This document shows, one piece after another, positions 1-27,691 of a stretch of DNA of 27,691 bases. The DNA comes from a virus, in IMG/VR virus record IMGVR_UViG_3300042090_000708, positions 1-27,691 of that record; one strand, 5' to 3'. The position numbers and the translations under genes were made by a program. The notes beneath the pieces are model-generated. The model made no database searches, was not told the origin of the DNA, and worked only from the letters and a program-made list of their open reading frames with translations. Each line of letters starts with the position of its first letter. Position 1 is the stretch's first letter.

Positions 1-1530
1 CTACGTAGGGGATCTAAAAACGGCTCTGTACATGTCGTGGTTGAAGTTGCAGGTGTTGAATATGCCGTGGTACGAGCAAGGCCAAGGGGTGTGGTATTCA
101 GAAAAGGAACGGATGTCATCGGAATTACGCAAGATGGCTGGGAAAGGATTCTAGGCTTAAACTACGATCAGTTCCGACTGTCTATGTATGCTGCTCAGGG
201 TGGAAGCACTAGGTTCCTCTCCGTAAACGACGCAGACAAGAAGCAATTCCTTCTGCAACTTATGAACATTGAAGAATTCTCATCTTGCAAGACTATAGCC
301 GACGTGAAGGTGAAGAATCTTGAGCTTCAGCTGGTCGCGGAGCAATCCAAAAGGCGCGTCATAGAATCTAAGATCGACATATACCAGGAGTCACTGGTAG
401 ACGACAATGTTTACAATCACGCCATAGCAGAGTGCAGTAAGTTTATAGCTGAACTAACGAAAGCACTAGTTGAAGCGCAAGCAGTTCCCCGTCCGGACTT
501 AAGTAAATATCTTAAGCTAGAAGAAGATATACTATTTAAGAGGAACGAGTTTGTGGCCGTGAGAGCCCGAAGGGAAATGCTCCATGAGTCATACAAAAAG
601 CTTGCAGCGAAGAATGCGAATACCCCCGAGCTCTTGGACACCTGCAGATCGTGCGGCAATCGCATTGACACAACTGCTGCTAAGGCTGCTCACGAAAGAG
701 AACTGGAAGAGCGGCGCGCTGAGATGGCTGAAATCAAACGAGGAATCGACGATTGCGATTCCACCCTTACGCGTGAAGCGCGAGTTAGGGATGTTTCTAA
801 TCAGGTTAGAGATCGTAAAACAAGTGAGTCAGCGGAGTACGAATCCGCAAAGCAGCTCGCAAACGATACTACGACCAAAATTGCGCTTAAGCAAAGAGAG
901 CTCAAAGAACTCTCTTTAAAACTCCAAAATAACTCTAACTTACACAACAAGATTAGTGACTTAGTGGCCGAACGCGAAGCAGTGTCCGTTATTGAGTCTA
1001 GTGTTTTAAAGGACATTGAGCTTTACAAAACCGTTTCTGCTATGTACTCCTCGACAGGAGCGCAAGCTTATATCCTTGATTCTGTTATTGATTCGTTCAA
1101 CGAGAAGGTAAAAGATTACGTAGGTTTCTTATGGTCTAACATGACGTACGAATTGCAGTCGTACAAGGAAACTGTCAAGGGCGATGTAACCGCAAAATTC
1201 TCTGAGCATCTAGTAATGGATGGAAAGCCTATTTCTATCGGCAGTTTGTCCGGCGGCGAGTTTAGAGCCCTATCCCTGTGCGTGGACTTTGCGCTGGTAG
1301 ATGTCATGGAGAGACAGTTTGGTCTATCCCTATCGCCTATCATCTTAGATGAACCATTCGACGGGCTCGATGGAGCGGGTCGTGAGTTTGTCATAGAGTT
1401 ACTGGAGAAGTTCTCTACTGATCGCCAGGTGGTTGTTATAGACCACGCTAGTGAAGTTAAGTCCATGTTCTCTAAGGTGATCTCCGTAGAGAAAAGGAAC
1501 GGGGTCTCTTCGATAAGCCACCAACTCTGA
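1..1530 (+). CDS. SbcC/Rad50-like recombination ATPase, 5'-truncated by window edge
   Basis: The reading frame is open from base 1, so the start and the Walker A motif lie upstream of the window; 509 residues are visible. A long charged helical region surrounds a Rad50-type zinc-hook CxxC (Cys codons at 643-645 and 652-654). The C-terminal half carries the ABC signature SLSGGE (SGGE at 1249-1260) and Walker B IILDEP (1339-1356), followed by the D-loop GLDGAG. This is the SMC-like partner of a Mre11/SbcD nuclease and acts in processing of DNA ends and recombination-dependent replication (T4 gp46 role). Its expected partner is at 11147-12163, about 10 kb downstream rather than adjacent. A GTG at 37 is in frame but is not a plausible start, because conserved sequence continues upstream of it. 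Confidence 0.9.
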   Translation, partial: LRRGSKNGSVHVVVEVAGVEYAVVRARPRGVVFRKGTDVIGITQDGWERILGLNYDQFRLSMYAAQGGSTRFLSVNDADKKQFLLQLMNIEEFSSCKTIADVKVKNLELQLVAEQSKRRVIESKIDIYQESLVDDNVYNHAIAECSKFIAELTKALVEAQAVPRPDLSKYLKLEEDILFKRNEFVAVRARREMLHESYKKLAAKNANTPELLDTCRSCGNRIDTTAAKAAHERELEERRAEMAEIKRGIDDCDSTLTREARVRDVSNQVRDRKTSESAEYESAKQLANDTTTKIALKQRELKELSLKLQNNSNLHNKISDLVAEREAVSVIESSVLKDIELYKTVSAMYSSTGAQAYILDSVIDSFNEKVKDYVGFLWSNMTYELQSYKETVKGDVTAKFSEHLVMDGKPISIGSLSGGEFRALSLCVDFALVDVMERQFGLSLSPIILDEPFDGLDGAGREFVIELLEKFSTDRQVVVIDHASEVKSMFSKVISVEKRNGVSSISHQL

Positions 1531-1536
1531 TAAAAT
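1531..1536 (+). promoter_or_regulatory. -10 box TAAAAT, leaderless start at 1543
   Basis: TGA-TAAAAT matches an extended -10 (TGn). Six bases separate the hexamer from the ATG at 1543, so the predicted +1 is at or next to the A of the start codon. No TTGACA-like -35 lies 16-18 bases upstream. The box overlaps the end of the SbcC-like gene. Confidence 0.6.
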
Positions 1537-1542
1537 AGAGGT

Positions 1543-1848
1543 ATGTCTGACCTCGCTAATAAACTAGAACAACTATTGAAATCCTTAGCAGCTATGAAAC
1601 CCAAGAGCGCAGGCAACTCACTTGTTCCAGCCCTTAAGATGCCTACAGTAAAACCTCTGTCTATATCCCCTGTTGCCTCTGCCAAGCCAAAGCTACCGGG
1701 TGCTTCACCTGCTTCTTCTAAAGATCCAAAGAAGATGGCAGAACAGCTTAAGAACCCAAAACCTAAGAAACCTAAGATTGAGGTTTTGAAGGTTGAAAAG
1801 AATGGACAGTGGTCTCTTGAGAAGTTCGGTGAGAACAATTCAGTATAA
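1543..1848 (+). CDS. Pro/Lys/Ala-rich small protein, unknown function
   Basis: 101 residues. The N-terminal 20 or so residues could form a helix (DLANKLEQLLKSLAAM). The rest is low-complexity and rich in Pro, Lys, Ser and Ala (SPASSKDPKKMAEQLKNPK), ending with a more ordered QWSLEKFGENNSV. It looks largely disordered and basic, which would suit a nucleic-acid or structural accessory protein, but no family is recognised. The start is supported by a -10 box exactly 6 bases upstream, implying a leaderless mRNA. Its TAA stop (1846-1848) lies inside the -10 box of the next gene. Confidence 0.65.
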   Translation: MSDLANKLEQLLKSLAAMKPKSAGNSLVPALKMPTVKPLSISPVASAKPKLPGASPASSKDPKKMAEQLKNPKPKKPKIEVLKVEKNGQWSLEKFGENNSV

Positions 1849-1849
1849 T
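1844..1849 (+). promoter_or_regulatory. -10 box TATAAT before HNH gene
   Basis: A perfect TATAAT, preceded by G, 7 bases before the GTG at 1857. It overlaps the stop codon of the preceding gene (GTA TAA T). No -35 is visible, and there is no room for a Shine-Dalgarno sequence in a transcript started here. Confidence 0.6.
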
Positions 1850-1856
1850 ACTTTTC

Positions 1857-2420
1857 GTGAAGAAAAGACCGCCATACAATCAGAATGCAGCAATTCGTGG
1901 AGCGCTCAGACGTCAGTTCTCGAGGTCTCCAGTAGTTCGCGAAGTCCTTATGAAGGTACGCCGTGAAGTACCTAGATTCAACAAGGACGGGTCAAGAGCT
2001 AAGAAGGATTCTGTCCAATATCAATGTCGCGCTTGTGGCGAATGGACTAAGTCCACAGCAGTCTCAGTCGACCACATCACTCCTGTTATTGACGTACAAG
2101 TTGGGTTTGTGGACTGGAATCAGTTTGTCGAGCGTCTCTTCTGCGGACCAGACAACCTCCAAGCCATTTGCGATACGTGTCACAACGCAAAAACACAGTC
2201 GGAACGAATAGCTCGCTTGTTGATACAGTACGACGAAGAACTCTACCGCTTCGAGATGATGATCATGCAGGGTGTTATCCCTGCCACTTGGAAAAAAGAA
2301 CTAAATAAATATATCGCTAAGAAGAAGACTCCAGGCTTGGAATCTATTGTAGAAAAGGCTAAGAATATTAAATCCCATATCGAGAAGGAGCTAGGATGTC
2401 AGCCACGAAAAAGGTCTTGA
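1857..2420 (+). CDS. HNH endonuclease
   Basis: 187 residues with a GTG start. The first 50 residues are basic (GALRRQFSRSPVVREVL). A zinc-binding pair CRAC (C57, C60) precedes the HNH core VDHITPV (D72, H73), an Asn at 100 (DNLQAIC) and a second pair CDTCH (C105, C108). This order, CxxC-DH-N-CxxCH, is the ββα-metal HNH fold. Free-standing HNH proteins are common in tailed phages, either as packaging-associated nucleases that work with terminase or as mobile endonucleases. It does not interrupt a gene here, so there is no sign of an intron. A GTG start 7 bases after a TATAAT predicts a nearly leaderless mRNA. The last 25 bases overlap the next gene. Confidence 0.85.
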   Translation: MKKRPPYNQNAAIRGALRRQFSRSPVVREVLMKVRREVPRFNKDGSRAKKDSVQYQCRACGEWTKSTAVSVDHITPVIDVQVGFVDWNQFVERLFCGPDNLQAICDTCHNAKTQSERIARLLIQYDEELYRFEMMIMQGVIPATWKKELNKYIAKKKTPGLESIVEKAKNIKSHIEKELGCQPRKRS

Positions 2421-2686
2421 GTAAGTCGTTTGTAGATAACCATGAGAATGTCACTGAGGATGTGGCTGGAGAGCTCATCGTTAGGGCGGAACAGAAGATT
2501 AAAGAGATCAAAGAAGAGAGGAACACGGACGAGAAGCTCAGAGCAGCCAAAGAGATCGCCAAAGACCTTAACTCAGGTTATAATAGTGCTATCCGTTACG
2601 AGCAAGCTAAGATTGACTTCCTCCTAGAGAAGATTGCAGAGATTCAGGATGGCGAAGTTAACCCCGGCTCAGGTGCCAAAGCCTGA
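2396..2686 (+). CDS. Coiled-coil small protein, unknown function
   Basis: 96 residues, strongly helical and charged, with heptad-like spacing (VRAEQKIKEIKEERNTDEKLRAAKEI and FLLEKIAEIQ). The ATG at 2396 has an AAGGAG ribosome site at 2385-2390, and the gene overlaps the HNH gene by 25 bases, so the two are translated from one message. No catalytic motif is visible. It could be a structural or partner protein; the function is unknown. Confidence 0.7.
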   Translation: MSATKKVLSKSFVDNHENVTEDVAGELIVRAEQKIKEIKEERNTDEKLRAAKEIAKDLNSGYNSAIRYEQAKIDFLLEKIAEIQDGEVNPGSGAKA

Positions 2687-2692
2687 TAGAAT
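2687..2692 (+). promoter_or_regulatory. Extended -10 box TGA-TAGAAT
   Basis: TGA-TAGAAT has an extended -10 form without a -35. Normal spacing puts +1 near 2698-2700, inside the left arm of the inverted repeat that covers the downstream ribosome binding site. Confidence 0.5.
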
Positions 2693-2693
2693 A

Positions 2694-2713
2694 TCCTTAG
2701 TTCGACTAAGGAG
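2694..2713 (+). promoter_or_regulatory. RBS-sequestering inverted repeat
   Basis: TCCTTAG (2694-2700), loop TTCGA, CTAAGGA (2706-2712): a 7-bp perfect stem. The right arm contains most of the AAGGAG Shine-Dalgarno (2708-2713) of the gene at 2719. A transcript from upstream would contain the whole hairpin and mask the SD. One started at the local -10 would begin inside the left arm and leave it open. Confidence 0.6.
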
Positions 2714-2718
2714 TTTTC

Positions 2719-3807
2719 ATGAGCCTAAGAGATTCATATTTTAATGGCCCTAGTGGCATTCAGCAACAGATGGACGCCGCTTTTCAAGCAGGTATTGCAT
2801 ATGTCGGAGCAGGTGCTGCCGACTCATCTGTTCTAGAGCTTGGCGATAGGAACGGTTCAAACCTAAGCAGAGGCAGCGGTATGCCTGGTGCGTACTTCAC
2901 GTACTCAACCCCATCCGCTACTTATGTGATGTGGTTTGCCGTTAACGGCCAAGAGATCGCGCCAACTGTCAGCGGTAACCTTGTTCAAGTTGATTTACTA
3001 AGTACAGACAACGGTATTCAAGTAGCTACTAAGATTGCTGCTGCTATGAACGCAATAGCCAGCGGACCTTTCTCTGTCACGTCGCTCACCAACATTGTTT
3101 CTTTAACTAACGACATCGCTGGTGTGGTTGTTGCCCCAATATCCATTGGCACAATGGACTACACTCCTGCTACGTTCAGCGGCACGATTGCTGGTACATC
3201 TACCGCCGTTGTTCTAACTGCTAACTTCGCTGGTCCTGCTGGCGCAAGCATCTTGCTTACGTTTACTGGATCCAACACGATTTCTCAAGCGATTGCTACT
3301 TGGAATACAGCGAACCCATTAAACTCTGTGACCCTTACATCCGGCGACGGTACTCAAGTGCCTTCTACTGGGACTCAAGGCTTATCTGGTGGTTCTGCAG
3401 GAACTGCAACAGTAAGTCAAATCTCTGCTGGTGTTGCTCCAACAGGCAACTTCTCTACTCTTCAGAGTGCACTCACTGCAGCAGCAGCACAGGGTCTTAC
3501 AGACTTCCGAGTTCTTGTTCAAGGAACAGGAACAGGAAACGCTGTGTACTTGCGCTACAGAAACGGACAAAATCAGTACTTAGCTGCATTCTTTGCAGGT
3601 ATCAGAAGTGGTTTGTCTGGCGAGAACATCTATGACTACCAATGCGGTCTTACTCTCGATATCAGCATGAACTCAAGCACAAACGTGATCTTTAGCTTCC
3701 ACTTTGGAAGTCGCATAAAGACAGAACATGTCAACCTTGAACCGTTGACTTCTCAGTGCTTCAATCCAAACGACATCGGTTTCGACAGCGGCGTATTGCC
3801 GATCTAA
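2719..3807 (+). CDS. Probable virion structural protein (beta-rich, Gly/Ser/Thr/Ala-rich)
   Basis: 362 residues. Composition is dominated by Ala, Gly, Ser, Thr and Val with few charged residues, typical of secreted or virion beta-structure. The middle (about 90-250) has repeated beta-strand-like segments with a recurring pattern such as TFSGTIAGTSTAVVLTAN and LLTFTGSNTISQAI, suggesting tandem related domains. The C-terminal region (ENIYDYQCGLTLDISMNS) is different and more globular. It is a self-contained transcription unit: extended -10 at 2687, RBS hairpin, strong SD AAGGAG, then a rho-independent terminator at 3844-3872. A decoration, fibre or appendage protein is the likely class; no specific family is recognised. 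It sits among replication genes, away from the head cluster. Confidence 0.6.
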   Translation: MSLRDSYFNGPSGIQQQMDAAFQAGIAYVGAGAADSSVLELGDRNGSNLSRGSGMPGAYFTYSTPSATYVMWFAVNGQEIAPTVSGNLVQVDLLSTDNGIQVATKIAAAMNAIASGPFSVTSLTNIVSLTNDIAGVVVAPISIGTMDYTPATFSGTIAGTSTAVVLTANFAGPAGASILLTFTGSNTISQAIATWNTANPLNSVTLTSGDGTQVPSTGTQGLSGGSAGTATVSQISAGVAPTGNFSTLQSALTAAAAQGLTDFRVLVQGTGTGNAVYLRYRNGQNQYLAAFFAGIRSGLSGENIYDYQCGLTLDISMNSSTNVIFSFHFGSRIKTEHVNLEPLTSQCFNPNDIGFDSGVLPI

Positions 3808-3843
3808 CTGAATCTCCGACTGGGAACATTCCCTGACGATCTG

Positions 3844-3872
3844 AGGGCGGCGTAAGCTGCCCTTTACTTTTT
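3844..3872 (+). terminator. Rho-independent terminator fused to the next promoter
   Basis: Stem AGGGCGGC (3844-3851) and GCTGCCCT (3856-3863) with a GTAA tetraloop and one G-U pair, followed by a T-rich tract (3863-3872). The tract runs straight into the TATAAT box of the polymerase gene. It would end the 2719-3807 transcript. Confidence 0.85.
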
Positions 3873-3873
3873 G

Positions 3874-3879
3874 TATAAT
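3874..3879 (+). promoter_or_regulatory. -10 box TATAAT, leaderless start of polymerase gene
   Basis: A perfect TATAAT, 6 bases before the ATG at 3886, directly after the terminator T-tract. The predicted +1 coincides with the start codon. The equivalent -35 position falls inside the terminator stem and shows no TTGACA. Confidence 0.7.
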
Positions 3880-3885
3880 TCGAGC

Positions 3886-6800
3886 ATGTCTAGATTTAAA
3901 GAACCCGCTCAATTGCACAATCACTCTAAATATTCATTGCTCGACGCCGTTCCCTCTCCTGAGGAATGGGTTGGATGGTGCTTGGAGTCCGGTACTCCAG
4001 CGTTGGCCATCACTGACCATGGTACAGCTATATCGATGTACGACGCACTGAAGTGCAAAGACTTCATCAAGGAATACAACAAAGAGCACAAGACAAATCA
4101 TTCCCTCGATGCTGTCACCCTAATCCCGGCTGTCGAACTATATGTTAAGTTGAACGCTGAAGATAAGAGTCATTACCATATCACTGCGTGGGCTGCTTCT
4201 ACTGAAGGATATCACAACCTCATGAAGCTCTCTTCCTTAGCATACCAAGATACTGTTTCATTCTTTGGATCAGTGAAAGCTAGAGTTACATTCGACCAAA
4301 TTAAGCAGTACAAGACCGGTATTAAGTTCGGAACTGGTTGTATTGCTGGTCCCATTGGTAAGGCTTTCTGGGACAATGATAAAGCGTTAGCGGAAGAACG
4401 ATTCTTAATGTACAAGGAGATTTTTGGTGAAGAGCTCTACGTCGAGTTTCACTGCAACGATGTCACTCATAATTTTAATAAGCAAACTGGGGGTTTTGAC
4501 CCAATCCCAGGCGATGAATGCTCTTGCGATGGAAATAAACAAAAGTACTACAATATATTCCTCAGAGATATGGTGGACAAGCATGGGGGGAAGTGCATAC
4601 CTGTCACGGATGCTCACTTCATTATGCCGGAAGACAAAATCATTCAAGATTGCCTTTTAAAGAACGGTAACTCTAATGGATGGTACTTCTATGAGTCGTA
4701 TCACCAGCTTCGTTCCGAACAAATGTTTGATAAGTTAAAGACCCATTTGGGTGATTGGCTTACAGAGGAACGTTTTACTGGATGGATTGAGAATACCTAT
4801 GAAGTAAGCGAAGCAGCAAAAAAGATTGAAGTGAAGTATGAATACCACTTACCTAAAGTAGATATCCCTGAACATATCAAAGATCTTACGGAAGATTACG
4901 ACAGGCAGACATACTACTACATGATGGAGCTCATAAAGGAGCACGGTCGTTGGAAGGGTGATGCAGTCTATACAGCCAGGTTCAAGCAAGAACTTGATGT
5001 CATCATGAAGAATGAGAAGCTAAACTTCATACCTTACTTCCTGGTCTATGAGGATATAGGTAGATTTGCCCGTTCCAAGGGCATTCTCCAGAGTATTGCC
5101 AGAGGCTCTGCTGGTGGTTCGCTCATCAGCTATTACTTAAAGATCACGCACGTAGATCCTATACAAGCTAACTTACCGTTTGAGCGCTTCTTGTCTCATG
5201 CTCGTATTAGGGCTGGTTCTTTCCCAGATATAGATGCCGATATTGGTCACCGGGCACGTTCGCTCATCATGGAGCACTTGAAGGCGCGTTACGGGTCTGG
5301 GTTTGCCCAGATAGCGACGTTCCAGCAGATGAAGACTAAGAATGCCATTAAGGACGCGATGTTTGCGTTGTATGGCCGCAACAGGAACGACCCTGAAGTC
5401 AAAGCTATATGTGATGCTATCCCAGACTCTCCGCAGGAAGTACACAGCGAATACGACTTCCTGTACGGATTCACAGATTCGGAAGGTAACTATAACGCTG
5501 GGCAAGTTGAGATCAACAAGCAGTTGTCAAACTTCTTTGCTACATATCCGGACGTCGAGAAGATGGTGAAGAAGCTCATTGGCACTATTCGTGGATGGTC
5601 TCGACACGCCTCTGCCTTTGTTATCTCATCGCTTGATCTAGCGGCTGATCGTGTGCCAACCATGGTGATGAAAGATAAGAGTCTTGGCAATGTGGTGTGT
5701 ACTCAGTACGACGCCACCATGGTAGAGAAGTGCGGTCTTGTAAAGGCCGATATTCTTGGGATTAAAACTCTCACCGCAGTTTCTGACTGCGTAGATATGG
5801 TGAAAGATAAGGTCGACTATCTAGAAGAAGTTGACGGTGTTCCTTACATCTATCGCTTACCGGAAGATGAGAAGGTCTACGTTGACTTTTACAACAAGGA
5901 TACAGACTCATCCTTCCAGTTCAACACGGAGCTCATTAAAGGATATGTCCAGGAGTTTTGCCCTCTAAAACGCGTTGACCTTTCTGCGTTCACTGCCTTA
6001 TGTCGTCCTGGTGCGCTCGATGCGCCTTTCTTCGATACGACAGCGGCCCAGTTTTTCATGGACGTTCGCAACGGGAAGCGGGAGATCAAGTACATACACA
6101 AAGACCTAGAAACAATCCTCAGTTTGAGCAACGGTGTCTTTGTTTTCCAGGAAGAAGTGATGAAGTTCCTGGTGGATATCGTAGGGTATACGTGGGAAGA
6201 GTCGGATCGTATCCGTGATGCTATTGCCAAGAAGAAGCAGGACGTCATCCAAGCAACATTCGACAAGATCAGAAAGTCGTGTGCGGCTAGAGATTGGGAT
6301 GAAGAAGCCATAGAGACTGTGTGCCAGCAGATTGAAGCATTCTCGCGGTACTCGTTCAACAAGTCACATGCCCACGCGTACGGAGAGCTCGGGTATATAA
6401 CTATGTACTTGAAGAATCACCACCCACTAGAGTGGTGGGCAAGCGTATTGAATGCGTACATTGACGATGAGAACAAGGTTCGTCACTACATCTCTAAGCT
6501 TGGAAACCTGGTTAGACCGCCGTCTCTTAAGTACCCTACTGATAAGTTTGCCGTGCGTGAGATTAACGGGGAGCGATACATCGTCACTCCGCTCTCAGCT
6601 ATTAAAGGTGTTGGTCCTGCCGTTGTTAGAGAGCTCTGCGCCAAGGGACCGTTCGCAAGCAACGAAGATTTTGTGAGCAGGATAGATCACGCTAAGGTTA
6701 ACTCAGGTGGGATATCGTATCTCATCAAGGGAAGAGCGGCGGACGACATGATGGATGCATCTATAGTTGATTATGGGCAGCGCAGGACTGCATTCATCGC

Positions 6801-7323
6801 AGAGTATAAGCGCCTCAGAAAGAAAGAGATCCGGCTGCAAGAGGATATCCTCAACGTTGACCCTCTCTCTGTCTTCTTGATGGAGAAGGAACACAATCAA
6901 GCTTTTAACAAACATCTATTGGCTGACTCAGGTATAGTGAACGTGCTGAAAGGTAGATGGCCAGCTCTAATTGAGACCGGTAGACCAGGTATCCCACTCA
7001 TGATGGGAGGCATACCGATACTATCAACGGTGAAGGTAGCTGAGGGTCTGCAGAAGAAGGGCCATCAAACTGAGGTTGGGATGATACTTTTATTTGAGTC
7101 ATCCTCGCATACTAAAGGCATCTCTAAAAAGTCTGGTAGACCATGGTCCAAGGTTTCTGTATACTTATCTGACGGCTATTCAACTATAGAGTGCACATGG
7201 TGGGACAGAAAATCAGCTCTGGGATGGGAAAAGAACTCGATAGTTTATGTAAGGGGAAAGTTGAAGGAAGGCTGGAAAACTCCAGTCAACCTTCAAATTG
7301 AAGAGATTGAAAGGATTGAGTAG
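3886..7323 (+). CDS. dnaE: DNA polymerase III alpha subunit (DnaE-like) with PHP domain
   Basis: 1145 residues, close to bacterial DnaE. The N-terminal PHP domain keeps metal-ligand motifs LHNHSKYSLLD (H11, H13), ITDHG (D44, H45) and PVTDAH, so it may still be a metal-dependent proofreading or phosphatase domain. The C-family polymerase core shows RGSAGGSLISYYLKI (from R406) and the catalytic PDIDAD motif (D448, D450). The third Asp is D622 in KADILGIKTLT, aligned with the conserved DFLGLRTL. The helix-hairpin-helix region and a C-terminal OB-like domain (about 1040-1145) complete the layout. It is the replicative polymerase of the phage. ATG 3886 is preferred over an upstream TTG at 3871 because the -10 box ends 6 bases before it and the PHP domain begins right after. 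No SD is present; the message is predicted to be leaderless. Confidence 0.95.
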   Translation: MSRFKEPAQLHNHSKYSLLDAVPSPEEWVGWCLESGTPALAITDHGTAISMYDALKCKDFIKEYNKEHKTNHSLDAVTLIPAVELYVKLNAEDKSHYHITAWAASTEGYHNLMKLSSLAYQDTVSFFGSVKARVTFDQIKQYKTGIKFGTGCIAGPIGKAFWDNDKALAEERFLMYKEIFGEELYVEFHCNDVTHNFNKQTGGFDPIPGDECSCDGNKQKYYNIFLRDMVDKHGGKCIPVTDAHFIMPEDKIIQDCLLKNGNSNGWYFYESYHQLRSEQMFDKLKTHLGDWLTEERFTGWIENTYEVSEAAKKIEVKYEYHLPKVDIPEHIKDLTEDYDRQTYYYMMELIKEHGRWKGDAVYTARFKQELDVIMKNEKLNFIPYFLVYEDIGRFARSKGILQSIARGSAGGSLISYYLKITHVDPIQANLPFERFLSHARIRAGSFPDIDADIGHRARSLIMEHLKARYGSGFAQIATFQQMKTKNAIKDAMFALYGRNRNDPEVKAICDAIPDSPQEVHSEYDFLYGFTDSEGNYNAGQVEINKQLSNFFATYPDVEKMVKKLIGTIRGWSRHASAFVISSLDLAADRVPTMVMKDKSLGNVVCTQYDATMVEKCGLVKADILGIKTLTAVSDCVDMVKDKVDYLEEVDGVPYIYRLPEDEKVYVDFYNKDTDSSFQFNTELIKGYVQEFCPLKRVDLSAFTALCRPGALDAPFFDTTAAQFFMDVRNGKREIKYIHKDLETILSLSNGVFVFQEEVMKFLVDIVGYTWEESDRIRDAIAKKKQDVIQATFDKIRKSCAARDWDEEAIETVCQQIEAFSRYSFNKSHAHAYGELGYITMYLKNHHPLEWWASVLNAYIDDENKVRHYISKLGNLVRPPSLKYPTDKFAVREINGERYIVTPLSAIKGVGPAVVRELCAKGPFASNEDFVSRIDHAKVNSGGISYLIKGRAADDMMDASIVDYGQRRTAFIAEYKRLRKKEIRLQEDILNVDPLSVFLMEKEHNQAFNKHLLADSGIVNVLKGRWPALIETGRPGIPLMMGGIPILSTVKVAEGLQKKGHQTEVGMILLFESSSHTKGISKKSGRPWSKVSVYLSDGYSTIECTWWDRKSALGWEKNSIVYVRGKLKEGWKTPVNLQIEEIERIE

Positions 7324-7324
7324 A

Positions 7325-7480
7325 ATGGATCGTAAACCAAAAGCATTATTAAAAATGATGCGTAAGACGCTTGCGACAAATGGTCGCCTAGAAAGAGCGC
7401 TTAGGGTTGCTAAGACATTTCCAGATTTGGAAGTGGTTGGTAAAAAAGTTCGAGTTAAACACAGCATAAAGGAGTCGTAA
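7325..7480 (+). CDS. Small basic protein, unknown function
   Basis: 51 residues, rich in Lys and Arg (KALLKMMRKTLATNGRLERALRV), ending KKVRVKHSIKES. The ATG at 7325 directly follows the polymerase stop, with a weak AAGGA about 10 bases upstream. The stop overlaps the next ATG (TAATG). Tight coupling on both sides and the basic character support a real gene, perhaps binding nucleic acid. The same frame is open to a TTG at 7298, which would overlap the polymerase and is less likely. Confidence 0.6.
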   Translation: MDRKPKALLKMMRKTLATNGRLERALRVAKTFPDLEVVGKKVRVKHSIKES

Positions 7481-7998
7481 TGACAAAGTTTACAGTGGTG
7501 AGCAAAGCACCAGCTGCCGTAGAGAAAGGTGAGCTCGTTCTTGGGCAACCTGACTTCATGGAGCAAATCGTTGCAAACCAGAAGAAGGCACCGCGCAACC
7601 ATCTTACAGCAGTGAACCACATGCGCGAGATCCTCCAGACGATAAGTACTAAGTATGACCAAAACTTGAATGCTATGCGCATCAGGCTTGTAGGCTATAC
7701 AGGCGTTCCTTTCAAGGACAATACAGAGCTATCTGCCATTCTAGTTAGGATTCTTAGAGCCGAATATCCTCAGATTTTTGAAAAGGTTCTGGACTATGAA
7801 CTTAAGAATCGACCTACAAATACTAAGTTGATCTACTATGTAGGTAACTCTAGCGATACTGGTCCTTTCACGAAGAACGGTATCGACGGCATTGATGAAA
7901 AAGACTTAGAGTCTTTCCTTACTGGCAAGCCTAAGAAGGTTGTTGGCAAGCCGGCTGTAACCGATGAAGAGGCTCGTGCGCATGGGAAAAACACCTGA
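7480..7998 (+). CDS. Hypothetical protein, replication region
   Basis: 172 residues, soluble, mixed alpha/beta, with no recognised family. The central part (about 45-115) includes LTAVNHMREILQTISTKY and LVGYTGVPFKDNTELSAILV; the last 40 residues are Lys-rich and probably flexible. The start is coupled to the upstream stop (TAATG) and has a strong AAAGGAG at 7468-7474. Its position between the polymerase and SSB genes suggests a replication accessory role, which is inference from context only. Confidence 0.75.
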   Translation: MTKFTVVSKAPAAVEKGELVLGQPDFMEQIVANQKKAPRNHLTAVNHMREILQTISTKYDQNLNAMRIRLVGYTGVPFKDNTELSAILVRILRAEYPQIFEKVLDYELKNRPTNTKLIYYVGNSSDTGPFTKNGIDGIDEKDLESFLTGKPKKVVGKPAVTDEEARAHGKNT

Positions 7999-8101
7999 TC
8001 ATTGCGTAGTGTGTGACGAAGAAACCGACGAGCAGTGTGAGACTTGCGGCGAGTATTGCTGCGAAGATTGCGCGGACGAGCATGAAGAAGAGCACGAATA
8101 A
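7982..8101 (+). CDS. 39-aa Cys/His-rich zinc-finger microprotein
   Basis: 39 residues starting at ATG 7982 and overlapping the preceding gene by 17 bases. Ligand-like residues are C8, C11, C19, C22, C26, C27, C30, H34 and H38. The spacing CxxC, CxxC, CxxC then H-x3-H would allow a cross-brace fold binding two zinc ions, similar in outline to a B-box finger. The C-terminus is very acidic (DEHEEEHE). An AGAGG-like stretch lies upstream. Its regular Cys pairing and its placement just before the SSB promoter argue that it is translated. The role is unknown; protein-protein contact with the transcription or replication machinery is a possibility. Confidence 0.65.
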   Translation: MGKTPDHCVVCDEETDEQCETCGEYCCEDCADEHEEEHE

Positions 8102-8115
8102 ACCGTGCGTCGTGG

Positions 8116-8121
8116 TATAAT
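8116..8121 (+). promoter_or_regulatory. Extended -10 promoter of SSB gene
   Basis: TGG-TATAAT, an extended -10 with no -35, about 46 bases before the ATG at 8168. The predicted +1 near 8128 starts a leader whose first bases form a small hairpin (AGCC 8129-8132, GGCT 8139-8142). The leader carries a GTGAGGT ribosome site at 8156-8162. It reads the SSB to SbcD operon. Confidence 0.7.
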
Positions 8122-8167
8122 ATAACTAAGCCAATAACGGCTGTGAACATAACCTGTGAGGTAAACT

Positions 8168-9196
8168 ATGAGTAAAATCAAGCTCAATCTTGATTCCCTA
8201 AAATCCCGTAAAGAATGGAAGCGCCATAAGGTAAAAGACGGACACAACGTGTTCCGTGTTCTCCCTCCCTTCGGCGACAACTCAAACGGATATCCGTACC
8301 GCAAGTGGCAAATTGTATGGGGCTTAGTCGATCCCGAAAGTGGTCGCGCGCGTCCTTACGCTGACTCTTTGATTGCTGAAAAACGCAGTCCGATCGTCGA
8401 GTTTGTAAACGAGCTCAAAGCTCGTGCAGAGAAAATGAACGCAGCTCTCACTGCTGCTGGCGCTACTGAAGAGGATATTTCAGAGCGTTTAAAGGGCCTT
8501 AACACCCTCATCGGTGACTTGGCTCCCCGCACATCTTACATCTACAATGCTTGTGATAAGGCTGGCGAAGTTGGCTTGCTTGAACTCAAAGCAACCGCTC
8601 ACAAGGATATGAAAGATAAGATGAACAAGTACATCCAGGACTACAACCAAGATCCTACGTCGCTTAACAGCGCAGATGATGATTCTGGTGTTTGGTTTGA
8701 TGTTATCCGCACGAACGAGACTGGCAAGTTCCGCGACACTAAGTACAGTGTTGAGAAGGTTCAAACCAAGAAGAAAGATGCCGCCGGAAAGATTTCTTTC
8801 GTAGATGATCAATCTCCGCTCCCAGATGCGGTTGTTGAGAATTATGCCAACTTGGGTTATGATCTCTCTGCTATCTATCAGCAGAAGACGTACGACGAGT
8901 TGAAGGAAATCCTTGACGCAAACTTGCCACGCTTGGTTGAGCTTTGCCCGGATGCGGATCTTACTACTGAACCAGTTCTAGGTTCTGCTCCTGCTGCAAA
9001 AGTTGCGAAGACTGCCGCGCCATCTATAAAGGCTACCAAGCCAGCGACCGGTCGAGTAGCAACGAAGATTGATGATGAAGACGATACTGATGCGACTGCG
9101 CCTACAAGGGCTACATCTGCCACGGCGGCCGTAAAAACAGCAGTATCCAATTCTGACGACTTCATGGCAGAAGCTGACCGAATTTTGAACTCATAA
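8168..9196 (+). CDS. Single-stranded DNA-binding protein (T4 gp32-like)
   Basis: 342 residues. The N-terminus is basic (LKSRKEWKRHKVKDG), like the cooperative-binding segment of gp32-type SSBs. It is followed by a core beginning NVFRVLPPFG, with aromatic and basic residues suitable for an OB-fold contact surface. From about residue 275 the chain becomes Ala/Lys-rich and then acidic (IDDEDDTD), ending with DDFMAEADRIL, the acidic tip phage SSBs use to contact partner proteins. A true gp32 Zn cluster was not found. Position in front of the RecA-like gene and its own promoter with leader fit a highly expressed SSB. The family call rests on layout and context more than on a diagnostic motif. Confidence 0.7.
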   Translation: MSKIKLNLDSLKSRKEWKRHKVKDGHNVFRVLPPFGDNSNGYPYRKWQIVWGLVDPESGRARPYADSLIAEKRSPIVEFVNELKARAEKMNAALTAAGATEEDISERLKGLNTLIGDLAPRTSYIYNACDKAGEVGLLELKATAHKDMKDKMNKYIQDYNQDPTSLNSADDDSGVWFDVIRTNETGKFRDTKYSVEKVQTKKKDAAGKISFVDDQSPLPDAVVENYANLGYDLSAIYQQKTYDELKEILDANLPRLVELCPDADLTTEPVLGSAPAAKVAKTAAPSIKATKPATGRVATKIDDEDDTDATAPTRATSATAAVKTAVSNSDDFMAEADRILNS

Positions 9197-9205
9197 GGAG
9201 TTCAG

Positions 9206-9652
9206 ATGGGTGAACTAACAGACACGTTAGACGTCACTCGTCTTATCAACTATGTGAATAAAGTGCACGAGCTGTCAACCGTAAATAAGTTGATGGCTCC
9301 TGCTTACTTGAAAGACATGATAGTTGGTCAGGACGTAGCGGCCAATCTACTAGCAAAAGCAATACAAGCAGACAGTCGCGCTAAGACAAGTCTTGAGAGA
9401 GCTGAAGCAATAGCTTATCTCGACAGGGCTAAGGATTACCTTGAAACTAAAGGTATCAAAGATACTAGCGAGGCAAGAAAACAATACGTGAACATCGACT
9501 CAGATGTTCTTAACGCTAAAGATCAACGGTCTAAAACGGAGGCCCTGGTTGTTTATCTTAAGAGCGTATTGTCTGAACTTCGTCAAGCACACGATGATTT
9601 GAAGAAGATCACGTATGGCGATAACAACATGACTCCGTATGAGGGAATGTAA
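9206..9652 (+). CDS. Helical protein between SSB and RecA-like genes; possible recombination mediator
   Basis: 148 residues, almost entirely helical and charged (SLERAEAIAYLDRAKDYLE; LVVYLKSVLSELRQAHDDLKK). The ATG has AAGGAG at 9195-9200 and starts 10 bases after the SSB stop. In T4, UvsY (about 137 residues, helical) helps load UvsX on gp32-coated DNA. Size, fold class and location between SSB and recombinase fit such a mediator, but no sequence similarity to UvsY is claimed. Confidence 0.7.
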   Translation: MGELTDTLDVTRLINYVNKVHELSTVNKLMAPAYLKDMIVGQDVAANLLAKAIQADSRAKTSLERAEAIAYLDRAKDYLETKGIKDTSEARKQYVNIDSDVLNAKDQRSKTEALVVYLKSVLSELRQAHDDLKKITYGDNNMTPYEGM

Positions 9653-9653
9653 T

Positions 9654-10766
9654 ATGGCAAATAAATGGATGAGCAGGATGGTGAGTGACTTTGGGATGCT
9701 GGCGTCGGAGATTGAAGCAAATACTCTCCCGCCCGTACCCTCGCGTTCTCCGTCGTTGAATTGGGCTACTAACATAGGCGGTTTCAAACCAGGCAAGATC
9801 ACCGTACTATATGGTCCTGAACAAGCAGGTAAGAGCTTACTGGCTTATATGGCCATTGCAGACGTACAGAAGGCAGATCCCGAGGCTATCTTCGTATGGT
9901 TCGATGCGGAGTATTCTTTCAACTTGCCTCTATTCATAAAGGTTGGTGGAGATCCTAAGCGTTTGGTGTATCGCAAATCTAACGATCCTCTGAAGATATT
10001 TGACTACATGGGTGGGGAGATGCTGGAACTTCTTCAAGAGGGTGCGCCGATCAGGGGCGTCGTCATTGACTCCATAAAGGCGATCAGATACCCAAAAGAA
10101 GCGAACATGAAGCAAACCACAGATCAAAAGATGGGTGGAACAGGAGCTAGCTACCTGCCGTCAGCTCTTAAGCTCATTCTTCCTGTAATCTCGGACTACA
10201 ACCTGTTAACGTTTTTCATTCAGCAAGTCACTATGGAAATTGATCCAATGAAGGCACTCAGAAATCCGTATGTGATCACTGAGGGTAAGGCACTCAAGCA
10301 TGCTGCGGACTTGATGCTCGAGATCGTTAAGCTAGACACAAAGAACGGTATCTTGGAATCTGGTGAGACTATCACTGGTGCTGCACAGCAAACTGGTCAC
10401 AAAGTTAGAGTGAAGGTTAAGAAGAATCGTTTGGGTATTCCAGCTAGGATGGCACAGTTTACATATCACTACGACCATGGCATCATAGATACTGGAGTAG
10501 AGATCTTTGAGCTTGCCAAGTCGTTAGGAGTTGTATTTCATCCAGTCAACGCAAATACTGGAAAAGAAAATACGATGATGTGGCAGTTTGGCAACTATGA
10601 TCCTATAAAGGGTGAAGACAACATGAAGCAATTTGTTGCTTCTGACAAGAAAATCCAGAGCGAAATCCTTGATGTTTGCTACAAGTTCAAGGATAGCCTT
10701 GTACACACTGATGCTAGCGGGTTTGTAAACGAACCTGACGATGCTGAAGATCTTTCTGGAGATTAA
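9654..10766 (+). CDS. RecA/UvsX-like recombinase
   Basis: 370 residues. Walker A is GPEQAGKS (54-61), followed by the FDAEYSFN segment, whose Glu86 matches the catalytic Glu of RecA. Walker B is VVIDSIKAI. FFIQQ aligns with the RecA allosteric Gln motif at the end of the core sheet. The C-terminus is acidic (EPDDAEDLSGD). It would form filaments on SSB-coated single strands and drive strand invasion for recombination-dependent replication and repair. ATG 9654 is chosen because GAGGG (9641-9645) sits 8 bases upstream; an in-frame ATG at 9639 overlaps the previous gene and has no better ribosome site. The next gene starts at the stop. Confidence 0.9.
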   Translation: MANKWMSRMVSDFGMLASEIEANTLPPVPSRSPSLNWATNIGGFKPGKITVLYGPEQAGKSLLAYMAIADVQKADPEAIFVWFDAEYSFNLPLFIKVGGDPKRLVYRKSNDPLKIFDYMGGEMLELLQEGAPIRGVVIDSIKAIRYPKEANMKQTTDQKMGGTGASYLPSALKLILPVISDYNLLTFFIQQVTMEIDPMKALRNPYVITEGKALKHAADLMLEIVKLDTKNGILESGETITGAAQQTGHKVRVKVKKNRLGIPARMAQFTYHYDHGIIDTGVEIFELAKSLGVVFHPVNANTGKENTMMWQFGNYDPIKGEDNMKQFVASDKKIQSEILDVCYKFKDSLVHTDASGFVNEPDDAEDLSGD

Positions 10767-11147
10767 GTGGTTATTGACTTTGTAACAGCCGCCGGTAAAC
10801 ATATAAAGTATGATACTGGTGGTAACATACTTACTAGCAATGATTTAAACAACATAGCCGATTATTACGCTGTGGAGCATCCGGATATTCTCCCAACTCA
10901 TGTCTGGATGAGGGCCGATGTGTACAAGGAATACGCTTCTATACACACAAACCATCATCCCATAGTTGTTGAAGATGGTAAACCTTGCCTGCTCATATCA
11001 ACTGGATGTGGATTACTGATAGTGAAGCCTTTGCCGTACGGTTTTAACAAGTTCGTTGTGCTTGTAGGTACAAAAGAAGATTACGATCATTATTTTATTG
11101 ATGAAGTATTCGAAGAAACTGTTCTCAACGAGTGCGAGCGTGAGTAA
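10767..11147 (+). CDS. Hypothetical protein, recombination operon
   Basis: 126 residues, soluble, no recognised family. It contains beta-rich segments (PCLLISTGCGLLIVKPLPYG and FNKFVVLVGTKEDYDHYF) after an N-terminal part with ILTSNDLNNIADYY. The GTG start follows the RecA-like stop directly, with GGAG at 10758-10761. Its stop overlaps the start of the SbcD-like gene. Strict coupling to both neighbours suggests it works with the recombination proteins; that is inference. Confidence 0.75.
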   Translation: MVIDFVTAAGKHIKYDTGGNILTSNDLNNIADYYAVEHPDILPTHVWMRADVYKEYASIHTNHHPIVVEDGKPCLLISTGCGLLIVKPLPYGFNKFVVLVGTKEDYDHYFIDEVFEETVLNECERE

Positions 11148-12163
11148 TGGCCAAAGTACTTTTTATCGGAGATCCGCATTTAAAGATCAACCGGTTTGAT
11201 CTCGCAACCTCATTCCTTACATGGCTCAATAAGCTCATTGAAGAGCAGAAGCCAGATCTTGTAGTAAATCTAGGAGATACATTCGACACACATGCCGTAC
11301 TGCGCTCTGAAGTATTGAATGAGTTCATGAAGCATGTCTACCATGTCCTGAGTATGGGCATACCGTACGTTTATCTGGTCGGCAATCACGACATGTATAA
11401 ACCTAACGATACCAAGTATCATGCCATGCTTCCGTTTAAGGGCAAGATCAAGGACTTTTATGTTGTGGACGAGATATGTGAACTGTTCGACATGACGTTT
11501 GTTCCGTACCAGTATGACGGTGCTAACTTCCCTAGAAAAACTTTACCGGTTGCTGTTTGTCATCAAACATTTATAGGAGCGGATTATGGGCCTATCAGAG
11601 CTACAGAGGGCGTTGATGCGGCAAGCGTTAATGGATGCGATGTTATCATCTCAGGACACATACACACTAAATCAGTGCTCGGACCCGTACTATACGTCGG
11701 TTCGCCATTTAGTCAATCTGCTTCAGACGTTGATCAAGTCAAAGGGATTACGGTATTCAACACAGATACATATAACACCACATTCTATGAGTGCCCCTTG
11801 CCGATGTGGAAAAGGCTCACCTTTGTCGTTGACCAGCAGAATGGAATTGCAGATCTTAGCAAGCAACTTGCTGAATCAGTCTGTGGGTCTAAAGACCATT
11901 GGGTACTCGATCTTGAGGGACCGCAAGCAGAACTGGTAGGATTCTTAAGTTCTAAAGAGTATCTTGAAGCGATCGCTGATGTTGATGTGAAAGTGAAGAC
12001 AAAGTTCACTGATAAAGAGAAGAAGAAGCTCTCTATCGAAGCGAAATCGATGGAACATATTGTATCAGAGTACGTCTTTAAAGTGTATAACGGTTCTATC
12101 GATAGGGACGAACTTATGAAGCGTGCTAAGCTAGTCCTAGATGAGTCTAGACTTAGCAAATGA
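11147..12163 (+). CDS. SbcD/Mre11-like nuclease (T4 gp47-like)
   Basis: 338 residues with the full calcineurin-like phosphoesterase motif series: GDPHL (D9, H11), NLGDTFD (D44, D47), GNHD (N80-D82), a His in VCHQTF and GHIH (H171, H173). These bind two Mn ions and cut DNA ends. The partner ATPase is the SbcC-like protein at 1-1530. The start overlaps the upstream stop (TAATG). The C-terminal third is charged and would form the ATPase-contact and capping region. Unlike in E. coli and many phages, the two subunit genes are about 10 kb apart. Confidence 0.93.
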   Translation: MAKVLFIGDPHLKINRFDLATSFLTWLNKLIEEQKPDLVVNLGDTFDTHAVLRSEVLNEFMKHVYHVLSMGIPYVYLVGNHDMYKPNDTKYHAMLPFKGKIKDFYVVDEICELFDMTFVPYQYDGANFPRKTLPVAVCHQTFIGADYGPIRATEGVDAASVNGCDVIISGHIHTKSVLGPVLYVGSPFSQSASDVDQVKGITVFNTDTYNTTFYECPLPMWKRLTFVVDQQNGIADLSKQLAESVCGSKDHWVLDLEGPQAELVGFLSSKEYLEAIADVDVKVKTKFTDKEKKKLSIEAKSMEHIVSEYVFKVYNGSIDRDELMKRAKLVLDESRLSK

Positions 12164-12177
12164 AGTTGTTCACCTGG

Positions 12178-12183
12178 TATAAT
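12178..12183 (+). promoter_or_regulatory. Extended -10 promoter of the packaging operon
   Basis: TGG-TATAAT with no -35. The predicted +1 near 12190 is followed by a small hairpin (GGTG 12193-12196, CGCC 12202-12205) and an AGGAG ribosome site at 12207-12211 before the ATG at 12216. Confidence 0.65.
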
Positions 12184-12215
12184 GGACTTAACGGTGGATA
12201 ACGCCTAGGAGAAAC

Positions 12216-12665
12216 ATGGAGCAAGAACAACTAGCAGAGTACTTAGATCAACAAAGATGGTTGATGAATAACGGCTTAGTGCCGGACTCTGTGAAAAATC
12301 AGTTGTTCTTCTATGGTTCTATAGTTCATACGGAAGTACAAGCCGTAGAAGTAAAGATCCGTCCGGAGGTCAAAAGTGTAGACTACACGATCTACATCAA
12401 GAAAGACCTTATGGACAAGATAGATACTTACAAGAAGTTATCCTCTGCCACATCGTTGTTAGGCTTGTGGCGGTTCAAGCGTTTCCTCAAGAAAGAGGGC
12501 ACCTTAGACTTTCACAGCTTACTTAACTCATTTGTCAGGGATTTCTGTGGTCCTCAATGGGTTGCCTCGGTTACTACTACCGACTTCGATGCATACGTAG
12601 ACAGTATCGGAGTTGAAGGTGAGCCCGGCGGACTTAGTCAGCAGCCAGATCAACCGTTTAACTAA
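12216..12665 (+). CDS. Hypothetical protein upstream of sigma-like gene
   Basis: 149 residues, soluble alpha/beta, no recognised family. Notable segments are VQAVEVKIRPEVKSVDYTIY and a basic helix LLGLWRFKRFLKKEG. The last 20 residues are Gly/Pro/Gln-rich and probably flexible. It is the first gene after an extended -10 promoter, with AGGAG 5 bases before the ATG. It overlaps the next gene by 47 bases. Confidence 0.75.
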   Translation: MEQEQLAEYLDQQRWLMNNGLVPDSVKNQLFFYGSIVHTEVQAVEVKIRPEVKSVDYTIYIKKDLMDKIDTYKKLSSATSLLGLWRFKRFLKKEGTLDFHSLLNSFVRDFCGPQWVASVTTTDFDAYVDSIGVEGEPGGLSQQPDQPFN

Positions 12666-13035
12666 CGACGACGATCTACGTCAAGAGCTTTGGGTGTTCT
12701 ATCTGGAAGGACATCCTCCAGAATCTTTTGCCTCCCACCTTGAAAAGTTGAGCATTGAGAGCGATATTGAGCGAGAAGTTCAAGCGCGCTTGTGGTATGT
12801 TCTTAAGAATCCGCCTACAGACAAATTTTGTCAGCTGCTGTCGCAACTGAGTGAAGTAGAGAGATCTGTGGCATGTCTTCTAGCCCTAGGACTTACAGTA
12901 AGTCAACTAAGTAAGTATAAAGGGATTAGCGAGATAAGGATAAGACAAGTTATCTCAGTTATGAGAGATAACGATTGCTGGGAACAGTTATATGCTGAAG
13001 AAAAAACTGACAGACGAAGAGCGCCACGGTCTTAG
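12619..13035 (+). CDS. Sigma-factor-like HTH protein (putative)
   Basis: 138 residues. The N-terminal third (DDDLRQELWVFYLEG) resembles helices of sigma-70 region 2. The C-terminal part LSEVERSVACLLALGLT, followed by SQLSKYKGISEIRIRQVIS, has the shape of a region-4-type HTH (initial helix, turn, recognition helix). GTG 12619 is chosen because GGAG (12609-12612) is 6 bases upstream; a TTG at 12613 is the alternative. The tail is basic (KTDRRRAPRS). If it is a sigma-like or co-sigma protein, it is the best candidate reader of the -10-only promoters in this window. It could also be a terminase-associated HTH protein. Confidence 0.5.
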   Translation: MSPADLVSSQINRLTNDDDLRQELWVFYLEGHPPESFASHLEKLSIESDIEREVQARLWYVLKNPPTDKFCQLLSQLSEVERSVACLLALGLTVSQLSKYKGISEIRIRQVISVMRDNDCWEQLYAEEKTDRRRAPRS

Positions 13036-13618
13036 CGAAGAAGAGATCAAGCTAGCAGAGAAATATCTCAGAAAACACAAGACAGCTGGAGCTTTGAAAG
13101 AACTAGAAGCTGCTAAGTTATTTGAGTTGTACCTCCTGGGTGAATCACTCACCAAGATTGCACAGCAATTTCCCCAATATCCTCTGGGCCAGATTGTCCT
13201 CACTGCGGCACTCCGCGGTTGGGCTATAGACCGCGACAAGACGATGCACACCCTGCAAGATAGGGTTCGCGCTAAGGTTGTTAAGTCAGTTCTTGACCAA
13301 GTTGACTTCCTCACAACCATGATGGCGGTGACCAATGCTGAACATTTGGAAACGATGGTGAAGTATTGTCAAGACCCGGTAAATAATCCGAAGCCTGCAC
13401 TACGCATCGAGAACATAAAAGAATACAAGGATATCGCGGAGACTCTTTACAAGATAGTTTCTGGTGCTACTCCTTCAAATAAGGACAAAGGCAAGTCGCC
13501 GATGTTCGATGCTTTAACACCTGCACAACCAGCTAGACTAGTTCAAAAGGTGGAAGAGCCAGACGCAAGCACCATACTTGCACGAGCCGTAAACGCAGAT
13601 GAGCAAAACACAAACTAA
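12992..13618 (+). CDS. Terminase small subunit (putative)
   Basis: 208 residues directly upstream of, and overlapping by 20 bases, the large terminase gene. It has an N-terminal HTH-like region (FELYLLGESLTKIAQQFP, ending GWAIDRD), as in small terminases that recognise the packaging site. A helical oligomerisation region follows (about 85-150), then a flexible C-terminal tail that would contact the large subunit. The start overlaps the sigma-like gene by 44 bases. The call rests on HTH plus position; no diagnostic signature exists for this family. Confidence 0.7.
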   Translation: MLKKKLTDEERHGLSEEEIKLAEKYLRKHKTAGALKELEAAKLFELYLLGESLTKIAQQFPQYPLGQIVLTAALRGWAIDRDKTMHTLQDRVRAKVVKSVLDQVDFLTTMMAVTNAEHLETMVKYCQDPVNNPKPALRIENIKEYKDIAETLYKIVSGATPSNKDKGKSPMFDALTPAQPARLVQKVEEPDASTILARAVNADEQNTN

Positions 13619-15542
13619 AGCATTAACGTTTGAGCAGCAGCAAAAACTGTTACTCACGCCTTGCAGAAACCGTAACGAGTTGATGAACTGGATCAGGTAT
13701 CACCTTGATCTACATCTTCCTGACGTTACTGTTTCTAGGTTCTCAGATACTAATCCCCTGGATGTTATCTGGGAAGTGTATCGCATATGTGTTCTGCAGC
13801 AGAATCCAGACAAGATTCAGGAGTTGCTTTTCGTAGCTGGTCGAGGTTCTGGTAAGACTCTCGGTATGGCTATAGCTGAGTTGCTTGTCATATTGCACGA
13901 CCAGCGCGGAGTTGTGCACGTTGGAGCTATTCAGAACCAAGCTGACCGTTGCTACAACTATCAGAAGGGCTTCCTATATAACCGAAAGATCAAGCCGATA
14001 GTGATGCCGCCGGATGTTCCGGAGGATGTACGTATCCTAGAGAAAGCTAATATGTCGAAGTCCATCTTCAACGTTGGCGGAGAAAAGGTTACGCTTGAAG
14101 TTCTTCCATGCACACTTAAGTCTGTTAACGGACCTCACGAACCGCTCGTTGTGGTGGATGAGATCGATACTGTTGCCGGCGAAGGTTTGATCGCGTTCAA
14201 AGATATAGGTGGTATGCTTGACTCCAAGAAGGGTAAGAAGGCCCTTCGTGTCGGTATCTCCACGCGCAAGTCTCGCTACGGTCTAATGAACAAGAAGATC
14301 GAGGAGATGGAAGGAAGTCCGGACAAGACACGTCAGGTTCGCAGATGGACAGCATTTGAGTTCACTGAGCGCTGTCCGGATACTAGATCTGGCACCGATA
14401 AGGTAGACTACTACGTCAACCAAGATAAGATGGAAACTCTCACAGTTGAAGAGTTTAACAAGAAAGACAAGATCAAGCAGAAGGAGTATCAGCGCCACGA
14501 GGGACTGAAGGGTTGCTACAAGTGTCCACTGTTCTCCATCTGTCTCACGGACGCCAAGAAACAAACGTCACAATCTCCTATGCTTAAGACCCTGGATGAA
14601 ATGGTTCAGAAGGTCCGCTCTGAGGGTGCTGACTGGGCGTTAGCTCAGCTTATGAACTTGAAGCCCTCTGTCGAGGGCATCATCTTCAGAGAGTTCGACG
14701 AGAGAGTCCACCTAAAGAGCTGGAACGAGATGTGGAAAATTCTTGTGGGCAAGGAATTTCCTGGCGAATGCACACACGACACGTTCGTGAAGAAATGCCA
14801 CGAGATGAATATTCCTTGCTACGCAGGGATAGACTGGGGATACACGTCACCTAACACAGTTGTGTTCTTCTTCGTGGATAGCAGAGATAACATCTACGTA
14901 GTGAAGACAGACGGTATGACCCATATCAGTCATCCAACGTGGATGAACCACATCAAGACTAAGTATCACACCATGTACCGCTGTCAGCTATACGTTCCTG
15001 ATGCTGCTGACCAAGGAGATATCCTTGAGATGCAGAAGATAGGCCTTCCCGTTGCTAACCAGAAGGATAAAGGGCAGATTAACGTTGGTATTCAAGTAAT
15101 TAAGAAGTTCTTGAAGGTACCAGGTACTGTTGACTCTAAGATTTTCTTTGCCAAGGATGTTTGCACGCCGCTCATCAGAGAATTTGGCCTGTACCACTAT
15201 AAGACGGATGCTGCTGGAATTATCACTGATGATCCGGATACTGAGCACGATCACTGGATTGATGCCCTACGATATCCTATGACCTTGCTGTTTGGCAAGG
15301 CAACGGTAGTGCTTGGCTCTGGGTTGGCTGACGGTGCAGCAAACTTGCAAGATGGCCACGGCAACTATAACAGGATGCCTACGGTTGGTGAGTTTGCGCA
15401 GACACAAGGGATACAGATAAGCGAACAAGAGCCTGATCGCTCTAAGCTTGGCAAAATAGGCAAAAAGTCTGACTTAGATGAACCGGGCGACGATGGTGAT
15501 GACTCTACCGGCGGCTCAGGTGGCTTCCTCTGGAGTCTTTAG
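13599..15542 (+). CDS. Terminase large subunit
   Basis: 647 residues. The ATPase has Walker A GRGSGKT (81-87) and Walker B VVVDE (D187, E188). The RNase H-like nuclease has GIDWGYTSP (D412), YVPDAADQ and DHWIDALRY as its acidic motifs. Between the two is an inserted Cys set (ERCPD, then CYKC and SICL), a probable metal-binding knuckle seen in a subset of phage terminases. The C-terminus is an acidic Gly-rich tail. It pumps DNA into the prohead through the portal encoded immediately downstream and cuts it at headful or site-specific ends. Confidence 0.95.
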   Translation: MSKTQTKALTFEQQQKLLLTPCRNRNELMNWIRYHLDLHLPDVTVSRFSDTNPLDVIWEVYRICVLQQNPDKIQELLFVAGRGSGKTLGMAIAELLVILHDQRGVVHVGAIQNQADRCYNYQKGFLYNRKIKPIVMPPDVPEDVRILEKANMSKSIFNVGGEKVTLEVLPCTLKSVNGPHEPLVVVDEIDTVAGEGLIAFKDIGGMLDSKKGKKALRVGISTRKSRYGLMNKKIEEMEGSPDKTRQVRRWTAFEFTERCPDTRSGTDKVDYYVNQDKMETLTVEEFNKKDKIKQKEYQRHEGLKGCYKCPLFSICLTDAKKQTSQSPMLKTLDEMVQKVRSEGADWALAQLMNLKPSVEGIIFREFDERVHLKSWNEMWKILVGKEFPGECTHDTFVKKCHEMNIPCYAGIDWGYTSPNTVVFFFVDSRDNIYVVKTDGMTHISHPTWMNHIKTKYHTMYRCQLYVPDAADQGDILEMQKIGLPVANQKDKGQINVGIQVIKKFLKVPGTVDSKIFFAKDVCTPLIREFGLYHYKTDAAGIITDDPDTEHDHWIDALRYPMTLLFGKATVVLGSGLADGAANLQDGHGNYNRMPTVGEFAQTQGIQISEQEPDRSKLGKIGKKSDLDEPGDDGDDSTGGSGGFLWSL

Positions 15543-15565
15543 GATACTCTTAAGTTACTAAAAGG

Positions 15566-15571
15566 TATAAT
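15566..15571 (+). promoter_or_regulatory. -10 box TATAAT, leaderless start of portal gene
   Basis: A perfect TATAAT preceded by GG, 6 bases before the ATG at 15578. No -35 is visible and no SD lies between. The predicted +1 coincides with the start codon. Confidence 0.65.
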
Positions 15572-15577
15572 CATAGC

Positions 15578-17554
15578 ATGGCATGGTACGATGACTGGTT
15601 AAAAAATAGAATATCTGGTGAGATTAGTGACCTTTTAAAGGCTGACGGCATATCTACGCCCTCAGGTGCACCTTCTGCAGTTCCGGACATTGCTAACGGC
15701 GATAAGTTGCCAGACGTTCCAGAACCTGAACAGGATTCAGGCAAAGATATAGGTCGTAAGGCTTATGTAGATGACCCATACTTTGATCTGATCGGTTCTC
15801 AGGTTAACTACAAGTTTAAACTTACTCGTATCTCCAACAAGACCCTCAAAGAGGTATCTGTCCGCGACTGGCTCATTTCTGCGATCATCCAGTGCCGCGT
15901 AGACACGCTCGTAAGGTTCTCTCGTCCAGAGCACAGACGTTTTGAGATGGGCTTCCGCATGGTTAAGAGAGACGGCGAGACTCATTACTCCGACGATGAG
16001 AAGGAAGAGATTGCAATGATAGAGGACTTCCTCTATAACTGCGGTCGTAAAGAGGGAACTCCAGCTGAAGATAAGAGACATTTTGGTGAGTTCTTGAAAG
16101 TGATAGCTCGCGACGCGCTTACGTTCGGTCACGTAGCTATTGAAAAAGTTAAGACACGTAAAGGCGGATTGCATAGGTTCAGACCGCTTCCGGCTGAGTC
16201 TATGTACCTCATCAACAAAGCTCTCTCAAAGGACCAAGTTTCTTCGAACGCTATGAAGAACTACCAGCTGACGCGTCCTAAGAGTGACAACGATCCTAAG
16301 GCAAAACAAGAAATTAATGAAGCCACGAACGAGTTTATCAAGTACGTTCAGATCTCTTACGACAACCGTCCATTAGCGACGTTTGGCGACGAGGATTGTA
16401 TCTTCAGGTTATTCAACCCTCAGAACTTTGCAGACTCTATGGGTTACTGCTATTCTCCACTTGAACTTGCTATTATCAACATTACGAACCACATGAACGT
16501 GGAGAATTACAACTCTAACTTCTTCACGCATGGCTATGCAGCTCGTGGTATCCTTCACTTGAAGGGCACTGTAACTCAGCAGCAACTTGCCAACTTCCGC
16601 AGGACTTTCTACAACAGCATCACTGGTCACCAGAATGCTTGGAGAACTCCTATTGTTGCGGGTCTTGACGATGTTCAGTGGGTACCGATGTCCGCTAACG
16701 CTAAGGAAATGGAGTACCTTAACTATAATAACCATCTTATGCGTATTCTCTGCGCTCAGTTTCAGATTGACCCTGTTGAACTTGGTTTGGACTACCTCAC
16801 GTCTGCTAACGGTCGCGCACCTATGCAGCAGGCCTCTAACGAGTACAAGATCACCTACTCTCGCGAACGCGGCCTAGTTCCGCTGCTCATGTTCATTGAA
16901 GATCTCATCAACAATGACATCATGACTGCTTTGGATAACAATTTGGCCCTTAAGTACAAGTTCGTGTTCACTGGCATGACAGAGGAAACTCCGCAAACTG
17001 AAATTGCTCAGATGCAAGCTGAGATGACAGTTTGGAAGACGATGAACGATCTTCTGAAGCAAGCTCAGAAGGACAAGATTGATGAAGTTGCAGCAGACCT
17101 TCCGCTCAACCAAGCATTCTGGGCTCTCGTCGAGAAGAACTACACCCGCGGAGAGATCCGTGAGTTATTCTTTGGAGATAAGGGAGCAGCTAGCAGAAAA
17201 GAACTGCAATATATTCCTGGCGATCAAGCTTTCTTGGCATGGCAGCAACTGCTGCTCACTATCGACAACGTGAAGAAGCAAGAAGCTATGCAGGCTTCTC
17301 AGCAGGACGCTGCAACTCAAGAAGCTCAGATGAAGATGGCCCAAGAGCAGCAAAAGCATGAGCACGCTGAAGCCAAGCACGGCCGCGACAAAGAGAAGCA
17401 CAACCTTGAGATGGAGCAGATTAAGTCAAAAGCAGCTTCTGACGCTGTAGCTCACGGTTTAAAGGATACCGCTAAGGAATTTGGTGCAACTAAAGCGTCA
17501 AATATCGGTGGTCACACTGGCGCCAACCCAATAAACGCTATGGGTAATGAATAA
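15578..17554 (+). CDS. Portal protein
   Basis: 658 residues. The core has the typical portal pattern: SPLELAIINITNHMNVENY with the following FFTHGYAARGIL, and later an ordered SANAKEMEYLNYNNHLMR region. The N-terminal 60 residues are flexible. The last 100 residues are a Gln/Lys/His-rich coiled coil (EAQMKMAQEQQKHEHAEAKH) ending in a Gly-rich tail, longer than in T4 gp20. It forms the 12-fold ring at the head vertex, docks terminase and nucleates assembly with scaffold. Predicted leaderless start; the neighbour upstream is the large terminase. Confidence 0.93.
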   Translation: MAWYDDWLKNRISGEISDLLKADGISTPSGAPSAVPDIANGDKLPDVPEPEQDSGKDIGRKAYVDDPYFDLIGSQVNYKFKLTRISNKTLKEVSVRDWLISAIIQCRVDTLVRFSRPEHRRFEMGFRMVKRDGETHYSDDEKEEIAMIEDFLYNCGRKEGTPAEDKRHFGEFLKVIARDALTFGHVAIEKVKTRKGGLHRFRPLPAESMYLINKALSKDQVSSNAMKNYQLTRPKSDNDPKAKQEINEATNEFIKYVQISYDNRPLATFGDEDCIFRLFNPQNFADSMGYCYSPLELAIINITNHMNVENYNSNFFTHGYAARGILHLKGTVTQQQLANFRRTFYNSITGHQNAWRTPIVAGLDDVQWVPMSANAKEMEYLNYNNHLMRILCAQFQIDPVELGLDYLTSANGRAPMQQASNEYKITYSRERGLVPLLMFIEDLINNDIMTALDNNLALKYKFVFTGMTEETPQTEIAQMQAEMTVWKTMNDLLKQAQKDKIDEVAADLPLNQAFWALVEKNYTRGEIRELFFGDKGAASRKELQYIPGDQAFLAWQQLLLTIDNVKKQEAMQASQQDAATQEAQMKMAQEQQKHEHAEAKHGRDKEKHNLEMEQIKSKAASDAVAHGLKDTAKEFGATKASNIGGHTGANPINAMGNE

Positions 17555-17705
17555 GTTATACATGAGGTCTGATACTGGTGATGTTATCACTAAGGAGAAA
17601 CGTGACTCCGTCATGTATCTCATAAAGATCTTGTATAGACTTAACATAATCAACGTAGATCAAGCCCTATATATCGCTATGCAGTTCAAGATTCTTTCTG
17701 TATAA
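17547..17705 (+). CDS. 52-aa small protein, unknown function
   Basis: ATG 17547 overlaps the portal stop by 8 bases. The protein is 52 residues with a hydrophobic helical second half (SVMYLIKILYRLNIINVDQA), which may be amphipathic or membrane-associated. The TAA stop (17703-17705) sits inside the next -10 box (GTA TAA T). It fills an otherwise empty gap between portal and kinase genes. No family is recognised. Confidence 0.55.
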   Translation: MNKLYMRSDTGDVITKEKRDSVMYLIKILYRLNIINVDQALYIAMQFKILSV

Positions 17706-17706
17706 T
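17701..17706 (+). promoter_or_regulatory. -10 box TATAAT before nucleotide kinase gene
   Basis: A perfect TATAAT preceded by G, 8 bases before the ATG at 17715, overlapping the preceding stop codon. It gives a predicted 0-2 base leader. No -35 or SD is seen. Confidence 0.65.
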
Positions 17707-17714
17707 CAGTCCCA

Positions 17715-18518
17715 ATGGCACTGATTATTTTAGAAGGTCTCGACAGAACTGGTAAATCCTCTATTGCTGAGATGTACGAGAAGCAAGGCTTCGAGATCGT
17801 ACACGTATCAGCTCCACAAAAAGGAACAACTCCCGATCAGTATATCGGTGAATGGGTTGACTTCCTCACTAGCATACAAGCTAAGAATGTTGTTCTCGAT
17901 CGCTCTCACTACGGGGAACTAATTTGGTCGCAGGTGTATGGTCGTGCTGCTTTGTTAAACGATGAAGGTATCGACATACTGCGTGAGATCGAAGCCAATA
18001 TGGAAGTTACTCGTATACTTATGGTTGATCCAGACAGTAAGACCCATTGGCAGCGTTGTGTTGACAATAAAGAACCTTTAACTCAACCTCAGTTTGTCAA
18101 AGCTAGAGCTTTGTTCTCTTCCATGGCAGATAAGTATGGATTCGAGCGCAAGCAGCTGAAGGATTTTCCAGATGCAGTACAGCCGTTGCCCCAGGGTGCT
18201 AGTCCCGCCGTTCCCAAAGACACCACCGCAAATAATGAACTTGCTGGCTCTGCTAGTCAAGCTAAGAGTGATATACTCAGCAAGTCCAAGGAACAACTTA
18301 AGTTGGAGCGAGCAAACGTTATCAATGATGTGCTCAGCAAACGGATTATCAAGGGTAAAGGCGCAACCTACGACGAAGTCGAAAGAAGCATCCGTCACTT
18401 TCTTAATCAGGAACTTGGTAAGATCCTCGGCACTCCCACTGGAACGCCAGGACTTACTACTGAAGAAGTTGAATTGTTGAAATTTTTCTGCAAGCGTTTA
18501 AAAGACAAGGAGACATAA
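17715..18518 (+). CDS. P-loop deoxynucleoside (mono)phosphate kinase with C-terminal extension
   Basis: 267 residues. The N-terminal 165 or so form a thymidylate-kinase-like P-loop domain: Walker A GLDRTGKS (8-15) and the NVVLDRSHYGELIW motif equivalent to the DRx substrate-binding loop. The HWQRCVDNKEP region would be the lid. A Pro/Ala linker (PLPQGASPAVPKD) leads to a helical extension (about 195-267) not found in ordinary kinases. It should make dNDP precursors. A second kinase (25612-26268) is closer to classical Tmk, so this one may use another base. Confidence 0.8.
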   Translation: MALIILEGLDRTGKSSIAEMYEKQGFEIVHVSAPQKGTTPDQYIGEWVDFLTSIQAKNVVLDRSHYGELIWSQVYGRAALLNDEGIDILREIEANMEVTRILMVDPDSKTHWQRCVDNKEPLTQPQFVKARALFSSMADKYGFERKQLKDFPDAVQPLPQGASPAVPKDTTANNELAGSASQAKSDILSKSKEQLKLERANVINDVLSKRIIKGKGATYDEVERSIRHFLNQELGKILGTPTGTPGLTTEEVELLKFFCKRLKDKET

Positions 18519-19157
18519 ATGATCACTAACGGCAAAGGCTTCAGACAGAAGCCTCAGAAGAACCGCAAAGAGCGTCTAGGAAATTTGGAGAAGCGAATCG
18601 AAGGCCTTGAGATGGCATCGCGTATCTCTCAGATGATGACTCAGCAACTCATGCAGAGCTTACGGCACATGCAAGAGGATCTTGGGAGAGCACTGGGCTT
18701 GTTGAACGAGATGCAGTACAAGACTTTGGCTATCCAGGAAGCATGCGATCTAGATGTAGCTGAACTCAACGAGATTGCGAACGGCAAGCGCTTGAAAGAC
18801 TTCAATGAAGCCTCTGACAAAGAAGATGCAGCAAACGGTTTTACAGTTGGCGATAAAGTTGAATCAACTAGCACAGTTATCCTTACATCCAAGACTACTG
18901 AAGTTGACCGCGGTATATTCCGCTCGCGTCTTAAGCTTGTAGACTGTGGTGTGCCCGAACTTATCAAAGGTTTGACTGGCCAGAGCGTCGGTGCAAAAGT
19001 TAACGTTAAGTTAAATGGAGTCGACCATGAAGTCGAACTGCTCGCTATCCGCAACCCGCCGCCTGTCGCTGATGAGTCAACTTCAGACGACGCGGTATCA
19101 CAAGCTGTCGCACCTGCAAACGATACACCTGTACAAGCTGATACTGTTACTCAATAA
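18519..19157 (+). CDS. Coiled-coil protein with FKBP-like domain (putative)
   Basis: 212 residues. Residues 15-100 are a long charged coil (NLEKRIEGLEMASRISQMM). Residues 108-180 resemble an FKBP/SlyD-type fold: FTVGDKVESTSTVIL, then CGVPELIKGLTGQSVGAKV and VDHEVELLAI, following the order strand, GxxELIxGL turn, VGxKxxV, final strand. The tail is acidic and low in complexity. FKBP-like domains act as prolyl isomerases or chaperones, so a head-assembly helper is possible. The start abuts the kinase stop with AAGGAG upstream. Confidence 0.6.
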   Translation: MITNGKGFRQKPQKNRKERLGNLEKRIEGLEMASRISQMMTQQLMQSLRHMQEDLGRALGLLNEMQYKTLAIQEACDLDVAELNEIANGKRLKDFNEASDKEDAANGFTVGDKVESTSTVILTSKTTEVDRGIFRSRLKLVDCGVPELIKGLTGQSVGAKVNVKLNGVDHEVELLAIRNPPPVADESTSDDAVSQAVAPANDTPVQADTVTQ

Positions 19158-19189
19158 GCTGCATGTACTGAAATATCCGGAACAATAAT

Positions 19190-19600
19190 ATGGCTGACAA
19201 CGGCAAGATGGACAAGAGATGTCCTCGCGGTCTAGAATGCATGCCCGGCGAGTGGTGTCCACTTGCCGTTCTAAGATTGCGTGCGATCAGGACAGCCGGA
19301 CGAGAACTCACGGAAGATGAAGAGTCTAAGCTTCCAGGTTGTCCGTGGGCCGTCAACCATCAGGTAGCCAACTATTGTTTCTTTAAGTACATCCAAGATT
19401 TTTCTGGTGACAAAGCCCCGTCAGATATAGAGATAGCATCGTTGAACTGCATCTCCGTGGAAGCCGTCAAGAAGACTGAGAAAGCTGCGCTTAGCAAGAT
19501 ACGTGAAGCAGAGCAGTTTAAGAGTCTCAAGGAAGACATGAACGGCGAAGGTATCGTGTCGGAGTCAAAATCAGAAGATGACTACAAAATCCACAAATGA
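19190..19600 (+). CDS. Cys-rich protein with sigma-region-4-like HTH (putative)
   Basis: 136 residues. The N-terminal half has five ordered Cys (C11, C17, C23, C51, C63; CPRGLEC, WCPLAV, GCPWAV, NYCFFKY), which could bind Zn or an Fe-S cluster. The C-terminal half DIEIASLNCISVEAVKKTEK with AALSKIREAE has the spacing of a region-4/LuxR-type HTH. It sits in the head cluster and could be a transcriptional regulator of late genes; the metal ligand is not determined. Confidence 0.6.
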   Translation: MADNGKMDKRCPRGLECMPGEWCPLAVLRLRAIRTAGRELTEDEESKLPGCPWAVNHQVANYCFFKYIQDFSGDKAPSDIEIASLNCISVEAVKKTEKAALSKIREAEQFKSLKEDMNGEGIVSESKSEDDYKIHK

Positions 19601-19808
19601 TCATTTTTTAGATGCACTGCGCTATGGGTATACAACCCCGCAGGAAATTGCACGCGACAAGCTCTGTGAACTACTCACTAAGCTAGGCATAAAGTCCGCC
19701 GACAGGTTCATGGGCACAGTTCGCGTCGAGTCACTAGATCTAGTCCTAGACAATGTCACGTTCGACGTAAAAGATCTTAAACTCTGGTCCCCTATAAAAA
19801 AGCCATAG
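19578..19808 (+). CDS. 76-aa protein resembling the capsid protein N-arm
   Basis: 76 residues, overlapping the previous gene by 23 bases. Residues 51-70 (ESLDLVLDNVTFDVKDLKLW) align without gaps with residues 51-70 of the major capsid protein (ESLEATLKSITFDMKNLKFW), 11 of 20 identical and at the same residue numbers. The first 50 residues are mostly helical (PQEIARDKLCELLTKLG) and do not clearly match. It could be a truncated capsid paralogue or a small protein that docks in the capsid lattice. No strong SD sits at normal distance (GGAG is 14 bases away); translational coupling is likely. Confidence 0.65.
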   Translation: MTTKSTNDHFLDALRYGYTTPQEIARDKLCELLTKLGIKSADRFMGTVRVESLDLVLDNVTFDVKDLKLWSPIKKP

Positions 19809-19820
19809 CCGCACCTCTGA

Positions 19821-19826
19821 TATAAT
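19821..19826 (+). promoter_or_regulatory. Extended -10 box before prohead protease gene
   Basis: TGA-TATAAT with no -35, 10 bases before the ATG at 19837. The predicted leader is about 3-4 bases, too short for an SD. Confidence 0.6.
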
Positions 19827-19836
19827 CTTAAGTGAT

Positions 19837-21507
19837 ATGGCCAAGAAACCACTTGAGATTGACATGTGCTCGGGGTCCCAGCTAAGGGATACCCAGGGTG
19901 AAATGCTCTCCGTCGAAGGAGCAGACATCGGCGAATTAGAAGCCGGCAGGGGTCGTCTTAACGACAATCACGGAAAGGGTTTCTTTAACTCCGTGGGCAG
20001 GGTCACTGAAGCTAAGAAGATATTCAAAGCTGAAGACTGCGATAACGATCGTCACAGATACTACTGGGAAAAGGTTAAAGCTCCTTATATATATGTCCGC
20101 GGATATCTATATGACGACGACGACCATCCCAATGCCCGAGCGGCAGCAGCTATCTTAAGAAATGTTCACAAGACAGATTGCCCACTGAAGCTCAAAGCTT
20201 CTGTTGAGGGTGGCGTCGTGTCGCGCGGTATATCGGATCCTTCCTTGCTCGCGCGCACGAAGATCCATTCAGTGGCTCTCACATTCACTCCAGCTAATAC
20301 GGCAACACTCGTCGAGCCTTTAAACCTTGATAAGTCTTCATCAGATGAAAAAGCAGACATGATACTAATCGAGTCTGTTTTGCATCTAGCACAGACAGAG
20401 GTGCCTTCTTTCAGGCACATCGTTCGCGATGCTTCTGCTACGAGAGTGGTTGAAAATATCGAGAAAATAGCAGAATTAGTAAAAGTAGAGGGCGGGAACA
20501 TCCACGTTCCATCTAAGAGTGCTATTATTCAGTATGCACTTGAAGCTAAGGTTCATAGCAATGTTGCTAAGATAAAAGATGTCGTTCGCGAGATAAAGCA
20601 GGACGAACTTGAAAAAGGTATTAAGTCTGCCATCGCTGGTGCGGCACTCGCTGGAGCAACAGCTCTCGCACCATCGCAAACAGCCGGTCCACAAGACGTG
20701 AAGCAATCAGCACAAGTTCAGCAGCAACAGAATGCTGAGCCAACAGTACCTTCACCTGATCATCAAAAGGCATTTCAAGGTTTTGCAAAGCAAAATCCTC
20801 TGCTCGGCGCAATCGGCATGGTTGAATCAAGCGGTGGAGCAAACTACAAGCACGCACCTATTAATGATCCTAAGAGCCAGCATGCTGGCCACACAGCTGG
20901 CGGCATGTTCGGCATGATGCCTAATGCTGCAGTCTACATTCTTCACAATGATCCTAAGTTAGCAGCTAAATATCCTAAGTTATCTGAAGCAGCTAAAGAT
21001 GTGAACAAGAATCATACGGTATTTACAGAGACGTTCAACAGGGATCCTCAGGCTGCTTACGACTTCGCTGATGCCCTCATGCGAAGAAATAAGACAAAGA
21101 CGCGCGATATAAATATGTTAATTCATTCGTGGAATCATGGACTTAAAGGTACATGGGAACGCTATAAGAATGAAGGTCCGGAAGCTATACAAGACGCCGA
21201 CTACGTTCAAAAGGTGCTTGGAGCTTACAAGAAATTGCAGCCCCATAATGCAAAGAAACCAGCTAAGAACCTTAAGAAGGCGCTCACTGCTGGGTACGGT
21301 GGAGCTGGCAAGCCCACAGATCTGGGCGGCGGGGGAGTTCTACAGTCGGAAGCAATGGATGACGGACGAAGTTTTAAGTACGTCACTTGCGACGACTGTG
21401 GTAAAGAACAGGTCTATTCTAAGTATCAAGTTAAGTGCAGAGAGTGCGGTGGCTCTTTTCCCATGGAAAAGTTGCACAAGTTGTTCCTAGGAGCAATAGC
21501 TACTTAA
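19837..21507 (+). CDS. Prohead protease fused to transglycosylase-like domain, capsid-arm segment and zinc ribbon
   Basis: 556 residues in four parts. (1) Residues 1-165: herpesvirus/T4 gp21-type prohead protease, with candidate catalytic His45 (LNDNHGKGFF) and Ser122 (KASVEGGV), then IHSVALTFTPAN. (2) Residues 175-310: a helical linker with an Ala-rich hydrophobic stretch and a Gln-rich segment. (3) Residues 318-467: lysozyme/transglycosylase-like, Glu330 in GMVESSGG, then GGMFGMMP and SWNHGLKGTWERY. (4) Residues 481-505 repeat the capsid protein arm, followed by a CxxC-x12-CxxC zinc ribbon (C518, C521, C534, C537). The gene stands before decoration, scaffold and capsid genes, as expected for the maturation protease. 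The fused peptidoglycan-type domain is unusual; it could be packed in the head and act at infection. Confidence 0.8.
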   Translation: MAKKPLEIDMCSGSQLRDTQGEMLSVEGADIGELEAGRGRLNDNHGKGFFNSVGRVTEAKKIFKAEDCDNDRHRYYWEKVKAPYIYVRGYLYDDDDHPNARAAAAILRNVHKTDCPLKLKASVEGGVVSRGISDPSLLARTKIHSVALTFTPANTATLVEPLNLDKSSSDEKADMILIESVLHLAQTEVPSFRHIVRDASATRVVENIEKIAELVKVEGGNIHVPSKSAIIQYALEAKVHSNVAKIKDVVREIKQDELEKGIKSAIAGAALAGATALAPSQTAGPQDVKQSAQVQQQQNAEPTVPSPDHQKAFQGFAKQNPLLGAIGMVESSGGANYKHAPINDPKSQHAGHTAGGMFGMMPNAAVYILHNDPKLAAKYPKLSEAAKDVNKNHTVFTETFNRDPQAAYDFADALMRRNKTKTRDINMLIHSWNHGLKGTWERYKNEGPEAIQDADYVQKVLGAYKKLQPHNAKKPAKNLKKALTAGYGGAGKPTDLGGGGVLQSEAMDDGRSFKYVTCDDCGKEQVYSKYQVKCRECGGSFPMEKLHKLFLGAIAT

Positions 21508-21539
21508 AGTAACGCATAGGTGTATCAGGCGTGTTTAAG
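21503..21539 (+). other. Imperfect stem-loop at end of protease gene
   Basis: CTTAAA (21503-21508) pairs with TTTAAG (21534-21539), and ACGC (21512-21515) with GCGT (21529-21532). The stem includes the protease stop codon. No T-tract follows, so it may be an RNA-processing or stability element rather than a terminator. Confidence 0.4.
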
Positions 21540-21552
21540 TAATAGGCCATGG

Positions 21553-21558
21553 TATATT
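21553..21558 (+). promoter_or_regulatory. Extended -10 promoter of the capsid operon
   Basis: TGG-TATATT with no -35, giving a leader of about 40 bases (+1 near 21565). The leader contains the perfect 16-base palindrome TAACTTTCGAAAGTTA (21576-21591), a potential 5' hairpin directly beside the SD AAGGAG (21591-21596). Confidence 0.6.
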
Positions 21559-21604
21559 GAAGAGTATCAAGTTTCTAACTTTCGAAAGTTAAGGAGAGAA
21601 CGAA

Positions 21605-22087
21605 ATGGCTAACATTACTTCGATCAGTAACAAGATCGCACGCAACGCGCAAATTCTTGGTTACACGGTAACCGCGCAAGGCGAAGATTCATTTGGCAAC
21701 GCCACAGTGACGATCACCGCTGACACAGGCACTCTGACGGTAACATACCTCACAGCTGCCATCCAACTTCCAATGGGCGGTGTTTCGAACACAGTTTCGC
21801 CTTATCTTGGTATTGGCGTAGCTAACCCTGGGCAATTAATGATTGCTTCATCGGTTTCTACAACTGGCTCGATGGCCGACATCATCAACGGTCCTATCTC
21901 TGCTAACATCTTCGCGATGTGCGCAGGCTTTGCAAACGACATTGTTCTTGCTGACGCAGCAACGGTTTCTGGTCGCAGTGCAACAGATTCTTCCATCAAC
22001 GGCCTTCCGGCCTCTACCGGCGGCGCTGGTAACCCATACTGGGTTCGCGTACGTGGTACGACTGATTGGTTGGGAATGGGTCAGTAA
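21605..22087 (+). CDS. Putative head decoration or minor capsid protein
   Basis: 160 residues, Gly/Ala/Ser/Thr/Val-rich with many beta-like segments (NATVTITADTGTLTVTYL) and few charges; no signal peptide. It is the first gene of the scaffold-capsid operon with a strong SD. The 14-base stretch AAGGAGAGAACGAA before its ATG is shared with the leader of the major capsid gene. Composition, expression signals and position suggest an abundant head protein such as a decoration protein; the family is not identified. Confidence 0.6.
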   Translation: MANITSISNKIARNAQILGYTVTAQGEDSFGNATVTITADTGTLTVTYLTAAIQLPMGGVSNTVSPYLGIGVANPGQLMIASSVSTTGSMADIINGPISANIFAMCAGFANDIVLADAATVSGRSATDSSINGLPASTGGAGNPYWVRVRGTTDWLGMGQ

Positions 22088-22117
22088 TTGGGTCTTAATG
22101 ATTAACGAGGAGTTAAC

Positions 22118-23020
22118 ATGAAAGAGGAACTAAAAAAGAGCCTCACAGACCTGATCGATGAGACTCTCTTAGAGCTTGAAGAGCTTAAGAAGTCAAGATT
22201 CGCAGCTAGTGAGATTAAGTTAGAAGGTCCTGGCGAAGGTATCGCTGGGAAGCCATCTAACGGCGACCTTCACGCTAAGAAAGAAGACAAAAAAGAAGAT
22301 GAAGACGACGATAAGGACGAAGCTGAGAAGGCTGAAGGCCAAAACCGTCAATCGGATCCTAACGGTGGCCATCACAAGCCTACCGCTGGCGAAGGCGACA
22401 AGCATGGTCAAGGACCATCTGAGTCACCAAGCTCTACTAAGGATCACGGCCAAGGTAAGAACTCTGAATCTGACCCTGGCAACACTCACTGGGCTATGAA
22501 GTCTGAAGGTGACGAAGGTCACATGAAGAAAGAAGAAGACGGTGACGAGAAGAAAGATAAAAAAGACAAGAAGGACAAGAAAGACGACAAGAAGGATGAC
22601 AAGGATGATAAGCCCGCATTTATGAAGGGTGATCATACTCCAAGTCCTGAAAAAGTCAACTCTGATGTCCAGAAGCTCGTAATGCACGGACTTAAGAAGT
22701 CGCAAGAAGAGTCAGATGCTCTTATGAAGAGTTTTGTTGAAGAGCGCGTAAAGCCTCTTGAAGAAAAGCTCTCTACGATCCTCGACCTTGTCAACAAAAT
22801 TGCCGATCAACCAGTTCCACCTAAAGGTGTTACTGCAAATGCTGTTCCTCTCCGCAAAAGCGGTGAAGAGGGTGGCTTTGAAGAATTGTCCAAGTCAGAA
22901 GTCGCATCCAAACTATTCGAATTGAAGAAGTCTGGTACGAAGGTTGACTCTCTAGATATCACTAGAGCTGAAATGGGACAAGATCTTGCTAAGATCGCAG
23001 CTAAATATAAGATTTCGTAA
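22118..23020 (+). CDS. Head scaffolding protein (putative)
   Basis: 300 residues. Residues about 40-180 are extremely polar low-complexity, alternating Lys and Asp/Glu (EKKDKKDKKDKKDDKKDDK), with Gly/His/Ser-rich stretches between. The C-terminal 120 residues form helices (SDALMKSFVEERVKPLEEKL) and end in a basic helix (DLAKIAAKYKIS), the usual place for capsid binding. The N-terminus is also a charged helix (LTDLIDETLLELEELKKS). Position directly before the capsid gene and a strong SD (GAGGAG) fit an internal scaffold that is degraded by the prohead protease. No enzyme motif is seen. Confidence 0.75.
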   Translation: MKEELKKSLTDLIDETLLELEELKKSRFAASEIKLEGPGEGIAGKPSNGDLHAKKEDKKEDEDDDKDEAEKAEGQNRQSDPNGGHHKPTAGEGDKHGQGPSESPSSTKDHGQGKNSESDPGNTHWAMKSEGDEGHMKKEEDGDEKKDKKDKKDKKDDKKDDKDDKPAFMKGDHTPSPEKVNSDVQKLVMHGLKKSQEESDALMKSFVEERVKPLEEKLSTILDLVNKIADQPVPPKGVTANAVPLRKSGEEGGFEELSKSEVASKLFELKKSGTKVDSLDITRAEMGQDLAKIAAKYKIS

Positions 23021-23038
23021 TCAAAGGAGAGAACGAAA

Positions 23039-24481
23039 ATGAACGACGCAATTAACCAAGTTCTACAAGGCCTAGACCAGGGTCTCGTGTCCGCAGGCGA
23101 CATCGAAGCTCTGAATAAGGCAATCACTGCCGGTTACGGCGGGGCTGGTAAGCCTACTGACCTCACTTATGGTGGCGTCCTTCAGGCCGAATCTCTCGAG
23201 GCAACTCTGAAGTCGATCACTTTCGACATGAAGAACCTCAAGTTCTGGCCATCAATCTCTGTCGATAAGGCTTATAACCTGTTCGAGCAATACAACCGTT
23301 TGATCGCGTACGGCTCTGATAGCGTACCTTACATCGGTGAAGGTGGCGCTCCTCAGGAAGAAGACTCGACATACGTACGTGACGGTCAAAAGATCGTATT
23401 CTTCGGTACACGCCGCAGAGTATCGCATCAGATGACACTTGTTCGCGTTACTGTTGGCGACATCGTTGCACAACAAGCGAAAGAAGGTACGATGCACCTT
23501 CTGAAAAACATCGAACGTGAACTCTACTGGGGTCACGGTCACTTCATGAACCAAACAACCGGTCTTGAAACCGGTTCGGATGCTGACCTTCCGGTTAACA
23601 GCATCGCGATGAGCGGCTTGTTAAAGCAGCTTCAAAAAGGCGACACGGATGCACAAATGCAAGCCGGCGACTTTTTGGGCTACGGTGACAACAGCTCCAT
23701 CCAAACAGACCTTGGCGGTAACGTCATGGCTCAAGACGATATCGAGCGTTTGGCTGTTATCGCCCTTGAAAACTTCGGTGCTCCGGACCAAATGCACATC
23801 GAACCAGCTTGCTTAAGCGCGTTCGTAAAGCAGTTCTATCCGCAGTTCCGTTCAGCTCCTGGTCTTGCTAACCAAACAGTTGGTTACGATGTGTCGAAGG
23901 TACAAACTACCGCCGGCGCTATCGACCTTAAGCCGAACCTCTTCTTGCGTCCTCGCGCTGGTGTTCGCACCCTCGCAGTGAACAGCTTGTCTCCTGCTAA
24001 CACCTTTGCAGTTACTGCAACGGGCGTATCTGGTACGTCTACTTTCGCAGCTGGTACTTATCAAGTATCGGTAACGGCAGTGAACGACGCTGGTGAATCT
24101 TCGCCAGTGAACACGACTGTAACTTTGACCGCTGGTCAAAACTTGCAGTGCGCAATCAGCGCTCCTCCAGCAGGCGTTAAGTACTGGAAACTTTATTTGT
24201 CCGCTCCGGGCGGCGCTGCAGGTACTCAGCAATTTGCTGGTAACTGGGCAAACGTAGGCGCAGCTAACTATGTTAGCTCGAACGTTCAACTTCCTGGCCT
24301 TGGAGAAGCATTCTTGCTCGATATGAGCGCAGAATGCATGCGCTTCAAGCAACTTGCTCCGCTCTCGAAGATCAACTTCGCGATCGTGACAACTGCTCTG
24401 GAATTCGCGATCGTTATGTACGGTGCGTTGTTCGTGTACACTCCACGATTCAACACTCTGTTCAGGAACATAGGAAAGTAA
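23039..24481 (+). CDS. Major capsid protein with inserted Ig/FN3-like domain
   Basis: 480 residues preceded by a strong SD (AAAGGAG). The N-arm (27-51, TAGYGGAGKPTDL then GGVLQAE) is shared with the protease fusion. The following ESLEATLKSITFDMKNLKFW is shared with the 76-aa protein. The body (about 60-310) fits an HK97-fold capsid protein (SLSGL-like core not claimed). Residues about 318-418 form a beta-sandwich of fibronectin/Ig type (YQVSVTAVNDAGESSPV, then VKYWKLYLS). The C-terminal segment (425-480) returns to the capsid fold (FAIVTTALEFAIVMYGALFVY). It is the last gene before a strong terminator, and its location after protease and scaffold is canonical. Confidence 0.9.
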   Translation: MNDAINQVLQGLDQGLVSAGDIEALNKAITAGYGGAGKPTDLTYGGVLQAESLEATLKSITFDMKNLKFWPSISVDKAYNLFEQYNRLIAYGSDSVPYIGEGGAPQEEDSTYVRDGQKIVFFGTRRRVSHQMTLVRVTVGDIVAQQAKEGTMHLLKNIERELYWGHGHFMNQTTGLETGSDADLPVNSIAMSGLLKQLQKGDTDAQMQAGDFLGYGDNSSIQTDLGGNVMAQDDIERLAVIALENFGAPDQMHIEPACLSAFVKQFYPQFRSAPGLANQTVGYDVSKVQTTAGAIDLKPNLFLRPRAGVRTLAVNSLSPANTFAVTATGVSGTSTFAAGTYQVSVTAVNDAGESSPVNTTVTLTAGQNLQCAISAPPAGVKYWKLYLSAPGGAAGTQQFAGNWANVGAANYVSSNVQLPGLGEAFLLDMSAECMRFKQLAPLSKINFAIVTTALEFAIVMYGALFVYTPRFNTLFRNIGK

Positions 24482-24507
24482 GCTTTAAGTTAAAATCTAA
24501 ATCGAAG

Positions 24508-24536
24508 AAGGGACTTTACGGTCCCTTTTTTTATTT
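24508..24536 (+). terminator. Rho-independent terminator after the capsid gene
   Basis: AAGGGAC (24508-24514) pairs with GTCCCTT (24521-24527), loop TTTACG, followed by a run of T to 24536. It ends the late head operon. As at 3844-3872, the T-tract leads directly into the next -10 box. Confidence 0.9.
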
Positions 24537-24537
24537 G

Positions 24538-24543
24538 TATAAC
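24538..24543 (+). promoter_or_regulatory. -10 box TATAAC, leaderless start
   Basis: TATAAC preceded by TTG, 6 bases before the ATG at 24550, immediately after the terminator. Confidence 0.55.
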
Positions 24544-24549
24544 GCGTTA

Positions 24550-24732
24550 ATGGTTCGATTGGGATACCTAGCCGGAAGCAGGCAACTTTTAGAGTTATTG
24601 ATCTTACTTATGAAACTTGACGTAAGACCGATTTATTGTTATCACCTTTACCATCTATATCACTCTGATGTAGGTTTTTGTAAAGATAAAATGGTCCAAG
24701 AACTATTCAGAAACAGCAAGTGGGTAAAATAG
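24550..24732 (+). CDS. 60-aa small protein, unknown function
   Basis: 60 residues starting at ATG 24550, 6 bases after the -10 box. The N-terminal half is hydrophobic (SRQLLELLILLMKL), then aromatic and His/Tyr-rich (YCYHLYHLYHSD), with a charged end. It may be membrane-associated or a toxin-like small peptide; no family is recognised. The frame is also open upstream into the capsid gene, but the terminator and promoter between them rule out a longer product. Its last codons form the -10 box of the RNA candidate that follows. Confidence 0.55.
   Translation: MVRLGYLAGSRQLLELLILLMKLDVRPIYCYHLYHLYHSDVGFCKDKMVQELFRNSKWVK
24725..24730 (+). promoter_or_regulatory. -10 box TAAAAT of RNA candidate
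   Basis: GGTAAAAT overlaps the last codons of the 60-aa gene (GTA AAA TAG). Six bases separate it from G24737, the first base of the terminal stem of the RNA candidate. Confidence 0.5.
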
Positions 24733-24736
24733 TCTT

Positions 24737-24895
24737 GTGAGCAGAGGCGGGGAACTCGCTGTGTCTACCATAAGGTACGGACTGATTATGTCAGTCGCAC
24801 TGGAACCCGCATCACATGCAGGGCTAAAACTGAGTGCATCCCCTCGTATGTGGGGCCTCGTTGCTGGAAGTCGCGTCCGGCCTGTTCACACTTTT
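24737..24895 (+). ncRNA. Candidate structured noncoding RNA
   Basis: There is no convincing reading frame here, but at least seven helices fit. P1, the closing stem: GTGAGCAG (24737-24744) with CTGTTCAC (24882-24889), 8 bp. P2: CGGGG (24748-24752) with CCTCG (24856-24860). Hairpin TACC/GGTA (24766-24777). Hairpin GACTGA/TCAGTC (24780-24796). Arm GCACU (24797-24801)/AGUGC (24833-24837), enclosing CCCGCAT/ATGCAGGG (24806-24823) with one bulge. Hairpin CCCC/GGGG (24840-24855). Hairpin GCTGGA/TCCGGC (24863-24881) next to P1. CACTTTT ends it. The 5' end coincides with the +1 predicted from the TAAAAT box. It matches no family recognised here (not tRNA, tmRNA or a hammerhead core). Fold by eye; the function is unknown. 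Confidence 0.6.
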
Positions 24896-24900
24896 CGAGG

Positions 24901-24906
24901 TATAAT
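24901..24906 (+). promoter_or_regulatory. -10 box TATAAT, leaderless start
   Basis: A perfect TATAAT preceded by GG, 6 bases before the ATG at 24913 and 5 bases after the TTTT that ends the RNA candidate. No -35. Confidence 0.65.
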
Positions 24907-24912
24907 AGAAGT

Positions 24913-25080
24913 ATGAATCCACAAGTACAAGCCGCTCTGGCAAAAGTTCAAAGTTATGCTAATACCCTACAGCTCAAAGGGGTACTAGTTGGTGTTGCAC
25001 TGGGCTACCTCGGACATCCAGTTATCAAGCTGGCAGTCGATGGCGTTGTTCTCTTAGTAAGAGGCTTGTTGAAGATCTAA
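24913..25080 (+). CDS. 55-aa membrane protein, holin-like size
   Basis: 55 residues; ATG 24913 is set by the -10 box 6 bases upstream. The first 20 residues are a short soluble helix (NPQVQAALAKVQSYANTL). Then comes one long hydrophobic segment (KGVLVGVALGYLGHPVIKLA) and a second (VDGVVLLVRGLLKI), with a possible hairpin at the Pro. It could be a small holin-like or membrane-modifying protein. The next gene starts within its stop (TAATG). Confidence 0.6.
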   Translation: MNPQVQAALAKVQSYANTLQLKGVLVGVALGYLGHPVIKLAVDGVVLLVRGLLKI

Positions 25081-25595
25081 TGACTAACGAGCAAATCTTA
25101 GAGCAACAAGTTGAAGCTTTAGAAAAGCTATTACAGCTTAAGCAAGCTATCATAGACGAACAAGAAGTCAAGATCAATAAGCTTCAGTATCCACCACAAC
25201 CTACATATGTTCCCGGTGTTCAAATCGGTGGCGGATGGGGTGGAATTGGTGGTACTCTTGGTGGCCAAGGCAGCATAGTATCTATTCCCTCTCAGTGGAC
25301 CATAACATCTTGGCAGTGTTCAGACGGACATCCTCATCAATATCCTACTCTATCTAGTGGTGCTACACCTTGCTGCACAAAGTGCGGTACGGCTTATGGC
25401 TCACTGGCTTCTGTAACTACAACTATCACTGGTCTCGCCGGATTGCAAGGCGGAGCTGGTTCTGGCATCCTTGTGGGGCAAGGCTCATCTACTACTTCAT
25501 TATCGCTCGATGGCATGTCACAAACAGTGACTACTGCCTCAAACAATTCTGCTCCAACCAACGTATTTCTACTAGCACCTGCTGTAAACAAGTAA
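25080..25595 (+). CDS. Coiled-coil, Gly-rich protein with Cys/His knuckle, unknown function
   Basis: 171 residues. The N-terminal helix (QVEALEKLLQLKQAIIDEQE) is a short coiled coil. A Gly-rich stretch follows (GGGWGGIGGTLGGQGS). A Cys/His group (C80, H84, C98/C99, C102: CSDGHPHQYP, CCTKCG) could bind a metal. A Ser/Thr/Gly-rich C-terminus follows. It starts at the overlapping stop of the 55-aa membrane protein, so the two are translationally coupled. Composition suggests a virion-associated or structural role; the function is unknown. Confidence 0.65.
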   Translation: MTNEQILEQQVEALEKLLQLKQAIIDEQEVKINKLQYPPQPTYVPGVQIGGGWGGIGGTLGGQGSIVSIPSQWTITSWQCSDGHPHQYPTLSSGATPCCTKCGTAYGSLASVTTTITGLAGLQGGAGSGILVGQGSSTTSLSLDGMSQTVTTASNNSAPTNVFLLAPAVNK

Positions 25596-25599
25596 TCCG

Positions 25600-25605
25600 T
25601 ATAAT
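25600..25605 (+). promoter_or_regulatory. -10 box TATAAT, leaderless start of thymidylate kinase gene
   Basis: A perfect TATAAT preceded by G, 6 bases before the ATG at 25612. No -35 or SD. Confidence 0.65.
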
Positions 25606-25611
25606 CTCTCC

Positions 25612-26268
25612 ATGAAGAGAGCTCTATACATATGTTTCGAAGGCACTGAAGGTGTTGGTAAAACAACGCAAACAAAAAATCTAGTAGATCATCTAAGATC
25701 TAAAGGATACAAGGTCCTGCATACGAAGGAACCTGGTACTCCTCTTGCTCCGCTCACGATGACGCTGCGCGGGATAATGCTCGACAAGCAATACGATGAG
25801 CAGCTCAGTGCTCCTGCTCGAGAGCTAATTAGCCAAGCAATACGCTCAATCCATTTAGAAAAAGTAGTATACCCGGCAATGAGTGAATATGATTACATCA
25901 TCCAGGACCGCGGTATTCTTTCGGGTCTTGCATACGGAACGGCTTGCGGCAACGCTCCAGCGTACTTGCTGACGCTCGCGAACTACGTTGCCGGTGATAT
26001 GCATCCTGTTGGGGCTATGTATGACAGTATAATTTATCTTAAGGGAGACATTTCTGCTGGCCTCAAGAAAGCGCTTCAATCCAAACAAGAGTTCGCCGCT
26101 GGCGACGCTATGGAAGCGAGAGGTAGCTCCTTCTTACAAACAGCCTCATCCAACATGGATGAGATGTCACAGATGTTTGGCACTGCAACAAAAGTTATTA
26201 ACGTTGATGGCAAAGGTATCGATGAAGTATTTCGTGAGATACTCCAGCGCCTCGACATAAAGGAATAA
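25612..26268 (+). CDS. tmk: Thymidylate kinase (dTMP kinase)
   Basis: 218 residues, the usual Tmk length. Walker A is GTEGVGKT (11-18). The substrate loop is YIIQDRGILSGLAYG, matching the DRxxxSxxAYQ pattern with Gly for the usual Tyr/Phe and Gln. It phosphorylates dTMP to dTDP for phage DNA synthesis. A leaderless start is predicted. The next gene begins 1 base after the stop. The earlier P-loop kinase at 17715 is only distantly similar. Confidence 0.9.
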   Translation: MKRALYICFEGTEGVGKTTQTKNLVDHLRSKGYKVLHTKEPGTPLAPLTMTLRGIMLDKQYDEQLSAPARELISQAIRSIHLEKVVYPAMSEYDYIIQDRGILSGLAYGTACGNAPAYLLTLANYVAGDMHPVGAMYDSIIYLKGDISAGLKKALQSKQEFAAGDAMEARGSSFLQTASSNMDEMSQMFGTATKVINVDGKGIDEVFREILQRLDIKE

Positions 26269-26269
26269 G

Positions 26270-27097
26270 ATGAAGAAGCCTAAGTATAAGAGATTTTCTC
26301 CGCCGAAAGGTAAAGCTAAGGTGCTGCTGTTTGATATTGAAACAGCACCAATCTTGGCTCATGTCTGGGGTTTGTGGGAGAACAATGTAGGCCTCAACCA
26401 GATCGTCTGCGACTGGCATCTGCTAAGCTGGAGCGCAAAATGGCTCGGCTCACCAGATAGTCAAGTTATGTATATGGATCAGCGCAACGCTAAGAATGTT
26501 GAAGATGATAAGAGTCTATTAGGGGAACTTTGGCATCTGTTAGATGAAGCAGAAGTCGTTATCACGCAGAACGGCAAGCATTTCGACCAGCGCAAAGTGC
26601 AGGCACGTTTCGTCATCAATAAGTTTGATCCTCACTCGAGCTACAAGCATATCGACTTGAAATGTGAAGCTCAAAGATTGTTTGGTTTCCCGTCGCATAA
26701 GCTCGAGTACATGACCGACAAACTAAACAAGAAGTACAAGAAGCTTAAGCATAAGAATTTTCCAGGTCACGAGCTGTGGGTGGAATGCTTAAAGGGCAAT
26801 CCTCTAGCTTGGGACGAGATGGAGACGTACAACAAGTACGACGTTCTAGCATTAGAAGAACTATACAATAATATAGCTCCCTGGGGTATAAACATCAACT
26901 TTAATGTCTTCCATGATGAGGAAGAGCACGTCTGCAAGTGCGGAAGCAAAGAGCACATCAAGAACGGTTTCTATCGCACTAACATGGGTAAGTTTCAGAA
27001 ATACAAATGTAAATCATGTGGTGCTGAGAGCCGAGATCGTCACAACCTGTTTAGCAAAGAAAAGAAAGACTCTCTCAAGCAGCACGTACCGAGGTAA
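26270..27097 (+). CDS. RNase H-fold 3'-5' exonuclease (DEDDy) with C-terminal zinc ribbon
   Basis: 275 residues. The exonuclease motifs are LLFDIETAP (D22, E24), VITQNGKHFD and YNKYDVLALEELY (Y187, D191), the DEDDy order of DnaQ/RNase_H_2-type enzymes. The C-terminal 60 residues carry a zinc ribbon (CKCGS, then KCKSCG). It may proofread for the polymerase at 3886, trim DNA or RNA ends, or degrade RNA. It is close to YprB-like predicted nucleases that are frequent in phages. It begins 1 base after the tmk stop. Confidence 0.85.
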   Translation: MKKPKYKRFSPPKGKAKVLLFDIETAPILAHVWGLWENNVGLNQIVCDWHLLSWSAKWLGSPDSQVMYMDQRNAKNVEDDKSLLGELWHLLDEAEVVITQNGKHFDQRKVQARFVINKFDPHSSYKHIDLKCEAQRLFGFPSHKLEYMTDKLNKKYKKLKHKNFPGHELWVECLKGNPLAWDEMETYNKYDVLALEELYNNIAPWGININFNVFHDEEEHVCKCGSKEHIKNGFYRTNMGKFQKYKCKSCGAESRDRHNLFSKEKKDSLKQHVPR

Positions 27098-27100
27098 TTT

Positions 27101-27688
27101 ATGATCTTCAAAGAGATCGAATACAAGTACGATGCAGCCGAGATAAAGATGGAGAAGTTTGAGGAGCTAATGGCTACACTTCCTGCACCACGCAAGAAGA
27201 TGATGGTGAGCTCCTACGATGACTACTTCACTGATTCTGTAGACAACTTCATACGTTATAGGTATACAGACGGTCGTGGAGAGCTTACGATTAAGCGTAA
27301 ACTCAGCGAGAAGAACAACAACGAGCGCATAGAAGTGAATGTTCCTACAGCTGGAGATAACCTACAGACAATTACTGCCTTTGTTGAGCTCCTGAATTAT
27401 AAGCACAATTTTGGAATCTACAAAACGTGCAAGATCTACTGGATTGATAAGGTAGTTCTCGTATACTATGTGGTATATGACAAGGAGCTCAAGGAACTCA
27501 GACGTTTTATAGAGGTTGAGGCAGACGAAGACCTTCAATGGCCTACTGAGCAAGAAGCCTGGGATGAGGTTGCTAAATATGAAAAACTTTTGGAACCGCT
27601 TGGTATCACACCTAAAAACAGACTCAGGAAGTCCCTCTTTGAAATCTTCAGAAGAAGTGACAAAGTCGCTTCTACAACTGCTGAGTAA
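27101..27688 (+). CDS. CYTH-domain phosphatase/cyclase-like protein
   Basis: 195 residues. The N-terminal EIEYK (E5, E7, K9) is the ExExK signature of the CYTH triphosphate tunnel family. Further strands carry the expected basic and acidic residues (FIRYRYTDG, LTIKRKL, FIEVEAD). Such enzymes hydrolyse inorganic triphosphate, thiamine triphosphate or nucleotides; the substrate here is not known. The reading frame ends 3 bases before the window edge. Confidence 0.85.
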   Translation: MIFKEIEYKYDAAEIKMEKFEELMATLPAPRKKMMVSSYDDYFTDSVDNFIRYRYTDGRGELTIKRKLSEKNNNERIEVNVPTAGDNLQTITAFVELLNYKHNFGIYKTCKIYWIDKVVLVYYVVYDKELKELRRFIEVEADEDLQWPTEQEAWDEVAKYEKLLEPLGITPKNRLRKSLFEIFRRSDKVASTTAE

Positions 27689-27691
27689 GTT

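Follow-up and report, generated by a model that had tools for sequence, protein, structure and literature searches.

Capsid match of the 76-aa protein

Why would a phage keep a piece of its major capsid protein (MCP) in a separate, very small gene? The question arises from a 27,691-nucleotide stretch of viral DNA (IMG/VR record IMGVR_UViG_3300042090_000708, referred to here as the window), in which a plus-strand gene at 19578 to 19808 encodes a 76-aa protein (P0001; MTTKSTNDHFLDALRYGYTTPQEIARDKLCELLTKLGIKSADRFMGTVRVESLDLVLDNVTFDVKDLKLWSPIKKP), its start overlapping the stop of the upstream gene. An earlier note had described an ungapped match, with 11 of 20 residues identical, between residues 51 to 70 of this protein (ESLDLVLDNVTFDVKDLKLW) and residues 51 to 70 of the MCP (ESLEATLKSITFDMKNLKFW), which is encoded at 23039 to 24481 on the same strand (phrog_752, E = 5e-54) and is a relative of SPO1 Gp6.1 (PDB 9vel). 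This match was confirmed. Over residues 51 to 73, termed the arm-B segment, 12 of 23 residues were identical, again without gaps; the copy lies at 19728 to 19796 and its parent at 23189 to 23257, both on the plus strand. The ungapped local BLOSUM62 score of 75 exceeded all of 1500 shuffles (mean, 26.5; standard deviation, 3.8; maximum, 52), giving a Gumbel P value of about 4e-8, and the comparison with an MCP profile was likewise significant (E = 4.6e-5).

With the 76-aa protein as a phmmer query against 8,630 ORFs from 80 related loci, nearly every MCP was matched, the best at an E value of 1.4e-5. The remaining significant matches were short ORFs occupying the same slot, and nothing else. 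When 50,697 phage records were searched by tblastn, SPO1-group major head proteins were returned at exactly the arm-B segment, at the edge of noise (E of about 8). No match was found in Pfam, the PHROG search yielded a single insignificant one (E = 0.083), and a peptide-pattern search of IMG/VR revealed no close homolog. Relatives were reached through comparison of the slot and through DNA patterns specific to the copies. One of them, encoded at G008:161894-162142 in a 175-kb genome, within an array close to the tail operon, is homologous across both the N-terminal helix and the arm (31 of 59 residues identical, E = 3e-17).

The capsid-like part is short. Only MCP positions 44 to 74 align, which amounts to approximately 23 to 30 residues, and the rest of the protein includes a helix module common to dozens of tiny proteins. 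The suggestion that the gene is a shortened capsid paralog was therefore abandoned: there is no homology over the HK97 capsid fold, the N-terminal part contains the helix module of another family, and several other proteins with this module carry segments of the sheath, tube, baseplate or tail region instead. The shared numbering that the note had pointed out proved to be coincidental, since the segment sits elsewhere in the proteins of L008, L062, G008, G001, and L200. The 76-aa protein is thus a two-part fusion in which the shared helix, a short module, is joined to a retained copy of MCP residues 51 to 73.

Helix module shared with other tiny proteins

The module comprises residues 22 to 39 (QEIARDKLCELLTKLGIK), encoded at 19641 to 19694 on the plus strand, and was recognized by an iterated module HMM with an E value of 1.9e-4. 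AlphaFold2 modeled the 76-aa protein with a mean pLDDT of 55; a helix was predicted only for residues 21 to 35 (pLDDT of about 70), and the arm was of low confidence. The module occurs in two types, LLxLLxKLGIKSA and FLxFLxKTGNxAA. Across related genomes and neighboring contigs, the module profile (consensus KKVNARYNLLRLLVKLGII) matched 59 small ORFs at E < 0.1 compared to 1 in the reversed control. The genes are both dispersed and arrayed beside the tail operon. The part that they have in common is approximately 20 residues long and does not contain the KA(I/L)TAGYG sequence present in the MCP and the protease, and many module proteins end in a tail without a recognizable parent.

A helix module of the same kind is found in a 52-aa protein encoded at 17547 to 17705 on the plus strand, orthologs of which follow the portal gene in close relatives. 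At E < 0.1, a profile of this gene matched 37 small ORFs, including 9 orthologs in the same place, and none in the reversed control. In arrays of the G011 type, where the module is C-terminal, its final LGV may contribute an in-frame Shine-Dalgarno sequence for the overlapping next gene. This idea is inapplicable to the window protein, in which the module is N-terminal. The G011 array itself (G011:144489-149745; also L180 and L181) lies directly upstream of the tail operon and is an unbroken run of about 35 to 40 tiny genes, many of which overlap. An LLxKLGVI-like motif is recognizable in most of them, and one is a capsid-arm copy.

Slot in the head operon

The window gene occupies an accessory-gene slot between a conserved 136-aa gene (19190 to 19600, plus strand) and the gene of the prohead protease. 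Same-slot counterparts are present in L201, L008, and L062. Elsewhere the slot is empty or holds homing-endonuclease-like genes or other tiny genes, with several in tandem in L055 and L040. The tiny genes encode the same helix module as the window protein, and their tails differ: capsid-arm tails occur in L008, L062, L201 and, truncated, in L004, and W(D/N)P...G.G.E tails occur in L003, L005, L007, and L055.

Judged by sequence motifs, homing-endonuclease-like genes of the GIY-YIG and HNH types also favor this slot, which is a hot spot for them (L021, L026, L031, L048, L053, L071, L076, L077, and L082). In six loci (L009, L011, L015, L016, L017, and L022), the protease gene is inverted to the minus strand within an otherwise forward head operon. 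The MCP contains a confident beta-rich insertion at residues of about 320 to 420 (window 23999 to 24300; pLDDT, 80 to 92), and Pfam gave weak DUF4397/FN3 matches to this protein. The remainder of the MCP model was poor, and the model as a whole (pLDDT, 48.9), arm region included, was unusable.

The position of the window gene within the head operon, overlapping the upstream gene, would suit an assembly regulator whose arm would sit in the acceptor groove of its cognate virion protein to delay, cap, or chaperone polymerization of the capsid, sheath, tube, or baseplate. We consider this explanation unlikely. Head-slot genes of relatives bear tail-protein segments or are missing altogether, and arm-B copies turned up in part of the clade's genomes only; both points also weaken the original proposal that the 76-aa protein caps, counts, or regulates growth of the capsid lattice.

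Virion segments carried by the family

Judged from sequence, the tiny proteins constitute a family that joins the shared helix module to one 15- to 50-residue segment of a virion protein, and the 76-aa protein has both traits (module, E = 1.9e-4; MCP residues 44 to 74, E = 4.6e-5). To find the segments, 101 profiles representing larger phage proteins were compared with the module proteins, alongside a reversed control. From the capsid, MCP residues 44 to 75 occur in 11 proteins and residues 229 to 266 in about 8, and residues 132 to 168 are also represented. Segments from other proteins derive from tail sheath residues 1 to 19, the N terminus of a tail-tube-like protein, the N terminus of the baseplate wedge, and residues 119 to 138 of a large tail-region protein (cl44). 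Parent functions were assigned as phrog_752 for the MCP, phrog_279 for the sheath, and phrog_6/Baseplate_J for the wedge; the designation tube-like for cl48/cl51 derives only from their position just after the sheath gene and an N-terminal pattern, and cl44 was taken as a tail-region protein solely from its place near the baseplate gene.

For MCP residues 44 to 88, matches were obtained in G001:97170 (3e-8), the window (4.6e-5), and G011:146001 (0.003). The tube-like N terminus was matched by G009:124744 (3e-6), the baseplate-wedge N terminus by G014:21048 (3e-4), and sheath residues 1 to 19 by G002:176173 (1e-4), whose module-like helix was not called by the HMM itself. MCP residues 241 to 268 matched G014:20788 at 0.04, which is weak when taken alone. 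E values of single segments of 15 to 30 residues are modest, and the case rests on their recurrence, on the reversed controls, and on an array in L287 described below.

The capsid-arm profile, A6, was built from MCP rows as well as copies; two further profiles were built from tails only. The one made from four WDP tails matched cl44 residues 119 to 138 in all 6 genomes with a clustered cl44 (best E, 6e-7), and the one made from seven GxP tails matched MCP residues 235 to 266 (best E, 1.8e-4). The lowest E values of their reversed controls were 0.77 and 1.1, and in both cases the parent virion protein was the next-best match after the small proteins. When these three profiles were searched against six-frame translations of 27 whole records, only parent proteins and small proteins were returned. 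Outside the MCP, no capsid-arm, GxP, or WDP copies were found in the isolated phages SPO1, EalM-132, DAC20, and Mx1. The clade is known from metagenomic contigs only; MAG titles name Saprospiraceae, Cytophagales, and Flavobacteriaceae, which reflects binning and is not proof of the host.

Several of the segments with the best support come from N termini or resemble arms (MCP arm, sheath residues 1 to 19, tube, and baseplate-wedge N termini), as assembly regulators would predict. MCP residues 132 to 168 and 229 to 266, however, lie outside the N-terminal arm.

Two other groups of proteins were observed in these genomes. One, a family of small proteins, shares NGQW(T/S/E)L.K near its start (G001:96429-96713, G002:160804-161115, G008:162155-162448, and G009:123854-124150); some of its members resemble residues 81 to 102 of the 186-aa protein cl26, perhaps a further copied segment. 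The other, scattered in multiple copies over G010:139038-162434, is made of YYENGSxxYExYYLNxKxHRVDGPA repeats.

Exchange of segments between genomes

Copy-specific DNA patterns identified additional capsid-arm copies in IMG/VR, namely, in L200, L201, L207, and L287. The L287 contig was reached solely through the capsid-arm DNA pattern. Its operon at 4491 to 6819 comprises six segment-bearing genes on the variant module FLxFLxKTGNxAA. Three display capsid segments, MCP residues 44 to 72 (6e-7), 132 to 168 (0.006), and 229 to 266 (3.4e-9 with an earlier profile), and three display tail segments, from the tube-like protein (0.001), the baseplate wedge (7e-6), and cl44 (1.3e-7 with an earlier profile).

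Module and segment occur in both orders, and segments have been swapped at one and the same slot of related genomes. The genes G008:161894 and G009:124163 have the same kind of neighbor, an NGQW protein, and have upstream sequence and module in common (17 of 38 residues identical; E = 0.004 in a single comparison), whereas the former ends in the capsid arm and the latter ends in MCP residues 229 to 266. Similarly, G001:97170 and G002:176173 have a similar preceding gene and a CSCP linker in common; the former starts with the capsid arm and the latter with the sheath N terminus. Most arrays are codirectional with the late genes, and some are opposite to them or located among nonstructural genes (L287, G010, and L200).

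Age and retention of the copied segment

Over residues 51 to 73, the 76-aa gene and its own MCP gene are identical at 39 of 69 nucleotides and use the same codon for only 3 of the 12 identical amino acids, while MCPs of neighboring phages share codons at 14 to 18 of 21 to 23 positions. The copy is therefore old and has been kept at the protein level. A recent origin from the MCP gene, by DNA duplication or gene conversion, was ruled out, as synonymous sites have largely changed. The same observation disfavors the view that small ORFs acquire random gene fragments through recombination and retain them without reason. Turnover of small genes is indeed great, and homing-endonuclease-like genes enter the slot as well, yet the same segments recur across genomes, in frame and with similar limits, and those that could be recognized derive from virion proteins. 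We regard such a by-product as very improbable.

Among six copies, the positions retained were those conserved in the distant MCPs of SPO1, EalM-132, DAC20, and Mx1 (Spearman coefficient, 0.71; P = 9e-5). The copies showed no tracking of their own MCP: at clade-variable sites they were generally no closer to it than to the clade average; the G011 copy, closer to its own MCP, is a clear exception. Nor was a better fit to a foreign MCP lineage seen among the four distant MCPs. A search with the VESL pattern returned three small copies and one clade MCP.

Retained residues that follow the conserved residues of the MCP arm are what assembly regulators would show, and the failure to follow the own MCP at variable sites is contrary to that explanation. 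A different possibility is that the copied arms poison the assembly of coinfecting phages. The genes are accessory, turn over fast, and diverge from their own MCP, as a weapon against rivals might. However, the MCP arm is almost invariant across the clade, so that relatives and self would be hit equally, and we judge interference of this kind to be hardly probable.

Capsid-arm copy in the prohead protease

The earlier note had also reported a copy of MCP residues 27 to 51 in the protease, and this copy is real. The 556-aa prohead protease (phrog_1028; 19837 to 21507, plus strand) carries it at residues 481 to 505 (KALTAGYGGAGKPTDLGGGGVLQSE; 21277 to 21351, plus strand), C-terminally and ahead of a zinc-ribbon-like end. 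The copy is present clade-wide with the pattern KALTAGYGGAG.PT..GG.V.QSES. A recognizable copy of this segment (arm A) was also detected in SPO1 gp3.2 and in the EalM-132 protease (E = 0.002 to 0.005). K27-A28 of the MCP is invariant and presumably corresponds to the N-terminal processing site of A511 Cps. The protease copy may be a site of self-cleavage or of docking to the prohead.

Since SPO1 and EalM-132 have the arm A copy too, the protease copy predates the tiny-protein family and is a distinct feature, and the copies in the protease and the 76-aa protein need not form one docking system. What stands of the proposed shared docking module is a defined segment common to separate genes, which looks like a short reusable module. 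The proteases of Herelleviridae (phrog_1028; SPO1 gp3.2) resemble the tiny proteins in copying a segment of the MCP N-terminal arm; they differ in being large conserved enzymes outside the family, with the copy surrounding the likely MCP cleavage site.

A protease must enter the prohead, and its MCP arm segment, present both in this clade and among SPO1-like phages, is consistent with virion-incorporation tags, in which the segment would dock a small protein into the head or tail and the module peptide would be carried to the next cell. The model for such tags is the targeting sequence common to the internal proteins of T4. The two-part design, its two orders, and the use of both head and tail segments fit such tags. 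They nevertheless seem quite unlikely to us, as the shared part is merely about 20 residues long, MCP residues 132 to 168 and 229 to 266 are improbable docking arms, and most module proteins have no recognized virion segment.

Protease length varies in the related loci. Variants of 934 to 1007 aa were found in L041, L042, L044, L054, L075, and L080, with repeats of the type FGPQHMDKAFNDNDPHVRRAA, HEAT-like by eye, in that of L080; the others are about 300 aa or, as in the window, about 550 aa.

Decoys as a candidate function

We tentatively propose that the tiny proteins are competitive mimics, likeliest as decoys for host sensors of virion proteins, a mechanism that we infer. Each would display a virion segment recognized by some partner and would occupy this partner without supplying the remainder of the virion protein. 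The helix module would supply a common second property, such as folding, dimerization, or partner binding. The partner might be either the lattice of the virion or a host protein that senses virion proteins. The likeliest partners would be host sensors of newly made virion proteins. The repertoire would then work as a set of decoys that spans capsid, sheath, tube, and baseplate and is refreshed as segments are exchanged on one and the same module. It is possible, if doubtful, that the arrays form a self-epitope repertoire. Their tiny genes would then present short pieces of virion proteins encoded by the same phage on a helix common to all, would be traded and diversified from genome to genome, and would serve as a decoy library against a battery of host systems that sense capsid, sheath, tube, and baseplate proteins.

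Decoys are favored over assembly factors because the type of segment is unrelated to the gene neighborhood and patchy in presence, and because the copies are not closer to their own MCP at variable sites. Segment swapping and the breadth of targets favor host sensors as the partners, as do the arrays that face away from late genes or lie elsewhere. Other observations argue against decoys. A binding-competent segment might trigger a sensor instead of blocking it, as in the case of Gol; the direction of most arrays suits an assembly role too; the tails of many module proteins lack a recognizable parent; and docking of the copies on the capsid lattice would account for the retention pattern equally well.

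There is precedent for sensing of virion proteins. Gol, a 20-residue core of the T4 MCP, accounts for most of the recognition; it binds EF-Tu and triggers Lit (PMC3014915). CapRel is triggered by an MCP, with escape changes confined to one short region (PMC9712102), and DSR2 is triggered by a tail tube protein and blocked by the small phage protein DSAD1 (PMC11263360). Sensors for the capsid and the tail tube, together with a sensor blocker, thus provide a precedent for the decoy reading. Like the window segment, Gol of T4 gp23 is a short segment from a highly conserved region in the first quarter of the MCP; Gol on its own is recognized by host EF-Tu/Lit (PMC3014915, PMC9712102). Gol is part of a full capsid protein and triggers defense, whereas the present copies are carried by separate tiny proteins. 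DSAD1 is comparable in being small, phage-encoded, and able to block a sensor that recognizes a virion protein (PMC11263360), as the window family may do. CapRel establishes the MCP as a direct trigger of defense (PMC9712102). It is a host sensor and not a phage protein. DSAD1 is not known to share a helix with other proteins, to belong to an array, or to copy part of a virion protein. Several small internal proteins of T4 have one short N-terminal capsid-targeting sequence in common. Their shared part is a targeting signal, whereas the window family shares a helix and differs in its virion segments.

A family of tiny proteins with a shared helix and interchangeable virion pieces is apparently undescribed. 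The members tested were not recognized as a family in PHROGs, and our literature search on capsid-fragment decoys or such arrays found nothing relevant. If these proteins are decoys, the copied segments would mark the virion parts that bacteria sense and would offer ready-made inhibitors. If they are assembly factors, the segments would reveal docking sites in capsid, sheath, tube, and baseplate. Under either reading, the many tiny phage genes now annotated as hypothetical would become open to testing as a class.

Follow-up and report, generated by a model that had tools for sequence, protein, structure and literature searches.

The prohead protease encoded by this virus bears, near its C terminus, a close copy of the arm with which the virus's own mature major capsid protein begins, and the protease and capsid copies change together across viruses. 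In the window (the whole 27,691-nucleotide stretch of DNA that was analysed, from IMG/VR record IMGVR_UViG_3300042090_000708), protease residues 481–505 and capsid residues 27–51 are identical at 21 of 25 residues, exactly the count given in an earlier note on this DNA, and at 52 of 75 bases. We lean towards reading the C-terminal part of the protease as a cleavable capsid-arm tag, which would recruit the enzyme to the prohead by mimicking the arm and then be removed by autocleavage at the capsid's own site. The joint change of the copies suggests a 'password' taken from the shell protein, with which the enzyme would enter the growing shell before releasing itself by cutting. The features concerned are as follows.

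19578–19808, plus strand: small open reading frame (ORF), 76 amino acids, with a C terminus like capsid residues 48–72 (VRVESLDLVLDNVTFDVKDLKLWSPIKK); a third, partial capsid mimic (HMM, E = 1.6e-7)
19837–21507, plus strand: prohead protease fusion, 556 amino acids (ORF; phrog_1028, head maturation protease)
19969–20268, plus strand: putative catalytic triad His45 (19969), Ser122 (20200) and His144 (20266), invariant in 21 homologues
20743–21255, plus strand: cargo domain with a predicted lytic-transglycosylase/goose-lysozyme fold, between protease and tail (VIA-align to 1sly)
21277–21351, plus strand: capsid-arm mimic, protease residues 481–505 (KALTAGYGGAGKPTDLGGGGVLQSE), from sequence comparison; K481 and A482 invariant in 21 homologues
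21379–21504, plus strand: C-terminal Cys4 ribbon behind the arm (C518, C521, C534 and C537; all four Cys invariant in 21 homologues)
22118–23020, plus strand: putative scaffold gene, 300 amino acids, highly charged, between protease and capsid, positioned as SPO1 gp3.3
23039–24481, plus strand: major capsid protein of SPO1/Herelleviridae type, 480 amino acids (ORF; phrog_752; SPO1 gp6.1)
23117–23191, plus strand: mature N-arm of the capsid protein, residues 27–51, with the predicted maturation cut at Lys27/Ala28 (23119/23120), from the start of a PDB chain and 18 homologues

The protease fusion begins with an assemblin-like serine protease (residues ~1–170), followed by a helical linker, a lytic-transglycosylase-like domain (303–473; AF2 model and VIA-align), the capsid-arm tail (481 to ~508) and the Cys4 ribbon (~513–552). 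Its profile match is to phrog_1028 (E = 9.5e-10), the putative prohead protease of phage Mx1 is 37% identical to it, and BFVD prohead proteases match it at E = 3e-4. Herpesvirus proteases match residues 5–165 with a middling VIA-align Z of 7.2–7.6 over 120–125 residues, and by this modelled fold the catalytic domain classifies as a caudovirus prohead protease of the assemblin-like kind (S78/U9/herpes assemblin fold). That fold match, rather than a residue-by-residue alignment, suggests that the putative triad is of the Ser-His-His type. The cargo domain superposes on SLT, MltC and MltE (Z 10–12.4, the rows mostly covering residues 303–473), including Slt70 (1sly; Z 12.4, r.m.s.d. 2.6 over 134 residues), and adopts the SLT fold in the model; a Pfam search with its sequence gave no match. 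Most cargo-bearing homologues have, in their alignment, an ESSGG motif that is a candidate for the site of the catalytic glutamate. The Cys4 ribbon gives weak zinc-ribbon matches in Pfam.

The capsid protein matches phrog_752 (E = 5e-54) and PDB 9vel (E = 8e-58), and SPO1 gp6.1 is ~30% identical to it over 96%, a homology of nearly full length. Its AF2 model is poor (pLDDT 44) and uninformative on the position of the arm; a beta-rich stretch of high pLDDT at residues ~320–415 is probably an Ig-like insertion. The window shares with SPO1 gp3.2 and the Herelleviridae proteases (Pfam PF04586, Peptidase_S78) the gene order portal, protease, scaffold, capsid, a homologous capsid protein and a protease tail that carries the phage's own capsid arm behind Lys/Ser; unlike the window protease, those enzymes have no cargo domain, no Cys4 ribbon and another C terminus past the arm. 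At E ≤ 1e-5 the window protease finds only Mx1 and no herellevirus, which does not extend the kinship with Herelleviridae to the genome level. On this evidence, the phage appears to be a herellevirus relative by its head module and not a member of the family.

Whole-protein local alignment of protease and capsid scores 120, far above the maximum of 60 (mean, 38) in 100 shuffles, which rules out a chance origin of the block. The identical residues share the same codon at only 7 of 21 positions, whereas codon usage alone predicts 7.5 ± 2.1, in agreement with the many synonymous differences first noticed. The same holds across 15 diverse phages, in which 163 codons are the same and 162.9 are expected (z = 0.01), and silent sites are saturated. 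Because codons are shared only at the level set by codon usage, in the window pair and in the 15 phages alike, recent duplication or gene conversion is rejected. The flanks, described earlier as unrelated, are mostly so, the protease running into the Cys4 ribbon and the capsid protein into the shell domain, but similarity fades through E(S/A)(L/M)(D/E) and in SPO1-type relatives continues for ~15 more residues, up to ESLDKDLKNLSY.

The block begins at a Lys/Ala pair that is invariant both in the protease (K481/A482, 21 homologues) and in the capsid protein (K27/A28, 18 homologues), where most other arm residues are invariant as well. In the scored protease tails, P1 is Lys in 64 of 64 and P1′ is Ala in 63 of 64. 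We place the cut at Lys/Ala because the capsid chain of a Staphylococcus kayvirus (PDB 9row, 9rox and 9roz) begins at the equivalent Lys24/Ser25, aligned with Lys27/Ala28; the sites in the window phage are thus probably K481/A482 (between 21279 and 21280) and K27/A28. The proposal in the earlier note that the block is the protease's own cleavage site is therefore probably right in kind but misplaced: a cut at GGVLQ/(A/S)E is unsupported, as the residue after Q varies and the PDB chain start indicates the Lys/Ala pair upstream, at the start of the block.

The tail is present in all 65 distinct complete protease genes from IMG/VR relatives, whatever precedes it: anywhere from ~0 to 617 residues lie between catalytic domain and tail, and the cargo domain may be missing or swapped for HEAT repeats or GNAT. 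SPO1, Staphylococcus K, Listeria P100, Thermus Cumys, Myxococcus Mx1 and Pseudomonas Touem01 each have their own version, which resembles their own capsid arm. Each of the ten block positions without variation in the protease is likewise constant in the capsid arm (21 protease and 18 capsid homologues). Mimicry by the tail is nevertheless partial, because K38, D41 and Y44, invariant in the capsid arm, are lost from protease tails. We found no copy of the block in Felix O1, T4 (gp23 and gp24), HK97 or PB1, which rules out universality among tailed phages. Homologous proteases that lack the segment, named in the earlier note as evidence that would speak against its reading, do occur, but only at a distance, with every complete close homologue retaining it: among three relatives, mostly Bacteroidetes phages, the tail is absent from Bacteroides DAC16 and faecal MT835500, and Chryseobacterium MA9V-3 has no copy near its capsid gene. 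Capsid arms retain the motif in lineages with a tail-less protease.

Among the 15 phages, normalised arm similarity is 0.52 within and 0.29 between phages (permutation p = 1e-5). The protease pairs better with its own capsid than with a swapped one in 104 of 105 comparisons, and in 28 of 28 among eight divergent phages. Retention of within-phage similarity despite saturated silent sites strongly supports the initial attribution of the block to selection on the peptide rather than to recent duplication. Neighbour-gene duplication or recombination could have left the block as a relic that has simply persisted or that gene conversion renews; the closeness of the genes and the third, partial copy in a small ORF of the window and of three relatives would fit such an origin. 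We consider this highly improbable given the fully saturated silent sites in 15 phages (z = 0.01), the persistence of the tail in 65 of 65 genes while adjoining domains were replaced and the co-variation of residues across deep lineages.

Co-evolution of an enzyme with its substrate would equally give within-phage co-variation. It is possible, although we find it doubtful, that the block is only an extended recognition element (active site plus exosite), alike in both proteins since one enzyme cuts both; the tail would then be an autocleavage site, perhaps an autoinhibitory pseudo-substrate until maturation, and would not dock to the shell. The block does start exactly at the Lys/Ala or Lys/Ser site, and there are precedents: SPN3US gp245 autocleaves its own 64-residue C-terminal propeptide (PMC10052503) and the N-terminal region of T4 gp21 blocks the enzyme until self-cleavage (PMC9958956). 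However, the strongest conservation away from the cut is strand-like and lies 18–24 residues downstream, far past the usual protease subsites, and nothing is shared upstream of P1. In addition, a search of the putative scaffold protein (22118–23020), which has no family match, found no arm, and the persistence of the motif in capsid arms where the protease is tail-less argues that the arm belongs first of all to the capsid protein.

Under the tag reading, the protease precursor, with its lytic-transglycosylase-like cargo, would present a copy of its own phage's mature capsid N-arm, the strand-like end of which (G-x-V-x-Q-x-E, with one conserved face) would fill a capsid-arm site of the prohead lattice. 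Docking would carry protease and cargo into the prohead. Once the prohead is complete, the protease would cleave both proteins at one and the same Lys/Ala site, behind Lys27 in the capsid protein and behind Lys481 in its own chain. The self-cut would free the catalytic part and leave an arm–ribbon fragment of ~75 residues, with the same N terminus as the mature capsid protein and with the Cys4 ribbon still attached. The tail is predicted to be disordered on its own (pLDDT ~30 in the AF2 model). Conservation alternates 18–25 residues past the scissile bond (entropy, 0.17 versus 1.65 bits), which is more suggestive of contact through a beta-strand than of recognition by an active site; the capsid-targeting and lattice-docking roles suggested earlier fit this pattern, but we infer them. 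Several considerations count against the tag: the mimicry is partial, the usual layout puts the cargo N-terminal to the cut, such that cargo would not stay on the arm, and the lack of a tail in DAC16 and MT835500 (and of a copy near the MA9V-3 capsid gene) shows the tag to be dispensable for a head of this kind.

Alternatively, the released arm–ribbon fragment might itself be the useful product. At particular places in the shell, such as those close to pentamers or to the portal vertex, it would occupy the positions of capsid arms, and it would persist in the virion as a zinc-ribbon protein with a structural role or in contact with DNA. Its N terminus is predicted to be that of the mature capsid protein; the Cys4 ribbon is invariant in 21 aligned homologues and is kept in one relative (L108) despite ~550 residues of HEAT repeats between arm and ribbon; and ~960 residues of cargo, for which a Pfam search gave no identification, follow the arm in Mx1. 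A prohead protease has also been found in the virions of CKA15, a P100-like phage (4 peptides, 29.5% coverage; PMC12282133), which fits the tag reading as well. We nonetheless judge such a role unlikely, as Herelleviridae lack the ribbon and have a different C terminus in its place.

The C-terminal extension of the herpesvirus assemblin precursor, a protease–scaffold fusion, brings the protease into the capsid. The window protease resembles it in its assemblin fold (Z 7.6) and in a C-terminal extension that would need cleavage, but the herpesvirus tail is a scaffold that binds the capsid protein, whereas the tail described here mimics the capsid protein itself. Self-cleavage is shared with the prohead proteases SPN3US gp245 and T4 gp21, and the 64-residue propeptide of gp245 is similar in length to the ~75 residues here; unlike the window protease, gp245 acts on many head proteins, in which it reads a short AXE motif that precedes the cut (PMC10052503), and T4 gp21 and the capsid proteins gp23 and gp24 share no such block. 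The T4 capsid targeting sequence, a short terminal peptide, takes internal proteins into the prohead core and is removed by the prohead protease (PMC9958956); its destination is the scaffolding core and it does not copy the capsid protein, whereas the tag proposed here copies the mature capsid arm. In the accessible literature that we searched, the shared arm is nowhere described.

In our view, it is still not well understood how tailed phages supply the prohead with just enough maturation protease and confine its activation to that place. A protease with the mature arm and cut site of its own capsid protein, conserved in phages from Thermus to Staphylococcus, offers a concrete hypothesis that is testable in the standard models SPO1 and phage K/812; the site in the lattice, the cut and the resulting fragment would all be specific predictions of the tag. 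Should docking prove to be its role, the arm would be a natural tag for taking foreign proteins into large phage heads. More tentatively, SPO1-type heads may use the arm as a general and portable tag for entry, such that any protein with the phage's own Lys/Ala-arm is built in where a capsid arm would be and is then processed; the window family would then swap enzymes (lytic transglycosylase, acetyltransferase-like, HEAT repeats) in the protease polyprotein to load heads, with the small upstream ORF as a second user of the lattice site. A tag on several unrelated internal proteins, as for the T4 capsid targeting sequence, was not seen in the window. When the remaining long ORFs were searched, as the earlier note had advised, the full block proved to be confined to protease and capsid, and the only partial copy is in the small ORF at 19578–19808. 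This ORF lies directly upstream of the protease and bears the part of the capsid arm that comes next, with 12 residues identical to the capsid protein, 3 of them with the same codon. Similar ORFs also occur in three relatives (L008, L011 and L012).

The window, a virus record in IMG/VR of 27,691 bases, encodes on one strand the replication proteins, terminase, portal, protease, a putative scaffold and the capsid protein. Three of its features are listed here.

19578–19808: small ORF just upstream of the protease
19837–21507: protease gene
23039–24481: capsid gene

The capsid protein matches phrog_752, PDB 9vel and SPO1 gp6.1 (~30% identity, 96% of length) and is of the SPO1/Herelleviridae type. 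The protease has matches among head maturation proteases (phrog_1028 and that of Myxococcus phage Mx1), and H45, S122 and H144 are invariant in 21 homologues. In an AF2 model, residues 5–165 match herpesvirus assemblins with a middling Z of ~7.5, residues 303–473 match a lytic-transglycosylase fold (Z of 12.4 to Slt70) and the tail block is predicted to be disordered (pLDDT ~30); a Cys4 ribbon lies C-terminal to this block. The transglycosylase-fold domain (window 20743–21255) is fused between the prohead protease and the tail, and a peptidoglycan-cutting-like enzyme is unusual within a head protein.

The tail block, protease residues 481–505, is identical to residues 27–51 of the capsid N-arm at 21 of 25 positions, with an alignment score of 120 (best shuffle, 60), which confirms, at the coordinates it gave, the arm copy that an earlier note had described. 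The same codon is used at 7 of the 21 identical residues, compared with 7.5 ± 2.1 expected from codon usage alone. Other phages likewise have, each in its protease, a version of that phage's own capsid arm: SPO1, Exiguobacterium 132, Lysinibacillus LysYB2, Staphylococcus K and SA_BS1, Listeria P100, Lactobacillus Dionysus, Enterococcus GVEsP-1, Bacillus 035JT004 and Eldridge, Aerococcus AVP, Thermus Cumys, Myxococcus Mx1 and Pseudomonas Touem01. The weakest pairs are those of AVP and Dionysus; examples of such pairs are AVLTAGDPHALDPKSGLTGVPAIRRESLE and AVQTAGDPHALDFKAGLSGVPAIRLESLE (Thermus), KAMEAGNFNAAPSTLQGGSALQSE and KAMEAGNFNAKPSTLVQGSAMQIE (Mx1), and KSLEAGYGSDMANLSGGSAMRMQSLD and KSLQAGYGSDMNDLSGGSALRIQSLD (Touem01). 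The Bacillus phage 035JT004 protease frame (5238–5780 of its contig) is annotated ‘major capsid protein’; the shared arm may have misled an automatic annotation.

Arm similarity is 0.52 within a phage and 0.29 between phages (permutation test with fixed starts, p = 1e-5). Own pairings exceed swapped pairings in 104 of 105 comparisons between phages, including all 28 of those that involve eight divergent phages only; the segments compared were set from each phage’s own alignment, which slightly favours own pairs. Across 15 phages, codons are shared at 163 of 347 identical residues (162.9 expected), so silent sites are saturated between the two copies. Mere descent from one old duplication does not account for the greater likeness within phages, and the lack of excess codon sharing argues against recent copying. 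Common selection on the peptide, as the earlier note had proposed, explains both observations. The protease copy is of great age, and it changes in step with the capsid protein. We found no block in T4, HK97, Felix O1 or PB1, checked as controls, which makes it a trait of the SPO1-type head module rather than of tailed phages generally. Among the papers accessible to a literature search, largely outside subscription journals, none describes an arm common to protease and capsid.

Two scans of viral contigs yielded 65 distinct protease genes, either complete or spanning at least the tail region, and all 65 have the tail; nine further proteases without it are all cut short by the contig end. What precedes the tail varies independently of it, with 0 (approximately) to 617 residues between catalytic domain and tail. 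Three proteases (L032, L087 and L095, contigs of relatives) have no insert, many others share the lytic-transglycosylase-like insert of the window, one protease (L098, 7001–9100) has an insert that matches a GNAT acetyltransferase, two proteases (L028 and L092) carry long HEAT-repeat arrays, and another (L108) has HEAT-like repeats between arm and ribbon. The 1,239-residue Mx1 protease (11962–15681 of its contig) has the arm at 242–275, followed by ~960 residues of cargo with a DRNDGN...IDN motif, a candidate PI3/4-kinase-like resemblance.

Ten block positions (K, A, A, G, G, P, G, V, Q and E) are fixed in the aligned proteases, and the capsid arms, when aligned, show no variation at any of the ten. 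At the predicted cut, all 64 scored tails have Lys on the N-terminal side, and 63 of the 64 have Ala on the other. This Lys is invariant in both proteins of the window’s family; exceptions in the wider set are the proteases of Thermus, in which no Lys immediately precedes the block, and of Lactobacillus, which lacks the Lys. The Staphylococcus kayvirus capsid chain (PDB 9row, 9rox and 9roz; 439 residues) starts at SFQTGYG, after Lys24, exactly where the shared block begins in both capsid and protease. Together with the invariant Lys, this places the probable maturation cut at Lys27|Ala28 in the capsid protein and Lys481|Ala482 in the protease. The earlier note had suggested looking for cleavage near GGVLQ/(A/S)E, a site that is unsupported, as block and chain start point to Lys|Ala/Ser.

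Conserved residues downstream of the cut cluster in two places: in KAxxAGYG and, 18–24 residues past the cut, in G-x-V-x-Q-x-E. In the latter, alternate positions are near-fixed (mean entropy of 0.17 bits, in tails filtered on Q, which favours the Q position alone) and intervening positions are not (1.65 bits), the pattern of a beta-strand that buries one of its two faces. This centre is outside the reach of the usual protease subsites. Capsids of phages with tail-less proteases (Bacteroides DAC16 and faecal MT835500) keep the arm motif, as does that of Chryseobacterium MA9V-3, in which no arm copy was found near the capsid gene; the motif is therefore primarily a capsid element, which the protease copies. 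The block was looked for in the putative scaffold and not found.

The tail is most likely a cleavable capsid-arm tag, which would occupy the place of an arm in the prohead lattice, carry the protease and its cargo into the prohead by docking, and afterwards be cut at the capsid’s own site. On the main alternative reading, the block would be a long substrate element that only the protease recognises, with a possible autoinhibitory role, and parts of this reading have precedents: gp245 of Salmonella phage SPN3US removes its own C-terminal propeptide (PMC10052503), and T4 gp21 is blocked by its own N-terminal region (PMC9958956). Under the tag reading, an arm–ribbon fragment might be released or retained. 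A prohead protease has been detected in CKA15 virions (PMC12282133), which would be consistent with a retained fragment.

The small ORF upstream of the protease has a C terminus similar to the part of the capsid arm that comes next (VESLDLVLDNVTFDVKDLKLWSPIKK versus AESLEATLKSITFDMKNLKFWPSISV). Counterparts occur in three relatives (L008, 7724–7969; L011, 7659–7964; L012, 7747–7971), and some other relatives keep a comparable N-terminal half (LLxLLxKLGIK) but lack the end that resembles the capsid; the ORF is fast-evolving. Elsewhere in the window, a 275-residue ORF (26270–27097) with an exonuclease-like N terminus (LFDIETAP) and a Cys-rich C terminus lies immediately downstream of a thymidylate-kinase-like gene.
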